From positions 1 to 58,527 of the forward strand of contig WQTU01000135.1 of assembly GCA_009786125.1 (NCBI GenBank): a stretch of 58,527 nt of DNA, read 5' to 3'. The number at the start of each line of letters is the position of its first letter. Position 1 is the stretch's first letter. Source of the stretch: Spirochaetota bacterium (GTDB taxonomy: Bacteria; Spirochaetota; Spirochaetia; CADAEX01). The notes below the pieces were generated by a model. The model was not told the origin of the DNA and ran no database searches. It saw nothing but the letters and a program-made list of their open reading frames with translations. Both the position numbers and the translations under genes were made by a program. This document shows positions 1 through 58,527 of the stretch, in pieces.

Positions 1-54
<54 letters not shown>

Positions 55-354
55 CAAATTTTCGGGAAACTTGAGAGAAATATTTAAAATTTAGAAAATT
101 TTGCTGCTCTACGCGCGCGTGGTATGCACGCTCGTTAATTATGCCCATCCAGCATAATTTATTTTATTTTTTAAATACTGCAAGTGTTTTTTTTATAAAA
201 ATTGCTTAATTGGCAAGGTCACTGAACAATGCAAAAGTTCAAGCAATGAACGACAAAGCGCAATCAAATTTACAAAAAAATATAAATGATTTTTTGGTGA
301 TTTGATTAAAATTTATTGCCTGTCTTTTCAAGCAAAACTCTATATACTTAAATT

Positions 355-582
355 ATGGTTGTAAATGTTGAAGTTTTACATGATAGAGCATTAAATCTCC
401 TTTCAGAAATGGAACACCTTAACCTTATACGGCTAAATATTTCACCCAAAAGCACAATCGCAGCAGAACAAAAGCTTTCTGAACAATTTGCCGGGGCTTT
501 ACAACTTTCTGGTGCCAAGTATGAAGCGCTTCAAAATACCCTGCAAAAAGACCGTAAAGAATGGGCGCAGGATATTTACTAG
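355..582 (+). CDS. Small antitoxin-like protein (75 aa)
   Basis: This short acidic protein has no signal peptide or membrane segment. Its ending (LSEQFAGAL...LSGAKYEALQ...EWAQDIY) resembles small proteins I recall as common in treponemes, often placed like the antitoxin half of type II toxin-antitoxin pairs; that comparison is from memory. The start has no clear Shine-Dalgarno. Just past the stop, another frame reads YLLDSTYATKYRILW-stop, which resembles the opening strand of a PIN-domain toxin (normally M-x-YLLDTN). The partner gene may therefore be a truncated remnant. Function is inferred only. Confidence 0.5.
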   Translation: MVVNVEVLHDRALNLLSEMEHLNLIRLNISPKSTIAAEQKLSEQFAGALQLSGAKYEALQNTLQKDRKEWAQDIY

Positions 583-629
583 ATTCCACTTACGCAACAA
601 AATACAGGATTTTATGGTAATATCGTATC

Positions 630-1136
630 ATGCAAATAAATATAAAAACCGAAAGGCTTATAATAAGAAATCTTATCCCAAACGATGCAGAAGACTATTT
701 TCAAATATTTGGTAATCCCCTCATTGCTAAATATGATGATTTTTCTCCCATAACAAGAGAAGAGGCAGATGAAAACATAAGTGATATTATAAAAGCATAC
801 AGTAGCAACAGCCAGGAACAAGAAATAGGCGCAGAGCTCCTGGAAGAAAATAAAATTGTTGGCGTGCTTTATCTCAAAGAAGAAAATAGTTATGTTTTAA
901 CAGGATATCACTTTAACGAAAAGTATCACGGAAAAGGTCTGGCAGCAGAAGCTGTTAAAGCATTTATAGATTATCTTGAAAAAAATCAGACCAAAGAAAT
1001 AAGAGCTATCGTAGACCCGCTCAACGAAAATTCCATTAAGCTGTTAAAAAAACTTTCGTTTGTTTTTGTTGAAGAAAAGAAGACAAAAACAGAAAACAAC
1101 GTTACAAGGGAAGAATATATTTACAAAAAGATGTAG
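630..1136 (+). CDS. GNAT-family N-acetyltransferase, RimJ/RimL type
   Basis: The 168 aa length is normal for a single GNAT domain. It opens with the typical RimJ/RimL strand (TERLIIRNLIPNDAEDYFQIF) and carries the acetyl-CoA pyrophosphate-binding region as YHGKGLAAEAVKAFIDYL (about residues 97-114, Q/RxxGxG/A type), then the late DPLNENSIKLLKKLSF segment typical of the fold. Such enzymes transfer acetyl from acetyl-CoA to an amino group of a protein N-terminus, antibiotic or small molecule; the substrate cannot be told. The start has no obvious ribosome binding site. It converges on the next acetyltransferase. Confidence 0.85.
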   Translation: MQINIKTERLIIRNLIPNDAEDYFQIFGNPLIAKYDDFSPITREEADENISDIIKAYSSNSQEQEIGAELLEENKIVGVLYLKEENSYVLTGYHFNEKYHGKGLAAEAVKAFIDYLEKNQTKEIRAIVDPLNENSIKLLKKLSFVFVEEKKTKTENNVTREEYIYKKM

Positions 1137-1192
1137 AAATTAAAAAAAACGAGTCTGCTCAATTCGTTATACGCTATTATAATGACGCATTT

Positions 1193-1825
1193 TTACAGAT
1201 ATTTATTTGACATTTTTTCAAACCGTTCTTGCGTTTTTGAAAACCCTTTTTCCTTTTTCGCAAATCTCTTGTCAAATTCTTCCAGCTCATCATTATTTAT
1301 TTCATATACCTTGCCTTCATCAAATACTCCCTCTATTCCATTCAAGGCATTTGAGTATAATTCCAGAACCAATAATGCAGCAGGATATTTTTTATCTTTG
1401 TTTGTTATTTTAAATTCTTTTGATTCCCTAAACCCAAATCTTTTATAATATTCAGGATCACCATATATAATTATTGCCTTATAACCCAAGTCCTTAGATA
1501 ATTTTATAGTATGATTTATTAATTTCCCGCCAATTCCTTTATTCTGATATTCAGGCAACACACTTAATGGGCCAAATGTCAAAACATCATGTTCTGCAGC
1601 ATTATTTTTTACTTTTGTTTTTACATATACAATATTCCCAACAATTTTATTGTTATATACTGCTACAAAATCCAAGTCTCTAACAAATTCTTTTGCTTGT
1701 CTTAAATTGTGAATAAGCAAATGCTCATCACAGCCGGGAAAGTGCTGATTCCAAAATGCTTCTCTGGTTAATTCCTCAACAATTTTATAATCTCTTTCTT
1801 CTTCCAGTCTTATTTTTATTTCCAT
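1193..1825 (-). CDS. GNAT-family N-acetyltransferase, YhbS-like
   Basis: This 210 aa protein has an N-terminal GNAT domain. Residues 1-30 (IKIRLEEERDYKIVEELTREAF) match the opening of YhbS-like acetyltransferases. The acetyl-CoA loop is VLPEYQNKGIGGKLI (about 90-104), followed by ALLVLELYSNAL. The C-terminal ~45 residues are charged and probably helical, beyond the core fold. The substrate is unknown. It is transcribed towards the preceding acetyltransferase and may be monocistronic. Confidence 0.85.
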   Translation of the reverse strand: MEIKIRLEEERDYKIVEELTREAFWNQHFPGCDEHLLIHNLRQAKEFVRDLDFVAVYNNKIVGNIVYVKTKVKNNAAEHDVLTFGPLSVLPEYQNKGIGGKLINHTIKLSKDLGYKAIIIYGDPEYYKRFGFRESKEFKITNKDKKYPAALLVLELYSNALNGIEGVFDEGKVYEINNDELEEFDKRFAKKEKGFSKTQERFEKMSNKYL

Positions 1826-1943
1826 AATTTTTATAGTCTACATAAATTTGTATAAAAGGAAAGGTTTTTTAATCAATTCTTTTTTTACTATACTGCCTCG
1901 ATTATCAATTGAAGACAGGTCGTTTTTATTATAATCTTGATAT

Positions 1944-4454
1944 GTGAAAAAGCCTGAGATACTTTCTCCTGCAGGAGATATTGAATGCATTAAAGCAGCA
2001 TTTGCAGCAGGAGCTGATGCAATATATTTTGGACTTCCTTTTTTTAATGCAAGGCAAAGAGCAACAAATATTGAGCCCAAACAGCTTCCTCTTATTGTCT
2101 CGGAAGCAAAACTCAGAGGAATAAAGCTTTATCTTACATTGAATACGCTTATCACAGAAGAAGAAATTCCATCTCTTCTTGATGTTATTGATACTGCAAT
2201 GATCTCCGGAGTAACAGATTTCATAATACAGGATATGGGGATTCTTTATATTCTAAAAAAAACTTACCCTATGGCAAAAATCCATATCTCAACCCAGGCA
2301 ACAACACATACAAAAGGGCAGATACTATTTCTTTCCAAATGCAATGTAGAAAGAGTAAATCTTGCAAGGGAACTCTCTCTTGCAGAAATAAAAGAACTTA
2401 CAGATATTGCGCATAAAAATAATATGGAAACAGAAGTTTTTGTTCATGGCTCACTCTGCATCTCCTTTTCCGGGCAGTGCTACTTATGTTCTTTTCTCGA
2501 AGGCTGCTCCGGCAACAGAGGGCTGTGTCAACAAAATTGCAGAAGACTTTATAAAAAAGCAAACAAAAAAAAATATTTCTTAAATCTGAAAGATAACAGT
2601 GCGCTGGAATATTCATCGCAGCTTATGGCTGCAGGAGTTGATTCTCTTAAAATCGAAGGCAGAATTAAAGGTCCGGCTTATGTCTATTCTGTAGTTAAAG
2701 GGTGGAAAACAATTCTGGAAAATAACAACCAGACCACGGCAGCAGGCGAGGCAGCTTTGCTTTTTGGCGGAGTCTTTAACAGGCTCTTTACAGCCGGATA
2801 CCTTGAAAGTGCTGTAAGTTATGATATGCTTTCAGAGATTCCCGCAGACCGCTCTCTCAAGAAGATTGCAGAAGTTATATCTTACAGCGCAGATAACTTC
2901 TTGCTTGAAAGCAGCCATATGTTTAAATCTGATCTTCTCTCCGAAATTATAATCAAAGACATTCATGATAATTTTATATGTGCAGCTATAGCAGAAAAAA
3001 CAGTTGGCAGTAACGATGGAAGAAGAGGCGAGCAAAAGAAACCAGAAAAGAGTTTTTTCTATAAAATAAAAATAACAGGCAAGCTGGAAGGAAAAATAAA
3101 AAAAGGGAATGCAATATTTGCCCAGAGACCTGCGCTTGAAGCAGGTGAATTGGAAAAAATGATTAACAGTGTCGTTTTCAGAAAAATCCCTCTAACTGCA
3201 GAAATATATGCAGAAGCAGACAAAGAGTTTAAGCTTAAACTCTTTGCGCAAAAAAATCTCTCCGCAGAAGAAAGCAGCGGAACTTATGAGTCCGAAAAAC
3301 CGATCTCTTTATCAATAAAAAATTCTACTTCAAAAGATGACATTTCAAAACAGCTTTCAAGATTTGGCAATACGCCATTTGAGCTTGAAAATATTGTTTT
3401 TAAAAATTGGGAAAACAATATTTTTATTCCTTCAAGTTTGATAAATATTGCCAGGAGAAAATGCACAGCAGAACTTTTGGGAACCATAGATTCGCCAAGA
3501 AAAGATATTTTCCTGGCGGCACATTGCCTTACCGGGCAAACGTTATGCGAAAACACTGTGTCAGCCAGCCAGCCCGGCGCAAAGCCGCGCAAGCTCTCTG
3601 TTTTTCTGGACAACATTACTATAGCAAAAGAACTAAAATCATTATATAAAGAAAAAATCGAAATAATATTAGAAATCAATGACCCAACCACAAATACCAA
3701 TATTGACAATAGCTTTACGCTCTTTTTCCCGGCAGTAATCGAATACAATGCAGAGGAAAAATACAAACAGCTTATAAAGAGTTGCAACAACAAAATTATT
3801 TTGAACAACACATCTTTTTTAGAAACTATATTAGATACTGGCAAAGAATGGATAGCCGGACCTTTTTTGAATATCACAAACAGTCTTGCAATAAAACTGT
3901 TCTCAGAAACAGCACGCTGCTCCGGCGCAATAGCTTCGCTTGAACTTTCGCTCGAACAAATAAAACTGTTAGCCGAAAAATCAGAATTGCCATTATCCTG
4001 CTTTATATATTCCGCAACAAAACTTATGACAACAAGGCAGTGCCTGCTTGAATACAAATGCGGGAAAAAAATATCAGATAGCACTTGTTATTATAATTGC
4101 TGCGGAGAAGATATTCTTGATGAAATTAACGGCAGAAGATTAAAAATATACAAAAGAAAATGGAATTTTACAGAACTATATGACAGCAGTTTTATTTTAA
4201 TTCCTGAGATTGTTCCTGCTCTAAAGAACAAAATATCAAACTTTATTATAGATTCAAGGGAATTTAGTTTTGCTGAACACGACCAGACAAAGGGCAGCGC
4301 AAGCCGGAAAACAATATCCGACTTGCGCTGGACTTTGCCCGAAATTACAGAACTTTTTATAATTTATCTGGAGAATCCAATCCCCGATAACAAAAATAAA
4401 ATTACAGAACTATTTAAAGCTACATCAAAGGGGAATATAAAAAAAGGAATTTAG
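1944..4454 (+). CDS. Peptidase U32 family protein (RlhA/YdcP-like)
   Basis: At 836 aa this is a long U32 protein. The N-terminal barrel begins KKPEILSPAGDIECIKAAFAAGADAIYFG. The family signature is EVFVHGSLCISFSGQCYLCS (about 169-188), followed by clustered cysteines (GCSGNRGLCQQNCRRLY) that in RlhA/TrhP relatives are thought to bind an Fe-S cluster. The middle matches the DUF3656-type extension of long members. A second Cys group (CLLEYKC...CYYNCC) lies near residue 700. Known members mostly hydroxylate rRNA or tRNA bases rather than cleave protein, so RNA modification is the better guess. GTG is the start: the ATG two bases earlier runs straight into a stop. The stop codon directly abuts repeat R1. 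Confidence 0.85.
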   Translation: MKKPEILSPAGDIECIKAAFAAGADAIYFGLPFFNARQRATNIEPKQLPLIVSEAKLRGIKLYLTLNTLITEEEIPSLLDVIDTAMISGVTDFIIQDMGILYILKKTYPMAKIHISTQATTHTKGQILFLSKCNVERVNLARELSLAEIKELTDIAHKNNMETEVFVHGSLCISFSGQCYLCSFLEGCSGNRGLCQQNCRRLYKKANKKKYFLNLKDNSALEYSSQLMAAGVDSLKIEGRIKGPAYVYSVVKGWKTILENNNQTTAAGEAALLFGGVFNRLFTAGYLESAVSYDMLSEIPADRSLKKIAEVISYSADNFLLESSHMFKSDLLSEIIIKDIHDNFICAAIAEKTVGSNDGRRGEQKKPEKSFFYKIKITGKLEGKIKKGNAIFAQRPALEAGELEKMINSVVFRKIPLTAEIYAEADKEFKLKLFAQKNLSAEESSGTYESEKPISLSIKNSTSKDDISKQLSRFGNTPFELENIVFKNWENNIFIPSSLINIARRKCTAELLGTIDSPRKDIFLAAHCLTGQTLCENTVSASQPGAKPRKLSVFLDNITIAKELKSLYKEKIEIILEINDPTTNTNIDNSFTLFFPAVIEYNAEEKYKQLIKSCNNKIILNNTSFLETILDTGKEWIAGPFLNITNSLAIKLFSETARCSGAIASLELSLEQIKLLAEKSELPLSCFIYSATKLMTTRQCLLEYKCGKKISDSTCYYNCCGEDILDEINGRRLKIYKRKWNFTELYDSSFILIPEIVPALKNKISNFIIDSREFSFAEHDQTKGSASRKTISDLRWTLPEITELFIIYLENPIPDNKNKITELFKATSKGNIKKGI

Positions 4455-4576
4455 GGAAGCACTGATTAAATTTGACTCTAATCAGTGCTTCCACATTTTT
4501 TCTCGTTTTCTTGCAGAAAACTGTGAAAAAAGGATAATAAGGTAAAGCTGATTTATTCTCGATTGAATAAATCAGC
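4455..4576. repeat. Structured palindromic element R1, copy 1 (three hairpins)
   Basis: Three inverted repeats follow the U32 stop codon without a gap. Hairpin 1 (4455-4492) is a perfect 14-bp stem, GGAAGCACTGATTA, around a 10-base loop. Hairpin 2 (4496-4531) pairs TTTTTTC with GAAAAAA and, inside, GTTTTC with GAAAAC. Hairpin 3 (4547-4576) is a perfect 12-bp stem, GCTGATTTATTC, with loop TCGATT. Related copies lie at 24573-24713, 44914-44981 (inverted, partial) and 46924-46962 (hairpin 1 only). It may double as a terminator between two convergent genes. Confidence 0.9.
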
Positions 4577-4614
4577 GGTTTCTTAGGCGACCGATTTTTT
4601 TCCCTATAAAACAC

Positions 4615-5850
4615 TTACCTTTCTCCGGACTCAGTTTCTGTGCGGCTCTTCCTTTCCCGGCGAACATAAACCATCACTACTATCACATATAAAATCAGTA
4701 TTAAAGATAAAACGCGGTAGATTGTATCAAGACCCATAAAGTTAAGAAGCTGAAAAGCAAACATCGGACCTATAGCGCTGGCAAGGTCTCCTACAGTAAG
4801 AACAAAACCAAGAGACCTGCCCTGATTCTCTTTGTCCGCCGTATAATCTGCAACAAGAGTTCTCACAAGAACCGTTATGCCCCCGCCCGGCACAGTACAC
4901 AAGAGCAGCCCCAGCAAAGTCATATACGGCGGAGCCAAAGTAATAAAGAAGAGACCAGCAACCCCAAGCAATAGAATTATTACAACAGCATGTAACCTGT
5001 TTTTAAATTTATCCGAAAAGTAACCCACAAAAGGCGTAATACACATTTCTACTATCATTCTTATCCCGCCAATTAAACCGGTAAGAGTTGCCAACCCTAT
5101 GCCAACAACAAATATCGAAATTTTTTCTCGTGTAATAACGCTAAGCAACGAAGCTACTATAAAGCCGGAAAATATAAGGCGCGAAATCCCGTAAATCGAA
5201 GCAAAAAACACCAACTTTGAATCAACCTTGTAAATAAGGCTTTTTTTAAAGTTGGCAAAAGACATTTTTTCTTTTTTATGAACTTCAACATTTGGAAGAA
5301 AAATAAGAGCAAAAAAAGCGCCGGCAAGGGAAATAAATCCATTCACAACCATAGCCTGCTGAAAACCTATCTTGTCCGAGAGAAATCCTCCCATCGCAAA
5401 GCCCAAAACAACTCCGAGCGAAAGCCAAAAATAGTGCATCCCTGTCCACTTGCCCCTGGTTTCAGGAGTAGTTTCATCAAGCAATATGCTTGTGCCGCCA
5501 ATAATTATTCCGGACCAGGCAATTCCCCACAAAATTCTTGCAATAAAAAGAGGAAGAAATCCCGAGCAAAACCCAAACATAAGATTGGAAAAAGCGCCAA
5601 GAAAGAGCGCTCCCACAAAAATCTTCTTTCTGCTGCCAAAGTCGAAGAAATAACCGCAAACACTATTGGAAATCAGCCTGACCATTCTGTTAATTCCCAT
5701 AAGCACACCGGCATTTGTCAGCGAGATTCCCAATACTCCAACATACAGAGGCAACACAGCATAAATAGTGCTGTCCCCAAGTATCGAGACTGCGGATCCA
5801 ATCCATACAGGAATCGCTATTTTAAAAAATCTTTTGTCTTTTTGATTCAT
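4615..5850 (-). CDS. MFS transporter, 12 transmembrane segments
   Basis: This 411 aa hydrophobic protein has the major-facilitator layout of two six-helix halves joined by a basic loop (about 190-215, EVHKKEKMSFANFKKSLIYK). The MFS A-motif analogue in loop 2-3 is GYFFDFGSRKKIFVGALF, and a second GYFSDKFKNR lies in the other half. It is an inner-membrane secondary transporter; the substrate cannot be deduced, and drug-efflux and sugar-phosphate-like members share these motifs. Its 3' end approaches R1 copy 1. Upstream, 5851-6133 is AT-rich, with a near-terminator palindrome at 6081-6102 and no gene. Confidence 0.88.
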   Translation of the reverse strand: MNQKDKRFFKIAIPVWIGSAVSILGDSTIYAVLPLYVGVLGISLTNAGVLMGINRMVRLISNSVCGYFFDFGSRKKIFVGALFLGAFSNLMFGFCSGFLPLFIARILWGIAWSGIIIGGTSILLDETTPETRGKWTGMHYFWLSLGVVLGFAMGGFLSDKIGFQQAMVVNGFISLAGAFFALIFLPNVEVHKKEKMSFANFKKSLIYKVDSKLVFFASIYGISRLIFSGFIVASLLSVITREKISIFVVGIGLATLTGLIGGIRMIVEMCITPFVGYFSDKFKNRLHAVVIILLLGVAGLFFITLAPPYMTLLGLLLCTVPGGGITVLVRTLVADYTADKENQGRSLGFVLTVGDLASAIGPMFAFQLLNFMGLDTIYRVLSLILILYVIVVMVYVRRERKSRTETESGER

Positions 5851-6080
5851 TTTGAGTTGCTTGGGCTACTATATCACTAAAGAGATTTCTATTATATATG
5901 GGGATATACGAAAAATTATATAAAAAACGACAAGCCAAAACACAAGGAAAATTCAATCCTCGCCATTCGACTAGAATTGTTTCCCTCTATCTCTATGAAA
6001 TGCGGCTCCCATGCCTAAATTAGCTGTATTAATCAAGATAAAGCAAGATAGTGATATCTTGTTTATATTATCCTTTCTAT

Positions 6081-6102
6081 AATATTTTTTATAAAAAATA
6101 TT
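6081..6102. terminator. AT-only perfect palindrome downstream of 6134-6571
   Basis: AATATTTTTT/ATAAAAAATATT forms a 22-base perfect inverted repeat about 30 bp past the stop of the minus-strand gene at 6134. With no G-C pairs it is a weak hairpin, so the terminator role is only a possibility. Confidence 0.4.
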
Positions 6103-6133
6103 ATTCCCGAATAATTAAACATAAATAATTTTA

Positions 6134-6571
6134 TTATAAAAATCGTTGTATTTCAACACGAACTACAGACTCTCCATTGAGATATGTTCTTAATGTTATC
6201 CTGTAATTAAGATCTCTAGTAACCCAAACCAACTCAGTCCCCACTTGCCCAGGATTGCCGATTTCTCTCGTGAAACTATTAACCAATACTGTAGCAGCTT
6301 GCTCGGCTGCCCTTGCACTATTGTAATAAATATTGCGAACATATGCTACTGTGCGTCCAAATTGAACAAACCATTGCCTTTGCTTTTTTGGTGGTCCTTC
6401 AGCATCTAATTCGAAGATCCTAACCCCTTCTCTTGAAATCCAACCGCAACACAAAGCATTTTTTGGAACAGGTCTTTCCATGCCATTAATCATGTCTCTA
6501 GCTGTTGTTGTCTGTGCGGATAAAATAGAACCATAAATCATAAAAACTATCAGAAAAGTAAATTTCTTCAT
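6134..6571 (-). CDS. Secreted protein of unknown function (145 aa)
   Basis: I chose the internal ATG at 6571 because it follows a strong GGAGGG and begins a clear signal peptide (MKKFTFLIVFMIYGSILSAQ, cleavage expected near SAQ). The longer ORF-track start only adds 14 upstream residues. The mature protein has no recognised motif; segments such as KKQRQWFVQFGRTVAYVRNIYY and a C-terminal IQRFL suggest a small beta-rich periplasmic domain. It shares strand with the 55-aa ORF, the three-TM protein and the LRR protein, all minus, and could belong to the same accessory cluster. Confidence 0.65.
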   Translation of the reverse strand: MKKFTFLIVFMIYGSILSAQTTTARDMINGMERPVPKNALCCGWISREGVRIFELDAEGPPKKQRQWFVQFGRTVAYVRNIYYNSARAAEQAATVLVNSFTREIGNPGQVGTELVWVTRDLNYRITLRTYLNGESVVRVEIQRFL

Positions 6572-6730
6572 AAAACCCTCCAGAGCTTTAACGTGTATTT
6601 TGCCCACCGGCAATTATTAACAACCCACACGACCTACCAAACAATGATTATCAATGTGTGATTAAAATTGTGCTCTACTGTGAATAATTTTGTTTTATCT
6701 TTGTTATTCAAAAAACACAAGTTAATTAAT

Positions 6731-6898
6731 CTACATTTCAGAATCTGTTACACGCTTTGTAATTAAGTTAGGTGGTAATGATTGAGGTGATGACCGCTTA
6801 GATGACTCATCTCTTAATGGCTTATATGCTGGCTGCTGACGTTGCTCACACCTTGGTTCATTTGTTTTCTCATTTTTTATTTCTTGATTATCTGACAT
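6731..6898 (-). CDS. Small Pro/charged-rich protein (55 aa), absent from ORF track
   Basis: ATG at 6898 is preceded by GGAGGG with good spacing, and the frame stays open for 55 codons to TAG. The product (MSDNQEIKNEKTNEPRCEQ...LPPNLITKRV) is polar, proline-containing and probably disordered. It lies only 15 bp downstream of the three-TM protein at 6914, with its own strong ribosome binding site, which suggests a two-gene unit. I recall membrane proteins of the neighbour's type being followed by short proline-rich proteins, but cannot check that here. Function unknown. Confidence 0.6.
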   Translation of the reverse strand: MSDNQEIKNEKTNEPRCEQRQQPAYKPLRDESSKRSSPQSLPPNLITKRVTDSEM

Positions 6899-6913
6899 AA
6901 TAACCCTCCTTGT

Positions 6914-7453
6914 TTATAAGAAATAATCCAAAAACAATATCACAAAAATAGCTACAATTAAAAACATATTTGCAAGACAAAAATTATTAGCCATTTGCAG
7001 CTTTTTAGCAATGTTTTCATTGTTCCTTTCATATTCATCGATAACTTCTACTAATTTTTCCTTAATATAGGTAACAAAATCATCTTCATTAATACTTTTA
7101 AGCTTTTGATATGCATCAATAGGATCAAATTCAGGACGACTTTTCGGCTTATAACTATTATGGAGTGTAACAATTAGAAAAATAAATATAAGCAAATAGC
7201 ATAAACAAAGAATAAAGTTAATGATTGACAGTATTTCTTCTAATGAAAACTTTATTACCATACCTCGACTAAGCAAGGATAATTCTACGACAAGAAAAGC
7301 TGCAAGAGAAATACCTGTAACCATATAATATCCTATAGCTTTACTTTCCAGGCGATCTTTTCGAGAAATTTCCATTTTATATTTATCATATATTTTTTCT
7401 AATATATAAAATTCTTTTTTTATTTTTGTTTCAAAAACACCATTATTCTCCAC
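6914..7453 (-). CDS. Three-TM membrane protein with helical cytosolic segments (SLATT-like architecture)
   Basis: The 179 aa protein begins with an amphipathic helix (EFYILEKIYDKYKMEISRKDR), then TM1 (~46-64), TM2 (~76-98), a charged ~50-residue cytosolic segment with a helical KEKLVEVIDEYERNNENI stretch, and TM3 at the C-terminus (~158-178). That order of helix, TM hairpin, soluble helix and TM recalls SLATT and related membrane effectors of bacterial conflict systems, but I see no diagnostic residue, so this is resemblance only. It is flanked by the small proline-rich ORF downstream and the LRR gene upstream. Confidence 0.6.
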   Translation of the reverse strand: MENNGVFETKIKKEFYILEKIYDKYKMEISRKDRLESKAIGYYMVTGISLAAFLVVELSLLSRGMVIKFSLEEILSIINFILCLCYLLIFIFLIVTLHNSYKPKSRPEFDPIDAYQKLKSINEDDFVTYIKEKLVEVIDEYERNNENIAKKLQMANNFCLANMFLIVAIFVILFLDYFL

Positions 7454-7461
7454 AGATTCTT

Positions 7462-8892
7462 TTATCTCCGTATTATTCTTACCCGTGAATCAAACGCCCT
7501 ATATCCAATATGAGTAACAGAATTGCCAATGGTTACACTTGTTAGTTGGTTTTCAAAAAACGCAAAATCTCCAATATGAGTAACAGAATTAGGAATTGTT
7601 ACGCTTGTAAGTTGGTTTCTCAAAAACGCACCCTCACCAATATGAGTAACAGAATTAGGAATTGTTACGCTTGTAAGTTGGTTCCAAGCAAACGCCCTAT
7701 TTCCAATATGAGTAACAGAATTAGGAATTGTTACTCGTGTAAGTTGGTTTTTCAAAAACGCAAAATCTCCAATATGAGTAACAGAATTAGGAATTGTTAC
7801 GCTTGTAAGTTGGTTCCAAGCAAACGCCTCCTCACCAATATGAGTAACAGAATTAGGAATTGTTACACTTGTTAGTTGGTTTCTATAAAACGCAAAATCT
7901 CCAATATGAGTAACAGAATTAGGAATTACTACACTTGTAAGTTCATTATCAGCAAACGCCCAAACTCCAATATGAGTAACAGAATTAGGAATTGTTACGC
8001 TTGTAAGTTGGTTTACAGCAAACGCCTCCTCACCAATATGAGTAACAGAATTAGGAATTGTTACGCTTGTAAGTTGGTTTCTCAAAAACGCAAAATCTCC
8101 AATATGAGTAACAGAATTGCCAATGGTTACACTTGTAAGCTGGTTTCTATAAAACGCACCCTCACCAATATGAGTAACAGAATTAGGAATTGTTACGCTT
8201 GTAAGTTGGTTTCTAAAAAACGCAAAATCTCCAATATGAGTAACAGAATTGCCAATGGTTACACTTGTAAGCTGGTTTCTATAAAACGCACTCTCACCAA
8301 TATGAGTAACAGAATTGCCAATGGTTACACTTGTAAGTTGGTTTCTATAAAACGCATCATCATCAATATGAGTAACAGAATTAGGAATTGTTACACTTGT
8401 TAGTTGGTTTTCATAAAACGCCCTATATCCAATATGAGTAACAGAATTGCCAATGGTTACGCTTGCAAGTTGGTTCCAAGCAAACGCCAAAGCTCCAATA
8501 TAAGTAACAGAATTAGGAATTGTTACGCTTGTAAGTTGGTTTCCAAGAAACGCAAAATCTCCAATATGAGTAACAGAATTAGGAATTGTTACTCGTGTAA
8601 GTTGGCTTCCAAAAAACGCAAAATCTCCAATATGAGTAACAGAATTAGGAATTGTTACGCTTGTAAGTTCATTATCAGCAAACGCACTACCCCCAATCGA
8701 GGTAACAAGTAGCCCCCGTATTCTGGGAGGAATACTGACTGCTCCTCCTTGTCCAGTATAACCAGTAATCCGTGCTGTGCCGTCTCCTAATAACTCAATT
8801 TGAAAATCAGTTTCATTGCTATATTGCTGCGCATACATCGATAAACTCACGAACAATACCAACACAAAACAACAAGTTATAATTCTGTTCAT
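7462..8892 (-). CDS. Secreted BspA/TpLRR-type leucine-rich repeat protein
   Basis: A signal peptide (MNRIITCCFVLVLFVSLSMYAQ) precedes a ~55-residue cap and then 18 nearly identical 22-residue repeats of the form QLTSVTIPNSVTHIGDFAFxxN (about 75-470), ending in a short basic tail. This is the LRR_5 / TpLRR class found in treponemes and Bacteroidetes, where such proteins bind host or partner surfaces. The repeat here is 22 rather than the usual 23 residues. Repeats differ mainly at IP/IG and at the three or four positions before the final N, so the exposed face varies over a constant scaffold. At DNA level it is a 66-bp tandem array. Confidence 0.92.
   Translation of the reverse strand: MNRIITCCFVLVLFVSLSMYAQQYSNETDFQIELLGDGTARITGYTGQGGAVSIPPRIRGLLVTSIGGSAFADNELTSVTIPNSVTHIGDFAFFGSQLTRVTIPNSVTHIGDFAFLGNQLTSVTIPNSVTYIGALAFAWNQLASVTIGNSVTHIGYRAFYENQLTSVTIPNSVTHIDDDAFYRNQLTSVTIGNSVTHIGESAFYRNQLTSVTIGNSVTHIGDFAFFRNQLTSVTIPNSVTHIGEGAFYRNQLTSVTIGNSVTHIGDFAFLRNQLTSVTIPNSVTHIGEEAFAVNQLTSVTIPNSVTHIGVWAFADNELTSVVIPNSVTHIGDFAFYRNQLTSVTIPNSVTHIGEEAFAWNQLTSVTIPNSVTHIGDFAFLKNQLTRVTIPNSVTHIGNRAFAWNQLTSVTIPNSVTHIGEGAFLRNQLTSVTIPNSVTHIGDFAFFENQLTSVTIGNSVTHIGYRAFDSRVRIIRR
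7495..8715. repeat. 66-bp tandem repeat array (about 18 units)
   Basis: Units such as CCAATATGAGTAACAGAATT recur every 66 bases with few changes, encoding the LRR repeats. The high DNA identity creates three long antisense ORFs (7546-8712) that are artefacts of the periodicity. Such arrays gain and lose units by slippage or recombination, so unit number may vary between strains or be misassembled. Confidence 0.93.
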
Positions 8893-8963
8893 ATATACCC
8901 CTTTTACTTTGTAGAAAAAAAATAAATATTTTTTCTAAATCAATATTTATTTGCATTAAACAA

Positions 8964-9818
8964 CTATATCTTCCTGATTTTTAAATCTGAAAGTGATATA
9001 TCTATATCCTTATATCCATATCTATTTAGAAGAAAATTCCTTAAGCATTCAATTTCTTCTGAATTAGCTAATGGTCCAATTTTAATCGACTTAATAGTTA
9101 ATAACACATCAGGTATTTTTATGTCCAAATATGGAATTACTCCTGTTTTGGTTTTATTTAATAGATATTTTTGTTTTGATTTTGTTTCAATCAAAAAGCG
9201 GAATTCTTGCTCACATGCAAATCCCTTTTGTTTTATTATTGCAGAAAAATGTTTATAGATTGATCGCCATTTTCCGAATTCTTTAAATTGGCTGAATCGT
9301 GTATTTCTATTATTTATTAAACTTTTCTCTTTTTCAACTGGAATAATACTACAAAGTTTATCAACAACTGATTCATCATAAATAACATTTGAATAAGTAA
9401 ACAAATGAGCAATACCATCATGCGGACCAAAAGTCTTAATACAATTTGCTATATAATCAATCAGATTTACTGTGCTAAATGCAATGCAGTAATTTCCGTA
9501 GCAATTATAATGGAAAAAAGAATCATATGCTTTCGTTGTAGAAAAAACATATTGCTGGACAAAGGGAGAAAGCAAATTTGTTTGCTTAAAATCATCAGAA
9601 CATTTTTCCTTAAATCTTCCCTCAATATAAGAGCTGTCCATCACATCATTCATATATTTACGATCGAAAAGCCATAGTGAATTATTCTCTAAGATACTTA
9701 AAAGAGCAGCAGCAGATGTATAGTGATAGACAACAGAAGGTATATTGTAATCTATTTCATATATTTCATATATTTCATAAAATTCTTTTATTAAAATTTG
9801 TTCACTACCCGAGTTCAA
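8964..9818 (-). CDS. DUF2971-family protein
   Basis: This 284 aa cytosolic protein carries hallmarks I associate with DUF2971: VVYHYTSAAALLSILENNSLWL near the N-terminus, NDVMDSSY, a central YCIAFS, and late KQKGFACEQEFRF. Members often sit in accessory or defence-rich regions, but the biochemical role is unknown to me. The start is TTG at 9818 behind AAGGAG. The N-terminal coding region has a 9-base tandem repeat (ATTTCATAT, giving YEIYEIYEI), a small slippage site. The neighbours are the LRR protein and, divergently, the XRE regulator. Confidence 0.7.
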   Translation of the reverse strand: MNSGSEQILIKEFYEIYEIYEIDYNIPSVVYHYTSAAALLSILENNSLWLFDRKYMNDVMDSSYIEGRFKEKCSDDFKQTNLLSPFVQQYVFSTTKAYDSFFHYNCYGNYCIAFSTVNLIDYIANCIKTFGPHDGIAHLFTYSNVIYDESVVDKLCSIIPVEKEKSLINNRNTRFSQFKEFGKWRSIYKHFSAIIKQKGFACEQEFRFLIETKSKQKYLLNKTKTGVIPYLDIKIPDVLLTIKSIKIGPLANSEEIECLRNFLLNRYGYKDIDISLSDLKIRKI

Positions 9819-10010
9819 AGAATCTCCTTAAAAATATTTTTTTCATTATCGTGCGCCACGCCTATTTTCATTATTACCGAATTTGTAATTCCCTCATCTA
9901 AAAACATAACTCAAAGTTATAATTTTATTCATATTAGAACGTAAAAGTCCTAGTGTCAATAACTTTCTGTTTAATAAACTGTAAGAAATATAGCATTGAG
10001 TTAGAGGTGT

Positions 10011-10331
10011 ATGATAAAACTAAGAACGATTCTCGCTGAAAATATCAAGTCCTATAGAACGGAAATGAAGTTATCTCAGATGAAATTGGCTGATCTAGTT
10101 GATACTGCTCCTAATTATATTGCTATGATTGAGGCTGGAAAACGTTTTCCATCAGATGTAATGCTCGAAAAGATAGCTTCCGCCCTTCATAGAGAGCCTT
10201 TCGAGTTATTTTCAGTATTACCAACACAGAAAAAGTGGCAGGTGGATTTATTGACCGAATTAGCGGATTTTATTGATGCAAAGTTACAAGAAGCCCAAAG
10301 AAAAAATTCTGCTAAACTAAAAAAATCTTAA
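10011..10331 (+). CDS. XRE-family helix-turn-helix transcriptional regulator
   Basis: The 106 aa protein has a Cro/CI-type HTH over residues 4-67: LAENIKSYRTEMKLSQMKLADLVDTAPNYIAMIEAGKRFPS then MLEKIASALHREPFELFS. The DNA-recognition helix is around TAPNYIAMIEAG. The C-terminal ~35 residues are charged and helical. It lies 127 bp upstream of the Abi protein on the same strand and may control it or act as the antitoxin-like partner; this is positional inference. The divergent upstream region (9819-10010) has no other gene. Confidence 0.88.
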   Translation: MIKLRTILAENIKSYRTEMKLSQMKLADLVDTAPNYIAMIEAGKRFPSDVMLEKIASALHREPFELFSVLPTQKKWQVDLLTELADFIDAKLQEAQRKNSAKLKKS

Positions 10332-10409
10332 ACCAAATATATGAGACTAAAAAGCTAATTTAAAAAATTGTTGCTTTTTTATAAAAATTGAATTATTATT
10401 AATTAACAG

Positions 10410-10457
10410 GACTCCCCGCACCTCTTAACAATGTGTCCCATGGGGAGACGTCTTTTT
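10410..10457 (+). ncRNA. Terminator-like hairpin / candidate ncRNA 3' end just before the Abi start codon
   Basis: GACTCCCC (10410-10417) pairs with GGGGAG..GTC (10442-10452), followed by TTTTTT and then the Abi ATG at 10459. Thus an intrinsic-terminator shape ends directly at the start codon, and GGGGAG, the only plausible ribosome binding site for the gene, is in the stem. A degenerate look-alike (TTCCCCGC...CGGAGATTACT) follows the Abi stop at 11415-11441. I recall that AbiF-type HEPN proteins have been linked to structured ncRNAs; whether this is one needs testing. Confidence 0.45.
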
Positions 10458-10458
10458 T

Positions 10459-11406
10459 ATGACAGATCAATTAAAACCAACAACAACTTATGACGAGCAA
10501 ATAGAAAAATTATGCGCTAGAGGTTGTCTTGTTAAAGACAAGATTTTTTGCAAAGAAATCTTATCAAGAATAAATTACTATCGTTTTACTGCCTATTTTC
10601 TTCCTTTCCGGAATAAAAATGATGACAATTATTTACCCGGAACAAATTTTGAAACTATTTATCAGATATATGAATTTGACAGGAATATGCGCAGTATTAT
10701 ATTTAAGGCAATAGAAGAAGTAGAGATATATTTGCGAGCAAAATTTGCTTATTATCATGCTCATAAATTTGGTGCAATGGGATACATTGACGAAGTGAAT
10801 TATAATACGTTTCACAAACATGATCAGTTTATAAAACGCATTGAAGAAGAGAAAGATAAAAATAAAAAAGTATTATTTGTAAAGCATCATATTGAAAAAT
10901 ACAATAACCAGTTTCCGATATGGGTAATTACTGAATTATTTTCATTTGGAATGCTCTCTTATTTTTATCATGATTTACATGCTATTGATCAAAAAAAACT
11001 GGCGAAAGAATTATTTAATACTAACCTGAAAAACTTAAAAAGCTGGCTCCGATGTTGTACTGATCTGCGTAATATTTGTGCCCACTATGGAAGGCTCTAT
11101 TTTAGAATATTTACAGCAATTCCATCAGGAATTCCGGAAATAGACGAAAAGTCTAATAGACGTTTATATGGAGCTATCCTTGCATTGAAAAAAATATATC
11201 CTGATGCTAATAAATGGAATAAAGAAATTTTTAATTCAATTTCTGATCTGCTTATTCAATATTCAAATGTTATTAATTTAAGGCATATTGGGTTCCCGGA
11301 TAATTGGCAAGAATCTTTGGAGAAACGCTCAAACAAACCTTTTAAACCAAAAATATCTCTTTTAGTGTCAATTTTGTGCGTGACAATCAAATCATTTACA
11401 GCATAA
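10459..11406 (+). CDS. Abi_2 (AbiD/AbiF-like) HEPN abortive-infection protein
   Basis: At 315 aa the length fits the Abi_2 family. Recognisable blocks are TTYDEQIEKLCARGCLV, RINYYRFTAYFLPF (~38-50), YEFDRNMRSIIFKAIEEVEIYLRAK (~71-95), PIWVITELFSFGMLS and the HEPN RNase motif RNICAH (R204-x4-H209), within LRNICAHYGRLYFR. Family members are thought to stop phage growth through RNA cleavage. An XRE gene and a terminator-like hairpin precede it. The C-terminal ~25 residues (after NNWQESLEKR-like region) look less conserved. The start is the first ATG; its ribosome binding site appears buried in the hairpin. Confidence 0.88.
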   Translation: MTDQLKPTTTYDEQIEKLCARGCLVKDKIFCKEILSRINYYRFTAYFLPFRNKNDDNYLPGTNFETIYQIYEFDRNMRSIIFKAIEEVEIYLRAKFAYYHAHKFGAMGYIDEVNYNTFHKHDQFIKRIEEEKDKNKKVLFVKHHIEKYNNQFPIWVITELFSFGMLSYFYHDLHAIDQKKLAKELFNTNLKNLKSWLRCCTDLRNICAHYGRLYFRIFTAIPSGIPEIDEKSNRRLYGAILALKKIYPDANKWNKEIFNSISDLLIQYSNVINLRHIGFPDNWQESLEKRSNKPFKPKISLLVSILCVTIKSFTA

Positions 11407-11450
11407 GGAATTAGTTCCCCGCCTTTCGACGGAGATTACTAAGAAAAATA

Positions 11451-11524
11451 TGGGCCCACTAGGACTTGAACCTAGGGCCACTTGATTATGAGTCAAGCGC
11501 TCTAACCAACTGAGCTATGAGCCC
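11451..11524 (-). tRNA. tRNA with CAU anticodon (elongator Met or lysidine-type Ile2)
   Basis: The minus strand folds as a full cloverleaf: acceptor GGGCTCA/TGGGCCC, D arm with AGCTCAGTTGGTTAGAGC, anticodon stem CTTGA/TCAAG around CTCATAA, and T arm CTAGG-TTCAAGT-CCTAG. The discriminator is A and CCA is not encoded. C4-G69 followed by U5-G68 and the overall look lean towards Ile2 (CAU modified by TilS), but elongator Met cannot be excluded. The initiator is unlikely because 1-72 is a normal G-C pair. Confidence 0.93.
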
Positions 11525-11672
11525 CTATCTAGTTTAATTTATATAAACAACGCCTGTTTTGTCAAGTAATTTCGCAAAGTAATTTTTGCCTCATTGAAAA
11601 CATTTGCTCATCTCCTCGCCGCAATGGGGATATTGAACCCGCCTGCGAAAAAATATAGAGTATTAACAATTT

Positions 11673-12305
11673 ATGGAAAAAAACGAATTTCCCGTGCAAA
11701 ATGTGCAAGAAGAAAAAGCAAAACTAAGAAAAAAGATAAAAAACCTCTATAAAATCCTCGCCAGACAGGAAATTGCAGAAAAGAGCAAAAAAATCCTAAA
11801 TAATCTTAAATTGCTTGAAATATGGAGCAGAGCCAGCACTATTCTTGCTTTTTTGCCCCTTAGCGACGAAGTTGACACCACCTTTATTATCGAAGATGCT
11901 CTAATGCACGGAAAAAAAGTCGCTGTTCCGAGAATTAAAAACAATGATATGGCTTTTCTTTATATTACTTCGCTTGCAGCAGATTCTCTGAAAAAACATG
12001 ATTTTGGAATGTACGAACCTTTACCAACAGCAGAACCTGTTAATATGGAGAATAAGGATTCAGCCGATTCACGCAGAATATTGATACTAACACCCGGAAT
12101 AGCTTTTGACAAGCAATGCAACAGATTAGGCAGAGGCAAAAGTTTTTACGACAGATTCCTTTCTAAATATGGAAAAAACTGCATTAAAGCAGGAATTGCT
12201 TTTAATTTTCAAATTGCAGAAAATCTCCCAATCGAAGAACACGATGTTCAGCTCGACTTTGTAATAACAGATGAAAATATTTTCTCATCAGGCTCCGGCG
12301 CATGA
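11673..12305 (+). CDS. ygfA: 5-formyltetrahydrofolate cyclo-ligase
   Basis: The 210 aa protein matches the ATP-dependent enzyme that converts 5-formyl-THF to 5,10-methenyl-THF in folate metabolism. The N-terminus has KAKLRKKIKNLYKILARQEIAEKSKKI. Mid-protein carries STILAFLPLSDEVDT and GKKVAVPRI. The nucleotide/substrate loop reads LTPGIAFDKQCNRLGRGKSFYDRFL (~143-167), close to the family consensus G.AFD..G.RLG.G.GYYDR. The C-terminal HDVQLDFVITDENI is also typical. The downstream permease gene overlaps by four bases (ATGA), so translation is probably coupled. Confidence 0.92.
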   Translation: MEKNEFPVQNVQEEKAKLRKKIKNLYKILARQEIAEKSKKILNNLKLLEIWSRASTILAFLPLSDEVDTTFIIEDALMHGKKVAVPRIKNNDMAFLYITSLAADSLKKHDFGMYEPLPTAEPVNMENKDSADSRRILILTPGIAFDKQCNRLGRGKSFYDRFLSKYGKNCIKAGIAFNFQIAENLPIEEHDVQLDFVITDENIFSSGSGA

Positions 12306-13150
12306 ATACACTGGTTTTTCTACTGGTTATTTTTGCTGCATTTACACACGCCTTGTGGAACTTCTTTTCAAAAAAAGTTTCCGGTAATTTTACGATTTTC
12401 TGGTATGGCAATGTTATAGCACACTTTTTTTTGGCTGGTTATACAATATATTACCTTGCTACAACAGGATTTGATTTTAGAGCTACGCACTATCTAATTA
12501 TATCAATAATCACACACGCGCTTTATTATGTTTTTCTTCTTTATTTGTATTCTCGCGGAGATATATCAACTGTATACCCTATTGCGCGCGGAACCGGCGT
12601 TGCAGGCACTGCAATTCTTGCATCTTTGCTGCTCAAAGAAATAATTACCACAGGCGCAGTCTTTGGAATAGCCGCAGTCTGCTTTGGTATCTTTCTGATA
12701 GGATTAAGTAAAAATAAAAATCAGACGAGGGATATTAAATCATATTTTTTTGCAATCCTGACAGGCATTTGGATAGTTTTGTATTCAATCTCTGACAAGC
12801 AGGGAGTGCAATATATAAATCCCATTGCATATATAAATATTATGGATTTTTTTGCATTTGGAGCTCTAACAGGATTGGCTAATAAAAATGGCTTTGCAAA
12901 TTCCATCAAAGTAGTTAAAAAACATTTTAAAGAAACTCTTATAATAGGCTTTGGTTCTGTAGGAACATATTTGATAATTTTATTTGCAATGACGCTCGAA
13001 CGGGCAAGTTATATTGTATCTGTAAGAGAATTCTCTGTTGTAATTGCATCAATATTGGGGTTTATTTTCCTCAAAGAAAAAGCAACCCCATTTAAAATAT
13101 TCGGGATTGTATGTGTAACCGCAGGGCTTATACTAATAAAAATGGGGTAG
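12302..13150 (+). CDS. DMT-superfamily (EamA) permease
   Basis: The 282 aa protein is very hydrophobic, with about ten TM helices in two EamA halves (N half ~1-135, C half ~145-282). It begins MNTLVFLLVIFAAFTHALWNFFSKK, which is common for EamA entries, and the second half ends with the typical AILGFIFLKEKATPFKIFGIVCVTAGLILIKMG. These proteins export or import metabolites such as amino acids; no substrate-specific residue is recognisable. The start overlaps the cyclo-ligase stop. Confidence 0.88.
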   Translation: MNTLVFLLVIFAAFTHALWNFFSKKVSGNFTIFWYGNVIAHFFLAGYTIYYLATTGFDFRATHYLIISIITHALYYVFLLYLYSRGDISTVYPIARGTGVAGTAILASLLLKEIITTGAVFGIAAVCFGIFLIGLSKNKNQTRDIKSYFFAILTGIWIVLYSISDKQGVQYINPIAYINIMDFFAFGALTGLANKNGFANSIKVVKKHFKETLIIGFGSVGTYLIILFAMTLERASYIVSVREFSVVIASILGFIFLKEKATPFKIFGIVCVTAGLILIKMG

Positions 13151-13205
13151 ACAAAATATTGACCAAAGAAGATAATATTTATTATCGGGAGCAGCCAAAG
13201 GCGTA

Positions 13206-13255
13206 CCCCGAAGGTTTATAAATAAATTTATTTTTGTTTAACACAATATTCGGGG
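13206..13255. repeat. 50-bp palindromic element R3, copy 1
   Basis: CCCCGA...TCGGGG encloses a conserved core (GGTTTAT..ATAAATTTAT.TTTGTTT....CAATATT). The second copy is 43776-43825, of identical length with 40 of 50 bases the same. Its terminal arms are CGCCGA/TCGGCG, a compensated pair change. The right arm CGGGG plus AAG sits as the Shine-Dalgarno of the next gene (ATG 13263), so folding would hide it. A separate perfect palindrome GATAATATTTATTATC lies at 13171-13186. Confidence 0.85.
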
Positions 13256-13262
13256 AAGTAAA

Positions 13263-13853
13263 ATGGGAGAGATAAAATCTGCGCTTGAACTTGCGCTTGA
13301 GCGAACAAATAATGTACAGAGCGATAAAACACTTATTGAAAAGCACAAAGCAATTGAAGAAGGCAGAAAAGCAGCATTTGAATACATGGAAAAAAATGAT
13401 GCAAAAGAGACTTCTCTTGAAAAATTAATAAAAGAAAGCAGCAAAGAAAAACAACAATGGCTGCGGGAAGGAATATTCAAAGTTCTTATAAGCAATCTAA
13501 AACTTCCCGAAGACGAATCATCTTTTAAAAAAGTAAGTAAAATTCGCGATGGCTTTTCTGCAATTGCCAAAGAAAAAAAAGAAATTACCTTACTTTTTGC
13601 ACAAGTTGAACAGGTTTTGAAGCAATATTTACAAAATAAAAAAGCAGTAATAGAAAATTTAAACAATAACTTTGAGCAAAAACTCAGGGAAAAAGAAGAA
13701 ATCCTTTCCAAACAACTAGGAGCAAAAATAACTCTAAAACCAGAGAACGACCCTGAATATAAAGAGTATCTTCATAAAATAACGAATCAGTTTGATCAGC
13801 AATACCGCGAACTTCTTGCAAAAGTCAGAAACGAAATCGAAAGCAGAATTTAA
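13263..13853 (+). CDS. Conserved hypothetical coiled-coil protein (196 aa)
   Basis: This is a highly charged, cytosolic, almost entirely helical protein with no signal peptide or TM segment. The N-terminus MGEIKSALELALERTNNV and the KAVIENLNNNFEQKLREKEEIL stretch (~133-154) suggest coiled coils; the end LHKITNQFDQQYRELLAKVRNEIESRI is also helical. I believe similar short proteins are encoded widely in treponemes, but I cannot name a function. The ribosome binding site GGGGAAG derives from repeat R3. It converges with the PTS-like gene. Confidence 0.72.
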   Translation: MGEIKSALELALERTNNVQSDKTLIEKHKAIEEGRKAAFEYMEKNDAKETSLEKLIKESSKEKQQWLREGIFKVLISNLKLPEDESSFKKVSKIRDGFSAIAKEKKEITLLFAQVEQVLKQYLQNKKAVIENLNNNFEQKLREKEEILSKQLGAKITLKPENDPEYKEYLHKITNQFDQQYRELLAKVRNEIESRI

Positions 13854-13887
13854 CCCATTCCTCCTGCAGAAACAATAGAAACCCGGG

Positions 13888-14346
13888 TTATTCGTCCCTG
13901 AAAAGGTCTATTACTTCTTCCGGTGCCTTGGCATTTATAAGCAGGCGGCAAAAACTCTGCGATCTGGTAATTCGCGCAATTTCTGCAAGCGCCTCAATAT
14001 GAGGTCCGGATTGGCTTGGCTGTGCAAGGAGTAGGAAAAAAAGCTTCGAAGGTTCACCATCAAGAGAATCAAAATCTATTCCAACAGAAGATATACCTAT
14101 CGCAAGTGTAAGTTTTTTTACTTTTTCTGTTTTTGCGTGCGGAACAGCAATTCCTTTCTCAAGTCCTGTGCTTCCCATATTTTCTCTTGCAATAACAGCC
14201 TTAAAAACACTTTCGGCATCTTCAATTTTTCCAGCTTTGTCAAGAACTTCTATAAGCTCTCTTATTACTTCTGTCTTCGTATTTGATTTTAATGGTACTC
14301 TAATAACATTTGTTGCTATTAAATCTACTATCGCCATTTTTTCCAT
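13888..14346 (-). CDS. PTS EIIA-like domain protein (PtsN/fructose type)
   Basis: The 152 aa protein is a single EIIA type-2 domain. The phosphorylatable histidine is in GLEKGIAVPHAKTEKVKKLTLAIG (His at about residue 69), with upstream VIARENMGSTGLEKG and downstream FFLLLAQPSQSGPHIEALAEIARI, all typical of PtsN/FruA domains. It may accept phosphate from HPr/NPr and act as a regulatory protein rather than a sugar importer, as no EIIB/C genes are near. It is the last gene after UspA and the V-ATPase cluster. Confidence 0.9.
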   Translation of the reverse strand: MEKMAIVDLIATNVIRVPLKSNTKTEVIRELIEVLDKAGKIEDAESVFKAVIARENMGSTGLEKGIAVPHAKTEKVKKLTLAIGISSVGIDFDSLDGEPSKLFFLLLAQPSQSGPHIEALAEIARITRSQSFCRLLINAKAPEEVIDLFRDE

Positions 14347-14374
14347 CCTTAATAGTTATAGAAAGTATTATACA

Positions 14375-14863
14375 CTATATAAGCCGATTGTAAAGCTCTA
14401 AAACTCTTTCTTCATCTTTTACAATAAGAACAGAGCAATTTACACTCCTCATAGCTCTTTCTGTTTCATTATAAAGTTCATCTCGCCGACTCAGTGTTTT
14501 TGAAAGTTCGCCAATTATCAAAAGATCAACTTCGTGCTTTTTTGTGGCGTTTTTTATTTCTACACTAATACTTCCGCTTGCCCTAAGAAGATTTACATCT
14601 ACCCCAACTTTCGCAGCTAATTGGCTAACATGATTTAAGTACCTATCAGCATCTAAGTCAAGATCTTTTTTATACTCTTCTTCCTCTGCTTCTAAAAATA
14701 TTCTTGCACTTACAAGATCAGCCAATGCTCTTGTGTTTACAACATAAAGAACAAAGAATTCTGCCCCCATGCTTTTTGCAAAGCATATTCCATATTGGGC
14801 AGCAATAATTGATTCTTCACTTCCATCAACATAAACCATTATTTTTCTTACAGGTTTATTCAT
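14375..14863 (-). CDS. Universal stress protein (UspA family)
   Basis: The 162 aa protein has the Usp fold: opening strand RKIMVYVDGSEESIIAAQYGICFAKSMGAEFFVLYVV and closing VDLLIIGEL...SVNCSVLIVKD. The usual ATP-binding G-x2-G-x9-G(S/T) loop is degenerate (GELSKTLSRRDELYNETERAMRSV), suggesting a non-nucleotide-binding or UspA-type member. It sits 130 bp after V-ATPase subunit D and 28 bp before the EIIA gene on the same strand, so it could share the operon or have its own promoter. Confidence 0.88.
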   Translation of the reverse strand: MNKPVRKIMVYVDGSEESIIAAQYGICFAKSMGAEFFVLYVVNTRALADLVSARIFLEAEEEEYKKDLDLDADRYLNHVSQLAAKVGVDVNLLRASGSISVEIKNATKKHEVDLLIIGELSKTLSRRDELYNETERAMRSVNCSVLIVKDEERVLELYNRLI

Positions 14864-14993
14864 GAAATTCTCCTGAATTTAAACAAATACAGCTTAATGC
14901 ACAAAACATTAGCACTGTATTATTTTATGACGAATTACCTGGTTTTTCAAATCTTTTTTTTGGATTTAAGCAGTAAATTTTCTTTTTATGCAG

Positions 14994-15632
14994 TTATGGC
15001 TGCTGATTATCAAGTTTTTTCTTTTCCAGCCGCAATTTTGTCATTTTTAGCAGTATTATTATATCTCGTTCATTTTCTTCGAGCTTATTTTCTATATGCT
15101 TTACTGTTTCTTGTAAATTCGGGATAGCAATTTTTTCAAGAGCATTAACTTTTCTTATTGCTTTTTTAACTTCTCCCGCTAATCTCATTATGGATATTTT
15201 AAGTTCTGCAAGCTTGCCCATTGCTTTAACAACTATTTTAAATTCTTTTAAGGAACTATCAAGCCAAAAACTTGTTCCCATAAGGCTGTAATAAGGCGGA
15301 TAATCTTCAAAAGAAGTATCAACTACTGGAAGCCCTACTCCCATTATTTTTCGCTGGGATATTTTTACATTACTGCCTATATTAATAGCGCTTGCAATTT
15401 GAAAAAGCTTAAGTTTACCTACATCAAGCACTGCATGCTCAAGAGCGCGGTATGCTTCCGACAATGCTTTTTCAACTTCTTCTTCATGGTCTACAGCCTG
15501 ATCAATCAGATTCAAAAGCTCCATAACCAGAATATTTTTTTTTTGGTCAAGAAGTTCGTGCCCAAGTTTTGCAAACTTTAGCTCATTTTTAAGAGTAAGC
15601 ATATTGGTTTTTGTAGGTGCTACGTTTCTCAT
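14994..15632 (-). CDS. atpD: V-type ATP synthase subunit D
   Basis: The 212 aa subunit D is the central rotor shaft. It has the family's start (VAPTKTNMLTLKNELKFAKLGHELLDQKKNIL) and the late KVNALEKIAIPNLQETVKHIENKLEENERD, the long antiparallel coiled coil that turns inside the A3B3 ring. Its ATG overlaps the subunit B stop by one base (TAATG), implying coupled translation. It ends the core ATPase cluster. Confidence 0.95.
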   Translation of the reverse strand: MRNVAPTKTNMLTLKNELKFAKLGHELLDQKKNILVMELLNLIDQAVDHEEEVEKALSEAYRALEHAVLDVGKLKLFQIASAINIGSNVKISQRKIMGVGLPVVDTSFEDYPPYYSLMGTSFWLDSSLKEFKIVVKAMGKLAELKISIMRLAGEVKKAIRKVNALEKIAIPNLQETVKHIENKLEENERDIIILLKMTKLRLEKKKLDNQQP

Positions 15633-17044
15633 TATCTTCCGTAATATTTATCTATTTCTTCTTCCGTAACCCTATGGAGTTCTTCTCTCGGAAGCAGATT
15701 AAGGCACTGCCAGCCCTTATCCAAAGTTTCTTCAATTGTTCTGTCCTCGTTCATTTTTTGAGAAACAAAATTCCTTTCAAGGGCTTCTCCAAATTCCATA
15801 TATTGATGGTCAAGAGGAGTAAGCTCTTCTTCGCCAATAACCGAAGCCAGGTTTCTTACATCTTTTACATAGCTATATGCTGCAAAAAGCTGGCTCGCAA
15901 GATGCGGGTGGTCTTCTCTTGTCATGCCTTCGCCAATCCCGTCTTTCATAAGCCTGGAAAGAGACGGAAGACCTGCCACAGGAGGATAAATATTTCTACT
16001 GTACATTCCTCTCTCGAAAACTATCTGTCCTTCTGTTATATATCCTGTAAGATCGGGAATTGGGTGGGAAATATCATCATTAGGCATTGTAAGAATAGGG
16101 AGCTGAGTTATTGATCCGCTAAATCCTTTTATCATTCCCGATCTTTCGTAAAGTTCTGCAAGGTCAGAATACAAATATCCGGGATAACCTTTTCTTGAAG
16201 GAATTTCTCCTCTAATTGTTGAAATCTCTCTTAGAGATTCGCAATAGTTTGAAATATCTGTCATTATTACAAGTACGTGCATATTTTTGTTAAATGCCAG
16301 GTGCTCTGCAAGGGTAAGGGCAGTACGCGGTGTAATTATTCTTTCAATCGAAGGATCATCGGCAAGCGATAAAAACAGGGCTACATTATCAATAACCCCT
16401 GTTTCCTCAAAAGATCTTACGAAAAATTTTGCGACATCATTTTTTACACCCATTGCTGCAAAAACAACTGCAAAGTCTGTTGTGCCGCCTTTTATTTTTG
16501 CCTGTCTTGCAATCTGCGCAGCAAGCTCATTATGCGGAAGACCATTGCCGGAAAATATTGGAAGCTTTTGCCCCCTAATAAGGGTATTCATTCCATCTAT
16601 GGAAGAAATGCCTGTCTGTATAAAATCTTTTGGATATGAGCGCGCTGTTGGGTTTATTGCGACTCCGTTTACATCAAGCTCTGCTTCCGGCATAGGCAAT
16701 GGTCCGTTGTCGATAGGCTGCCCAAGCCCATTAAAAACTCTTCCAAGCATTCTTTCGCTTACTCCAAGTTTAAGAGGCTCTCCCATAAACCTGACATGAG
16801 TTTCCGGCATTGTAAGCCCGGAAGTTCCTTCAAAAACTTGAACACAAACTATATCTTTGGAAGTATCAAGCACGAGCCCAAGTCTTACATTTCCCTGGGG
16901 ATCAATGCACTGAACAAGCTCTCGATAACCAACCGGGTGTGTTTTTCGTATAAATACAAGCGGACCATCTATTCTATCAACGCCAATATACTCAAGATTT
17001 GTTTTTAATCTTTTTTGCTTTTTATCTATATCAATTTCAGACAT
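15632..17044 (-). CDS. atpB: V-type ATP synthase subunit B
   Basis: The 470 aa non-catalytic B subunit alternates with A in the cytosolic A3B3 ring. Characteristic blocks are GLVLDTSKDIVCVQVFEGTSGL, GLGQPIDNGP, QTGISSIDGMNTLIRGQKLPIFSGNGLPHNELAAQIARQA (the degenerate P-loop), SGSITQLPILTMPNDDISHPIPDLTGYITEGQIV and PSLSRLMKDGIGEGMTREDH. Its ATG is 14 bp from the subunit A stop, in a 23-bp tandem duplication that also supplies GGGGGCGATGA as the ribosome binding site. Confidence 0.97.
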   Translation of the reverse strand: MSEIDIDKKQKRLKTNLEYIGVDRIDGPLVFIRKTHPVGYRELVQCIDPQGNVRLGLVLDTSKDIVCVQVFEGTSGLTMPETHVRFMGEPLKLGVSERMLGRVFNGLGQPIDNGPLPMPEAELDVNGVAINPTARSYPKDFIQTGISSIDGMNTLIRGQKLPIFSGNGLPHNELAAQIARQAKIKGGTTDFAVVFAAMGVKNDVAKFFVRSFEETGVIDNVALFLSLADDPSIERIITPRTALTLAEHLAFNKNMHVLVIMTDISNYCESLREISTIRGEIPSRKGYPGYLYSDLAELYERSGMIKGFSGSITQLPILTMPNDDISHPIPDLTGYITEGQIVFERGMYSRNIYPPVAGLPSLSRLMKDGIGEGMTREDHPHLASQLFAAYSYVKDVRNLASVIGEEELTPLDHQYMEFGEALERNFVSQKMNEDRTIEETLDKGWQCLNLLPREELHRVTEEEIDKYYGR

Positions 17045-17087
17045 TCATCGCCCCCAATTAGACCCATTCATCGCCCCCAATTAGATC
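17042..17087. repeat. 23-bp tandem duplication at the atpA/atpB junction
   Basis: CATTCATCGCCCCCAATTAGA(T/C)C occurs twice back to back (17042-17064 and 17065-17087), 22 of 23 bases identical. On the coding strand one copy encodes the last residues of subunit A (LIGGDEW) and the other holds the A stop, the B ribosome binding site and the B start. It looks like a recent slippage event that reset the gene boundary. Confidence 0.9.
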
Positions 17088-18833
17088 CATAGAACGTTCG
17101 AGTTTTGCCATAAGCTTATCCAAGAGCTTAAGATCTTCGTTCGGAATATTAAATTTCATCTTTACAATATCCTGATAAATACTCAATTGCTTGAGCTTTA
17201 TAAGTGTAGCGCCTCTTTTTATTGCCTCCGCACCGCGTTTGTAATATTCAAGAATTAGCTGAAGCATTTTCATCTGCTTTTCTGCAGTGGAATATCTGTC
17301 AATTGTATCAAATGCATTCTGCTGCAAAAAAGCATTTTTAAACAAAGTACACACTTCTATAATAAACTTTTGGCTATCGGGAAGCGCATCCGGACCAACC
17401 AATTTTACAACTTGCTGGAGTCTTACTTCTTTTTGCAGAAGTTCCATAATATTGCCTCTATCATCTGACCATGTTGGCCCTGCATTCCGCTCCCACCACG
17501 GAATAAGATCGAAAAGATATTCAGTATAACTATCGAGCCATGATATAGCCGGATAATGCCGCGCATTTGCAAGCTGCCTGTCAAGACCCCAAAAACATCT
17601 TACAAATCGTTTTGTATGCTGTGTAACAGGCTCAGAAAAGTCACCGCCAGGAGGAGATACTGCGCCAATAAGCGTTACAGAACCATCTTTATCGCAAAGA
17701 GTTTTCATATAACCCGCTCTTTCATAGAACTCTGCAATTCTTGTAGGTAAATAAGCAGGAAATCCTTCCTCTGCCGGCATTTCTTCCATACGACCGGAAA
17801 GCTCTCTTAAAGCCTCTGCCCATCTTGATGTTGAATCAGCCATAACAGCAACATGATACCCCATGTCCCTGAAATATTCTGCAAGAGTTACTCCGGTATA
17901 TATACTTGCCTCTCTTGCAGATACAGGCATATTGGATGTGTTTGCTATAAGAACAGTTCTTTCCATAAGGCTTTTCCCGGATCTTGGGTCAATAAGATTC
18001 GGAAACTCATTAAGAACATCTGTCATCTCGTTACCGCGCTCTCCGCATCCTATGTAAACAATAATATCTGCATCGCACCATTTTGCAATAGCGTGCTGCG
18101 TCATTGTCTTGCCCGTGCCAAAGCCTCCGGGGAGAGCTACTGTTCCGCCTTTTGCAATGGGAAAAAGCGTATCTATTACTCTTTGCCCTGTTACAAGAGG
18201 AATATCAAGGGGCAATCTTTCCTTAACCGGCCTGGGTTTTCTTATATGCCAGTTCTGAATCATTGTGATTTTTTTATCGCCATCTTTAGTTTCAAGAACA
18301 GCAACAGTATCTGTTACTTTGTAATCTCCTTCTGCAGAAATGGATTTAACTATTCCCGATATTCCTGGAGGAATTAGTATTTTATGATTTATTCTGTCTG
18401 TTTCCTGAACAGAGCCGATTATACCTCCCCCTTCCATAAGGGAACCAATCTCAATATCTTCCGGCACAAAGTGCCATTTCTTTTCTTTATTTATTGAAGA
18501 AACCTGAATACCTTTTTCAATAAAATGACCAGAAATCTTATATATATCTTCAAGGGGTCTTTGAATACCATCATATATAGTTCCAATAAGACCAGGACCA
18601 AGTTCTGCAGAAAGAGGCATTCCGGAACCATAAATATTGTCGCCGGGGCATATTCCTGTTGTATCTTCATAAACCTGAATTACAGCGCTTTGATCTTCCA
18701 GCTTTATTATTTCACCAATCAACCTGGATTCAGCTACTTCAACCAACTCCAGCATCATGGCATTTGTAATACCCATTGCTTCAATTACCGGTCCATTTAC
18801 TCTTTTTACTTGTCCTACTATTTGCCCTTTCAT
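17058..18833 (-). CDS. atpA: V-type ATP synthase catalytic subunit A
   Basis: The 591 aa length is normal. The catalytic P-loop is [17 protein letters not shown] (~228-244), followed by [15 protein letters not shown] (Glu activating water nearby) and [43 protein letters not shown]. The bulge domain specific to A subunits (residues ~110-200: [10 protein letters not shown]...[21 protein letters not shown]) is present. It hydrolyses or makes ATP in the cytosolic ring, coupled to the I/K membrane rotor. The start ATG follows subunit E with a 37-bp gap. Confidence 0.97.
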
Positions 18834-18870
18834 TTAGAACCTCATATATTCTGGAATTCTTTGCAGAAAA

Positions 18871-19506
18871 TTATGAAAAGAATTCCTTGTAAATTATTTT
18901 CCTTACTTCTGACTGGTACCTCATCAAACGTGTGGGTACCTGATTGTTAAATGCTGTCTTATTATCCTTTGACGACAATACTATTCCTTGACTAAAAAGG
19001 GGATCTTTATCTGCTTTTTTAAGACTGATATTTCTGCCTGTAAGAATATTATATTTTTTTTCAGTTTCCTTGAGAAAATCATCTGTCATAATTTTAAGTT
19101 CTTTTTGAGAAGCATTTACAATAGCTTCTTCTTTCCCAAGTCCGATTGCTGCTTCCAATATCCAGCTTCTTATTATCTCAACATAAGAAGGGTCATTTGC
19201 TTTTTCATCTATTTTTTCTTTTATTCTATTTATAACATCATTTATTGTGTTTTCTTTAATCTTAAGCGCAATGCGCCTGCACTCCACAGAGATTGCAGAT
19301 GCATTATTTCTTTCTATAACAGCAACTTGCTGCGCTATTTTCTTATCCGTATCTTTTTTTATGGCTGCTACCCGCATATCTTTAGCCAGTTGTTTATCAG
19401 CAACTGTTTTCTCTGCGGCTGCTATTATATTAACTGCTTCATGCCTTGCAGATTCACCAATGCCGGAGACTAATTCAACCATATCATCGCTGGATGTTTT
19501 CATCAT
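18871..19506 (-). CDS. atpE: V-type ATP synthase subunit E
   Basis: The 211 aa subunit forms the peripheral stalk with subunit G/H. The N-terminal ~100 residues are a charged coiled coil (SARHEAVNIIAAAEKTVADKQLAKDMRVA...), and the C-terminal globular domain has the typical SQGIVLSSKDNKTAFNNQVPTRL where the enzyme head is gripped. A hairpin (GGAATTCTTT, perfect 10-bp arms, 18854-18888) overlaps its stop and could lower read-through into atpA, though the A subunit is usually more abundant. Confidence 0.92.
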   Translation of the reverse strand: MMKTSSDDMVELVSGIGESARHEAVNIIAAAEKTVADKQLAKDMRVAAIKKDTDKKIAQQVAVIERNNASAISVECRRIALKIKENTINDVINRIKEKIDEKANDPSYVEIIRSWILEAAIGLGKEEAIVNASQKELKIMTDDFLKETEKKYNILTGRNISLKKADKDPLFSQGIVLSSKDNKTAFNNQVPTRLMRYQSEVRKIIYKEFFS

Positions 19507-19536
19507 ACAATCCTTAAAAGAAAGACAAAATCAAAC

Positions 19537-19842
19537 TTAAAGCTTGATACCTATTGCTTCGTTTACCATTGCCCGAAGACCAAGCCTGCCTGGATCTTTT
19601 CCAGCCCGCCCCGGCACTTCAACAATCAATGGAAATTGTTTTGTAAAAATATATTTATCGACTTGAGACCGTATCATGTCAGCAATTTTATGCTCTATTA
19701 TAATAATTCCGACACCTTTGTCTTCCAGCGCTGTGTTAAATGCTACTTGTGCCTCAGCAGGATTTTCAGCCTTGAGCCCCTGTATGCCAACAAGGCCAAA
19801 TCCCAAAACAGCATCTTCATCGCCGATAATAAAATATTTCAT
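19537..19842 (-). CDS. atpF: V-type ATP synthase subunit F
   Basis: The 101 aa protein begins MKYFIIGDEDAVLGFGLVGIQG and continues VAFNTALEDKGVGIIIIEHKIADMI, the normal subunit F fold at the central stalk base. The end KDPGRLGLRAMVNEAIGIKL is family-typical. It is separated from subunit K by only three bases and from subunit E by 30. Confidence 0.94.
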   Translation of the reverse strand: MKYFIIGDEDAVLGFGLVGIQGLKAENPAEAQVAFNTALEDKGVGIIIIEHKIADMIRSQVDKYIFTKQFPLIVEVPGRAGKDPGRLGLRAMVNEAIGIKL

Positions 19843-19845
19843 TAC

Positions 19846-20220
19846 CTATATTGCCCCAAGAATCATAAGAGCTGTAATAAAACCAAATACTACAAGACCT
19901 TCTGCAAGCGCAATAAAAATAAGAGCATGAGTTGCAATTTCCGGTTTTTCAGCAATAGCTCCCATTGCCGCAGACCCAACCTGCCCAATAGCAATTCCAG
20001 CAGCAATAGCGCCAAAGCCAAATGCAACAGCCGCTGCTATAAGCCCAAACATTTGAACCTGGGCTTGATGTTCTGTTATGACTCTCATTTCTGCAGCAGG
20101 TGTATTGTCCTGTGCAAACACATTCACAACACTGCCCATAGCAAACATTGCCATAATAGCAAAAGTAACTACTAAACTTAGCATTACTTTTCTCTTAAAT
20201 TCCTTTGTCGGATTCATCAC
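19846..20220 (-). CDS. atpK: V-type ATP synthase proteolipid subunit K (c-ring)
   Basis: The 124 aa protein has an N-terminal hydrophobic segment that looks like a cleavable signal (VFAMGSVVNVFAQDN) plus one two-helix hairpin. Helix 1 contains GAIAAGIAIGQVGSAAMGAIAEKPE, and helix 2 the ion-carrying Glu in FIALAEGLVVFGFITALMIL. Gln in helix 1 is seen in sodium types, but the residue after the Glu is Gly rather than Ser/Thr, so the coupling ion is ambiguous. A single hairpin predicts a ring with one carboxylate per hairpin. Confidence 0.93.
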   Translation of the reverse strand: MMNPTKEFKRKVMLSLVVTFAIMAMFAMGSVVNVFAQDNTPAAEMRVITEHQAQVQMFGLIAAAVAFGFGAIAAGIAIGQVGSAAMGAIAEKPEIATHALIFIALAEGLVVFGFITALMILGAI

Positions 20221-20233
20221 TTATTCTCCTCCT

Positions 20234-22264
20234 TTAGTTATTCCTTTTTAGTGAAATTGGGGCATATGCTTCTCCCGTACCACTAAAATATTTCGAAAAA
20301 AATTCATAATAATTTAATCTTACAGACTGAATGCCTGCCACGAGCCCCTTAAGTCCAATTACCACAATATTCCCAAGCACCAAAATTAGAATCGACCAAG
20401 CATTAAAGCTGCCATCCGGAGTTGTCATTCTTGCCATTTGATCAAAAGCCACCATTATGCTTACATGAGCAATGCCAAGCCCTGCAACTCGCATAAAAGA
20501 AAGCGTATTGGCAAGATAGCCTGAAAAAATCTCCAGCATCTCAACAAACCAATCCATTCCAAACTTTATTAATGCTGCAAAAGAGAATTTTGCAGCATAA
20601 CCACTCTTGCTATGTAAATAAAATTCTATTGGCGGTTTAAGCATAAAGAGCACTGCCGGAATCCCAAGAAGTATAAAAAGCAAAGTAGTGTCCGGAAGTT
20701 GGCTATAGCCCGATCCAGCAAAGTAGAAAGCTGTATAAACTCCTCCTCCATACATCCATGCGCCCAAAAGACCGCCCTTATCCAGAAAAAGCCTAAACCA
20801 GCTTTTTGTTGCTATACAGTTAATCCAATTAATAACAAGCCCTAATCCTATAACAATTATACCAAAACAGATTGTAATAAAAAGAATATCATAAACACTT
20901 TGTACAAACCCTGTGCCGGGATACCCTACAACAATGCCGTGGTAGTAAAACCATAAAGGCGGGAACCATGAATATCCAAAGTATGAACCAAAAAGAACTC
21001 CTGATATCATTGCAGCACCGCCGCACCAGATCATAAGCTGGCAAATCTTGTTTACCCCTTTATTTTCAGACTTTGCTGTAAAAACCGTTCCTATAACTCC
21101 TATGAGAACAAGAACAAACCCATGCCCAACATCCCCAAACATAAGACCAAACATTGCAAGATATGTAAGCGCAACAATCGGAGTAGGATCAACAGTTCCA
21201 TATTTAGGTATCGCATAATTTTTAACAAGCATTTCAAAAGGAGATAACAGTTTAGGATTCTCCATTTTAACAGGAATTTCCAGGTTATTATTTTCTATAT
21301 TTTTTGGCTCGCTCCACTCAAGGTAACACTTACCTTTTGTAATGGATCTTATTTCAGCATCAACAGTTTTTCTTTTAGACGCAGGAAGCCATCCGGAAAA
21401 AATCATTGTTCGTGAAGTTCTGCAGTAAAAAGATTGCATCCTGTAAAAAAGCTCATTCATTCTAAGATTTGCCCACATATCGTCAAGCTGTTGCTTTTTC
21501 AAAAAAACAAGTTCTGCTACAGACTGACTAGCTTCATCCTGCTTTGCTTTTAACTTATCTATTCTTCTATCTATTTCCGATAAAGTATTTGCATCCAACT
21601 TGTTTATACTATCTGAATACTCTATTTTTTCCCAACTGAAGCTTTGTAGAATTTTATCAACAAGAACAGAATCTCTTTTCATTGTAATCAGCAAAAATGT
21701 TAAAAATTTGCCGCCTGCACCAAGCTTGATCTCAACAGAAGGGAGAGAGTAAAGTTCAGAAACAAACTCATACTCTTTTGCAGCAGGAATCCTCCCTGTT
21801 TGCACATCCAAAAACGTATATTTTTCCGCTAAATTAATATCTCCCTTAAGGCTTGAAAAAAGCATAAGCTGACGCTTTATCTCTTCAAGCTTGTGAATTT
21901 CCTGCTGCAAGTATTTTTGATTATCTCTTATTTTTTGAAGCTCAACAGTTATTTTATCAAGAACCCGATTGCTGGCATCAACATCTATAGAAGTAAGCGT
22001 TGAAACATCAAGCTCTCTTACATCAGCAGGAAAATAATTGATGACATTAAAGACTGTTTCTATTCGCTTTCTGGTTTCCGTAATTTTACCTTGAACACTT
22101 TCCGGACAAGCATTAGTAATATAACTTTCCGCCTCTTTAGAAACATCTGTAACTTTTACAAAGTGCAGAACACCTTCCCCCAAAAGCCCTTTGGTAACCG
22201 CGTCAACATCCTCTTCGAGAATTACTGTCGTAAGACGACACATTTTTGTTGTAAACAAAATCAT
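20234..22264 (-). CDS. atpI: V-type ATP synthase subunit I (a-type stator)
   Basis: The 676 aa protein has a cytosolic helical N-half (~1-340) and a membrane C-half of seven to eight TM helices. The C-half opens GTVDPTPIVALTYLAMFGLMFGDVGHGFVLVLIG, the classical family block. Near the end LSFMRVAGLGIAHVSIMVAF carries the essential Arg of the ion half-channels (in FMRVAGLG). It anchors the stator and conducts ions against the K ring. The start overlaps the subunit C stop (ATGA). Confidence 0.96.
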   Translation of the reverse strand: MILFTTKMCRLTTVILEEDVDAVTKGLLGEGVLHFVKVTDVSKEAESYITNACPESVQGKITETRKRIETVFNVINYFPADVRELDVSTLTSIDVDASNRVLDKITVELQKIRDNQKYLQQEIHKLEEIKRQLMLFSSLKGDINLAEKYTFLDVQTGRIPAAKEYEFVSELYSLPSVEIKLGAGGKFLTFLLITMKRDSVLVDKILQSFSWEKIEYSDSINKLDANTLSEIDRRIDKLKAKQDEASQSVAELVFLKKQQLDDMWANLRMNELFYRMQSFYCRTSRTMIFSGWLPASKRKTVDAEIRSITKGKCYLEWSEPKNIENNNLEIPVKMENPKLLSPFEMLVKNYAIPKYGTVDPTPIVALTYLAMFGLMFGDVGHGFVLVLIGVIGTVFTAKSENKGVNKICQLMIWCGGAAMISGVLFGSYFGYSWFPPLWFYYHGIVVGYPGTGFVQSVYDILFITICFGIIVIGLGLVINWINCIATKSWFRLFLDKGGLLGAWMYGGGVYTAFYFAGSGYSQLPDTTLLFILLGIPAVLFMLKPPIEFYLHSKSGYAAKFSFAALIKFGMDWFVEMLEIFSGYLANTLSFMRVAGLGIAHVSIMVAFDQMARMTTPDGSFNAWSILILVLGNIVVIGLKGLVAGIQSVRLNYYEFFSKYFSGTGEAYAPISLKRNN

Positions 22265-23328
22265 ATTACACTCTTAATCCTGGTTTCATCTATATCATAG
22301 CATTTCGCATTTAAAATTGTCATAACTTTACTTATTTCATTTTTCTTTAAAACAAAATACGCCATTAGAATTCCAATTGTAAAAGGATTTCCTACTTTTA
22401 TCTTTCTCACCCCATGTATAATTATTTGATCAAAAAATCGCCCTAAAAGCAAAAGCTTTGATTGCTGAGTATTTAAATTTTGCGTAATTAGTAATGGAGG
22501 AAGAAATGGAAATTTTCTGCGTATAAAATCTTTTACCAATTCAACTGGAGTTTCAGAATCAGAAACCTGTTCAAGCATTTTTCTATCAATATAATATCCA
22601 TAAGGAATTATATTTGAGACACATTGGTCCAAAGTCATTTTATAAAAGTCACGCGATCTTATAAACCAGGAAATGTTTTCTACATCAACTTCAATACCAA
22701 TTATTCGCTTAACAATGGCAAAATCTGCCTTGCTTAGCTTTATTGCTTTTTCATAAAGCTGCTGGTAAAAATATTTATCCAGCGCTAGTTCAATAGAAAA
22801 AAGATTTTCTGCTGAAGAAGAATTCTCTTTTATTATTTTTGCATACGGAGTCTTTTCAAGTATAACAGCAATAGATTCTATGTTTTCAACATTTATAATC
22901 TGATCTACATGAAGATCATAGTGAATTTTTTCCCGGTAAAGATACGGTGTATATGCAGCAATATTTCTTTTTCTGATAGTCCTGTCAAACCACAGTCTTA
23001 ATGCTGCTTTTAAGTTCTCAACTTCATATTTACGGGTTAGCCCTCTTACAAATTCAAGAACATCTCCGGAAATGTGCTTTTCAATTTCATAGTAAAGAGA
23101 GATTTCTTTTTTATAGAGTTCAAGCTCAGCAAGCTTAAGATCCCCGGTTCTAACATAAACTTCTTCAATTTTTTGAAAATGGGTATTATGAAGCAGCCTG
23201 ATTGCTTCGGGAAGAGATTTTGCTTTTGCCATATTATCAAAAACATCATCTTTTAGTATTTTACTTTTTCGCGCTCTGAGTTTAGCATTAATAAAAGCAT
23301 ATTTTTTTACTTTACCCATACCCAGCAT
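22261..23328 (-). CDS. atpC: V-type ATP synthase subunit C (AC39-type)
   Basis: The 355 aa helical protein begins KVKKYAFINAKLRARKSKIL, has NLKAALRLWFDRTIRKRNI and VKRIIGIEVDVENISWFIRSRDFY (family block linking repeated three-helix units), and ends PFTIGILMAYFVLKKNEISKVMTILNAKCYDI, all typical of AC39/NtpC. It couples the K ring to the central stalk. ATG at 23328 follows AAGGA with 7-base spacing. It overlaps subunit I by four bases. Confidence 0.94.
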   Translation of the reverse strand: MLGMGKVKKYAFINAKLRARKSKILKDDVFDNMAKAKSLPEAIRLLHNTHFQKIEEVYVRTGDLKLAELELYKKEISLYYEIEKHISGDVLEFVRGLTRKYEVENLKAALRLWFDRTIRKRNIAAYTPYLYREKIHYDLHVDQIINVENIESIAVILEKTPYAKIIKENSSSAENLFSIELALDKYFYQQLYEKAIKLSKADFAIVKRIIGIEVDVENISWFIRSRDFYKMTLDQCVSNIIPYGYYIDRKMLEQVSDSETPVELVKDFIRRKFPFLPPLLITQNLNTQQSKLLLLGRFFDQIIIHGVRKIKVGNPFTIGILMAYFVLKKNEISKVMTILNAKCYDIDETRIKSVI

Positions 23329-23342
23329 ACAGATTTCCTTAC

Positions 23343-23672
23343 CTATTCCCGTTCATATTCAGGCATAAGCAAAAATTCAGTAATTTGATTGGCTACCTCT
23401 TCTGTTTGAGCACAATTGTCTTCAAAAAACCTTGTATTTTCATCTTCAGCATCTTTAATAGCCTTAGCCAGACTTTCTTCTGCTTTCTGTTTCGCAACAG
23501 CAACAGAATCCCGAATTTTTATATGCGCTTCTTCTTTGGCAGAATTTACAGCCTGATTATATTCAGACTCTGCTTTTGCAACAATTTCCAGTGCTTTTTC
23601 TTTGGCATGCTGAATAATCATTTCAGCTTCCTTTTCTGCCCTAATAATTTCATCAAAAACTGTTTTTTGCAT
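23343..23672 (-). CDS. V-type ATP synthase subunit G/H-like coiled coil
   Basis: First gene of the cluster; 109 aa from the internal ATG (MQKTVFDEIIRAEKEAEMII). The ORF-track start at 23711 is a TTG that adds a basic 13-residue stretch; I prefer the internal ATG, although its ribosome binding site (AGAGAAA) is weak. The product is one long Ala/Glu-rich helix (AKEKALEIVAKAESEYNQAVNSAKEEA), fitting the peripheral-stalk partner of subunit E. It reads divergently from pyrK. Confidence 0.85.
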   Translation of the reverse strand: MQKTVFDEIIRAEKEAEMIIQHAKEKALEIVAKAESEYNQAVNSAKEEAHIKIRDSVAVAKQKAEESLAKAIKDAEDENTRFFEDNCAQTEEVANQITEFLLMPEYERE

Positions 23673-23714
23673 TTTTTTTCTCTGTTGGTATTTCTTACAC
23701 TCTATTCCCAAGAG

Positions 23715-23758
23715 TAATATTAGTCAATAAACATTTTTTTTTGTAAATACTAATATTA
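23715..23758. promoter_or_regulatory. Inverted repeat in the V-ATPase/pyrK divergent intergenic region
   Basis: TAATATTAGT (23715-23724) and ACTAATATTA (23749-23758) are perfect inverted arms separated by 24 AT-rich bases, between the two divergent transcription units. It could be an operator read from both sides, or a hairpin on the leader RNA. No regulator gene is adjacent. Confidence 0.45.
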
Positions 23759-23796
23759 TTGAAAAAAAAGCATATTTTATTTACAGTCATTATCAG

Positions 23797-24657
23797 ATGA
23801 AAAAAATCGAAACAGGGAAATTATATATACTAGAAGATATTGCAACCGACCTTGCTTATCTTAAAATCAAAATCGGAAAAAACGCACAAAATTACGTCCC
23901 AGGCAATTTTGTAACAATTCTTCCCCCGGTCTCATCCGGAAGATACTTGCGAAGACCTTTTTCTTTAGCTGGAAACTCAGACGATTCCATAGAGCTTATT
24001 ATAAAAAACATCGGTCCTGTTACAAAAAGTCTTGTTTCTCTCGCACCGGAGACCGAAGTCGAAGTGCTTGGACCCCTTGGCAACAGCTATCAGATTCCAG
24101 AAAACATAAAAAAACTCTGGATGATCGGCGGCGGCACAGGGATTGCATCGATTCTGTTCTTAAATTCCATGCGGCAGGGCAATGCAGACAAAGTTTTGTG
24201 GGCAGGCAGGACAAAAGATCAGCTTCCTTCCGCGGATTTATTTTATACTGATGGGTTAGAAAGCCGATTTTCGCACATTTTTAAGAAAAATATTGTTCTG
24301 GCAACTGATGATGGCTCTATTGGCGAAAAAGGCACAGCGCCGGAAATTCTGGAGCGCTGGCTTGGGCAGGAGAGCCCGCCGGACGCAATTGTTTCCTGCG
24401 GGCCGCACGGCATGATGCAAGCAATAAAAAAAATAGCAGATGCACGCAACATTCCTGCATGGTTTTCACTTGAGGAATTTATGGCGTGCGGCACCGGCGC
24501 TTGTGCAGGATGCGCAGTACCTTCTTCTAGCGGCGGTTATCTTAAAGCCTGCGTAGACGGACCTGTTTTTGCGGGGTCGCTGATTAAATTTGACTCTAAT
24601 CAGCAACCCCATGTTTTTTCTCGTTTTCTTGCAGAAAACTGCGAAAAAAAACATTAA
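23797..24657 (+). CDS. pyrK: Dihydroorotate dehydrogenase electron-transfer subunit PyrK
   Basis: This is the FAD/[2Fe-2S] partner of PyrD in class 1B enzymes, passing electrons from dihydroorotate to NAD+. FAD-binding RYLRRPFSLAG (~50-60) and the NAD-binding MIGGGTGIASILFL follow the ferredoxin-reductase layout. The cluster ligands are in EEFMACGTGACAGCAVP and LKACVDGPVF (C-x4-C-x2-C-x(n)-C). The usual PyrK tail ends soon after GPVF; here the last 28 codons (GSLIKFDSNQ...CEKKH) come from repeat R1 hairpins 1 and 2, with the stop in the repeat. At 286 aa the protein is therefore longer than its likely ancestor. Confidence 0.93.
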   Translation: MKKIETGKLYILEDIATDLAYLKIKIGKNAQNYVPGNFVTILPPVSSGRYLRRPFSLAGNSDDSIELIIKNIGPVTKSLVSLAPETEVEVLGPLGNSYQIPENIKKLWMIGGGTGIASILFLNSMRQGNADKVLWAGRTKDQLPSADLFYTDGLESRFSHIFKKNIVLATDDGSIGEKGTAPEILERWLGQESPPDAIVSCGPHGMMQAIKKIADARNIPAWFSLEEFMACGTGACAGCAVPSSSGGYLKACVDGPVFAGSLIKFDSNQQPHVFSRFLAENCEKKH

Positions 24658-24713
24658 GGTAATACGGCTTGCCCCTTCGGGATGCTTTGCAATTCTCGAT
24701 TGAATAAAGCCGT
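24573..24713. repeat. R1 element, copy 2, inserted across the 3' end of pyrK
   Basis: Hairpin 1 (24573-24610) has arms GGGGTCGCTGATTA / TAATCAGCAACCCC with the loop of copy 1 (AATTTGACTC) preserved, while the outer seven base pairs differ but still pair. Hairpin 2 (24613-24652) is nearly identical to copy 1. Hairpin 3 is closed by ACGGCTT (24664-24670) and AAGCCGT (24707-24713) around the conserved ATTCTCGATTGAATAAA. The pyrK stop lies at 24655-24657. pyrD starts 28 bp after the element. Confidence 0.9.
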
Positions 24714-24741
24714 GATTTATTCAAAGCAGCGAGGTAATTCT

Positions 24742-25680
24742 TTGATAAACTTAAATACAAAAATTGGCAATTTAATACTCGATAATCCATTTATAGCTGC
24801 AAGCGGTACTTGCGGGTATGGCATAGAATATGCGGACCTGATGCCTCCGGAAAAGTGGGGCGCTTTGGTTCTAAAAACAGTTACACCCAAAGAGCGAGTT
24901 GGTAACAAACCGCCAAGATGCTGCGAAACAGACTCCGGTATGCTAAATTCAATCGGGCTTGCAAACTGCGGCATAGATCAGTTTATAGAAAAAAAACTGC
25001 CGGAATTCGCTGCAAAATCTCCAACTGCAAAAGCTGTTGTCAGCATCGCAGGCGAAACCATAGAAGAATTTGTCTTTTTAGCAGAAAAACTTGCAAAGAA
25101 GGACACCACCTCCCACGGGCGCGCTGGGGTGAGCGCAATAGAACTTAATTTTTCATGCCCAAATGTCGCAAAGGGCGGCATCCACTTTGGAGCAGATACT
25201 CTCTCTGCAAAAGAAGCTGTTAAGGAGTGCAGAAAAACCACACGGCTGCCGCTTTGGGTAAAAATAAGCCCCGCGACGCCCGATCCTGTCGCTATAGCTT
25301 CGATCTGCATGGAATCAGGAGCAGATGCAATTGTTGCAACCAACACTGTGCCGGGTATGGTTATAGATATATGGAAGGAAAAACCTCTTCTTGGGAATAT
25401 TTTCGGCGGGCTGTCGGGACCTGCGATTTTTCCAATATCACTTAGGGTGGCTTATTTGATTGCAAAAGCAATTCCGGGAATTCCGCTTATTGGCTGCGGA
25501 GGCGCGGATAACGCAGAAAAGGCAATACAGTTTATTCTTGCGGGGTGCAGCGCTGTTCAAGTTGGCACTGCTGTTTTCCGCTCGCCAGATCTTCTTTACA
25601 AACTTCTGGATGAAACCCGGCTCTATATGGAAAAAAAAGGCTGCACAAAAATCAGCAGCTTCGTCGGCAAAGCTTTATAA
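24742..25680 (+). CDS. pyrD: Dihydroorotate dehydrogenase, class 1B catalytic subunit
   Basis: The TTG at 24742 is preferred over the ORF-track start at 24682: it has GAGG six bases upstream and yields the usual beginning (INLNTKIGNLILDNPFIAASGTCGYG), whereas the longer version would read through repeat R1. The resulting 312 aa is normal. The catalytic base Cys of class 1 enzymes is in ELNFSCPNVAKGG. FMN-site blocks are KTVTPKERVGN, ATNTVPGMVID, GGLSGPAIFPISLR and IPLIGCGGADNAEKAIQFILAGCSAVQVGTA. It works with PyrK in de novo pyrimidine synthesis. The TTG start, 28 bp beyond the palindromes, may be affected by their folding. Confidence 0.95.
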   Translation: MINLNTKIGNLILDNPFIAASGTCGYGIEYADLMPPEKWGALVLKTVTPKERVGNKPPRCCETDSGMLNSIGLANCGIDQFIEKKLPEFAAKSPTAKAVVSIAGETIEEFVFLAEKLAKKDTTSHGRAGVSAIELNFSCPNVAKGGIHFGADTLSAKEAVKECRKTTRLPLWVKISPATPDPVAIASICMESGADAIVATNTVPGMVIDIWKEKPLLGNIFGGLSGPAIFPISLRVAYLIAKAIPGIPLIGCGGADNAEKAIQFILAGCSAVQVGTAVFRSPDLLYKLLDETRLYMEKKGCTKISSFVGKAL

Positions 25681-25689
25681 AATTGATTA

Positions 25690-25872
25690 TTCCAAACACG
25701 AAGAAGCAGAACTAAGCGCCCAAATGGGAAAAATAGCAGATAGGTTGCGGGAAGAACGAAAAAAAAGGGAATTTCCCAAATGGATTTGTCGTTTAAGGCA
25801 GGGTTATCTCAAAATCAGGTAAATTACACAGAGGCAGGGAAAAGAATGCCCGCCTCAAGGAGCGCCAGGAAG
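25690..25872 (+). pseudogene. Frameshifted XRE-type HTH regulator
   Basis: Frame 1 reads HEEAELSAQMGKIADRLREERKKREF and then turns to nonsense; frame 2 continues MDLSFKAGLSQNQVNYTEAGKRMP. Joined by one base shift near 25770-25780 this is a normal Cro/CI HTH (RLREERKKREFxQMDLSFKAGLSQNQVNYxEAGKRMP). After about 25860 the similarity stops, so the 3' part is also lost. It directly follows pyrD and probably represents a decayed regulator gene. Confidence 0.7.
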
Positions 25873-25931
25873 CGCGGGAAACGGTTATTCGGCTGGTATC
25901 GCGATTTATGTAAAAAAATTAGCAATTTTCG

Positions 25932-26003
25932 CTATTGCTTAAAAAAATCGATTAATTCCTGCGTGGTGTTCGCAATATAATCTGCGCCTGCTTGTTTAAG
26001 CCC
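25932..26003 (-). pseudogene. Remnant of the original HAD C-terminus after the WD40 segment
   Basis: On the minus strand this reads GLKQAGADYIANTTQELIDFFKQ-stop, matching the HAD part of the neighbour (GLKQAGADYIASTPQELIDFFKK) at 27068-27133. The DNA matches in 61 of 66 bases. It lies out of frame just past the stop of the HAD-WD40 gene. It looks like the native end of the HAD gene, displaced when the WD40 segment came in. Confidence 0.85.
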
Positions 26004-26008
26004 TATTA

Positions 26009-28027
26009 TCAGGCTTCCCATAATTTTATAGTTTTATCCCATGATCCGGAAGCGATATATTTATTGTTCGGGCTGAATGCAACTGAATGAACAATATTCG
26101 TATGACTTGCAAAGATGTGAATAAGTTGACCGCTTTCAGTGTCCCATAGTTTCAAAGTTTTATCAGATGCCCCGGAAACAATACGCTTGTTGTCGGGGCT
26201 AAATGCGACTGACTTCACTATATCAGTATGGCCTTCAAAGGTGTGAATAAGCTGACCGCTTTCAACATCCCACAGTTTCAAAGTTTTATCAGCAGAGCCG
26301 GAAACGATATATTTGTTGTCTGGGCTGAATGCAACTGAATGCACATCACCTGTATGACCTTCAAAAGTGCGAATAAGCTGGCCTTTTTCAGCTTTCCATA
26401 GTTTCAAAGTTTTATCTTTTGACCCAGAAGCAATACACTTGTTGTCTGAGCTGTATGCGACTGAAAGTACAGAATCCGTATGTTTTTTGGAACCGCTTCC
26501 CATGTTGCGAATAAGCCGGCCTTTTTCAATATCCCACAGTTTAAAAACTTTGTAATTTACGCCGGCAACAATACGCTTGCTGTCCGGGCTGATTGCGATT
26601 GAAAGCACATTACATTGATGACCTATTAAAAAATCCTTAATGCCTCCAAAGGATTTGATAAAACAGCCAGTTCCAGTATCCCATAGTTGCAAATTAGCAA
26701 CAGTTGTTCCGGTTGCCCCGGAAATGATATACTTGCCGTTCGGGCTGAATGCGGCTGAACGCACAGAATCACCCGCATGATTTTCAATGGTGTAGACAAG
26801 GTTACCGCTTTTAACCTCCCATAACATTAAAGTGTTATTTTCTGATTCGTCTGTCTTTAAATTGCTTGACCCGCCGGAAATAATATATTTGCTGTTCGGG
26901 CTGAATGCAACTGACAATACTATGGAAGAATGGCCTTCAAAGGTGCGGATAAGTCGCTCGCTTGTACCCTGAATTCCTGAACGCATTAGGTTTATTCCAT
27001 GCCCTTCGTTGCCAGACTCCGGAGAAGGCACAGAAATGCTCTCTTGGTTCACACTGACATAGGGCTTCTTAAAAAAATCGATTAATTCTTGCGGGGTGCT
27101 GGCAATATAATCTGCTCCTGCTTGTTTAAGCCCAATGGCTGAGCTGTCTTTATTCGTAGAAGAATATGTAACCCCTACTGCGCAAAAATTATACTTTGAT
27201 CTTTTTGCTGCAATCATGTCATCAGGTATATCTCCAATATAATATGGCTTTTCTTTAAGCTCACCTTTGTTTTTATAATGCTCTGCAATAACATCCAACA
27301 TAAATGGGTGCGGTTTACAAAAAGATATTTTTTCCAAGGTATTTTTTTCTGCTTCTTCTGCTGCTTTCACACAGTCATCGTGAGTTAATACTTTTTTAAA
27401 AAAATCTATATTATTTTTTTTAATGGCATAAAGAGCTTCTTTTTCGGGACGGCCTGTTGCAACTGCAAGTGTGTTTTTTGCAGACAGCGAAGAAAGCTGC
27501 GCCCTGTTTATTAAAAGCTTTTCTTTTAAAATAAGCCCTTTCTCAACACAATATTGCGGTGCAATCCCATAAATTTCCGAAAAAAGCCGTTTTCCAAGAT
27601 ATATTTCCTGAAAAATCTGCTTTATAATATTGCCGGAGCCAACATCACCTTTATAGAAAAAATCAACTTCTTTAAAATTCAGTGTTCCTGCTTCTTTAAA
27701 AAGAGTTTCAAGAGGTTTGTCTTCTGATTTAAGAAAAGAAGCAAGCTTCTTAACATCCCACTTTTCCCTGTTTGTATTTTCTTTTCTGTTACTGATTTTC
27801 GAAAACATTAACGTTACTACCTTATGAGTCATATCCCAGTCATTATTAAGCCCGCCTGTTCCTTTAAGAAAAGAGAGTTCCTGTAAATTAAAAAGCGGCT
27901 GAGGCAGCAGGTTTGAATTAATACACGGCAATAAAAATATAGATGCGGTTTTTCTTATAGCCTCCTTATAGGAAGAAGAAACATCTATCAGAACCCCATC
28001 CATATCAAAAATTATAAGCTTTTTCAT
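26009..28027 (-). CDS. HAD phosphatase fused to a seven-bladed WD40 propeller
   Basis: Residues 1-320 are a HAD-superfamily IA hydrolase: motif I FDMDGVLID (Asp8 nucleophile, Asp10), motif II region NTLAVATGRPEKEAL, motif III/IV as KPHPFMLDVI...YYIGDIPDDMIAAKRS. A ~50-residue linker follows the old C-terminal KQAGADYIASTPQELIDFFKK. Residues ~365-672 form seven WD blades, each ending in LW (MLW, LQLW, FKLW, then LKLW repeats and IKLW), with highly alike units such as HTDIVKSVAFSPDNKRIVSGASDKTLKLWD. HAD-WD40 fusions are uncommon. The propeller could bind a protein partner or localise the enzyme; the substrate is unknown. See the remnant at 25932-26003. Confidence 0.9.
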   Translation of the reverse strand: MKKLIIFDMDGVLIDVSSSYKEAIRKTASIFLLPCINSNLLPQPLFNLQELSFLKGTGGLNNDWDMTHKVVTLMFSKISNRKENTNREKWDVKKLASFLKSEDKPLETLFKEAGTLNFKEVDFFYKGDVGSGNIIKQIFQEIYLGKRLFSEIYGIAPQYCVEKGLILKEKLLINRAQLSSLSAKNTLAVATGRPEKEALYAIKKNNIDFFKKVLTHDDCVKAAEEAEKNTLEKISFCKPHPFMLDVIAEHYKNKGELKEKPYYIGDIPDDMIAAKRSKYNFCAVGVTYSSTNKDSSAIGLKQAGADYIASTPQELIDFFKKPYVSVNQESISVPSPESGNEGHGINLMRSGIQGTSERLIRTFEGHSSIVLSVAFSPNSKYIISGGSSNLKTDESENNTLMLWEVKSGNLVYTIENHAGDSVRSAAFSPNGKYIISGATGTTVANLQLWDTGTGCFIKSFGGIKDFLIGHQCNVLSIAISPDSKRIVAGVNYKVFKLWDIEKGRLIRNMGSGSKKHTDSVLSVAYSSDNKCIASGSKDKTLKLWKAEKGQLIRTFEGHTGDVHSVAFSPDNKYIVSGSADKTLKLWDVESGQLIHTFEGHTDIVKSVAFSPDNKRIVSGASDKTLKLWDTESGQLIHIFASHTNIVHSVAFSPNNKYIASGSWDKTIKLWEA

Positions 28028-28056
28028 TGTTTTAACCTTTTGGCTCCCAAGCTCAT

Positions 28057-28341
28057 CTATATTTTCTTTCTTTTGATAATTTTAAAAAATCCCATTTTTC
28101 TAAAAAATACAACATATCCGCAAGTATCAGGGAAAAAATCTCCAAACAACGCTTTAAAGATTGTCATTTTTTTACATTCCGGGCACATTTCAAATCTCTT
28201 TTCGTAAAAAAAACAGAGGTTAGATTCAATATCAAGATATTCGCATGGATTATTAAAATTAATTACCCAAACTCCGTCTACAAGCTTTTTCTTAAAACAG
28301 CAGTAACCGCATTTTTGACAGAGATTTTCCCACCACTTCAT
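28057..28341 (-). CDS. YkgJ/YcgN-like CxxCxxCC metal-cluster protein
   Basis: The 94 aa protein opens with CQKCGYCC, the CxxCxxCC motif, and has further cysteines in NPCEYLD...LCFFYEKRFEMCPECKK and DTCGYV. This arrangement is the hallmark of the YkgJ / UPF0153 family, thought to bind zinc or an Fe-S cluster; its role is not established. Adjacent genes are the HAD-WD40 protein (downstream) and the NHL/VWA protein (upstream), all minus strand. Confidence 0.8.
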   Translation of the reverse strand: MKWWENLCQKCGYCCFKKKLVDGVWVINFNNPCEYLDIESNLCFFYEKRFEMCPECKKMTIFKALFGDFFPDTCGYVVFFRKMGFFKIIKRKKI

Positions 28342-28359
28342 CTGCTTACAACTTGTTGC

Positions 28360-30438
28360 TTACCTGGCCTCTGAAAAATATCCGAGTTCATCTCTTCCGC
28401 TTCTTCTGTTAAAAACAGCCTCAACTCTAACAGGAATATACCTGCGTCCGAATTCATCAAAACTTCTTGATCTATATTCCAGCAAATAAGTACCGCTTCT
28501 GCTTTCTCTAATTTTTTGGGCAATACGACCAATTCCGGCTGTTTCATGAATAAAAAATCTTGCGCCGCCTGTTTCCCTGACAAGAAAATCAAGCTCTTCC
28601 CTGGATTGCCCGCGTTCAAGGGATATATAATAAAAACTTATATTATTGTTTCTTAAAAATTGCATAATATCTACAAGTCTGTATTGATTAAAATTAAAAG
28701 GAGCCGGGTTTCCGGAGTATATAAAGATTACTGCTTTCTTATCCATACTTGATACAATTTGCGAAGCAGCAAGCCTTATTCCTGTTCCAATGGAAAAGTC
28801 AGCAGAAGCGGAATTGGCCTGCATTACTGCTGCTATAGCATCTGCCCTCGAGACAGTTTCTTCTGCAACTAATGTCGCAGTTCTTCCTGCGGAAACCACT
28901 CTTATTCTGTCGTCCCGATCAAACGAATTATAAACCTCATTTAAAGCTCTGCGTAGTATATCTCTTCTTCCGGTCATATGAAGAGAGTCTTCAACAACTA
29001 TTGCAACATCTGCTCTTCTCGATTGATTGCTTTGAAACAGCAAGGTAAGATCATCTACTGCTCTGCCGCCTTCTGTAACTCTAAAGTTAGCTCTTTCGAG
29101 GCCAACAATAGGGTCGTGGTTGCGTTTTTCAACATTTACGCGAATTCTTACAGTTGGAAAATTTTCCGCATATATGCTGTCTATGCGCACAAAAAGCCCT
29201 TCGAAAATAGATTCCATTTCAGACAAAAACATAACGCTGTTGTTATTAAAATCAGAAATCATAAGATCGTTATTGGCATTATATCTTGCAAAAGCGATTC
29301 TTCCGGGCGTCTCGGAGGTAAATATAACTTCTGCAAATTCGTGTTCAATATTAAAAATAACAACCCTGTCTGTATCTGCTATTAAAATGGAGTTATTGCC
29401 GTAAGCAGAAAGCCCTTCCGGTCCGTGCAGCATTCCTCGCCCAATAGTTCTTATAAAATTACCGCTCTGGTCAAAGAGATCAATAGATCTTCTTAAAACA
29501 TCTGCAACAAAGACAATATTATTTAATACAAGAACCCCGGTAGGTCCTCTTAAGCCTTCGTAACGGCCTGTCCTGTTCCCAAAACTTAAAATAAAGTTGC
29601 CGTCATAATCAAATTTGCTTACTCGCCTGTTGCCCCAGTCAGAGACAAAAAAATGACCTGCTCCGTTACTTGCAATAAATTGAGGACCAAGAAACTGACC
29701 TGGACCGCTTCCCCTGCTCCCGAATTTTCTTACGATGGTACCGTTATGGCTTAATATAGCTACTTGATTTCCGCCGTATTCAGTTACTACAAAAAACCCG
29801 TCAGAAGATTTAATTACATCAAAAGGATTATTAATAGCCCCAAGACCGCCTCTAAACCTGTTAATTACCCTGCTGTTTGCATTAAAAACAAGAAGCTCGT
29901 TTGTGGTAAAGCTTGATACAATAAAACCGCCGTTGTCCAAAGGCAAAACAGCGCCGGGTCTTCTAAAAAGATTGCCGCCCCTTCGTGTGTCACCGCTTAT
30001 CTCATGTTCAACAACAAGATTTCTGTCACTTCTTCGTGTGTCAAACATTTTGCGCCGCGTAGATACAATTTCAATCATATTTTCTAAATTTGTGGATCTG
30101 TGGCCTGCATCAATGAGTGAATTCCATATTGAAAGCGCGCTGTCTTCAAGCCCGGACATATAGTAGGCTCTTCCAAGCCACTCTCTGGCGCGCATATCCG
30201 AAGGATTATACGAAATCGCTCTTTCAAAAGAAAATATTGCCCTGTTATAATTTCCGCCAAAAAAAGCCCTTACTCCTGCCCGGAACTCATCAAATCCCCG
30301 GGAGATATCCAGAAAACTTTGAGGAAATAGCGCGGTAGTGGAAAACAAGAAAATTATTAAAAAATATTTAAACAGAGCTATTTTTCGGATTTTATACACA
30401 GAAATATTATGCAATATGTACGCTTTTTTGTCTACCAA
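28360..30438 (-). CDS. TPR-NHL propeller-VWA envelope protein
   Basis: The start is uncertain: the listed TTG at 30438 lacks a ribosome binding site. An N-terminal hydrophobic segment (ALFKYFLIIFLFSTTALFPQS) acts as signal or anchor. A short TPR-like pair follows (~45-110, GNYNRAIFSFERAISYNPSDMRAREWLGRAYY). Residues ~150-430 contain NHL-type beta-propeller repeats (RFRGGLGAINNPFDVIKSSDGFFVV, KFGSRGSGPGQFLGP, FVSDWGNRRVSKFDYDGNF). The C-terminal VWA-like domain (~465-660) has VAIVVEDSLHM where DxSxS is expected, so the metal site is degenerate. It probably binds partners in the periplasm; I cannot name a ligand. Confidence 0.75.
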   Translation of the reverse strand: MVDKKAYILHNISVYKIRKIALFKYFLIIFLFSTTALFPQSFLDISRGFDEFRAGVRAFFGGNYNRAIFSFERAISYNPSDMRAREWLGRAYYMSGLEDSALSIWNSLIDAGHRSTNLENMIEIVSTRRKMFDTRRSDRNLVVEHEISGDTRRGGNLFRRPGAVLPLDNGGFIVSSFTTNELLVFNANSRVINRFRGGLGAINNPFDVIKSSDGFFVVTEYGGNQVAILSHNGTIVRKFGSRGSGPGQFLGPQFIASNGAGHFFVSDWGNRRVSKFDYDGNFILSFGNRTGRYEGLRGPTGVLVLNNIVFVADVLRRSIDLFDQSGNFIRTIGRGMLHGPEGLSAYGNNSILIADTDRVVIFNIEHEFAEVIFTSETPGRIAFARYNANNDLMISDFNNNSVMFLSEMESIFEGLFVRIDSIYAENFPTVRIRVNVEKRNHDPIVGLERANFRVTEGGRAVDDLTLLFQSNQSRRADVAIVVEDSLHMTGRRDILRRALNEVYNSFDRDDRIRVVSAGRTATLVAEETVSRADAIAAVMQANSASADFSIGTGIRLAASQIVSSMDKKAVIFIYSGNPAPFNFNQYRLVDIMQFLRNNNISFYYISLERGQSREELDFLVRETGGARFFIHETAGIGRIAQKIRESRSGTYLLEYRSRSFDEFGRRYIPVRVEAVFNRRSGRDELGYFSEAR

Positions 30439-30503
30439 GAACTACAGGAAAACAAGAGGTGTATCCATGTCAAAGTAACAATTTGCCGGATAACCGGAAC
30501 TCC

Positions 30504-30695
30504 CTATGCCAAAATATCTAATTTATTTTTATTACCGTCTATTTCGATATTAATATCGCCTCTTATTCCAAGAAAAAGTATCCCTTTTAAATCTCTATGA
30601 TTTATGCCAGGATCTATGGGCTGAGTTTTTTGAGTCTTAACAGGCGGTTGCACAGAATAATCAGCAAGTGCGGCATCTTTTATATTTTCAACCAT
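30504..30695 (-). CDS. Small conserved-looking hypothetical protein (63 aa)
   Basis: A very strong Shine-Dalgarno (AAGGGGGGAGAATT) precedes the ATG at 30695, which supports expression. The product starts MVENIKDAALADYSVQPP, has a polar, proline-containing middle, and ends DLKGILFLGIRGDINIEIDGN, perhaps one beta hairpin. There is no signal or TM segment. It sits between the NHL/VWA gene and the TPR gene, all on the minus strand. No function recognised. Confidence 0.6.
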   Translation of the reverse strand: MVENIKDAALADYSVQPPVKTQKTQPIDPGINHRDLKGILFLGIRGDINIEIDGNKNKLDILA

Positions 30696-30734
30696 AATTC
30701 TCCCCCCTTACGTCTTAATTATCGGCTGAAAGTA

Positions 30735-31430
30735 CTATTTTCTTGAATCTATAGCCTCTTTTAGATGTTTTGCAACAATCTTATTGCCTTTTGATAACTC
30801 AAAGGCGCTTCTTAAATACTCAACTGCTTCATCTATTTTCCCGGCTTTAAATAGAGCCCACCCAAGAGAATCCAGAAAAGGAAAATAATCCGGCACTTTT
30901 TCAACAGCTTTGGTGCAATATTGTATAGCTTTATCTGGGTCAATGTCTTCGTCTGCAAGAATATAACCAACCGAATTAAGTGTTGTTGGGTGCTCAGAAT
31001 CAAGACTCAGCGCTTTTTCAAAAAATTCCATTGCTTTTTCAATTTTTCCCTGCTGATACTGGACATAACCATAAGAACAATATACCTGCACAGATTCGTA
31101 GCCATCTTCTATAAGCCTTTTTAACTCATATTCTGCCAGCTTAAACTGCTCTGTAACTGCATAAATGTAACAGAGAATCATTCTGCACTGATAGATATAA
31201 AGTACATTTGTGTGACCGACTATAGCCTGCTCAAGAAAAATTATTGCTTCGTCAAATTGTTTAAGTTTTGTGTAGCAAAGCCCCAAATAATAAGAAAGAT
31301 CTGCATTGTCGTTAAGATTAGTATCGGTTTTGAGCAGTTCTTTAAGAGCCAGCTCATACTTTTTTTCTGAGTAAAATTTTACTGCTTTTTCGAAACTACT
31401 GTCCATAAATTGCTTATTTGCCCCTAACAA
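30735..31430 (-). CDS. TPR-repeat protein (231 aa)
   Basis: Six TPR-like pairs run almost end to end, for example ADLSYYLGLCYTKLKQFDEAIIFLEQAI, VQVYCSYGYVQYQQGKIEKAMEFFEKALSLDSEHP and FPFLDSLGWALFKAGKIDEAVEYLRSAFEL. There is no signal peptide, so it is probably a cytosolic scaffold or assembly factor. Its 5' end overlaps the surE 3' end by 7 bases, indicating co-transcription and coupling. Confidence 0.88.
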   Translation of the reverse strand: MLGANKQFMDSSFEKAVKFYSEKKYELALKELLKTDTNLNDNADLSYYLGLCYTKLKQFDEAIIFLEQAIVGHTNVLYIYQCRMILCYIYAVTEQFKLAEYELKRLIEDGYESVQVYCSYGYVQYQQGKIEKAMEFFEKALSLDSEHPTTLNSVGYILADEDIDPDKAIQYCTKAVEKVPDYFPFLDSLGWALFKAGKIDEAVEYLRSAFELSKGNKIVAKHLKEAIDSRK

Positions 31431-32194
31431 TTTTTTTCTCCCGCACTTTCTTTTTTAAAAACTTCTTTATATATTAGTCTTGCTTTTTCATCAGAAAACG
31501 GCTGTACATAAACAGGCGAAACAGAAATCATGTTGTTTTCAACTGCATAGCTGTCTGTGTCGTTTCTGTTATCATGCAATACATTGATAATATTAAGCGA
31601 GACATCCAAACTCCCATCCGGCTCTGCATGATGGCTCAGTTTTTCATTATAAAGTCTTTTCGAAGGTTTTGTTACCATAACATTGAGTTTTTCGGCACAG
31701 ATACTTGGCACATTTATATTTATAAAATGATCGGGGCTCTGGTTTTCAAAAAAACTTGTTATATTATCTGCTACAAAAATTGCTGCATTCTCAAAGTAAA
31801 AAGGCTCGAAGAATGCTGTAGCAGAAACAGCAACGCCTGGAACTCCCATCATTACTGCCTGCCTTGCTGCTGCTGCGGTGCCTGAATAGATAATATCTGT
31901 TCCAAGATTCGGTCCCAAATTTATGCCGGATACAACAATATCAGGAACAAAACCATCAATTATGCGGTGTAAAGCTCTGTGAACACAATCTGCAGGGGTT
32001 CCGCTGCAAGTATAGTGGTTTTTATCAATTTTTCTGATTATTACATTTTTGCGAAAAGAAAGGGCGTGGGAAAACCCGCTTCGCTCTCCTTCCGGCGCCA
32101 CAACAACCACATCATGCTTCCTAGAAAGGCTTTCTTCTATGGCTTTAAGCCCTGGGCTGTCGATTCCATCATCATTTGTAAGAAGTATTTTCAT
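31424..32194 (-). CDS. surE: 5'/3'-nucleotidase SurE
   Basis: The 256 aa enzyme dephosphorylates nucleoside monophosphates, probably for nucleotide pool balance or survival in stationary phase. The metal site is MKILLTNDDGIDSPGL (Asp8, Asp9), with Ser in APEGERSGFSHALSF and Asn in VSGINLGPNLGTDIIYSGTAAAARQAVM, all conserved. It starts at ATG, seven bases after the galactokinase-like stop, and overlaps the TPR gene. Confidence 0.96.
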   Translation of the reverse strand: MKILLTNDDGIDSPGLKAIEESLSRKHDVVVVAPEGERSGFSHALSFRKNVIIRKIDKNHYTCSGTPADCVHRALHRIIDGFVPDIVVSGINLGPNLGTDIIYSGTAAAARQAVMMGVPGVAVSATAFFEPFYFENAAIFVADNITSFFENQSPDHFININVPSICAEKLNVMVTKPSKRLYNEKLSHHAEPDGSLDVSLNIINVLHDNRNDTDSYAVENNMISVSPVYVQPFSDEKARLIYKEVFKKESAGEKNC

Positions 32195-32201
32195 AACAAG
32201 T

Positions 32202-33401
32202 TTACTCCGCAGAAAAAAGGACTTTTGCGCCGGACGCCATAGTGCAATTTATCATATCTGCTTTAAATCCAAAAATTCTTTCGTATTCATCAAGCCGCTC
32301 AAGATAACGGCTTATGGAAGAGTTTTTGAGCAAAGTTATTGTACACCCGCCAAACCCTGTTCCCGTAATTTTGGAACCATAAACACCGTCGATTTCCTGT
32401 GCGCGCTTGACAAGCCAGTCTATTTCCGGGCAGGAAACTTCGAAATTATCTCTAAGGCTTTCATGGGATCTGCTCATAAGCTTGCCAAGCGCTGCCATAT
32501 CGTTTTTTTTAATGGCGCTTTTTGCTTCTTCTGTTCTTGAAATTTCATCTATAACATGAATACATCTTCTTCTGGTTTGCTCAGGAAGCATTTCCACTAT
32601 GGTTACAATATCATTTTTATTATAATCGCGGAGTGATGTTCCGGGCTTTACAGAACCTCCCGCCGAGCGAGTTTTTGCGAGCGAAGGTTCCCCTCTGGTA
32701 TTTAATCTTTCTATACATTTTTGAATATCTTTGCGCCTCTCGGCAATTTCTTTTTCAATTTGTATTGCCGGAACATTGGACATGGTAATAACAAGAGATG
32801 TATCTTCAAAAAGAGCCGGGATATACTCCACAGCAGCAGAGCGAAGGTCTGTAAATAAAAAATTATCTTCTTTCCCGAAAAGCGATGAATAAACCCCGGA
32901 AGGAACTTTGTTTGAGTTTAGAAACTTTTCTTCTCCGGCATATATTATTTTTATGACTTCTTCTCTGGAAATGTTAAAATCATATAGTTTAGATAAGGCA
33001 AGAGTTATGGCTGTTTCCATTGCAGATGATGAAGCAAGCCCTATGCTCTGCGGAATATTGCCTGTAATGGTGATATCAAGCCCTTTAATTGGAAAACCTG
33101 CATTTTCCAGGGAAAACAGAACTCCTTTTATATAGTTAGCCCATCTGTCTTCTCTTTTATATTTGATACTGCCTACCGAAGTTTTTTTTCTTTCTTCAAA
33201 ATCTGCTGCATAAAAGCGCAGGGAACTATCTTTTCGTCTTGATACAGAGGCATAAATTTTCATATCAAGAGCTGCCTGAATCATAAGCCCGTCATCAGAA
33301 TCAACATGGTTTCCCATAATTGTTAAGGCTCCCGGAGCTTCAACAACAACTTCCGGCTCAGAAATATACTCATCTCTATGAAGAGATATGATTTTTTCCA
33401 T
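32202..33401 (-). CDS. Galactokinase-like GHMP protein, catalytic Asp missing
   Basis: The 399 aa length fits GalK. The three GHMP motifs are present but altered. Motif 1 is VEAPGALTIMGNHVDSDDG instead of APGRVNLIGEHTDYNGG (R, E and Y lost). Motif 2 is GNIPQSIGLASSSAMETA, near normal. The segment that should read CGIMDQ..S.G is SNKVPSGVYSSLFGKED, so the catalytic Asp is absent. Motif 3 is KITGTGFGGCTITLL, intact. Phosphoryl-group binding may persist without normal galactokinase activity. It could be a different sugar kinase or a regulator. It is first of a short operon with surE and the TPR gene. Confidence 0.82.
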   Translation of the reverse strand: MEKIISLHRDEYISEPEVVVEAPGALTIMGNHVDSDDGLMIQAALDMKIYASVSRRKDSSLRFYAADFEERKKTSVGSIKYKREDRWANYIKGVLFSLENAGFPIKGLDITITGNIPQSIGLASSSAMETAITLALSKLYDFNISREEVIKIIYAGEEKFLNSNKVPSGVYSSLFGKEDNFLFTDLRSAAVEYIPALFEDTSLVITMSNVPAIQIEKEIAERRKDIQKCIERLNTRGEPSLAKTRSAGGSVKPGTSLRDYNKNDIVTIVEMLPEQTRRRCIHVIDEISRTEEAKSAIKKNDMAALGKLMSRSHESLRDNFEVSCPEIDWLVKRAQEIDGVYGSKITGTGFGGCTITLLKNSSISRYLERLDEYERIFGFKADMINCTMASGAKVLFSAE

Positions 33402-33518
33402 TTCTCCAAGAATATATGAAAATTACTGAAAATGCAATCAAAAAGCAGTCTCTAAATTCAGTATTTTAAAAACACAGACATTGCGCTATATAGCTGCTGC
33501 GCTATATTTGCATATAGG

Positions 33519-33553
33519 AAACACGCCGCGCACTGACACTTGACCGGCGTGTT
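33519..33553 (-). terminator. Rho-independent-like hairpin downstream of rpmE
   Basis: AACACGCCG (33519-33527) pairs with CGGCGTGTT (33545-33553), a perfect 9-bp GC-rich stem with a 17-base loop, beginning 15 bp past the rpmE stop on the minus strand. No strong T-run follows, so it may need Rho or act as a 3' stabiliser. A tandem TGCGCTATAT repeat lies alongside (33482-33506). Confidence 0.55.
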
Positions 33554-33568
33554 CATGGGCAGTTGGTA

Positions 33569-33781
33569 CTACTTCTGGTCTCTCGCAACACCGTACTTTC
33601 TATTAAACCTTTCGATTCTTCCGGCAGTATCAACCAGTTTTTCTTTTCCTGTAAAAAACGGATGGCAAGTTGAGCATATTTCAACACTAAGTTTTTTTAC
33701 TGTTGATTTTGTTTCAATAGCATTTCCGCAAGCGCAAGCTATTTTTGTTTCAACATATTCAGGGTGAATTTCTTTCTTCAT
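33569..33781 (-). CDS. rpmE: 50S ribosomal protein L31 (zinc-binding type)
   Basis: The 70 aa protein begins [20 protein letters not shown] and holds both metal pairs (CAC and [29 protein letters not shown]), making it the Cys-containing L31 that binds zinc. The rest matches the family closely. It follows rho by 18 bp on the same strand, consistent with a rho-rpmE unit as I recall in other treponemes. Confidence 0.97.
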
Positions 33782-33799
33782 TTTTATATATCCTCCGAC

Positions 33800-35428
33800 T
33801 CAGCCCGGAATATCGCCTGGGCCTGTAGTATTCATAGATTTAAGGAATGCTTCATTATTCTTTGTTTTACGCATTCTGTCAATCAGCAACTCAATAATTT
33901 CAATATCTTCCATTGGATTGATAACTTTTCGCAATACCCACATTTTGTTAAGTTCTTCTTCTGTAAGGAGAAGTTCTTCTTTTCTTGTCCCGGATCTCTT
34001 AATATTTATGGCAGGATACAGTCTTCTGTCTGCAATTTTTCTGTCAAGCTGCATTTCCATATTACCAGTGCCTTTGAATTCTTCGAAAATAACTTCGTCC
34101 ATTTTGCTGCCTGTTTCAATAAGGGCTGTGGCAACAATTGTAAGGCTTCCGCCATTCTCGATATTTCTTGCTGCACCAAAAAATCTTTTTGGCTTATGGA
34201 GGGCATTTGAGTCAACACCGCCGGAAAGTATTTTTCCGGAAGTAGGAACTGTCTGATTATATGCTCTTGCAAGCCTGGTTATGGAGTCCAGAAGTATTAC
34301 AACATCTTTTTTATGCTCCACAAGCCTTTTTGCTTTTTCAATAACCATTTCCGCAACCTGCACATGCCTTGTTGCCTGCTCATCAAAAGTCGAAGATATT
34401 ACCTCTCCTTTTACATTGCGTTTCATATCTGTAACTTCTTCGGGTCTTTCGTCAATCAAAAGAACAATAAGATGCACTTCCGGATGATTTTCTGTAATAG
34501 CATTTGCAATTCTCTGAAGAATTATTGTTTTTCCTGTTCTTGGCGGCGCAACAATTAAACCGCGCTGCCCTTTGCCGATTGGGCAAAAAAGATTTATCAT
34601 TCTTGTTGTAGGATCGCCGTTTGTGGTTTCCATATTTATCCGCTCATTAGGGTAAAGAGGAGTAAGGTTATCAAACGGAACTCTTGTTTGCGCAACCGAA
34701 GGGTCATCGTAGTTGACTTTTTCAACCCTAAGCATAGCAAAAAATCTTTCGCCTTCGCGCGGAGTTCTTATGTGCCCGGCAACTGTGTCGCCTGTTCTTA
34801 AATTAAAAAGCCTAATTTGCGAAGGAGAAATATAAATGTCATCTGCTCCGGGCAAATAGCTGTTTTGCGGGGATCTCAAGAAACCGTAGCCATCCGGCAA
34901 TATTTCAAGAGAGCCGTAAGCATGAATTATTCCGTTTTTTGCTGTGTGCGCTTTAAGAATATTAAATATAACTTCCTGTTTGCGCAGGCTTCCTATATTT
35001 TCATGCGTAGCGCCTGCCTGCATGGCAAATTCCCTAAGATCAGGGAGGTTCATTCTTGTAAGATCATTAATGCTTAATTTGTCTCTTTCGCCATCTATTT
35101 CGTTACTCGAATCTTCATTGGAAGATTTGTTTTTGCTTGTAAGCTTGGTAAATATCGCGCTTGATATGTCTTCATCGGATTGAACTTCCGGGAAGCCGGA
35201 CTCTTCCTGCAGCGGAAGCTGGTTTTCGATCTTTTCCTTTGCTATAACAATTTTTTTTGTTGGTCGTTTGCTTTTTTCTTCTTCCAAAGGGTTTTCTCCT
35301 TCTTTGATAAGTTCTGTTTTTTTCTTTTTCATACGTCTTATTGCGGTATTATTGGCAGAAACAGGAACAGAATCTCTTCTTTTCTGTGAAAAAAGACTAT
35401 CTCCGTTTTTTTCTTCAAAATCTGACAT
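33800..35428 (-). CDS. rho: Transcription termination factor Rho
   Basis: The 542 aa protein has a ~118-residue charged, low-complexity N-terminal extension ([15 protein letters not shown]...), then Rho_N ([18 protein letters not shown]), the RNA-binding cold-shock-like domain ([43 protein letters not shown]) and the hexameric ATPase with P-loop [26 protein letters not shown] and [13 protein letters not shown]. It terminates transcription and is needed at many loci here without visible terminators. Such N-terminal insertions are known in some Rho proteins and may add RNA affinity or phase-separation behaviour. Confidence 0.97.
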
Positions 35429-35581
35429 AGAAGGGCTACGTCTCCTCTACTTTTTTTCTATTTTTTTAAATGCATGGTTTGATACAAAATCCAAGCCTAA
35501 CCATTGTTTTAGTAATTTCTTGATTAGATATATTTAGAACTTTATTTAACAGTTTTTAGTTTTTTACGATCTTTAACAAGG

Positions 35582-36301
35582 TTAAATATAATGTTCAAAT
35601 ACAATACTGTCAAGCGCTTTGCAATATAACAATTCTTTGTAAACAATCAACAGAGCTGCTTGCGCAGTTTTATCCCTTATCTCTTTTCTTGTTCCCGAAA
35701 ACAGGAACAGGAAAGTTTTTACAATATCTCTTTTTACAGCAATCCAAACAGTTCCTACCGGCTTATCAACAGTACCTCCGCCTGGTCCTGCTATGCCTGA
35801 CACAGAGGCGCATATATCTGCCCCTGATTTTTCAAGCCCTTTTTCAGCCATGCTAATTGCGGTTTCTTTGGAAACTGAGCCATATTTTTCTATAATAAAA
35901 GCAGGAACATCAATGGTTTCCTTTGCTTTATTATCATAAGTTATAAATCCGCCCCAAAAATAATCAGAACTTCCCGGTTTATCTGTAACAATTTTTGAAA
36001 TTAATCCGCCGGTACACGACTCCACAACAGCAAGCTTTGCGCCGCTTCTTTTTAGCGCTTCCGCTGCCATATCTGATACAGAAAGATCGATAGAAGAAGA
36101 ATGAAAAAACATTAATTCTTCCGGCAGGGAAAATATAAATTTCTCTATATTTTCTTCTTTTTTTGAACAAAGTTCAAGAATCAAACCAAATTCATCAGCA
36201 ATTATTTTATATTCAAGATCAGGTATTTTTTTTTGCCCGCACATACTTTCGAGAAACGCTTGAGCAATAATAAAAAATCTTATTTTTTTACAAAAAAGCA
36301 T
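35582..36301 (-). CDS. cinA: CinA C-terminal domain (PncC-type nicotinamide-nucleotide amidase)
   Basis: Residues ~75-225 are the CinA C-terminal amidase domain: KLAVVESCTGGLISKIVTDKPGSSDYFWGGFITYDNKAKE and SVSGIAGPGGGTVDKPVGTVWIAV. The first ~75 residues do not resemble the MoCF-like nucleotide pyrophosphatase of full-length CinA (about 400 aa) and have no recognised fold. The protein probably deamidates NMN in NAD recycling. The ATG starts 6 bases past the bactofilin stop, with no clear ribosome binding site, so coupling is likely. The start could also lie further downstream. Confidence 0.85.
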   Translation of the reverse strand: MLFCKKIRFFIIAQAFLESMCGQKKIPDLEYKIIADEFGLILELCSKKEENIEKFIFSLPEELMFFHSSSIDLSVSDMAAEALKRSGAKLAVVESCTGGLISKIVTDKPGSSDYFWGGFITYDNKAKETIDVPAFIIEKYGSVSKETAISMAEKGLEKSGADICASVSGIAGPGGGTVDKPVGTVWIAVKRDIVKTFLFLFSGTRKEIRDKTAQAALLIVYKELLYCKALDSIVFEHYI

Positions 36302-36307
36302 TAAAAA

Positions 36308-36724
36308 TTAATAAGCTTTTACTTTTTCTTTTAAAGATTCAACAGTGCTGGAAAAAATATCTATATCTGCTACATCGCTTTTTATCATTTCGCATTTGCC
36401 TTCAAAAACAACGCCGTCTGCTATTCTAAGTTTTGACGTTCTTACGTTTCCAAAAATCTGACCTGTTGAAAGCATCTCAAGCTTTTCAGAAGCATCGATA
36501 TTGCCTCTTACAATCCCGCCTACAATAACAGCCCGCACTCTGATATCTGCTGTAACAACTGCTCCGTCTTCTATATACAGGAAACCAGGGGATTCAATAT
36601 CTCCTTCAAAGCTTCCATCTATTTTAAGCGAATTGAAAAATTTCATTTTTCCTTTAAAAACAGTCTCTTTGCCCAGTGTTGTACTTATTTTTTCTTTTCC
36701 CTTAATATCACTGCTTTTACCCAT
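36308..36724 (-). CDS. Bactofilin (138 aa)
   Basis: A right-handed beta-helix protein that polymerises into cytoskeletal filaments near the membrane. It has the DUF583/bactofilin pattern of short turns: FKGKMKFFNSLKIDGSFEGDIESPGFLYIEDGAVVTADIRVRAVIVGGIVRGNIDASEKLEMLSTGQIFGNVRTSKLRIADGVVFEGKC. Short N- and C-terminal tails flank the core. It lies upstream of cinA and downstream of the TPR gene. A longer bactofilin is at 41196. Confidence 0.93.
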   Translation of the reverse strand: MGKSSDIKGKEKISTTLGKETVFKGKMKFFNSLKIDGSFEGDIESPGFLYIEDGAVVTADIRVRAVIVGGIVRGNIDASEKLEMLSTGQIFGNVRTSKLRIADGVVFEGKCEMIKSDVADIDIFSSTVESLKEKVKAY

Positions 36725-36742
36725 TGCGTTACCTGCTTTAAA

Positions 36743-36964
36743 TTACTTGGTTTTCATTACATATACTCCGTCCCAGTCTTCGGGAGGCGGATTTTCAAGA
36801 TAATATTTACATCTTTCCAGATATACTTTTGACGGACCATCATCGGGACAAACATCAAGAGCTTTTTGAAAAAGACTCACAGCTTCCTGAAAATCCATCA
36901 TTTTGTATAATTTTCTGCCTTCTGTATAAAGTTCCACAGCTTTTTGTTTCTCTGCTGTAATCAT
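36743..36964 (-). CDS. Short TPR protein with a DWDGV tail (73 aa)
   Basis: I chose the internal ATG at 36964 (MITAEKQKAVELYTEG): AAGGA is seven bases upstream, whereas the longer track start lacks a ribosome binding site. The protein is a single TPR pair (GRKLYKMMDFQEAVSLFQKALDVCPDDGPSKVYLERCKYYL) then NPPPEDWDGVYVMKTK. That tail resembles the C-terminal tail I recall from spirochaete adenylate or guanylate cyclases, so this may be a split-off cyclase tail or a relative. It sits in the lnt-bactofilin-cinA run. Confidence 0.75.
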   Translation of the reverse strand: MITAEKQKAVELYTEGRKLYKMMDFQEAVSLFQKALDVCPDDGPSKVYLERCKYYLENPPPEDWDGVYVMKTK

Positions 36965-37030
36965 TAACTTATCCTTTACCATTTTGATTATTACCATTTT
37001 TATTAAATCCGTCAATAGCATCGGGCAAAA

Positions 37031-38740
37031 TCAGCTCTTAAACCTCCGGGATATACATCTCGACCTAAGTGCCGGGGCAACTTTGCCTATAATTAGTTTA
37101 ACTAAAATAATAAATATTGAAAAAACAACAAATAATAACCCAAAAAAATCACCTATCCTCGTATACAGCGTAAAAGAGCCCTCATTGACAGGGACATCGC
37201 CTGTTAAAAAGCCCTCTATAAATGGATCGATTCTGCTTACTATTCGCCCATTGGGGTCAATAATGCATGTAATTCCGCTAGTTGTGCTTCTTACAACACT
37301 CCGTTGGTTCTCTGCTGCCCTAAAAACCGAATGCATCATGTGCTGAACTTCTGCCGCAACTGAGCCGGACCACGAATCATTTGTTATATTTACAATAACA
37401 TTTGCGCCTCTTCTTACAAATTCTCTCGATATATAGCCAAAAGTATCTTCAAAACAAATTGGCGTTGAAAATTTTACTCCATCAAGTTCAAATACAGTAA
37501 ATTCTCTGCCTTTTTCCCAAAAATTAGTATCTGCTTCCCTTAGAAACGTATATATACCCGGAAATCGCCTCTTATATGGAAAGTGTTCGGTAAAAGGAAC
37601 AAGGCGCATTTTCCTGTATGTTCCAATATGCCTGCCGTTGGGTCCAAAAAACAAAGCTGCGTTATAACCTACACTACGCTTCTCCCCGCGTTCATCAACA
37701 ATAAGCACCTCTTCTCCGTTTCCAACAATAAATGCAACGTCTTGTCGTTCAAGAAAATCTCTCAATTCTCTTACAAGTCTATGCGTCCTAAGGTCTGTTC
37801 TATATCTTGTATGCCAGTCAATAGAGGGTACAAATGCTGTTTCCGGCCAAATTATTATGTCCGGAGAATCCGCGGCAGCTTCTTCGCTTAGCCTTATAAG
37901 CCTGGCAAGAGATTCCCTGTTGGCTTGGTACCCGCTCTGCCACGGGTCTGTATTATGCTGAATCAAAGAGACTCTCCAGGTTTTCATTTTAGACACATCA
38001 ACAGTATTGAGTAACCCAAAAAGCAAGCCGGCGGAAAATATTACAGCATATATAATCAATACAATTTTTTCCTGAATCGCTGTTTTTTTAAGTTTAATAA
38101 GCCAGTCTTTAAACCCATCTCTATACACATAGCCTAAAAAGGCTGATGGGAAAATTACGAGCAGCGAAACACCCCATACCCCGGTTAAAGCAGAAATTCT
38201 TACAAGCGGAGGAAAAAGATACTGAGTATAGCCTATTATTCCATATGGGTATCCTAAAAATCCCAGCGTCTTTAAATACTCATAAGCAACCCATATTATC
38301 GCATTAACTATGTAGCTTCTGCGCAGAAATAAGCTGTTCGAGAGTTTAAAAACAGAAAAAAGTATTGAATAATATAATCCGCAGATAACAGGCACTACAA
38401 ATATTGCAAGAGGATGATAATTTGCAAGCCAGTAATTAAAAATAGCATAGGAGACCAGACCAAGAAAAAAACCAAAAAAGGGCGCCGCAAACCATTTCAT
38501 CCTGTATGTAACAACAAAAGCAGGAAAAAGGGCAAAATATGCCAGAAGCGGAAACCCTGTTGTATTTAAAAACGAAGGAAAAGAAAGAGAAAAGAGTATT
38601 GCCGAGAGTAATAAGAGACCTGTATTTGTCAAAATTCGCCGGATTGCGACGGCAGTGCGGCCGGGGATTTTCTTTTCTGACTGCTGCTTATTTTGCGAAA
38701 GCTGTCTTTTTTTTATCTTATTTCCTGATGTCCCGGACAC
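37031..38740 (-). CDS. lnt: Apolipoprotein N-acyltransferase Lnt
   Basis: The 569 aa inner-membrane enzyme N-acylates the Cys of lipoproteins. Seven or so N-terminal TM helices (ILFSLSFPSFLNTTGFPLLAYFALFPAFVVTYR...) precede a nitrilase-like periplasmic domain with the catalytic triad Glu (IIWPETAFVPS), Lys (YRKMRLVPFTEHFP) and Cys (STPICFEDTFGY), then a final TM. Its GTG start lies inside the hup 3' end (23-bp overlap). Spirochaetes rely heavily on lipoproteins, so this gene is probably essential. Confidence 0.95.
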   Translation of the reverse strand: MSGTSGNKIKKRQLSQNKQQSEKKIPGRTAVAIRRILTNTGLLLLSAILFSLSFPSFLNTTGFPLLAYFALFPAFVVTYRMKWFAAPFFGFFLGLVSYAIFNYWLANYHPLAIFVVPVICGLYYSILFSVFKLSNSLFLRRSYIVNAIIWVAYEYLKTLGFLGYPYGIIGYTQYLFPPLVRISALTGVWGVSLLVIFPSAFLGYVYRDGFKDWLIKLKKTAIQEKIVLIIYAVIFSAGLLFGLLNTVDVSKMKTWRVSLIQHNTDPWQSGYQANRESLARLIRLSEEAAADSPDIIIWPETAFVPSIDWHTRYRTDLRTHRLVRELRDFLERQDVAFIVGNGEEVLIVDERGEKRSVGYNAALFFGPNGRHIGTYRKMRLVPFTEHFPYKRRFPGIYTFLREADTNFWEKGREFTVFELDGVKFSTPICFEDTFGYISREFVRRGANVIVNITNDSWSGSVAAEVQHMMHSVFRAAENQRSVVRSTTSGITCIIDPNGRIVSRIDPFIEGFLTGDVPVNEGSFTLYTRIGDFFGLLFVVFSIFIILVKLIIGKVAPALRSRCISRRFKS

Positions 38741-39020
38741 TGCTTTTTAGTTCCTTCCCAGGTCTGAATACAGCTACTCCATGAGGCGCAACTGCTATTT
38801 TTTCTCCTGTTTTTGGATTGCGCGCTTTTGCCTTTCCCTTGCGGGTTCTTAGTTCAAATGTGCCAAATCCTCTGAGCTCAACAACTTTATCCTGCAACAG
38901 CGCTGCTTTAATTTCTTCAAAAATACTATCCATAACTATATGGACATCTTTTTTGTTTACAGCAGTTTTTTCATAGATACTTTCAATAATTTCAGCTTTT
39001 GTTAGTTTGGGAATACTCAT
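38718..39020 (-). CDS. hup: HU-family nucleoid protein
   Basis: The 100 aa DNA-bending protein has the standard form: KLTKAEIIESIYEKT N-terminal helices, VVELRGFGTFELRTRKGKAKARNPKTGEKIAVAPHGVAVFRPGKELKSSV with the RNP beta-arm, and a short basic extension. It dimerises and compacts DNA. It overlaps lnt downstream; a long hairpin separates it from rpsT. Confidence 0.95.
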   Translation of the reverse strand: MSIPKLTKAEIIESIYEKTAVNKKDVHIVMDSIFEEIKAALLQDKVVELRGFGTFELRTRKGKAKARNPKTGEKIAVAPHGVAVFRPGKELKSSVRDIRK

Positions 39021-39040
39021 TTTTTTTGAGTTAGAAGGCG

Positions 39041-39085
39041 AACAAAAGGTTAATACAGCGTATTCTGCTGCATTAACCTTTTGTT
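39041..39085. terminator. Long near-perfect hairpin between rpsT and hup
   Basis: AACAAAAGGTTAAT.CAGC pairs with GCTGCATTAACCTTTTGTT in a ~19-bp stem with one mismatch and a 7-base loop, immediately after the rpsT stop. It resembles a bidirectional terminator and would separate the ribosomal gene from hup, although no long T-run follows. Confidence 0.75.
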
Positions 39086-39086
39086 A

Positions 39087-39350
39087 CTATGTAAGTCTGT
39101 TAAGCATTTTTGCAAGTCTTGATTTTTTTCTTGCAACTGTATTTCTATGGAAAATACCTTTACCGGCAGCAGTATCAATTTTTTTTACAACAAGCCGAAA
39201 AGCTTTTTCTGCTTCTTCTTTATTTTTTGCACCAACTGCGCCTATAAAATTTTTTACACTGGTTCTTACTTCGCTTACAGCCATTCTGTTTCTCATTCTT
39301 CTTCTGAGACTTTGTCTATGTCTTTTTGCTGTAGATCCTTTTTCAGCCAA
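39087..39350 (-). CDS. rpsT: 30S ribosomal protein S20
   Basis: The 87 aa basic helical protein starts AEKGSTAKRHRQSLRRRMRNRMAVSEVRTSVKNFIGAV and ends KGIFHRNTVARKKSRLAKMLNRL, both typical of S20, which binds 16S rRNA early in 30S assembly. It is followed by a terminator-like hairpin and then hup. Confidence 0.97.
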   Translation of the reverse strand: MAEKGSTAKRHRQSLRRRMRNRMAVSEVRTSVKNFIGAVGAKNKEEAEKAFRLVVKKIDTAAGKGIFHRNTVARKKSRLAKMLNRLT

Positions 39351-39435
39351 TGGATTACTCCTTAAAATTATATTAGATTATGAACATATCAAATAAAAAA
39401 CCTATAGTCAATAGGATTTGCTTTTATTACTGTTC

Positions 39436-39606
39436 TTATTTAAATTCGCTTGGTTTTCTTTCCTGTCTTTTGCACTTTTCGCACTGAGCATAGTTCTTTT
39501 TCTTGCCTGTGGAAAAGATAGTTTTCATTTTTACTTCTCCGCCGCAAGGACAGATAAATTTATGAGTATCAGATGCCGATCGGGCATTCTTACTTACTTG
39601 TCCCAT
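39436..39606 (-). CDS. Small zinc-ribbon protein (56 aa)
   Basis: The start is ATG at 39606 (MGQVSKNARSASD), preceded by GGAGG with five-base spacing; the ORF-track start four codons earlier is a TTG inside the Shine-Dalgarno. Two Cys pairs (FICPCGGEVKMKTI and YAQCEKCKRQERKP) make a C-x-C...C-x2-C zinc ribbon. Such proteins are often ribosome- or transcription-associated; I cannot assign a role. It sits between ricT and rpsT on the minus strand. Confidence 0.75.
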   Translation of the reverse strand: MGQVSKNARSASDTHKFICPCGGEVKMKTIFSTGKKKNYAQCEKCKRQERKPSEFK

Positions 39607-39717
39607 TCTTTCCTCCAAATTAATGGTTAATACACAGTATTAACTTCTAATTATGAATATAATAAATCTCCAGCAATGGTGTCAATAGCCACAGTTGCCG
39701 GAAACGCGTCTATTATT

Positions 39718-40644
39718 TCACCCGTTATATTTCCAGGAATTTCTCGTTGAATCAAACTCGAACTTGTTTATGCTTGCGTTAATAATATTTGCATCCGGAC
39801 CTTCTATTCTTATGGTTTTTGTAAGAATATTTATCTCCATAACCTTGTATACAGCCTGCCCTGCAAAAACACGAGTTCCTTCTACAGGAAATTTTTTTCT
39901 TTCATCCTGATAAAAATCACACTCATAAGAGAGGCAGCATAAAAGCCTTCCGCATGGACCCGATATTTTCATGGAATTAAGCGAAAGATTTTGATCTTTT
40001 GCCATTTTTATTGACACAGGCGAAAGCTTGTCTGTAATTCCATGACAGCAGAAATCCCTGCCGCATACTCCCATTCCGCCTATAACGCGGGATTCGTCTC
40101 TAACCCCTATTTGCCGCAGCTCTATTCTTATCCTAAATACAGAAACCAGATCCTTTAAAAGCTCTCGAAAGTCAACTCTAGTGTCAGCTGTAAAAAAGAA
40201 AAGAACTTTTGGCTCTTCCAGAAGGTAATGCGCAGAAATAAGCTTCATATCAAGTTTGTGGTTATAAATCTTTTCTTTACAAATACGAAAAGATTCCTCT
40301 GCTTTTTCGCAATTTTGCTTGTATTTTTCCATATCCGCAGGCGTTGCTTTTCTTATTATTGTTTGAACAGATCTTATGCCTCTTAGCTTCTCTTTTTCTG
40401 TGCTTAAAAGATACCCGCCAAGCACTGTTGCAAGGTCTTTGCCATACTTGCCTGTTGCAACTACATAGTCCTTGTGTGCAACATTAAATTCTACAGGGAA
40501 TTCACAAAATTCTGTCTCATTTGAGTGAACAAATTTAACTTTTATAAGTTTTTCAGGAAGATCGGATGGCAGCTCATCTGTCGGCTCCATATCGTCAATA
40601 ATATCTTCTCTAAATATTTCATCATCTATAATGTAATTACTCAC
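39718..40644 (-). CDS. ricT: RicT (YaaT) PSP1-domain protein
   Basis: The 308 aa protein has the PSP1 C-terminal block: KVLFFFTADTRVDFRELLKDLVSVFRIRIELRQIGVRDESRVIGGMGVCGRDFCC and ISGPCGRLLCCLSYECDFY, with the Cys cluster that coordinates Fe-S in Bacillus RicT. The N-terminal ~60 residues are acidic. In Bacillus RicT with RicA/RicF guides mRNA processing by RNase Y. The neighbour yaaR-like gene repeats the yaaR/yaaT association known from Firmicutes. Confidence 0.92.
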   Translation of the reverse strand: MSNYIIDDEIFREDIIDDMEPTDELPSDLPEKLIKVKFVHSNETEFCEFPVEFNVAHKDYVVATGKYGKDLATVLGGYLLSTEKEKLRGIRSVQTIIRKATPADMEKYKQNCEKAEESFRICKEKIYNHKLDMKLISAHYLLEEPKVLFFFTADTRVDFRELLKDLVSVFRIRIELRQIGVRDESRVIGGMGVCGRDFCCHGITDKLSPVSIKMAKDQNLSLNSMKISGPCGRLLCCLSYECDFYQDERKKFPVEGTRVFAGQAVYKVMEINILTKTIRIEGPDANIINASINKFEFDSTRNSWKYNG

Positions 40645-40679
40645 ATAAATCTCCGAGGTTAACGTTCAGTGTACCTAGC

Positions 40680-41192
40680 CTACCGCATTAAATCTACAAG
40701 AATACCTTCTATTTCTTCAATTTTTTTTAGAATAGTCAATTGTCCTTTTTGATTTTGCATTATATAAAGAGCCAGCTTTTCAAGTTTTTCATCAACAACT
40801 TTAATATTCATCCACTTTTTCTCATCTAAATACGGAAGACCATTTTTTACATACTTTTTTTTCTCTATTTCAGATTCTGCTGAATATGTATTTTTTACGA
40901 CATAAGCCAAAAAACGCCTTACAGCTTGTTTATATTCTTTGATATTTGCAATAAAAGGTTTTTCAACAAGTTTTTCTCCGACAGAATGAACATCATCAAG
41001 AAGAGTTTCCAAAGAAACATTTTCATCAACAGCCTGAGAGAGATAAAAAGAAAAATCTGTTTCTGTTATACTATCCGGCGCTTGTGCCGCGCTAAAAATA
41101 CCTGATAAAAAACTTCCCGCCTTTTTCCCGGCTTTTTTTCCTTTCTCGCTTCTTAAGTTGGAGCTGCCGGTTGCGGAATCTATTCTTTCCAT
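40680..41192 (-). CDS. YaaR / DUF327 family protein
   Basis: The 170 aa cytosolic helical protein has a basic N-terminal tail, then FSFYLSQAVDENVSLETLLDDVHSVGEKLVEKPFIANIKEYKQAVRRFLAYVVKNTY and a C-terminal helix ending IEEIEGILVDLMR. The pattern matches DUF327 (B. subtilis YaaR), of unknown role but often near yaaT/ricT, as here. It lies between ricT and the bactofilin, three bases from the latter. Confidence 0.85.
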   Translation of the reverse strand: MERIDSATGSSNLRSEKGKKAGKKAGSFLSGIFSAAQAPDSITETDFSFYLSQAVDENVSLETLLDDVHSVGEKLVEKPFIANIKEYKQAVRRFLAYVVKNTYSAESEIEKKKYVKNGLPYLDEKKWMNIKVVDEKLEKLALYIMQNQKGQLTILKKIEEIEGILVDLMR

Positions 41193-41195
41193 TAT

Positions 41196-41792
41196 TTATT
41201 GCATAGAGGAATATGTATTTTCCGGCTTCTGCTCGTAGTTTTCTGCTTTTGGCTCATTATCTTCTATTTTTTGTTCATAGCTTTCTGGTTTTTGTTCCAA
41301 AAATACCGGCACCGGCGGCGAACCTTCGCTCGCAACAGCCTGCTCAGCAGGAAATTCCGGTTCTTCCTTGCTGGTTGAGACAGGTGTAATTTCGGGCTGC
41401 TTAAATGAGTCAATGCTATCGGCATAATTGCTTTTAATGGTACAATTACCATTAAGAACTACCCCTTCTTCAACAATTAGCCTTGGAGCAAAAATATTTC
41501 CAAGAAGTATTCCCGAAGAAAGTATTATAACTTTTTCCGTAGCATAGATATTTCCTGTTAAAGCGCCGCCTACAACAACCGTGCTTGCAGTTATTGTGCA
41601 TTTTGATCTGCCGTTTTTACCTATAAGCACTTTTCCGTTTGTTCTTATTGTTCCTGAAAAATCACCATCTATTCTTAAGAGCCCGTTTAAATCCAGCTCA
41701 CCGTTTAGTCTCGTCCCTTCGCCAACAATGGAATTAATAAATGTTCCATCTTCTATATAATTATTAGTCATTCTGGTCTTTCCCAACATCAC
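41196..41792 (-). CDS. Bactofilin with long C-terminal tail (198 aa)
   Basis: The core (residues ~15-120) shows the bactofilin beta-helix: FINSIVGEGTRLNGELDLNGLLRIDGDFSGTIRTNGKVLIGKNGRSKCTITASTVVVGGALTGNIYATEKVIILSSGILLGNIFAPRLIVEEGVVLNGNC. The C-terminal ~75 residues are Glu/Pro-rich with repeated QKPE/NYEQK units, probably disordered and partner-binding. It is followed upstream by an M23 peptidase; bactofilin plus M23 pairs are known to shape the cell wall in curved and helical bacteria. Different tail from the 138-aa paralogue at 36308. Confidence 0.92.
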   Translation of the reverse strand: MMLGKTRMTNNYIEDGTFINSIVGEGTRLNGELDLNGLLRIDGDFSGTIRTNGKVLIGKNGRSKCTITASTVVVGGALTGNIYATEKVIILSSGILLGNIFAPRLIVEEGVVLNGNCTIKSNYADSIDSFKQPEITPVSTSKEEPEFPAEQAVASEGSPPVPVFLEQKPESYEQKIEDNEPKAENYEQKPENTYSSMQ

Positions 41793-41810
41793 TCATTCCT
41801 GCTTTATTTA

Positions 41811-42839
41811 TCAAATAGAAAGTCTTCCGCCGGACCTGTTTCTCATATTAAGAAATCTTTCCGGGTCAACAACTTGCGAGCCAATTCTTACCTCATAGTG
41901 TAAATGCGGTGCAGTAGAAAGCCCGGTATTACCCATTGTTCCAATAGTCTGTCCTTGTCTTACAATTTCGCCTTCCCGAACATATACATTATCCAAATGA
42001 GCATATTTTGTAAAAAATCCATATTTGTGTCTTACAATAATAAAATTCCCAAACCCTGCGGGTTCAAACCCTCTTTCGATTACTTTACCATTTGCAGTAA
42101 CCAGAATAGGAACTCCCCGCCGGTATGCAATATCTATCCCCCGGTGCAAATACCATTGCTTTGTGAATGGATGTATTGCAGGTCCAAAAGGATTTGTAAT
42201 TCTACCCCTTACATTTACCGGCCATATACTCGGCAGGTCTACAAGCAAGTCGCCATACGCTGCAAGGAGATTCCTTATTTCCTCAAGTGATTCAACAGAA
42301 TCCTGAAGAAACAGATTTAAATTCTTTAAATCATCAAGCTCATGCAAAAGAACATCACCCCGCGAACGATTTTGTGCAAAAGGGAAGATAAAGTCACTGC
42401 CCCTGCGGCTTGCAGCATTGGAAGTTCTATTATTTGCGCCAAGCGTTTGAGCAAGAGATGCTTCAAAAACAGTTGATACCCTTCTAAGCTCTGCTATGTG
42501 GTCTCTAATTATTTCAAGATCTATTTCTCTCTTTTCAAGAGCCTCGGAATGCACTCTAATAAGCCCGTCCATGCCCTTAAACTGTGTCGTAAATATAACA
42601 AAAGAGGCAAGCATACAGCCAATAAGAAACACAATTACAACAAGAGAAAAAACCGATATTCTAAAGTTAAATATCTTTTTTTCTGAGTGAGGTATAAGCA
42701 TTACAGTAAAGCGCTGCTTTCCTGTTTCTACCATATTATCAAATACTGATGAAATTTTCATTGCTAATGCGCTTAGCAATTTAGTTATTTTGCCGACAAA
42801 ACTTGTTTCGGCTTTTTTATAGCTACTAAGTGGGGACAC
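41811..42839 (-). CDS. M23-family metallopeptidase (membrane-anchored)
   Basis: The 342 aa protein has one N-terminal TM (~65-85, VFSLVVIVFLIGCMLASFVIF) after a basic cytosolic tail, a coiled-coil stretch (~95-175), and a C-terminal LytM/M23 domain (~215-335) with the zinc ligands HxxxxD (LHRGIDIAYRRGVPI) and HLHYEVR. It probably cleaves peptidoglycan cross-links or activates other enzymes at sites set by the bactofilin. The start is GTG at 42839 after AGGAGAAGG. It is divergent from tatD. Confidence 0.9.
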   Translation of the reverse strand: MSPLSSYKKAETSFVGKITKLLSALAMKISSVFDNMVETGKQRFTVMLIPHSEKKIFNFRISVFSLVVIVFLIGCMLASFVIFTTQFKGMDGLIRVHSEALEKREIDLEIIRDHIAELRRVSTVFEASLAQTLGANNRTSNAASRRGSDFIFPFAQNRSRGDVLLHELDDLKNLNLFLQDSVESLEEIRNLLAAYGDLLVDLPSIWPVNVRGRITNPFGPAIHPFTKQWYLHRGIDIAYRRGVPILVTANGKVIERGFEPAGFGNFIIVRHKYGFFTKYAHLDNVYVREGEIVRQGQTIGTMGNTGLSTAPHLHYEVRIGSQVVDPERFLNMRNRSGGRLSI

Positions 42840-42996
42840 ATCCTTCTCCTAATTTAATAAGATGAGAATAACATATTAAATAAGATTTGTCAAATATATG
42901 TGAGAATATATATTGACCTCCAGCATAGTTTATGTTATTCTTATTACTGAAAAAGTCTATTTCATTATAAAAAAAATCAATAAAAAGTGGTGAATC

Positions 42997-43764
42997 ATGA
43001 AATTTTTTGATACTCATGCTCACATAGGGCTTATAAACGAAGACCCTATCGAACAACTCATTATTATACAGGAAGCAAAACACGAAAAAGTAGAACATAT
43101 TGTGAGTATATGCAACAGTCTTCACGACTTTTTCATTGTTTACGAAAATATTAAAACAGCCGCTAATATTTATCACAGTATAGGTGTTTCTCCTTCCGAA
43201 GTTGCCCATCCCGGCAAAGAATGGGAGCAAAAAATTGACCACGGCGTAAAATTCGACCGCATTATTGCCATTGGGGAAATAGGTCTAGATTATTATCGGA
43301 AGTTTGGCGACAAAAAATCACAAATAGAATTATTTATTAAACAACTTGAGATGGCTCAGCAGTATGATTTGCCTGTTATTATCCATAATAGAGAAGCAGG
43401 GACTGATGTGCTAGAAATTTTACGGCAAAAATTGCCGCCAAAAGGAGGCATTCTTCATTGTTTTTCGGAAGATTGGGAATATGCAAAAAAAGCGCTTGAG
43501 CTTAACCTCTTTATCTCTTTTGCCGGGAATGTTACATACAGAAATGCAAAAAATCTTCATGACACAGTAAGAAATATGCCTTTTGACAGAATGCTTATAG
43601 AAACAGAAAGCCCTTTTATGGTGCCGTCAGAATACAAAGGAAAAAGAAATAAGCCTGCTTATATACACTCAATCGCGCAATTTATCGCAGAATTAAGGGA
43701 AATTGAGACGGAAGAAGCCGCAGACACTCTTTTTAAAAACAGTCTTGATTTTTTTGGTATTTAA
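42997..43764 (+). CDS. tatD: TatD-family hydrolase (DNase-like)
   Basis: The 255 aa TIM-barrel metal enzyme carries DTHAHIG (metal ligands), GVSPSEVAHP where GxHP is usual, AIGEIGLDYYR, LPVIIHNREA, LHCFS and a closing ETESPFMVP. Family members usually read ETDSPFLxP, so a D-to-E change sits at a metal-binding position. It is probably a 3'-5' DNase/RNase or phosphodiesterase. R3 copy 2 and the dus gene follow. Confidence 0.92.
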   Translation: MKFFDTHAHIGLINEDPIEQLIIIQEAKHEKVEHIVSICNSLHDFFIVYENIKTAANIYHSIGVSPSEVAHPGKEWEQKIDHGVKFDRIIAIGEIGLDYYRKFGDKKSQIELFIKQLEMAQQYDLPVIIHNREAGTDVLEILRQKLPPKGGILHCFSEDWEYAKKALELNLFISFAGNVTYRNAKNLHDTVRNMPFDRMLIETESPFMVPSEYKGKRNKPAYIHSIAQFIAELREIETEEAADTLFKNSLDFFGI

Positions 43765-43775
43765 GCGAAGCTTAA

Positions 43776-43825
43776 CGCCGAGGGTTTATGCATAAATTTA
43801 TCTTTGTTTCCTGCAATATTCGGCG
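43776..43825. repeat. 50-bp palindromic element R3, copy 2
   Basis: CGCCGA...TCGGCG around the same core as copy 1 (40 of 50 bases identical, same length). Position 2/49 has switched C-G to G-C so the terminal stem is preserved. A small perfect palindrome TTAAGCGAAGCTTAA (43761-43775) abuts its left end and includes the tatD stop codon. Confidence 0.87.
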
Positions 43826-43884
43826 CACTGTAACTTGCCCGCGACTCCTGTCGGAGAATAAGCGAAGTTTGAAATTTCAAAAAC

Positions 43885-44892
43885 ATGGAAAAACCCATGC
43901 TCCGTACCATTAAAATAAGCTCCCATTCCCGCAGCGAAGTAACAATCTCCGGAAACCTTTTTCTCGCGCCAATGGCTGGCTTCACAGATGCTGCCTTCCG
44001 GCATATCTGCACCGAATATGGAAGCGCCCTCTGCTACACAGAAATGGTTTCGAGCGAAGCGCTCGCCAGAAAAAACCTCAAAACAAAAAAAATCCTCTGC
44101 CGCGCAGAAAACGAAGCAAACTACGTTGTGCAGATTTTTTCCGCAACATGGGAAAGCGCGGTTGCATCCCTTGCAGAGATTATCCCATTCAAACCACTGA
44201 TTATTGACCTCAACTGCGGTTGCCCTGTGCCAAAAATTACAAAATCGGGCGCTGGCTCTGCTCTAATGAGAAATCCCGAAAAAATCGGCGAAATCGTCAA
44301 AGCGCTTACAGAGGCAACAGATATTCCGATTACCGTCAAAATGCGTTCGGGCTGGGATTTCGAAAGCATTAACTTTTTGCAGGCAGCGCAAATTGCAGTT
44401 AAAAACGGCGCCGCGATGGTTACACTCCATCCGCGGACAAAAACGCAAGGCTATTCCGGAAAATCAGACTGGAATAAAATAAAAGAGCTAAAAAAATCGA
44501 TTGATGTTCCTGTTATAGGTTCCGGAGATCTTTTTGAGCCGCAAGATTGCCTTAATATGCTTAGGGAAACAGGCTGCGATGGGCTGATGGTAGCACGCGG
44601 CGCAGTAGGCAGACCGCAAATATTTAAGGAAACCAGGCTGCTTGCGGAAACAGGCGCGCTCCCGGCAATAAGCCTTGAGGAAAAAGTTCGCGCTGCCATG
44701 CGGCATCTTGAGCTTGCGGCAAAGTACAGCGAAGATAAAAATGCGCTGGAGGTTGCAGTAAAAGAGATGAAAAAGCACCTCTGCTCTTATACAAAAGGAA
44801 TCCGCGGCAGCGCAGCAGTTAGAAATAAACTTGTGCAGTGCAATTCTATAGAAGAATACCGCGCAGTGTTAGGCGAGCTGCTTGTTTCTTAA
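43885..44892 (+). CDS. dusB: tRNA-dihydrouridine synthase
   Basis: The 335 aa protein is a FMN TIM barrel plus C-terminal helices: LAPMAGFTDAAFRHICTEYGSALCYTEMVSS, LNCGCPVPKITKSGAGSALMRNPEKI (with the catalytic Cys in CGCP), ITVKMRSGWD, VTLHPRTKTQGYSGKSDWNKI and GSGDLF..., all standard for DusB-like enzymes that make D20-type dihydrouridine. No R3-related overlap; the start is the first ATG of the frame. Confidence 0.94.
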   Translation: MEKPMLRTIKISSHSRSEVTISGNLFLAPMAGFTDAAFRHICTEYGSALCYTEMVSSEALARKNLKTKKILCRAENEANYVVQIFSATWESAVASLAEIIPFKPLIIDLNCGCPVPKITKSGAGSALMRNPEKIGEIVKALTEATDIPITVKMRSGWDFESINFLQAAQIAVKNGAAMVTLHPRTKTQGYSGKSDWNKIKELKKSIDVPVIGSGDLFEPQDCLNMLRETGCDGLMVARGAVGRPQIFKETRLLAETGALPAISLEEKVRAAMRHLELAAKYSEDKNALEVAVKEMKKHLCSYTKGIRGSAAVRNKLVQCNSIEEYRAVLGELLVS

Positions 44893-44913
44893 ATTTCGTC
44901 AGGAACTTGGGAA

Positions 44914-45065
44914 CAGCTGATTTATTCAATCGAGAATAAATTGCGCAGCATCCCGAACTTGTTCGGGGCTGCATTACCTTATTTCCGAATGAAGCGGGCG
45001 TGCTTGCACGCACATTACCGAGCGAATAAGGAAACGCAGCTTTGCTGCGGTATCCTTTTTAAGTG
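44914..45065. repeat. R1 partial copy fused to an R2-type hairpin, inverted orientation
   Basis: The complement carries the R1 hairpin-3 core (TTTATTCAATCGAGAATAAA at 44920-44940), then GCAGC..CCCGAAC..GTTCGGG..GCTGC, then GCATTACCTTA, and continues as an R2 module (45000-45065): TGCGTGC-AA-GCACGC in TTCGCTCGGTAATG...CCGCTTCATTCGG and a second hairpin CCGCAGC-AAA-GCTGCGG. It fills the gap between dus and creD-like genes (44893-45164), where I see no coding feature. Confidence 0.8.
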
Positions 45066-45164
45066 TTTTCAGACTAGGGTTTGCTGTCCCAGGATTTTCA
45101 AGTTTCTGATAAACTTAATATTTGATGCCCATTTTTTTAGCCACTTCAGCAACCCGTTGATTCC

Positions 45165-46385
45165 TCACTTAAATTTATCATCCCAATTAATTTTTCCAGT
45201 TGCCTGCATAAGGATGAATAAAGTAACTACAGCACATATTGTTACAATTACCCCTGTGGTTCCGGCAAAAAAGAACGAAAACGAAAATACAATAAGATAA
45301 ATAAACTGTATTATTGGAGCATAGACAAATGCTACTTTTTTAGGAGAAATAAACCTCATATAAGTAATCGTCAATATCAGCGATACAACAGCAGATATTG
45401 CAAAACTTAAATAAATATTCATCTGGTCTGAAAAATACGAAAACATTAAATGAAACGAGAAAAAAGTTGCAGCAAGAAAGAAAAAATGCATTGGATGAAG
45501 ATTTATATTTAAGACAACCGAAAACATCAAAAGCACAACAAAGAAAAATAAAAGCGAAACAGGAGCAAAAAAAGATACTCTTGTAATTATTTCTCCGGGA
45601 TTTAATTTATTCGGGATAATCAGCCCAATATTTCTTCCTGTAATTGTTCTATTAAAACTCCATATTAAATCATATCCTTTATCTGTTTTAATTTTGTAAG
45701 TGGGAGACATCATACCGGACGGAAAATCATATAAGTCAAAATCTGTTGATATAACAAGATTAAAATCATTTATCTGCGTTATTGCACCTCTTCCGGGTGT
45801 AATAAGATAACGTATTTCCTCCATGCCTGTAACTTCGTAAGAAATATGCAGCCTAATAGTATTATCATCAAGCGGAACAACAGGAATCTCCTGCCTTTTA
45901 ATCAAAGGAAGAATATTGTCAATATCTTTGCCATTAATATTTAAATGCAGATTATTATAAATAGAATTTGCAGAATCCAGTGTGGACAGCAAAAAAACAT
46001 TGTCGTTACTTGCTGCATCTACCAGGAAGGTGTATTTGCCCTCAAATCGAGCCCTAAAGGTAGGAAACCACAAATTACCTTTTTTCCGCCGATCAAGATA
46101 TACATTAATTCTTATATCTGATTTTATTAATTCATGATGCTGACGTTCATAATACTCAACTATTCTTCTCACATTGTTTACTGTTTCTTCCCTGTGCCTT
46201 TTTATTTTTGTATAACAGACAGGAGCTATAATAGTAAGTCTTTGTCCATACAAATTGGCAACTTGTGACTTAAGAGAACTAAAAGATGTGTCTGTTCTTG
46301 AATAATTTGTAGCGCCTAAAATCATCCAGGCAATTGAAGTAGTAACAAAAATTAAAGCTATTGCAATAATTTTTTTTACAGACAT
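45165..46385 (-). CDS. creD: CreD-like inner-membrane protein
   Basis: The 406 aa protein has one N-terminal TM (IIAIALIFVTTSIAWMILGATNY), a ~260-residue periplasmic domain, then four to five TM helices near the C-terminus (APVSLLFFFVVLLMFSV...ILTITYMRF...GVIVTICAVVTLFILM) and a basic end TGKINWDDKFK, matching the CreD layout. CreD homologues are induced in envelope stress in Enterobacteria; the role here is unknown. A secreted protein gene precedes it in the same run. Confidence 0.85.
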   Translation of the reverse strand: MSVKKIIAIALIFVTTSIAWMILGATNYSRTDTSFSSLKSQVANLYGQRLTIIAPVCYTKIKRHREETVNNVRRIVEYYERQHHELIKSDIRINVYLDRRKKGNLWFPTFRARFEGKYTFLVDAASNDNVFLLSTLDSANSIYNNLHLNINGKDIDNILPLIKRQEIPVVPLDDNTIRLHISYEVTGMEEIRYLITPGRGAITQINDFNLVISTDFDLYDFPSGMMSPTYKIKTDKGYDLIWSFNRTITGRNIGLIIPNKLNPGEIITRVSFFAPVSLLFFFVVLLMFSVVLNINLHPMHFFFLAATFFSFHLMFSYFSDQMNIYLSFAISAVVSLILTITYMRFISPKKVAFVYAPIIQFIYLIVFSFSFFFAGTTGVIVTICAVVTLFILMQATGKINWDDKFK

Positions 46386-46393
46386 ATATTCTC

Positions 46394-46906
46394 CTATGGC
46401 ATTATCGGCACATGCATTAGTAGTTCTCTATACATATTGTAGTGTTTTTGCACCAGTGCAAGGTCCGCAGGATGAATACTATTGCGCATTTGAGAAATAG
46501 GGTCGTTTGTCCCATGCATCATTTGAATGAACATTGTTAATTCCGGGATATTGAGTATTTCTCTGGTAAGAGTTTCTATCACAAAGGCATAACTTATAAC
46601 CACTGCTTTTCTAAAAGGTTCCGGATCGCTTATACCATGTTTATTTAAAATTCTGTTTATTGTTTCGATATCTTTAATGTTATTTACAATATCATCAACT
46701 GACGTATTGTTTCCGAGAGATATAAAGTCTTCGACATCAAATCTGAAATTTATTCTGTTAAAATCTTCGACTATTTCGTCGAAATTTTTTGCAAAATTTA
46801 TAACATCCTGTTCTGTTAATACCCTTCGCGGTTGATTTTGAGCCCATACCTGACTCCCTATAAGCAAAAAGCAGAGTATGGCAGAAACAGCAATTTTTTT
46901 GATCAT
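46394..46906 (-). CDS. Secreted protein of unknown function (170 aa)
   Basis: A clear signal peptide (MIKKIAVSAILCFLLIGSQVWAQN) precedes a mature all-alpha, polar protein with LTEQDVINFAKNFDEIVEDFNRINFRFDVEDF and a hydrophobic VVISYAFVIETLTREIL segment. No recognised family. The ATG follows AAGGAG. It is 8 bp upstream of the CreD-like gene, so the two are likely co-transcribed and possibly co-functional in the periplasm. Confidence 0.72.
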   Translation of the reverse strand: MIKKIAVSAILCFLLIGSQVWAQNQPRRVLTEQDVINFAKNFDEIVEDFNRINFRFDVEDFISLGNNTSVDDIVNNIKDIETINRILNKHGISDPEPFRKAVVISYAFVIETLTREILNIPELTMFIQMMHGTNDPISQMRNSIHPADLALVQKHYNMYRELLMHVPIMP

Positions 46907-46923
46907 ATCAATCTCCTTTTGAA

Positions 46924-46962
46924 GGAAGTGCTGATTAAATTTAACTCTAATCAGCTATTTCC
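46924..46962. repeat. R1 hairpin 1 alone (copy 4)
   Basis: GGAAGTGCTGATTA / TAATCAGCTATTTCC around AATTTAACTC, differing from copy 1's loop by one base. It is upstream of the secreted-protein start and beside the R2 element that follows at 46986. The outer arm pairs are imperfect here. Confidence 0.8.
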
Positions 46963-46985
46963 TAATACTAATATACTTTTATAAT

Positions 46986-47154
46986 AAAGGGTATTATACC
47001 GCAGGGCAAGCCCTGCACCCACCGCCTACGGCGGTTTGCCACGACAAGCCGCGGGGTACGCGTACGCGACCCTTTTTGTTCCTCATCGCTCGATCATGCG
47101 AAAGCTTAGCTTTCGCGCGATTCTCGCTTATTCGTCCAATAACTTACACATCTT
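46986..47154. repeat. R2 multi-hairpin element, copy 1
   Basis: AAAGGGT and ACCCTTT close a region with GCAGGGC..GCCCTGC, ACCGC..GCGGT and the palindrome GTACGCGTAC. Then CTCATCGCTCGATCATG-(CGAAAGC TTA GCTTTCG)-CGCGATTCTCGCTTATTCG makes a second hairpin module. Copy 2 at 50297-50494 shares the order with different arms. It is notably more GC-rich than the surrounding genes. No coding feature is present. Confidence 0.82.
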
Positions 47155-47167
47155 TACAAAGAATTTG

Positions 47168-48193
47168 TTACAAATTTCTTTTTGGTCTTAGATTTAATAT
47201 AAATATTGGTAATTTATTTATTACTTTTTCTTCCATATTTCTTCTGTTTTTCTGAAAAAATATCCCTGCCAGAATCAACAATACTCCTACTGCCGTAAGA
47301 GCAAACGGGAAAAAGACAGAGTCTCCAAAAAACTTCCACGACAATCTGCTCAAAAACTGCATTAACCCAATTGTTCCAAAAACAAGAAATACATTTCTGT
47401 TTATAAATATTGAGAACAATATCATCAAAATATTTGCCAAACCAAGTAAAACAAATCCGAATATATCAGAATTATAAAATACCGATAACCCGGACATAAG
47501 CGTTATTGAACCAAAAAGATATAGCCAGAACGAATAGTCTTTTTTAAATTTTATGTCTGCAAAATAGCCAGCAGCTATCATACACAAACCAAATATTCTC
47601 GAAACAAAAGCGCGCTCTGTCCATGTAATAAATTCTTTCCCGTATATTATTGGCACAATATCCATCGAAAAAAACCACAGTGTCACGGCTATAAGAAAAA
47701 CATGAAACGGGAATTTTGTTTTTAGAAGAATTGGAACAGCTACCAAGAGCACGCTCAGCTCAAGTATTACCCACTTCCCTCTTGCCCATACATAATAATC
47801 ATCATACGCCCATCCTTGCGGCCAAAATCCGAATATTTGCAGCACAGAAAAAACAAAAAGCGGTGTTACTGCTATTGGAACGGAAAACAACAGTCCGCCT
47901 GCAACTTCCAGTTTCTTTTTAAAAAACACATAATTACCAGCCGCAAGAAACGCAAAAATATACATTGCAGAAATAAAACTTATGCCAATTGGTCCAAAAA
48001 CATCCCAGCTTGTTCGCATAAGCCATGTCATTGCAGAAATGATTAACAAAGCGCCGCCGTAGTAAAGCACTTTTTCCAGCTTTGTGTTTTGATTGCTGCA
48101 AGCTCTTATATATTCCCTGAATTGCCTAACTTGTTCGCTTGTGAAAATATTATTTTCTACAGCATTATTTAGCTGCTCGTCTGTGTATTTCAT
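47168..48193 (-). CDS. Multi-TM protein, DUF2157-like
   Basis: The 341 aa protein begins with a short cytosolic helix (TDEQLNNAVENNIFTSEQVRQFREYI) and then about ten TM helices, ending in a basic tail (RPKRNL). The N-terminal helix followed by repeated TM pairs is the DUF2157 style; no catalytic motif. It is separated from hemerythrin by 11 bp on the same strand. Function unknown. Confidence 0.75.
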   Translation of the reverse strand: MKYTDEQLNNAVENNIFTSEQVRQFREYIRACSNQNTKLEKVLYYGGALLIISAMTWLMRTSWDVFGPIGISFISAMYIFAFLAAGNYVFFKKKLEVAGGLLFSVPIAVTPLFVFSVLQIFGFWPQGWAYDDYYVWARGKWVILELSVLLVAVPILLKTKFPFHVFLIAVTLWFFSMDIVPIIYGKEFITWTERAFVSRIFGLCMIAAGYFADIKFKKDYSFWLYLFGSITLMSGLSVFYNSDIFGFVLLGLANILMILFSIFINRNVFLVFGTIGLMQFLSRLSWKFFGDSVFFPFALTAVGVLLILAGIFFQKNRRNMEEKVINKLPIFILNLRPKRNL

Positions 48194-48204
48194 CTATTTT
48201 TTGC

Positions 48205-48636
48205 CTAGCAACTTGGCGCAAACTCTTTGTCTTCGATGTTTTTAAAGTGCGGCACAAACTTTTTGTCGCTGTCTGCAATGTGGGTAAGAAGCCAGTCCTT
48301 GAGAAAAAGTGCAAAATCGAGAGGAACACATGTCCCTTCCTCAAATTTTTTTATCTGCCTTAACACTTCTGCTGTAAATTGATCATGCTCCGCATTATGA
48401 GCCGCATACTCAGGATAGTTTACCTTTTGCATAAATCTTTCTTCTGTAGCAAAGTGGATTTTTACATAGTTGACAGCATTCTGAACAGTGCGTAAAAAAG
48501 TAATTGCCGCATCAGACCCATCACAGCCCTTGAGCAAAGCATTGGTCATTGCCACCAGTTCCTTATGCTGATTATCTATCAATACCGATCCTACAGAATA
48601 CCCATCTTGCCATTCTATTTCATGATTTTTGGACAC
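48205..48636 (-). CDS. Bacteriohemerythrin
   Basis: The 143 aa four-helix bundle has the diiron O2-binding ligands: HKELV (DNQHKELVAM), HFATEERFM (H and E), HNAEHDQF (H and H) and HIADSDKKF (H and D). It starts EIEWQDGYSVGSVLIDNQHKELV, a classical hemerythrin opening. In anaerobes it probably scavenges or senses oxygen. It is the first gene of a pair with the DUF2157-like protein. Confidence 0.95.
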   Translation of the reverse strand: MSKNHEIEWQDGYSVGSVLIDNQHKELVAMTNALLKGCDGSDAAITFLRTVQNAVNYVKIHFATEERFMQKVNYPEYAAHNAEHDQFTAEVLRQIKKFEEGTCVPLDFALFLKDWLLTHIADSDKKFVPHFKNIEDKEFAPSC

Positions 48637-48811
48637 ATAATTCTCCTCTAAGAACAGATAATTTAATTATATACTGAAAGCACGAAAAAAGCAATATCTC
48701 GCGCCTCAACTACCTGCTAGTATGCTTGCTGGCTGTTACAAGTAACCATTTACGATCTATCACGAACAAGTGGAATTATCAGAAAAAAAATAATTTTTTA
48801 AAATATTTTTC

Positions 48812-48873
48812 TTGACAAATAGTTCTTTCTGCTGTATGTTTCTATATACAGAATCGTTTCTGCATATAGAAGC
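48812..48873 (+). promoter_or_regulatory. Promoter with tandem operator-like repeats upstream of trpB2
   Basis: TTGACA (48812-48817) and TATGTT (48835-48840), 17 bp apart, make a sigma-70-type promoter. Two tandem 18-bp repeats lie downstream of and over the -10 region (GTTTCTATATACAGAATC 48838-48855; GTTTCTGCATATAGAAGC 48856-48873, 14/18 identical). CTGTAT..ATACAG (48832-48851) and CGTTTCT..AGAAGCG (48855-48874) are inverted repeats. This suggests a repressor site, perhaps Trp-responsive. The ORF-track start at 48812 uses the -35 TTG and is rejected. Confidence 0.65.
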
Positions 48874-48913
48874 GTTGCGAAATACAAATTTTACAGCTTT
48901 TAAGGAGGCACAA

Positions 48914-50293
48914 ATGACACGATCAATCCCAACACGAATTTACTTAAACGAAGATGAGATGCCCAAATATTGGTATAATCTTAGAGCGGAGATGAAGGAA
49001 AAGCCGGACCCTATTTTACATCCGGGAACTTTAAAGCCGGTTGTCCACGCTGATATGGAACCGGTTTTCTGCAAAGAAGCAGTAAAACAGGAGCTTGACG
49101 ATAATACAAGACTTATTCCAATCCCCGAAGGGATTCAGGATTTTTACCGCGCATACCGGCCTTCGGCATTAATCCGCGCGTATTATCTGGAAAAAGAGCT
49201 GGGAACCCCGGCAGAAATTTACTACAAATTCGAAGGAACCAATACTTCCGGAAGCCATAAACTTAACTCTGCGGGACCGCAGGCTTTTTACGCAAAGCAG
49301 GAGGGAATCCAGAGTCTTACTACAGAAACCGGCGCAGGTCAATGGGGAACAGCTTTGTCTATGGCATGTGGTTTTTACGGGCTTGATTTAACTGTATATA
49401 TGGTAAGGGTTAGCTCGGAGCAAAAACCCTACCGCAAAGCAGTAATGGAAACATACGGCGCAAAAGTTATTCCTTCGCCATCGAACACTACAGAGGCCGG
49501 CCGCAAGATTCTGGCGAGCGACCCAAATACCGGCGGCTCTCTTGGCTGCGCAATATCTGAGGCTATTGAAACTGCTGTCAAGACCGACAAGTGTCGTTAT
49601 GTGCTTGGAAGCGTACTTAACCACGTAGCGCTGCATCAGTCTATAATAGGACTGGAAACCAAAACCGCTTTGGACAAATATGGAATAAAGCCGGACATTA
49701 TTATAGCTTGTGCCGGCGGCGGTTCCAATCTTGCCGGGCTCATTGCTCCATTTATGGGAGAAAAACTTACCGGCAAATCCAATGCGCGATTTATTGCTGT
49801 GGAACCTGCATCCTGCCCAACGCTTACCCGAGGGCGTTATGTTTATGACTTTGGGGACAGCGCGCAGACAACCCCGCTCTTGCGTATGTACACTTTGGGC
49901 GGCAGCTTTATGCCTTCCAAAAATCATGCAGGCGGGCTGCGTTACCACGGCATGAGTCCTATTGTGAGCAAGCTTTTTCACGACGGACATCTTGAAGCGC
50001 GTTCAGAGAATCAGACTGATATTTTTGATGCAGCCATACGCTTTATGAAAACCGAAGGAATTTTGCCGGCGCCTGAATCTGCTCATGCAATAAAAGTTGC
50101 CATAGACGAAGCCCTGGAATGTAAAAAATCAGGAGAAAAAAAAGTTATTGTCTTTGGACTTAGCGGCACAGGTTATTTTGATCTCTCTGCTTACATGGCC
50201 TATAACGCAAAAACTCTTACTGATATGGTTCCTTCAGACGAGGATCTGGAACGCGGCTTTGCTTCTATACCGAACATACCGCAGAATAAATAG
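48914..50293 (+). CDS. trpB: Tryptophan synthase beta chain-like protein, TrpB2 type
   Basis: This is the TrpB2 (type 2) clade: about 459 aa, with the longer N-terminus MTRSIPTRIYLNEDEMPKYWYNLRAEMKEKPDPILHPGTLKPV and PLP Lys in the TSGSHKLNSA block. Glycine-rich phosphate-binding CAGGGSNLAGL and the KNHAGGLRYHGMSPI block are also type-2. TrpB2 usually works without TrpA, taking free indole or related donors, and can also scavenge indole. ATG at 48914 follows AAGGAGG. A second TrpB (type 1) is at 54520. Confidence 0.93.
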   Translation: MTRSIPTRIYLNEDEMPKYWYNLRAEMKEKPDPILHPGTLKPVVHADMEPVFCKEAVKQELDDNTRLIPIPEGIQDFYRAYRPSALIRAYYLEKELGTPAEIYYKFEGTNTSGSHKLNSAGPQAFYAKQEGIQSLTTETGAGQWGTALSMACGFYGLDLTVYMVRVSSEQKPYRKAVMETYGAKVIPSPSNTTEAGRKILASDPNTGGSLGCAISEAIETAVKTDKCRYVLGSVLNHVALHQSIIGLETKTALDKYGIKPDIIIACAGGGSNLAGLIAPFMGEKLTGKSNARFIAVEPASCPTLTRGRYVYDFGDSAQTTPLLRMYTLGGSFMPSKNHAGGLRYHGMSPIVSKLFHDGHLEARSENQTDIFDAAIRFMKTEGILPAPESAHAIKVAIDEALECKKSGEKKVIVFGLSGTGYFDLSAYMAYNAKTLTDMVPSDEDLERGFASIPNIPQNK

Positions 50294-50296
50294 AAT

Positions 50297-50494
50297 AAAA
50301 GGTATTACGTGCAAAGCACGTATCGCGACATCCGTGTCGCTGCGCCGGGCGTGGTGTCCATGCAGCAGTGCACCCCGCACTGCTGGCGCGTGCTCCGCTG
50401 CAAGCAGCGGGGTACGCGACTCTTTTGTTAGCCACCTCGCTAGGTTATGTGCAAGCCAGGCTTGCCCGCAACCCTCGCTTCGATGGCTAATAAC
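50297..50494. repeat. R2 multi-hairpin element, copy 2 (nested hairpin array)
   Basis: AAAAGG..TCTTTT closes an array of perfect hairpins: ACGTGC-AAA-GCACGT, GCGACA-TCCG-TGTCGC, GCAGCAGTGC-ACCCC-GCACTGCTGG and CGCTGC-AA-GCAGCG. A second module follows: GTTAGCCA...TGGCTAATAAC around CAAGC-CAGG-CTTG. GC-rich against a low-GC background. It starts 4 bp past the trpB2 stop, and with the following 160 bp forms the intergenic region before the permease. Confidence 0.85.
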
Positions 50495-50609
50495 GTAATC
50501 TGCCTGGAGCATAAGGCATAAACCGAGTATTCCATAACAATCATTCAAAATTCAATCATCATATTGTTTTTTGATGGCAATAGAAAAAAATGCTCGTTAG
50601 AAAAAACTA

Positions 50610-50633
50610 ATTATTATTATTATTATTATTATT
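50610..50633 (+). repeat. (ATT)8 trinucleotide repeat upstream of the permease
   Basis: Eight perfect ATT copies lie 24 bp before the ATG at 50658 and 11 bp before its Shine-Dalgarno. Change in copy number would alter leader or promoter spacing by three bases each, so this could tune, though not frame-shift, expression. No overlap with coding sequence. Confidence 0.85.
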
Positions 50634-50657
50634 GAAAAAATTTTGGAGAAACTAGAG

Positions 50658-52073
50658 ATGCCGAAAAAAATAAAAATCTCTTTATTAGGATGTGCATTAT
50701 TGCTTTTTTTTGCTGTTATTATAATGGTGGCAAAGCCTTTTTCAGAAAACATGAGCGAGACAGCTCATTTCATGCTGGGCGGAATCATAGTTGCATTAGG
50801 CATATGGATTTTTAAACCTTTTAATCTGCCTTACGCAGTAGGCGGATTATTTTTGGCTATGTTTGCCTTGATTCTCGGTCTTGCGCCAGCAGTTGTGTTT
50901 TCCGGGTTTTCACAACCAGCAGTATGGACGTTAATTCCGGCACTTTTCTTTGGTTATACACTGCAAAAAACCGGACTGGGGAAAAGGATCGCCTTTGAAA
51001 TTATTAAATTGTTCAAACCTTCCTATGGAAGCCTTGTTTTGGCATTGGTCTTGATAGGTATTGTATTAAGCATATTAACCCCGTCTATCACTGTGCGTGT
51101 GGCTATTATCATTCCCATAGCTTTGCAATGCTGCGAGTTATGTAAACTTGAAAAAAGGTCTAAAGGCAATTCACTGATTCTTTTGACGGCATTTGCTATG
51201 GCTCTTATTCCCGGCTCAGGCTGGTTATCCGGGCTTCTCAGCGGACCAATTATGCAAAGTATGTTTGAAAATGCGGGTATGGAGAACATTCTCACATTCA
51301 GAAGTTGGTTCGACATATTGTTTCTGCCAATGATGCTTGTAACCGCAATTGTTGCGGTTGGCGGTCTGATTTTATTAAGACCGAGTATACCAATTTCAAA
51401 AAATATAATCGACGAAATTAAAGCGCGGCCAACTGAAAAAATCAGCCGGCATGAATGCATAACTGCACTTGTACTTAGTGGTGTATTTGTAATGTTTTTA
51501 ACAAGCAGTTTGCACGGCATCCCTGATGTGGCGGTGTGTTTGGCAGCAGTATTTATATTTTATATTTCCGGTGTGCTGGAATCCAAAGATTTTAATACAG
51601 GGGTCAATTGGGATTTAGTAATTTTTATCGGCATTGCAATAAGTTTGGGGCCAATATTTTTTGAAACAGGCATTTCACAATGGCTTGCAGGAATAATAGT
51701 ACCTGCAATAAGTCCTATTACAGGTAATCCGTGGGTATTCGTTTTTGTAATTACAACAATTATGTTCTTGTGGAGATTTGTAGATGTAGCGATTTTTATT
51801 CCTACCATGGCGATTGTAATCCCTATTCTCCCGGACATTCAAGCAGAACATCAAATTCATCCGCTAATTTGGGTGGCTGTTCTCGCCATGGCATCAAATG
51901 CATTTTTCATGACGTATCAGAACATATGGGCCATGATGAGCCGCTCCATGGCAGGAGACAGAGCGTGGGAAAATGAGCACCTGAGTAAATATGGCGTTAT
52001 ATATTTTGCAGCATGTATGATTGCGCTAACGGTTGCAATTCCCATGTGGATCAATGCCGGATTATTTGGATAA
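50658..52073 (+). CDS. DASS/SLC13-type anion (carboxylate) permease
   Basis: ATG at 50658 has GGAG nine bases upstream and is preferred to the track's TTG at 50643. The 471 aa protein has about 12 TM helices, with GSGWLSGLLSGP and ASNAFFMTYQN at positions where DASS/SLC13 proteins hold their SNT-like substrate loops, and TPSITVRVAIIIPIA in the first half. The substrate is unknown; di- or monocarboxylates are usual. It lies between trpB2 and trpD-C-F-B-A, so an aromatic acid (anthranilate-like) uptake role is conceivable but unproven. Confidence 0.85.
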   Translation: MPKKIKISLLGCALLLFFAVIIMVAKPFSENMSETAHFMLGGIIVALGIWIFKPFNLPYAVGGLFLAMFALILGLAPAVVFSGFSQPAVWTLIPALFFGYTLQKTGLGKRIAFEIIKLFKPSYGSLVLALVLIGIVLSILTPSITVRVAIIIPIALQCCELCKLEKRSKGNSLILLTAFAMALIPGSGWLSGLLSGPIMQSMFENAGMENILTFRSWFDILFLPMMLVTAIVAVGGLILLRPSIPISKNIIDEIKARPTEKISRHECITALVLSGVFVMFLTSSLHGIPDVAVCLAAVFIFYISGVLESKDFNTGVNWDLVIFIGIAISLGPIFFETGISQWLAGIIVPAISPITGNPWVFVFVITTIMFLWRFVDVAIFIPTMAIVIPILPDIQAEHQIHPLIWVAVLAMASNAFFMTYQNIWAMMSRSMAGDRAWENEHLSKYGVIYFAACMIALTVAIPMWINAGLFG

Positions 52074-52106
52074 AAAAACAAAACATAAAAATCGGGGGGT
52101 ACTAAA

Positions 52107-53129
52107 ATGATGATTAAAGAAGCAATTATTCAACTAGCGAATAAGCAAGATTTGACCTATGAAACTGCCGAAATGGTAATGAATGAGATTATGATAGGCG
52201 AAGCATCGCCGGTGCAGATGAGCGCGTACCTTACGGCTCTTAGCCTGAAAGGTGAAACTATTGATGAAATCACAGCATCGGCTTCAGGTATGCGTAAACA
52301 TTGCATACGGCTTCTGCACGACATTGATGCTTTGGAAATTGTAGGCACAGGCGGTGATGGTGCAAATACATTTAATATTTCCACGGCCGCGGCAATAATC
52401 ACAGCCGCAGCCGGAGTGCCGGTAGCGAAACACGGCAACCGCAGCGCGTCAAGCAAATGCGGAGCAGCCGATGTGTTAGAAACGCTTGGTGTAAATATCA
52501 ATCTCACGCCTGAAAAAAGTGCTAAGTTGTTAAAAGATATTGGTATTTGTTTTCTGTTTGCGCAAAACTATCACATTGCTATGAAGTATGTCTCGCCCAT
52601 TCGCCGAGAACTGGCAATACGAACAGTTTTTAACATATTGGGACCACTGACTAATCCGGCAGGCGCAAAGATGGAGTTGATGGGAGTATATGACAGCGAT
52701 TTGGTTGAACCGTTAGCGCAAGTGTTATGTAATTTGGGTGTTAAAAGCGCAATGGTGGTCCACGGCGAAGATGGCTTGGATGAAATATCATTGTGCGCAC
52801 CAACGAAGGTGTGTGAAGTTAAAAATGGCTGGACTCGCTCGTACATAATTACGCCGGAGCAATTTGGTTTTGAACGTTGCAGCAAGTTGGATTTACAGGG
52901 CGGTTCACCGTTCGAAAACGCAGAAATACTTAAAGCAATATTGCGCGGTGAAGATAGTCCGAATTATAACCATAAACGGAACGCTGTAGTCTTAAATGCT
53001 GCCGCCGCACTGTATATTTCAGGTAAGTATGAATCCATTGAAGCATCCGTTAAAGTTGCACACAATGTAATAAAAAGCGGTGCGTCAATCGCTAAGTTAA
53101 ACGAATTTATACGTTATTCAAACCAGTAA
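52107..53129 (+). CDS. trpD: Anthranilate phosphoribosyltransferase
   Basis: The 340 aa enzyme transfers ribose-5-phosphate from PRPP to anthranilate. Catalytic blocks are VGTGGDGANTFNISTAAAIITAAAGVPVAKHGNRSASSKCGAADVLETLG (PRPP/metal site), FNILGPLTNPAGA and HGEDGLDEISL. All are near consensus. It is first of the tightly packed trpD-C-F-B-A run (gaps and overlaps of a few bases). No trpE or trpG precedes it in the window. Confidence 0.97.
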   Translation: MMIKEAIIQLANKQDLTYETAEMVMNEIMIGEASPVQMSAYLTALSLKGETIDEITASASGMRKHCIRLLHDIDALEIVGTGGDGANTFNISTAAAIITAAAGVPVAKHGNRSASSKCGAADVLETLGVNINLTPEKSAKLLKDIGICFLFAQNYHIAMKYVSPIRRELAIRTVFNILGPLTNPAGAKMELMGVYDSDLVEPLAQVLCNLGVKSAMVVHGEDGLDEISLCAPTKVCEVKNGWTRSYIITPEQFGFERCSKLDLQGGSPFENAEILKAILRGEDSPNYNHKRNAVVLNAAAALYISGKYESIEASVKVAHNVIKSGASIAKLNEFIRYSNQ

Positions 53130-53146
53130 AAAAGGAAGTGAGCCAA

Positions 53147-53941
53147 TTGAACATATTGCATGAAATAGCGGAACGCACAAAAGAAAGGGTCGAAATGCAA
53201 AAAAAGATGCTGCCTTCGTCACAAATTATTGAATTAGCGCAAGCGATAGGCGGCAACAGCTTTCTTTTTGAAGATGCGCTAAAAACCGATGATATTGCCT
53301 TTATTTGCGAAATAAAAAAGGCATCACCCTCAAAGGGAGTGATTGCCGAGGACTTTCCCTATGTGCAAATTGCGCGGGAGTACGAAGCTGCGGGGGCGGC
53401 GGCGATTTCTGTATTAACCGAGCCTTTTTATTTTAAAGGTCACGATAAATATTTGCGTGAAATTGCCGACGAAGTATCAATTCCATTGCTGCGCAAGGAT
53501 TTTACCGTTGACAGCTATATGATTTATGAGGCGAAATTATTAGGTGCAAGCGCAGTTTTGCTGATTTGTACACTCCTTGATTTTGACACACTTGCGGAGT
53601 ATATAGCTATTGCCCACAGGATCGGACTTTCTGCACTTGTGGAAGCGCATAATGAAAACGAAGTTGATATGGCTGTAAAAGCAGGTGCAAGAATTATCGG
53701 CATTAATAACAGGGATTTAAAGACGTTTGAAATTGATATGACATTGAGCGAAAAACTAAAACTACTTGTGCCTTCAAACATAATTTTTGTTTCAGAAAGC
53801 GGCATTAAAACACCAGAAGATGTAACAAAGTTGCGTGAAATAAATGCAGATGCTGTTTTAATTGGCGAAACAATAATGCAAAGCAACGATAAATACGGTG
53901 CAATACTGCGTTTGCGGGGTGATAACATTGACAAAAGTTAA
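53147..53941 (+). CDS. trpC: Indole-3-glycerol phosphate synthase
   Basis: TTG at 53147 is preferred to the GTG at 53138 because AAGGAAGTGAG is then at proper distance; product about 264 aa beginning (M)NILHEIAERTKERV. Motifs: FICEIKKASPSKGVIAEDFPY (first beta strand, Lys), SVLTEPFYFKGHDKYL, LLRKDFTVD, IIGINNRDLKTFEID and FVSESGI, matching IGPS. It closes the indole ring from CdRP in tryptophan synthesis. Confidence 0.95.
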   Translation: MNILHEIAERTKERVEMQKKMLPSSQIIELAQAIGGNSFLFEDALKTDDIAFICEIKKASPSKGVIAEDFPYVQIAREYEAAGAAAISVLTEPFYFKGHDKYLREIADEVSIPLLRKDFTVDSYMIYEAKLLGASAVLLICTLLDFDTLAEYIAIAHRIGLSALVEAHNENEVDMAVKAGARIIGINNRDLKTFEIDMTLSEKLKLLVPSNIIFVSESGIKTPEDVTKLREINADAVLIGETIMQSNDKYGAILRLRGDNIDKS

Positions 53942-54527
53942 AATTTGCGGGCTAACACGATTATGCGATGTAGATGCTGTAAATATTGAAAAACCAGATT
54001 ATGCAGGATTCGTGTTTGCAAACAGCCGCCGCAGAGTTACATCCGCGCAGGCGATGGAGCTTAGAAGTAAACTGGCAAATGAAATAATCTCGGTGGGAGT
54101 GTTCGTTAACGAATCGATTGAGAATATTTTGCCTTTAGTGCAAAATGGCGTTATCGAAATGATTCAGCTTCATGGTAAAGAGAATGAAGAATATATAGAA
54201 AGGCTAAAAAAATTGACAGATAAACCTATTATCAAAGCTATCTCGGTTCTAAACGCCGGGGATGTGCAAAAATGGGCATTAACCTCTGCTGATTACCTCT
54301 TACTTGATAACAAAGACGGCGGCACAGGTCAGGCATTTGATTGGAGTTTAATTGGCGAAATAGGTAAGCCTTATTTTTTAGCTGGCGGACTGGATGTGAA
54401 TAACGTTGTAAATGCTATAAGCCAAACAACGCCTTTTGCTGCAGATACCAGCAGCGGCGTAGAAACAGATGGGTTAAAAGACCCGTGGAAAATAAAAGAA
54501 TTTATCAGGAGGGTTAAACATGGGTAA
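53928..54527 (+). CDS. trpF: Phosphoribosylanthranilate isomerase
   Basis: The start is TTG at 53928, with GGGGTGA five bases upstream, giving (M)[15 protein letters not shown]; the track start 10 codons earlier has no ribosome binding site. KICGL (catalytic Cys) and [23 protein letters not shown] are conserved, and the closing [23 protein letters not shown] holds the phosphate loop. About 199 aa is normal. It overlaps trpC by 14 bases and trpB by 8. Confidence 0.95.
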
Positions 54528-55707
54528 GAAAAAAGGGCGATTTGGTGAATATGGCGGTCAGTATATTCCTGAAACCTTAATGAGTGCCGTGCAAGACTTG
54601 GAGAAGTCGTATCTGCTGTATAAAGATGATGCGATTTTTCAAAAGGAATTTATGGATTTGCTGAAGAACTACGCCGGCAGACCGTCTTTACTATATTATG
54701 CCGAAAAAATGACTGCCGATCTCGGTGGAGCAAAAATCTACTTGAAGCGCGAAGATTTGAATCATACAGGTTCACATAAAATCAACAACGTGCTGGGGCA
54801 AGCTTTACTTGCGAAAAAGATGGGTAAAACTCGCATAATCGCCGAAACAGGCGCAGGGCAGCATGGCGTAGCAACTGCAACAGCCGCAACGTTGATGGAT
54901 ATGGAATGTGAAATTTTCATGGGCAAGGAAGATACCGAAAGGCAAGCCCTTAACGTGTATAGAATGGAGCTTCTTGGCGCAAAAGTCAACACAGTAACAA
55001 GCGGTACAATGACGCTGAAGGATGCCGTTAATGAAACCATGCGAGAATGGGTTTCAAGAATAAACGATACACATTATATTCTTGGCTCAATAGTTGGTCC
55101 TCATCCGTTCCCAATGATGGTTCGTGATTTTCAGCGAGTAATCAGCAAGGAGTTAAAGGAACAAATACTACAGGCAGAGGGAAAGCTTCCCGATACTGTA
55201 ATTGCATGTGTAGGCGGCGGCAGCAACGCAATTGGCGCATTTTATGAATTTATAAACGATGATACTGTGCAACTGATAGGCTGCGAAGCCGCCGGGCTTG
55301 GTGTTAAAAACCCCAAAAATGCAGCTACCATTGCAAACGGTAAAGCCGGCATTTTTCATGGAATGAAAACATACTTCTGCCAAGATGACTATGGTCAAAT
55401 TGCGCCTGTATATTCCATTTCCGCAGGGCTTGATTATCCGGGCATAGGTCCCGAGCACGCATATCTTTCTGATACAAAACGTGCTGTTTACGTTCCGGTT
55501 ACGGATGCGGAAGCCGTGGATGCGTTCGAATATTTATCGCGGACAGAGGGCGTTATTCCTGCAATAGAAAGTGCGCACGCAGTAGCTTATGCGAAAAAAA
55601 TTGCACCTAAAATGAAAAAAGACCAAATTATTGTTGTAAATCTATCAGGCAGAGGCGATAAAGACGTTGCATCAATTGCAAGATATAAGGGGGTAAATAT
55701 TACATGA
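54520..55707 (+). CDS. trpB: Tryptophan synthase beta chain (TrpB1)
   Basis: The 395 aa PLP enzyme makes tryptophan from indole and serine together with TrpA. The PLP Lys block is [41 protein letters not shown], and the phosphate-binding loop is [12 protein letters not shown]. It begins [19 protein letters not shown], standard for type 1. The ATG follows GGAGGG and overlaps trpF by 8 bases. It partners trpA directly downstream (4-bp overlap). Confidence 0.97.
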
Positions 55708-56489
55708 GTAATCGAATAGAAAATGTGTTTTCCGAATTAAAAAGAAATGGAAAAAAGGCACTCATTACGTTTATTACAGGCGGCGACCCGGATATTGAAG
55801 TAACGGGAAAACTTGTTTTGGCAATGGAAGCAGCAGGAGCCGACATAATTGAAATAGGCATCCCTTTTTCCGACCCGGTTGCCGAGGGCATTGTTATACA
55901 AGGAGCCAATGCTCGCGCTCTCGCAGGAGGATGTACTGTTGACAAGCTGTTTGATATGGTAAAAAGGCTTCGGGAAAAAACAAACATACCGTTATTGTTT
56001 ATGACCTACGCTAATCCAATATACGCGTACGGCAAAGAACGATTTATGGCAAAGTGTAAAGAAGTAGGTATTGACGGAATTATCGTCCCCGATGTGCCGT
56101 TTGAAGAAAAAGACGAATTTGAAAATGAGTGTACCCGTTACGGTGTATGTCTAATTTCATTGATTGCGCCTACATCCGGGGAACGAGCTGAAAAAATTGC
56201 ACTTGAAGCGCAAGGCTTTCTATACTGTGTTTCATCTCTTGGTGTTACCGGAACAAGAAACGATATAAACACAAATATTGCCGAATTGATAGAGCAAGTA
56301 AAAAAGGTATCGTCAATCCCGTGTGCGGTTGGGTTTGGAATATCTACACCTAAACAAGCATGTGATATGGCATCAATATCAGACGGCGTTATCGTAGGCA
56401 GTGCAATTGTTAAATTGATTGCTGAATTTGGCAGAGATAGTATAACCCTAGTAAAAGAATTCGTTGAAAAAATCAAGAGTAGCATGTAG
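55704..56489 (+). CDS. trpA: Tryptophan synthase alpha chain
   Basis: The 261 aa TIM barrel releases indole from indoleglycerol phosphate. The catalytic Glu49 equivalent is in [14 protein letters not shown]. The Asp60 equivalent is Glu here (PVAEG in place of PLADG); I recall AEG in several Gram-positive and archaeal TrpA proteins, so activity may be kept. Other blocks: [30 protein letters not shown] and VGFGISTP. Its ATG overlaps trpB's stop (ATGA). There is no terminator hairpin I can recognise after it. Confidence 0.95.
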
Positions 56490-56589
56490 TAAATCATGAC
56501 ATGCTCACAAAGTATGTTAGGCGAAAAAAAGCGAGATAATTTTCAAAAAACGCATCCATGTACAATGAGCCAAAGAAAAGGTTAAAATT

Positions 56590-57417
56590 CTATTTTGATA
56601 TGTTCTCACTAAGCCACTTCAAAGCACCAGATACATTCTGCCAGACTTCGCCTGCCATGTATCTGTATGCATCAGCCTCGCTGGCACGACCTGGTGAATA
56701 TCCGCCAAACATTTTTTCTGCTTGCAATTCAGGCACATATTTCTTTTTTGGATTCAATAGAAATTCGGCCACATGAGGGTTTGCAATTATACCCTTTTTT
56801 AATGCATTTTTTGCTTTTACTTTATCATTTTTTTTAAAATGTAATAATGTTTTACTATACAACATAAAAGCAGAATTTTCTGGATAATCAGTAAGTATTT
56901 TCTCTGCTGGTTCGAGTTCATTTTCTGAAATCAACCAGTTAATAAGAATATAGCGAATACCTTGATTATCATTCGGGTTCAAAAGGAGCATCTCTTGATA
57001 CGTCTCTATAGCTTTTTTCCGATCTCCTAATGCCCAAAAAATATCTGCCAGTCCCGCCATAGCACGCATAAAAGGGCGGGTTTCTAATATTCCCCAAAAA
57101 TAACCTTTGTTTTCTTTAAAAAATTCCTTACCAAGAGCTTTTTTGCCTAATTCTATAGCTTGTGAATATAATTTTAAACATTCCTCCTTACTCTTACTTG
57201 ATTCTGCTATAATTACATAAGCATCAATACAATAAGGTGAAATACTCAAAGCTTTTTTTGCTAACGCGATCCTTTTTTTATCATTAAGCTCATCCCATGC
57301 ATCATAGACAAGTTCTTGAGCATTATGCAAATCATCCTTATTAAAAGGTGGCAGTCTATTAACTGTATCTTTTACAGTAGAATTATTAATATCTGATTGC
57401 AATTTTTTCTTTCCCAT
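56590..57417 (-). CDS. ST7-like TPR protein (275 aa)
   Basis: The start is ATG at 57417, with AGGAG seven bases upstream; the track start adds a 22-residue basic, hydrophobic tail with no ribosome binding site. TPR-like helices span most of the protein (DKKRIALAKKALSISPYCIDAYVIIAES, SAFMLYSKTLLHFKKNDKVKAKNALKKGIIANPHVAEFLLNPKKKYVPE), and the GYSPGRASEADAYRYMAGEVWQ tail is a pattern I associate with bacterial ST7-family proteins. No function is known to me. Confidence 0.8.
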   Translation of the reverse strand: MGKKKLQSDINNSTVKDTVNRLPPFNKDDLHNAQELVYDAWDELNDKKRIALAKKALSISPYCIDAYVIIAESSKSKEECLKLYSQAIELGKKALGKEFFKENKGYFWGILETRPFMRAMAGLADIFWALGDRKKAIETYQEMLLLNPNDNQGIRYILINWLISENELEPAEKILTDYPENSAFMLYSKTLLHFKKNDKVKAKNALKKGIIANPHVAEFLLNPKKKYVPELQAEKMFGGYSPGRASEADAYRYMAGEVWQNVSGALKWLSENISK

Positions 57418-57670
57418 GTTTCCACTCCTGTATATCCTAAAATATTTTGATAAGCCCCTTAAAACAAATTTTATTATAATCATTCATTGAAGGATGGGCA
57501 ATGTATCTGATTTAAATAATTCTTAAACCTCAATTATTGCCATTGCACGGGTAAAAATTTGGACATTCCATAGGGTACATCCAAGAAACTGTAAAAACAT
57601 ATTAAAATTGCCTGAGTTTACATGAGGCTCTAGATTATATAAAAGTAATTAGGCATTAGTTTCACGCTTT

Positions 57671-57967
57671 TCATCGCCTAACAAACACAACTGTTGCACA
57701 ACTTGGATGATGAGGCATTTGCTTTTTTCGGTAACATTTTTCATGAGGCAACTCGTACCTTGCAAGCTCACCGCCAACAGCAGTCCCAAGTCCAACTACT
57801 CCGCCCCGGTTTTTCATCTGCTCATCAGTAAGTCTTTGACCGGCAGATACATTAAGAGTCTGCGTTACTCCTGCACCCAGCGCTCCGGCTATGATGTTCG
57901 TATTACTTGCTGTTTGGCTTGCATAACCACTGCTATCGCGAAACTGCTTAGCTGCGAAATGAATTAT
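57671..57967 (-). pseudogene. Fragment of a large repetitive secreted (hemagglutinin-like) protein
   Basis: The minus strand has an open frame with no credible start, reading AAKQFRDSSGYASQTASN...AGALGAGVTQTLNVSAG...QMKNRGGVVGLGTAVGGELARYELP and ending at a stop (57671-57673) after HPSCATVVFVRR. The Gly/Ala-rich, low-charge composition resembles regions I recall from filamentous-hemagglutinin/CDI or Rhs-type exoproteins. It lies next to an ISAs1 fragment, which may have broken the gene. Bases 57418-57670 between this and the TPR gene show nothing I can name. Confidence 0.35.
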
Positions 57968-58071
57968 TAGCAGAAACAGACTACTCCACTTGTTTTCTCC
58001 AAGGGAAAGCTGTGCCTAAAAATAATGAAAAAGCTTGCTTTCCCGAAGTTTTTACAACCTGCAAGAAATAT

Positions 58072-58527
58072 TCATTCCGCTTTTACCAATTTTCCCTCTC
58101 CGAAATAGTCTCCTACACCAGTTTTGGGATTTTCTGACATTACGCATTCTTTTTTGCCGGAAAGCCATTTTGTGTCCGCCGTTTGCCAGTATTCACGTGT
58201 TTCTATCCCGCCTCGAGCTTTTTCTACACTCTTCGTATAAGCACACTTTGATAAAAGATGCACGTCAGAAAAATATTCTTCCACATCCTCATACATGTTT
58301 TTCAACGTTAAAACGTAATCTGCTCGCTTTTTTTGGATTATTTTGGCTATTTCCTGCTGCGTTCCCATTGCGTCTATCGTTATTATTTGACCTTTGACAT
58401 TCAGCATATTCAGCAATTCCGGTATAGCGGTGATTTCATTCGATTTTTCTGCTACCAGTTTTTCTCCTACACAAAAACCGTTCTCGTCTACAGCGCTTAC
58501 TATGTGGTTTGCTTTTTGGTTTTTGTT
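58072..58527 (-). mobile_element. ISAs1-family transposase, partial (runs off window)
   Basis: The frame is open from 58527 down to 58072, starting inside the protein (VSAVDENGFCVGEKLVAEKSNEITAIPELLNMLNVKGQIITIDAMGTQ). The DDE middle Asp is in ITIDAMGTQ, and TREYW is the Glu region. ISAs1 transposases usually continue ~80 residues beyond the point where this one ends (KKECVMSENPKTGVGDYFGEGKLVKAE), so it is 3'-truncated here and 5'-cut by the window edge. No inverted repeat is visible at its inner end. Confidence 0.85.

Follow-up and report, generated by a model that had tools for sequence, protein, structure and literature searches.

The 128-bp element that begins at position 4455 of the window (the whole stretch of 58,527 nucleotides analysed here) is, we think, a MITE of the IS5 type, whose hairpin arms are likely to owe their matched changes to quasipalindrome template switching at the level of DNA. 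In the most likely account, the changes are matched because one arm serves as template for the other during DNA replication, and not through preservation of an RNA shape. Four features favor such re-copying: several bases change at once, a middle hairpin has been inverted, one-sided changes lack a G-U bias, and old copies still pair.

The earlier note, made from the window only, described three hairpins in fixed order, and the complete element does hold three (Table 1). Folded as single-stranded DNA, 4455-4582 gives exactly three hairpins (z = -10 relative to 200 shuffles). The copy starts with GGAAGCACTGATTA and ends with TAAATCAGCGGTTTC, the reverse complement of the end resembling the start. 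The terminal inverted repeats are GGAAGCACTGATTA at one end and GGAACCGCTGATTTA at the other, the right repeat being made of the outer arm of hairpin 3 followed by GGTTTC. After hairpin 1 come ACA and a run of six T. The copy carries no gene of its own, and a search of the curated RNA families of Rfam gave no match to it, the only match in the window being a tRNA.

Table 1. Positions and make-up of the element, of its kin in the window and of sequences associated with the family
Feature	Position	Strand	Details
Left target-site duplication TTAG	4451-4454	+	TAG within it is the stop codon of ORF 1944-4454
Complete copy of the probable MITE	4455-4582	+	128 bp, three hairpins, inverted-repeat ends
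Hairpin 1	4455-4492	+	GGAAGCACTGATTA / loop AATTTGACTC / TAATCAGTGCTTCC; outer arm is the left terminal inverted repeat
Middle hairpin, imperfect	4496-4531	+	Counterpart in other copies has corrected or inverted arms
Hairpin 3	4547-4576	+	GCTGATTTATTC / TCGATT / GAATAAATCAGC
Right target-site duplication TTAG	4583-4586	+
Old divergent copy, without intact target duplication	24573-24719	+	Arms GGGGTCGC/GCAACCCC
Minimal derivative, hairpin 1 only (left end joined to right end)	46924-46961	+	Flanks TGAA/CTAA, an imperfect duplication
Right part of a long variant	44910-45055	-	Hairpin 3, in which a second hairpin is nested, plus a further palindromic repeat module (44975-45055)
Nested palindrome AAGAACC...GGTTCTT	Loop 1 of long forms
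Nested hairpin GCAGCCCCGAACAAGTTCGGGATGCTGC	5' of hairpin 3 in long forms
Nested 90-bp module	Linker of long forms		A repeat in its own right, at least 40 genome matches
Terminal sequence predicted for the parent insertion sequence			GGAAYCRCTGATTAAAT

The four places at which the family had been seen in the window all exist, and there are many more. The genome is a 2.42-Mb draft of 139 contigs, judged 99% complete, in which the window is contig C135. BLAST finds 112 matches to the element, palindromic cross-matches counted. A covariance model built from 12 copies finds 132 matches at E<=1 and about 100 at E<=0.001; as the latter include some reverse-strand duplicates, they amount to roughly 90-100 places. 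The relatives, in which the earlier note had proposed a search, yielded nothing convincing: BLAST against 59 of them, including three other genomes of the genus, returned a sole match of 26 bp, and the covariance model, applied to 11 relatives, returned a single weak match (E = 0.27) and nothing in the three congeners. Neither 84,980 other species nor viral contigs contain the exact core pattern, and a comparison of the element to plasmid and phage records was likewise negative. On these searches the MITE family is species-restricted. Its members, read in the stretches of genome around copies, differ in form. Five places (L163, L167, C89:5718, C74:8620 and C131:8500) have a single hairpin with target duplications, and in long forms further palindromes are nested at fixed places.

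The flanks mark the element as transposable. An exact 4-bp duplication occurs at a fixed offset in 24 of the 30 copies that have both ends. The right tetramer could be defined independently in 27 copies, and 21 of these match, compared to a mean of 5.3 and a maximum of 14 in 20,000 shuffles. The duplications are mostly YTAR (TTAG, CTAG, CTAA, TTAA), with a few ATAG and others; YTAR is the published target duplication of IS5 (PMC10359306). The ends of contigs C17 and C46 read CTAG or CTAA, then GGAACCACTGATTAAATTCCC, a short leader and a reading frame starting MKLQVTFSDIEYEKRKRV, of which 18 codons were assembled before the contig stops. The insertion-sequence end on these two contigs (GGAACCACTGATTAAATT) is identical to the left end of the MITE (GGAAGCACTGATTAAATT) at 17 of 18 bases. 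We regard the insertion sequence at these contig ends, whose body is missing from the draft, as the most promising candidate for an autonomous parent; its end was not found in other species. The start of the reading frame presumably resembles those of IS5-group transposases, 18 residues being too few for a test. Since the parent gene is assembled for 18 codons only, the IS5 assignment rests on the target site and the termini. Because of the 4-bp YTAR duplications and the matching insertion-sequence end, we consider the element a MITE, probably IS5-type; it is also short (128 bp), present in many copies and without its own transposase, as MITEs are. The earlier view that no named family fits can thus be dropped.

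Other assignments were considered and rejected. The DDE_Tnp_1 matches (L061-L063) lack the ends of the MITE, and such remnants, like those of PF05598, are either without those ends or broken. An IS630/mariner-type MITE would have a 2-bp TA duplication and a DDE_3 transposase, whereas the duplication here is 4 bp and the genome has no PF13358. A REPIN is disfavored by the 4-bp duplication and by the lack of a RAYT (PF01797) match in a genome draft judged 99% complete; the RAYT-like transposase that the earlier note suggested looking for was not found. To our knowledge, REPINs are defined by having no target-site duplication. Of separate note are a PF05598 remnant at C111:545-688, and another insertion-sequence end at the start of contig C58 (L166:1-100), where CTAG is followed by GGAGTCGCTGATTAAATCC. 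The latter may represent the parent element's right end, and part of the same sequence adjoins the MITE copy in contig C35.

The family shares with IS5-derived MITEs the short length, lack of genes, inverted-repeat ends, target duplication, high copy number and intergenic location (reviewed in PMC10969869), as well as the YTAR target (PMC10359306) and, probably, ends in common with an insertion sequence of the same genome. Unlike in those MITEs, each terminal repeat here sits inside its own hairpin, the arms of many copies have covaried, and loops and linkers harbor further palindromic repeats. REPIN/RAYT systems (PMC3116915) are likewise small palindromic mobile repeats but differ in the two respects that here there is a 4-bp target duplication and no Y1 transposase gene was found.

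In a set of 40 copies, none falls inside an ORF that reaches 90 codons, though a few overlap an ORF end. When the ends were mapped relative to stop codons, as had been suggested, the target duplication of nine of the 40 proved to contain the stop codon of the adjacent gene; going by the available YTAR sites, about 9% was expected (p ~0.01, a post hoc count). Such insertions would be harmless to the protein, since duplication of a YTAR that holds a TAA or TAG stop gives the stop back. At these places, hairpin 1 followed by ACATTTTTT could serve as a putative terminator.

The covariation of the arms is real and above relatedness. In an alignment of 71 copies, anchored on the loop without use of the structure, two stem pairs of hairpin 1 reach E<0.02 among all 3741 column pairs under a null model in which the changes of each column were redistributed over the tree (60 simulations). 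The fifth pair of this stem has been seen as G-C, T-A, C-G and A-T. By event count on the tree, there were 22 in-register double changes from one Watson-Crick pair to another, compared to 0-1 when the partner was slid by one to three bases. In 25 distinct sequences, 95.4% of the cells are paired, and the covariation score is 0.284 vs. 0.086 for shuffled sequences (0 of 500 as high). Nine divergent copies have among them 33 arm changes from their nearest subfamily, and only 3 of their 72 arm pairs are mismatched, whereas independent decay would produce 26 mismatches (0 of 20,000 trials did as well). With 69 of the 72 pairs kept, the central claim of the earlier note, that outer arms differ yet remain complementary, is therefore sound, and so is the covariation beyond phylogeny on which it was to be judged.

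Less symmetrical changes are also informative. One-sided changes gave 1 G-U, 7 A-C and 9 other mismatches. As they are not biased toward G-U, there is no sign of the wobble tolerance of RNA (p = 0.035, one-sided, from only eight events; the tree itself drew in part on the columns tested). The outer arms change about five times as fast as the loops and inner stems. Some of this difference may reflect ascertainment, the loop having served in part to find the copies, and correction of the arms alone does not predict it.

Template switching at quasipalindromes is documented elsewhere (PMC8794818, PMC8604942), and inversion of the spacer is one of its described footprints (PMC8604942; PMC8794818). 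Footprints of this kind are seen in the family, as reconstructed events, some of them from few copies. The 5' arm of the middle hairpin, TCTCG, is replaced by TCGTAG in five copies, which may represent one event, and by TCGCAG in one. Each replacement complements a version of the 3' arm, and each needs a substitution plus an insertion. In C85 the direction is reversed, the 3' arm having been corrected from the 5' arm, and at C35:4545 the middle hairpin is inverted. Hairpin 3 in C109 is perfect across 22 bp, target duplication included. Old copies that have lost intact duplications have arms that are still paired. Stem pairing extends 3-4 bases into flanking DNA in only three copies (C126:18849, C93:7730 and C124:7400); as about one would be expected by chance, we did not count these as evidence of correction.

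We envisage the following course of events. The IS5-type transposase of the parent insertion sequence would move, or have moved, the MITE, and the copies would drift after insertion, each hairpin being a quasipalindrome. When one arm mutates, replication would occasionally switch template to the opposite arm and re-copy it, a step that we infer from the footprints. Re-copying would either erase the mutation or write it into both arms. In this way the stems would remain paired even as their sequence shifts, with an occasional inversion of what lies between the arms. The family shares with known quasipalindrome correction (PMC8794818, PMC8604942) the multi-base changes that perfect an arm and the inversion between arms. 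What differs is that the process is read here from a single genome, in which one mobile hairpin has some 70 paralogous copies. A literature search for covarying bacterial MITEs found none.

The main rival, which we consider unlikely, is selection on structure: the hairpins would have a function, be it as RNA (for example, as terminators beside stop codons) or in the form of folded DNA, with selection favoring compensatory mutations. The T run after hairpin 1, the nine copies with a stop codon in the duplication, and the conserved loops and inner stems are what one would expect. Selection on RNA, however, would tolerate G-U, and G-U bias is absent; many pair changes are transversional flips (G-C to T-A or C-G) on a single branch; some copies are flanked by divergent genes, a setting that calls for no terminator; and the arm inversion and the correction in both directions need no selection. 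The earlier note had left the choice between selection for structure and a copying mechanism that preserves pairing. The copying is the better supported half of that alternative, while RNA-structure selection is disfavored by the lack of G-U intermediates.

It is also conceivable, and in our opinion quite unlikely, that the homogenization is coupled to the life cycle of the element, with each transposition or replication rewriting one arm from the other. If so, the family would explore new terminal repeats while staying palindromic, a MITE that actively changes its ends with symmetry kept. A very unlikely reading invokes the transposase itself: hairpins 1 and 3 would be minimal palindromic MITEs, both of whose ends must match the transposase, so that arms shift together between subfamilies. 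The one-hairpin derivatives with target duplications are in accord with this, as are copies with variant arms and intact duplications (C35:323, C132:26499), which indicate that subfamilies have moved. But the most unusual arms (GTAACATA, GTAACCGA and GGGGTCGC) belong to single old copies that have no intact duplications and are still paired, and the middle hairpin behaves alike even though it forms no end of the element. That arms are equalized during transposition, through a hairpin or single-stranded intermediate and not by ordinary replication, we hold to be highly improbable: perfectly paired variants do occur as single copies and small subfamilies, but old copies that no longer look mobile still pair, and we know of no IS5-type step that makes such intermediates.

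When a functional RNA structure is claimed from sequence, covariation above phylogeny is commonly held to be the best evidence, although significant covariation by itself is no proof of a functional RNA. Dozens of paralogous hairpins whose covariation is significant but looks mutational make the family a useful counter-example, or control, for RNA-discovery pipelines. If template switching is the cause, a single genome with this MITE family would also suffice to measure how fast, and in which direction, correction proceeds.

The remaining copies in the window illustrate the range of the family. The arms of the 24573-24719 copy pair throughout, save for one C-A. The last ~28 codons (24573-24657) of a pyrK-like ORF (23797-24657) come from this copy, and the MITE-derived tail begins right where the family profile stops. 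In this the family recalls the Rickettsia palindromic elements, which also add in-frame segments to proteins; unlike those, copies here are almost all intergenic. The loop of the 46924-46961 derivative, AATTTAACTC, is one base different, so the loops, said earlier to be identical, are not quite so in that copy. The palindromic module at 44975-45055 has at least 40 matches in the genome; it is nested in some MITE copies, and many of its matches stand free outside the family. Adjoining the minimal copy, at 46970-47110, more hairpins, of different sequence, are densely packed, and a transposase remnant in L153 is interrupted by runs of a similar kind. The window has other repeats as well: seventeen 66-bp tandem repeats (22-residue units) in a minus-strand reading frame at 7426-8781, and, at 25979-26963, 126-bp repeats (42 residues, with WD40-like spacing) in the minus-strand ORF 26009-28027.

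Follow-up and report, generated by a model that had tools for sequence, protein, structure and literature searches.

The array of hairpins directly behind trpB2 is very probably a composite, nested copy of short, dispersed, palindromic mobile DNA elements that have expanded in the genome that carries it. The copy lies in the window, by which we mean the whole stretch of DNA that was analysed (58,527 nt). It begins immediately 3′ of the trpB2 stop codon TAG (50291–50293) and is bounded by AATAAAAGG...AATAA, as other copies are. Its parts and two further copies in the window are listed below.

50294–50494, + strand: the composite palindromic element as a whole, H1 holding inserted modules and H2 after it; tens of matches in its own genome
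50297–50426, + strand: H1, with arms AAAAGG/TCTTTT and an expanded loop; the arms are also found in 17 other copies
50306–50322, + strand: hairpin K, TACGTGC-AAA-GCACGTA; recurs in many copies
50321–50371, + strand: module S, a double hairpin, 5′-truncated; S profile positions 7–54
50363–50385, + strand: junction hairpin CAGCAGTGC/GCACTGCTG; from the inverted-repeat search
50387–50418, + strand: hairpin C with flanks, CGCGTGCTCCGCTGC-AA-GCAGCGGGGTACGCG; recurs and covaries in other copies
50422–50494, + strand: H2 hairpin, GTTAGCC...GGCTAAT plus inner stem; covariance model R1, 86.9 bits, E 1.6e-21
46984–47143, + strand: second copy, H1 with hairpins A, B and C, then H2; R1 71.8 bits at 47071–47143, and BLAST to the library of copies
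44978–45040, − strand: third copy, shorter and H2-like; R1 40.9 bits, E 1.3e-8

The inverted repeats that a first-pass annotation had named in the array were all recovered at their coordinates, far beyond chance. The 198 nt contain five perfect hairpins, none with arms shorter than 6 nt, a number equalled by 1 of 1000 dinucleotide shuffles (mean 0.64), and the same density is reached in 2 of 590 equal-sized segments, namely the array itself and the copy of the same family near 46927–47143. Folded as RNA, the array has a minimum free energy (MFE) of −95.7 kcal/mol (z −4.5), and folded as DNA it has a z of −5.1; both folds are more stable than those of all 200 dinucleotide shuffles. The annotation had also placed the hairpins inside a single AAAAGG...TCTTTT stem. 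The two arm sequences (50297–50302 and 50421–50426) do bracket the first four hairpins, but this outer stem is weak and is missing from the predicted MFE fold. AT-rich palindromes at 44912–44945 (CTGATTTATTCAATCGAGAATAAAT) and 46925–46962 (GTGCTGATTAAATTTAACTCTAATCAGC) adjoin two of the array copies in the window; similar ones lie near other copies (L002, L020 and L040), and they are perhaps a second repeat family.

The modular anatomy is clearest in the simplest copies, which are an adjacent pair of hairpins, H1 and H2, with the general arms AAAAGG...CCTTTTG and GTTNNCC...GGNNAAT; one simple H1 reads AATAAAAGG-TATTATA-CCTTTTG, and one simple H2 is GTTTACC...GGTAAAT with the inner stem GCAAGC...GCTTGC. 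Between the same arms the H1 loop ranges from 7 to 101 nt (17 copies), and the longer loops are themselves built of hairpins. A common long form has three hairpins with conserved linkers, closed by TACC/GGTA: A (GCAGGGC-AA-GCCCTGC), a variable B, and C (CCGCTGC-AA-GCAGCGG). In the window copy the long form is rearranged and runs K, truncated S, junction hairpin, C and then H2. Its S module is 92% identical to the S query over 49 nt and includes the GCGACA/TGTCGC inverted repeat (50325–50340), the arms CGCGTGCTCCGCTGC/GCAGCGGGGTACGCG at 50387–50418 are 87% complementary, and the H2 inverted repeat TTGTTAGCCA/TGGCTAATAA spans 50425–50493 and encloses a GGTTATGTGCAAGCC/GGCTTGCCCGCAACC hairpin. 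The junction hairpin apparently arose where S meets the rearranged A/B part, judging from a comparison with the common A, B and C form.

Within the same genome, one host position occurs both with and without an inner module. In 16 copies the apical loop of H2 has 2–3 nt, whereas two copies have a 61-nt insert there that contains S. Likewise, 11 copies have a gap of 1 nt in the S loop and two have one of 25 nt, and the CTCGCTCGACCA^TGCAA site holds 2 nt in eight copies versus a 22-nt hairpin in two. An 18-nt segment has been added to the second S hairpin in one copy, and H2 units are found within other H2 units. Identical H2+S composites stand at several loci, and composites therefore appear to have spread as units. 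The change in the H1 loop may reflect short forms gaining hairpins or long forms losing them; since distant genomes also have the long composite, the series is compatible with either accretion or deletion.

The genome-wide scan for similar arrays that the annotation had proposed found many dispersed copies. Searched against its own genome (2.42 Mb in 139 contigs), the query 50294–50500 gave 62 partial matches, a fuller copy (L005) gave 49, and the 57-nt inner double hairpin S gave 41, compared with 4, 3 and 8 matches to S in three congeners. Many S copies lie at contig ends, which is to be expected of repeats in an assembly, and in a family-level search S was restricted to the genus. R1, a covariance model of H2 built from 26 copies, has at least 131 matches in the genome and 11, 12 and 16 in the three congeners, while a search of seven sister-genus genomes returned no convincing match to it. 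When 148 genomes of the class were searched with R1, G031, G087, G058 (six), G015, G018 and G040 also gave matches, and the A-B-C-H2 architecture recurs in G087, G058 and, less clearly, G018. As this architecture occurs in other families, the composite either predates the genus or moved between families. The array thus has many structural homologues elsewhere, and a unique regulator of trpB2 can be ruled out by these copies. In a genome of another family (L182, G058:C13:7500-13000), the composite occurs as two copies in inverted orientation, one on each side of a stretch with two ArsR-like regulators and an ACR3-like arsenite transporter.

Mobility, one of several roles that had been suggested for the array, is supported by the dispersed copies, by the nesting and by empty sites in congeners. 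S lies in frame in the genes for prolyl-tRNA synthetase (ProRS), an FGGY kinase, CheA, an AAA ATPase and an MBL-fold protein. Prolyl-tRNA synthetase is normally an essential, single-copy enzyme. Here the protein (G000:C19:163-1977, L109) is longer by about 40 residues, which lie between query residues 376 and 415–417 and are missing from congeners G001–G003 and from the rest of the family, and one solved bacterial ProRS has just four residues at this position. At the DNA level the segment consists of two S-like inserts of opposite orientation, about 60 and 57 nt long, and the relatives are uninterrupted. The FGGY kinase gene (G000:C136:22617-24161, L129) has a 57-nt S near the N-terminus and a second in-frame insert of 120 nt, itself a hairpin mosaic, and both are missing in the three congeners. 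No clear target-site duplication was found at these two resolved S sites. For CheA no empty site could be read, since the sequence beside the insert has diverged too far in the G001 ortholog, and no PDB relative was found that could confirm one in the MBL-fold protein. G001 also has none of the insertions on the 3′ side of rpoC and between rplL and rpoB, gene names that were inferred from the encoded peptides and gene order. A further palindromic insertion, at the presumed rplL/rpoB site (G000:C136:27669-27786), is of a different sequence type and is also missing from G001.

The stems show compensatory change. In 78 distinct copies of H2, paired cells make up 89.9% and double-change cells number 253 versus 64 in shuffles, a signal that is lost when the partners are slid; alignment A3, having been fitted to the structure, is biased towards it, and alignment A1, made without the structure, has 54 H2 double-change cells versus 15 shuffled. 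In the A, B and C hairpins the corresponding figures are 23 and 5.7. Such strong covariation, together with internal-loop motifs (CTCGCTC... and CTCTCGCT...) that are conserved also in other families, is what would be expected if 3′ untranslated regions held a functional, structured RNA that terminates transcription, protects mRNA ends or binds a protein, its copies spreading because they are useful. Copies between same-direction genes moreover favour one orientation, and the array holds a terminator-like match at 50387–50418. The orientation bias and the loop motifs could mean an RNA role. Nevertheless, the bias is a hint only: it is significant neither in this genome (13 versus 5 copies, p 0.10) nor elsewhere (10 versus 4, p 0.18), it appeared stronger under looser gene calls, and the copy in the window is oriented the minority way. 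The wobble pairs also indicate no single RNA strand: on the plus strand, A, B and C have 2 G.U versus 17 A.C cells and H2, with mostly Watson–Crick pairs, has 36 versus 52 (p 0.11), two results that agree so poorly that the assignment of an RNA strand from wobble pairs was dropped. A search of the array region against Rfam 15, at E up to 10, returned only unrelated chance matches below the gathering score, so that a known structured ncRNA was rejected and the ncRNA that the annotation had offered as one reading is not supported in that form. Finally, S within coding genes cannot act as a 3′ untranslated region, and copy number varies tenfold among congeners. A structured RNA spread for its usefulness is thus an improbable explanation of the family.

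The same stems bear on a rival account, in which template switching during replication produced the hairpins on the spot and no transposition took place. Such a process would fit the compensated pairs, among which G.U intermediates are few, and also a loop that can be AA or TT between equally oriented hairpins with no other difference (L005 versus L035), a swap consistent with arm-to-arm copying. However, the identical 57-nt S stands at unrelated loci, some of them genes with clean empty sites in relatives, and in-place synthesis cannot bring one sequence to many sites. Template switching is therefore refuted as the sole cause, and we regard an origin without transposition as very unlikely, while the process may shape stems after insertion. 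We infer that complementarity is kept mainly at the DNA level, by arm-to-arm correction, by the mobilising reaction, or by both. As for that reaction, mobilisation in trans by a RAYT (Y1 tyrosine transposase) would make the copies repeats of the REP/REPIN type, and REPINs are likewise hairpin pairs with an intergenic bias and a high copy number (PMC3116915). But Y1_Tnp (PF01797) had no match in the genome, which is 99% complete, or in the three congeners, in a search that found matches in 5 of 14 control genomes. Such mobilisation is the least credible of the explanations that we weighed.

The composite, nested mobile element that we favour can be set beside several known systems. Rickettsia palindromic elements (RPE) are short palindromic repeats with many dispersed copies, in frame within protein-coding genes (PMC10969869). 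The likeness lies in the multi-copy palindrome and the in-frame gene insertions with empty sites in relatives (ProRS and the FGGY kinase); the differences are that RPE are about 150 bp long and are described as single elements, whereas here a 57-nt S is in frame and modules are nested, a comparison made by description. The small dispersed repeats (SDR) of cyanobacteria (Elhai et al. 2008, as cited in PMC3116915) are very small, hairpin-forming and apparently mobile. They differ from the present family in organisms and sequences, and, again compared by description, it is here that a covarying multi-hairpin composite recurs across families. SDR are also known to be inserted within one another. 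Palindromic repeats of Volvox organelles (PMC2670323) and the RHE of sponge mtDNA (PMC2800124) are selfish-looking, GC-rich hairpins, single, double or multiple, without a known mobilising enzyme, and the Volvox mtDNA palindromes are limited to intergenic and intronic regions and one rRNA module (PMC2670323). These are not bacterial, and in-frame insertion in conserved proteins is not their rule. With REP/REPIN and BIME sequences the family shares short extragenic palindromes in inverted pairs at high copy number, but its genome has no RAYT match and its genes are also invaded. With MITEs it shares short, non-autonomous, dispersed elements able to fuse in frame with genes; no clear target-site duplication was seen at the two resolved S sites. 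Integron attC sites were rejected by eye, as H2 has GTT on the left and AAT or AAC on the right, the reverse of RYYYAAC...GTTRRRY. A phage origin was rejected too: a phage collection gave no match, and viral contigs do not contain an exact 23-mer of S. By analogy, the element would work as RPE and the small cyanobacterial and organellar hairpin repeats do, and it is not assigned to any of them.

In the reading that we propose, the base unit is the adjacent pair H1 + H2. The nested copies show other modules (K, A, B, C, S and entire H1+H2 units) lying within one another, and composites appear to have spread as units. The elements would spread as selfish, non-autonomous DNA, presumably through a hairpin intermediate, single-stranded or cruciform, and an enzyme, and stem complementarity would be kept by DNA-level arm-to-arm correction or by the hairpin requirement of that enzyme. 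Surviving copies would lie mostly between genes or in tolerant protein loops. More tentatively, and less probably than not, this may be a self-nesting system in which insertion is preferentially into the hairpin loops (single-stranded DNA or matching RNA) of other copies. Composites would then grow hairpin by hairpin, be passed from one bacterial family to another as units and insert in frame into genes, all by a non-RAYT class of enzyme.

At trpB2 itself, the copy lies at the spot that holds a native terminator in congeners. The trpB2 orthologs in G001–G003 are 88–89% identical and are followed by a terminator in G002 (GACTGTCAC...GTGACAGTC-TTTTTTT), a similar one in G003, and AAAAGGCTGCC...GGCAGCCTTTT in G001. 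The array is missing there, and the downstream DNA differs, with a convergent methyltransferase-like gene; because of this difference in gene order, the empty site at trpB2 is not alignable base by base. In the genome studied here, no terminator of the congener type was found after trpB2, and the array lies directly at the stop, with a permease and trp genes 3′ of it. A terminator role was considered because the native terminator is missing. The stem at 50387–50418 passes a terminator consensus scan on the + strand, which is the trpB2 strand, with the tail ACTCTTTTGT; its T run is short and lies inside the weak H1 arm. On this sequence evidence the array, as one copy of a genome-wide element, may incidentally bring about termination or stabilisation of the trpB2 transcript, and it could possibly isolate trpB2 from the permease, as the first-pass annotation had suggested. 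The permease and a trpD-C-F-B-A run occupy 50643–57483 after trpB2, an arrangement that congeners lack. The permease is 59–71% identical to gut-MAG proteins labelled Oscillospiraceae and Lachnospiraceae, which suggests horizontal gain, and the sample codes of these MAGs are ones that we take to denote termite guts. A run of ATT triplets at 50611–50632, just 5′ of the permease start, is possibly length-variable.

Bacteria and organelles commonly have small palindromic repeats, and the kind of element described here is already known; what is new is that the nesting is hierarchical, that the composite covaries and that the empty sites are clean. We read the palindromic family as selfish DNA of the RPE or SDR sort and not as a dedicated trp regulator. 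For annotation, such arrays beside operons are not to be read as dedicated regulators, and they probably break assemblies. How palindromic repeats move without a RAYT is a long-standing question, and here a single genome shows the nested forms in a graded series and has in-frame insertions in an essential tRNA synthetase, close relatives have clean empty sites, and other families carry relatives of the composite. With the graded nested series and the empty sites, target choice, nesting order and the cost of insertion thus become readable from sequence and open to testing.
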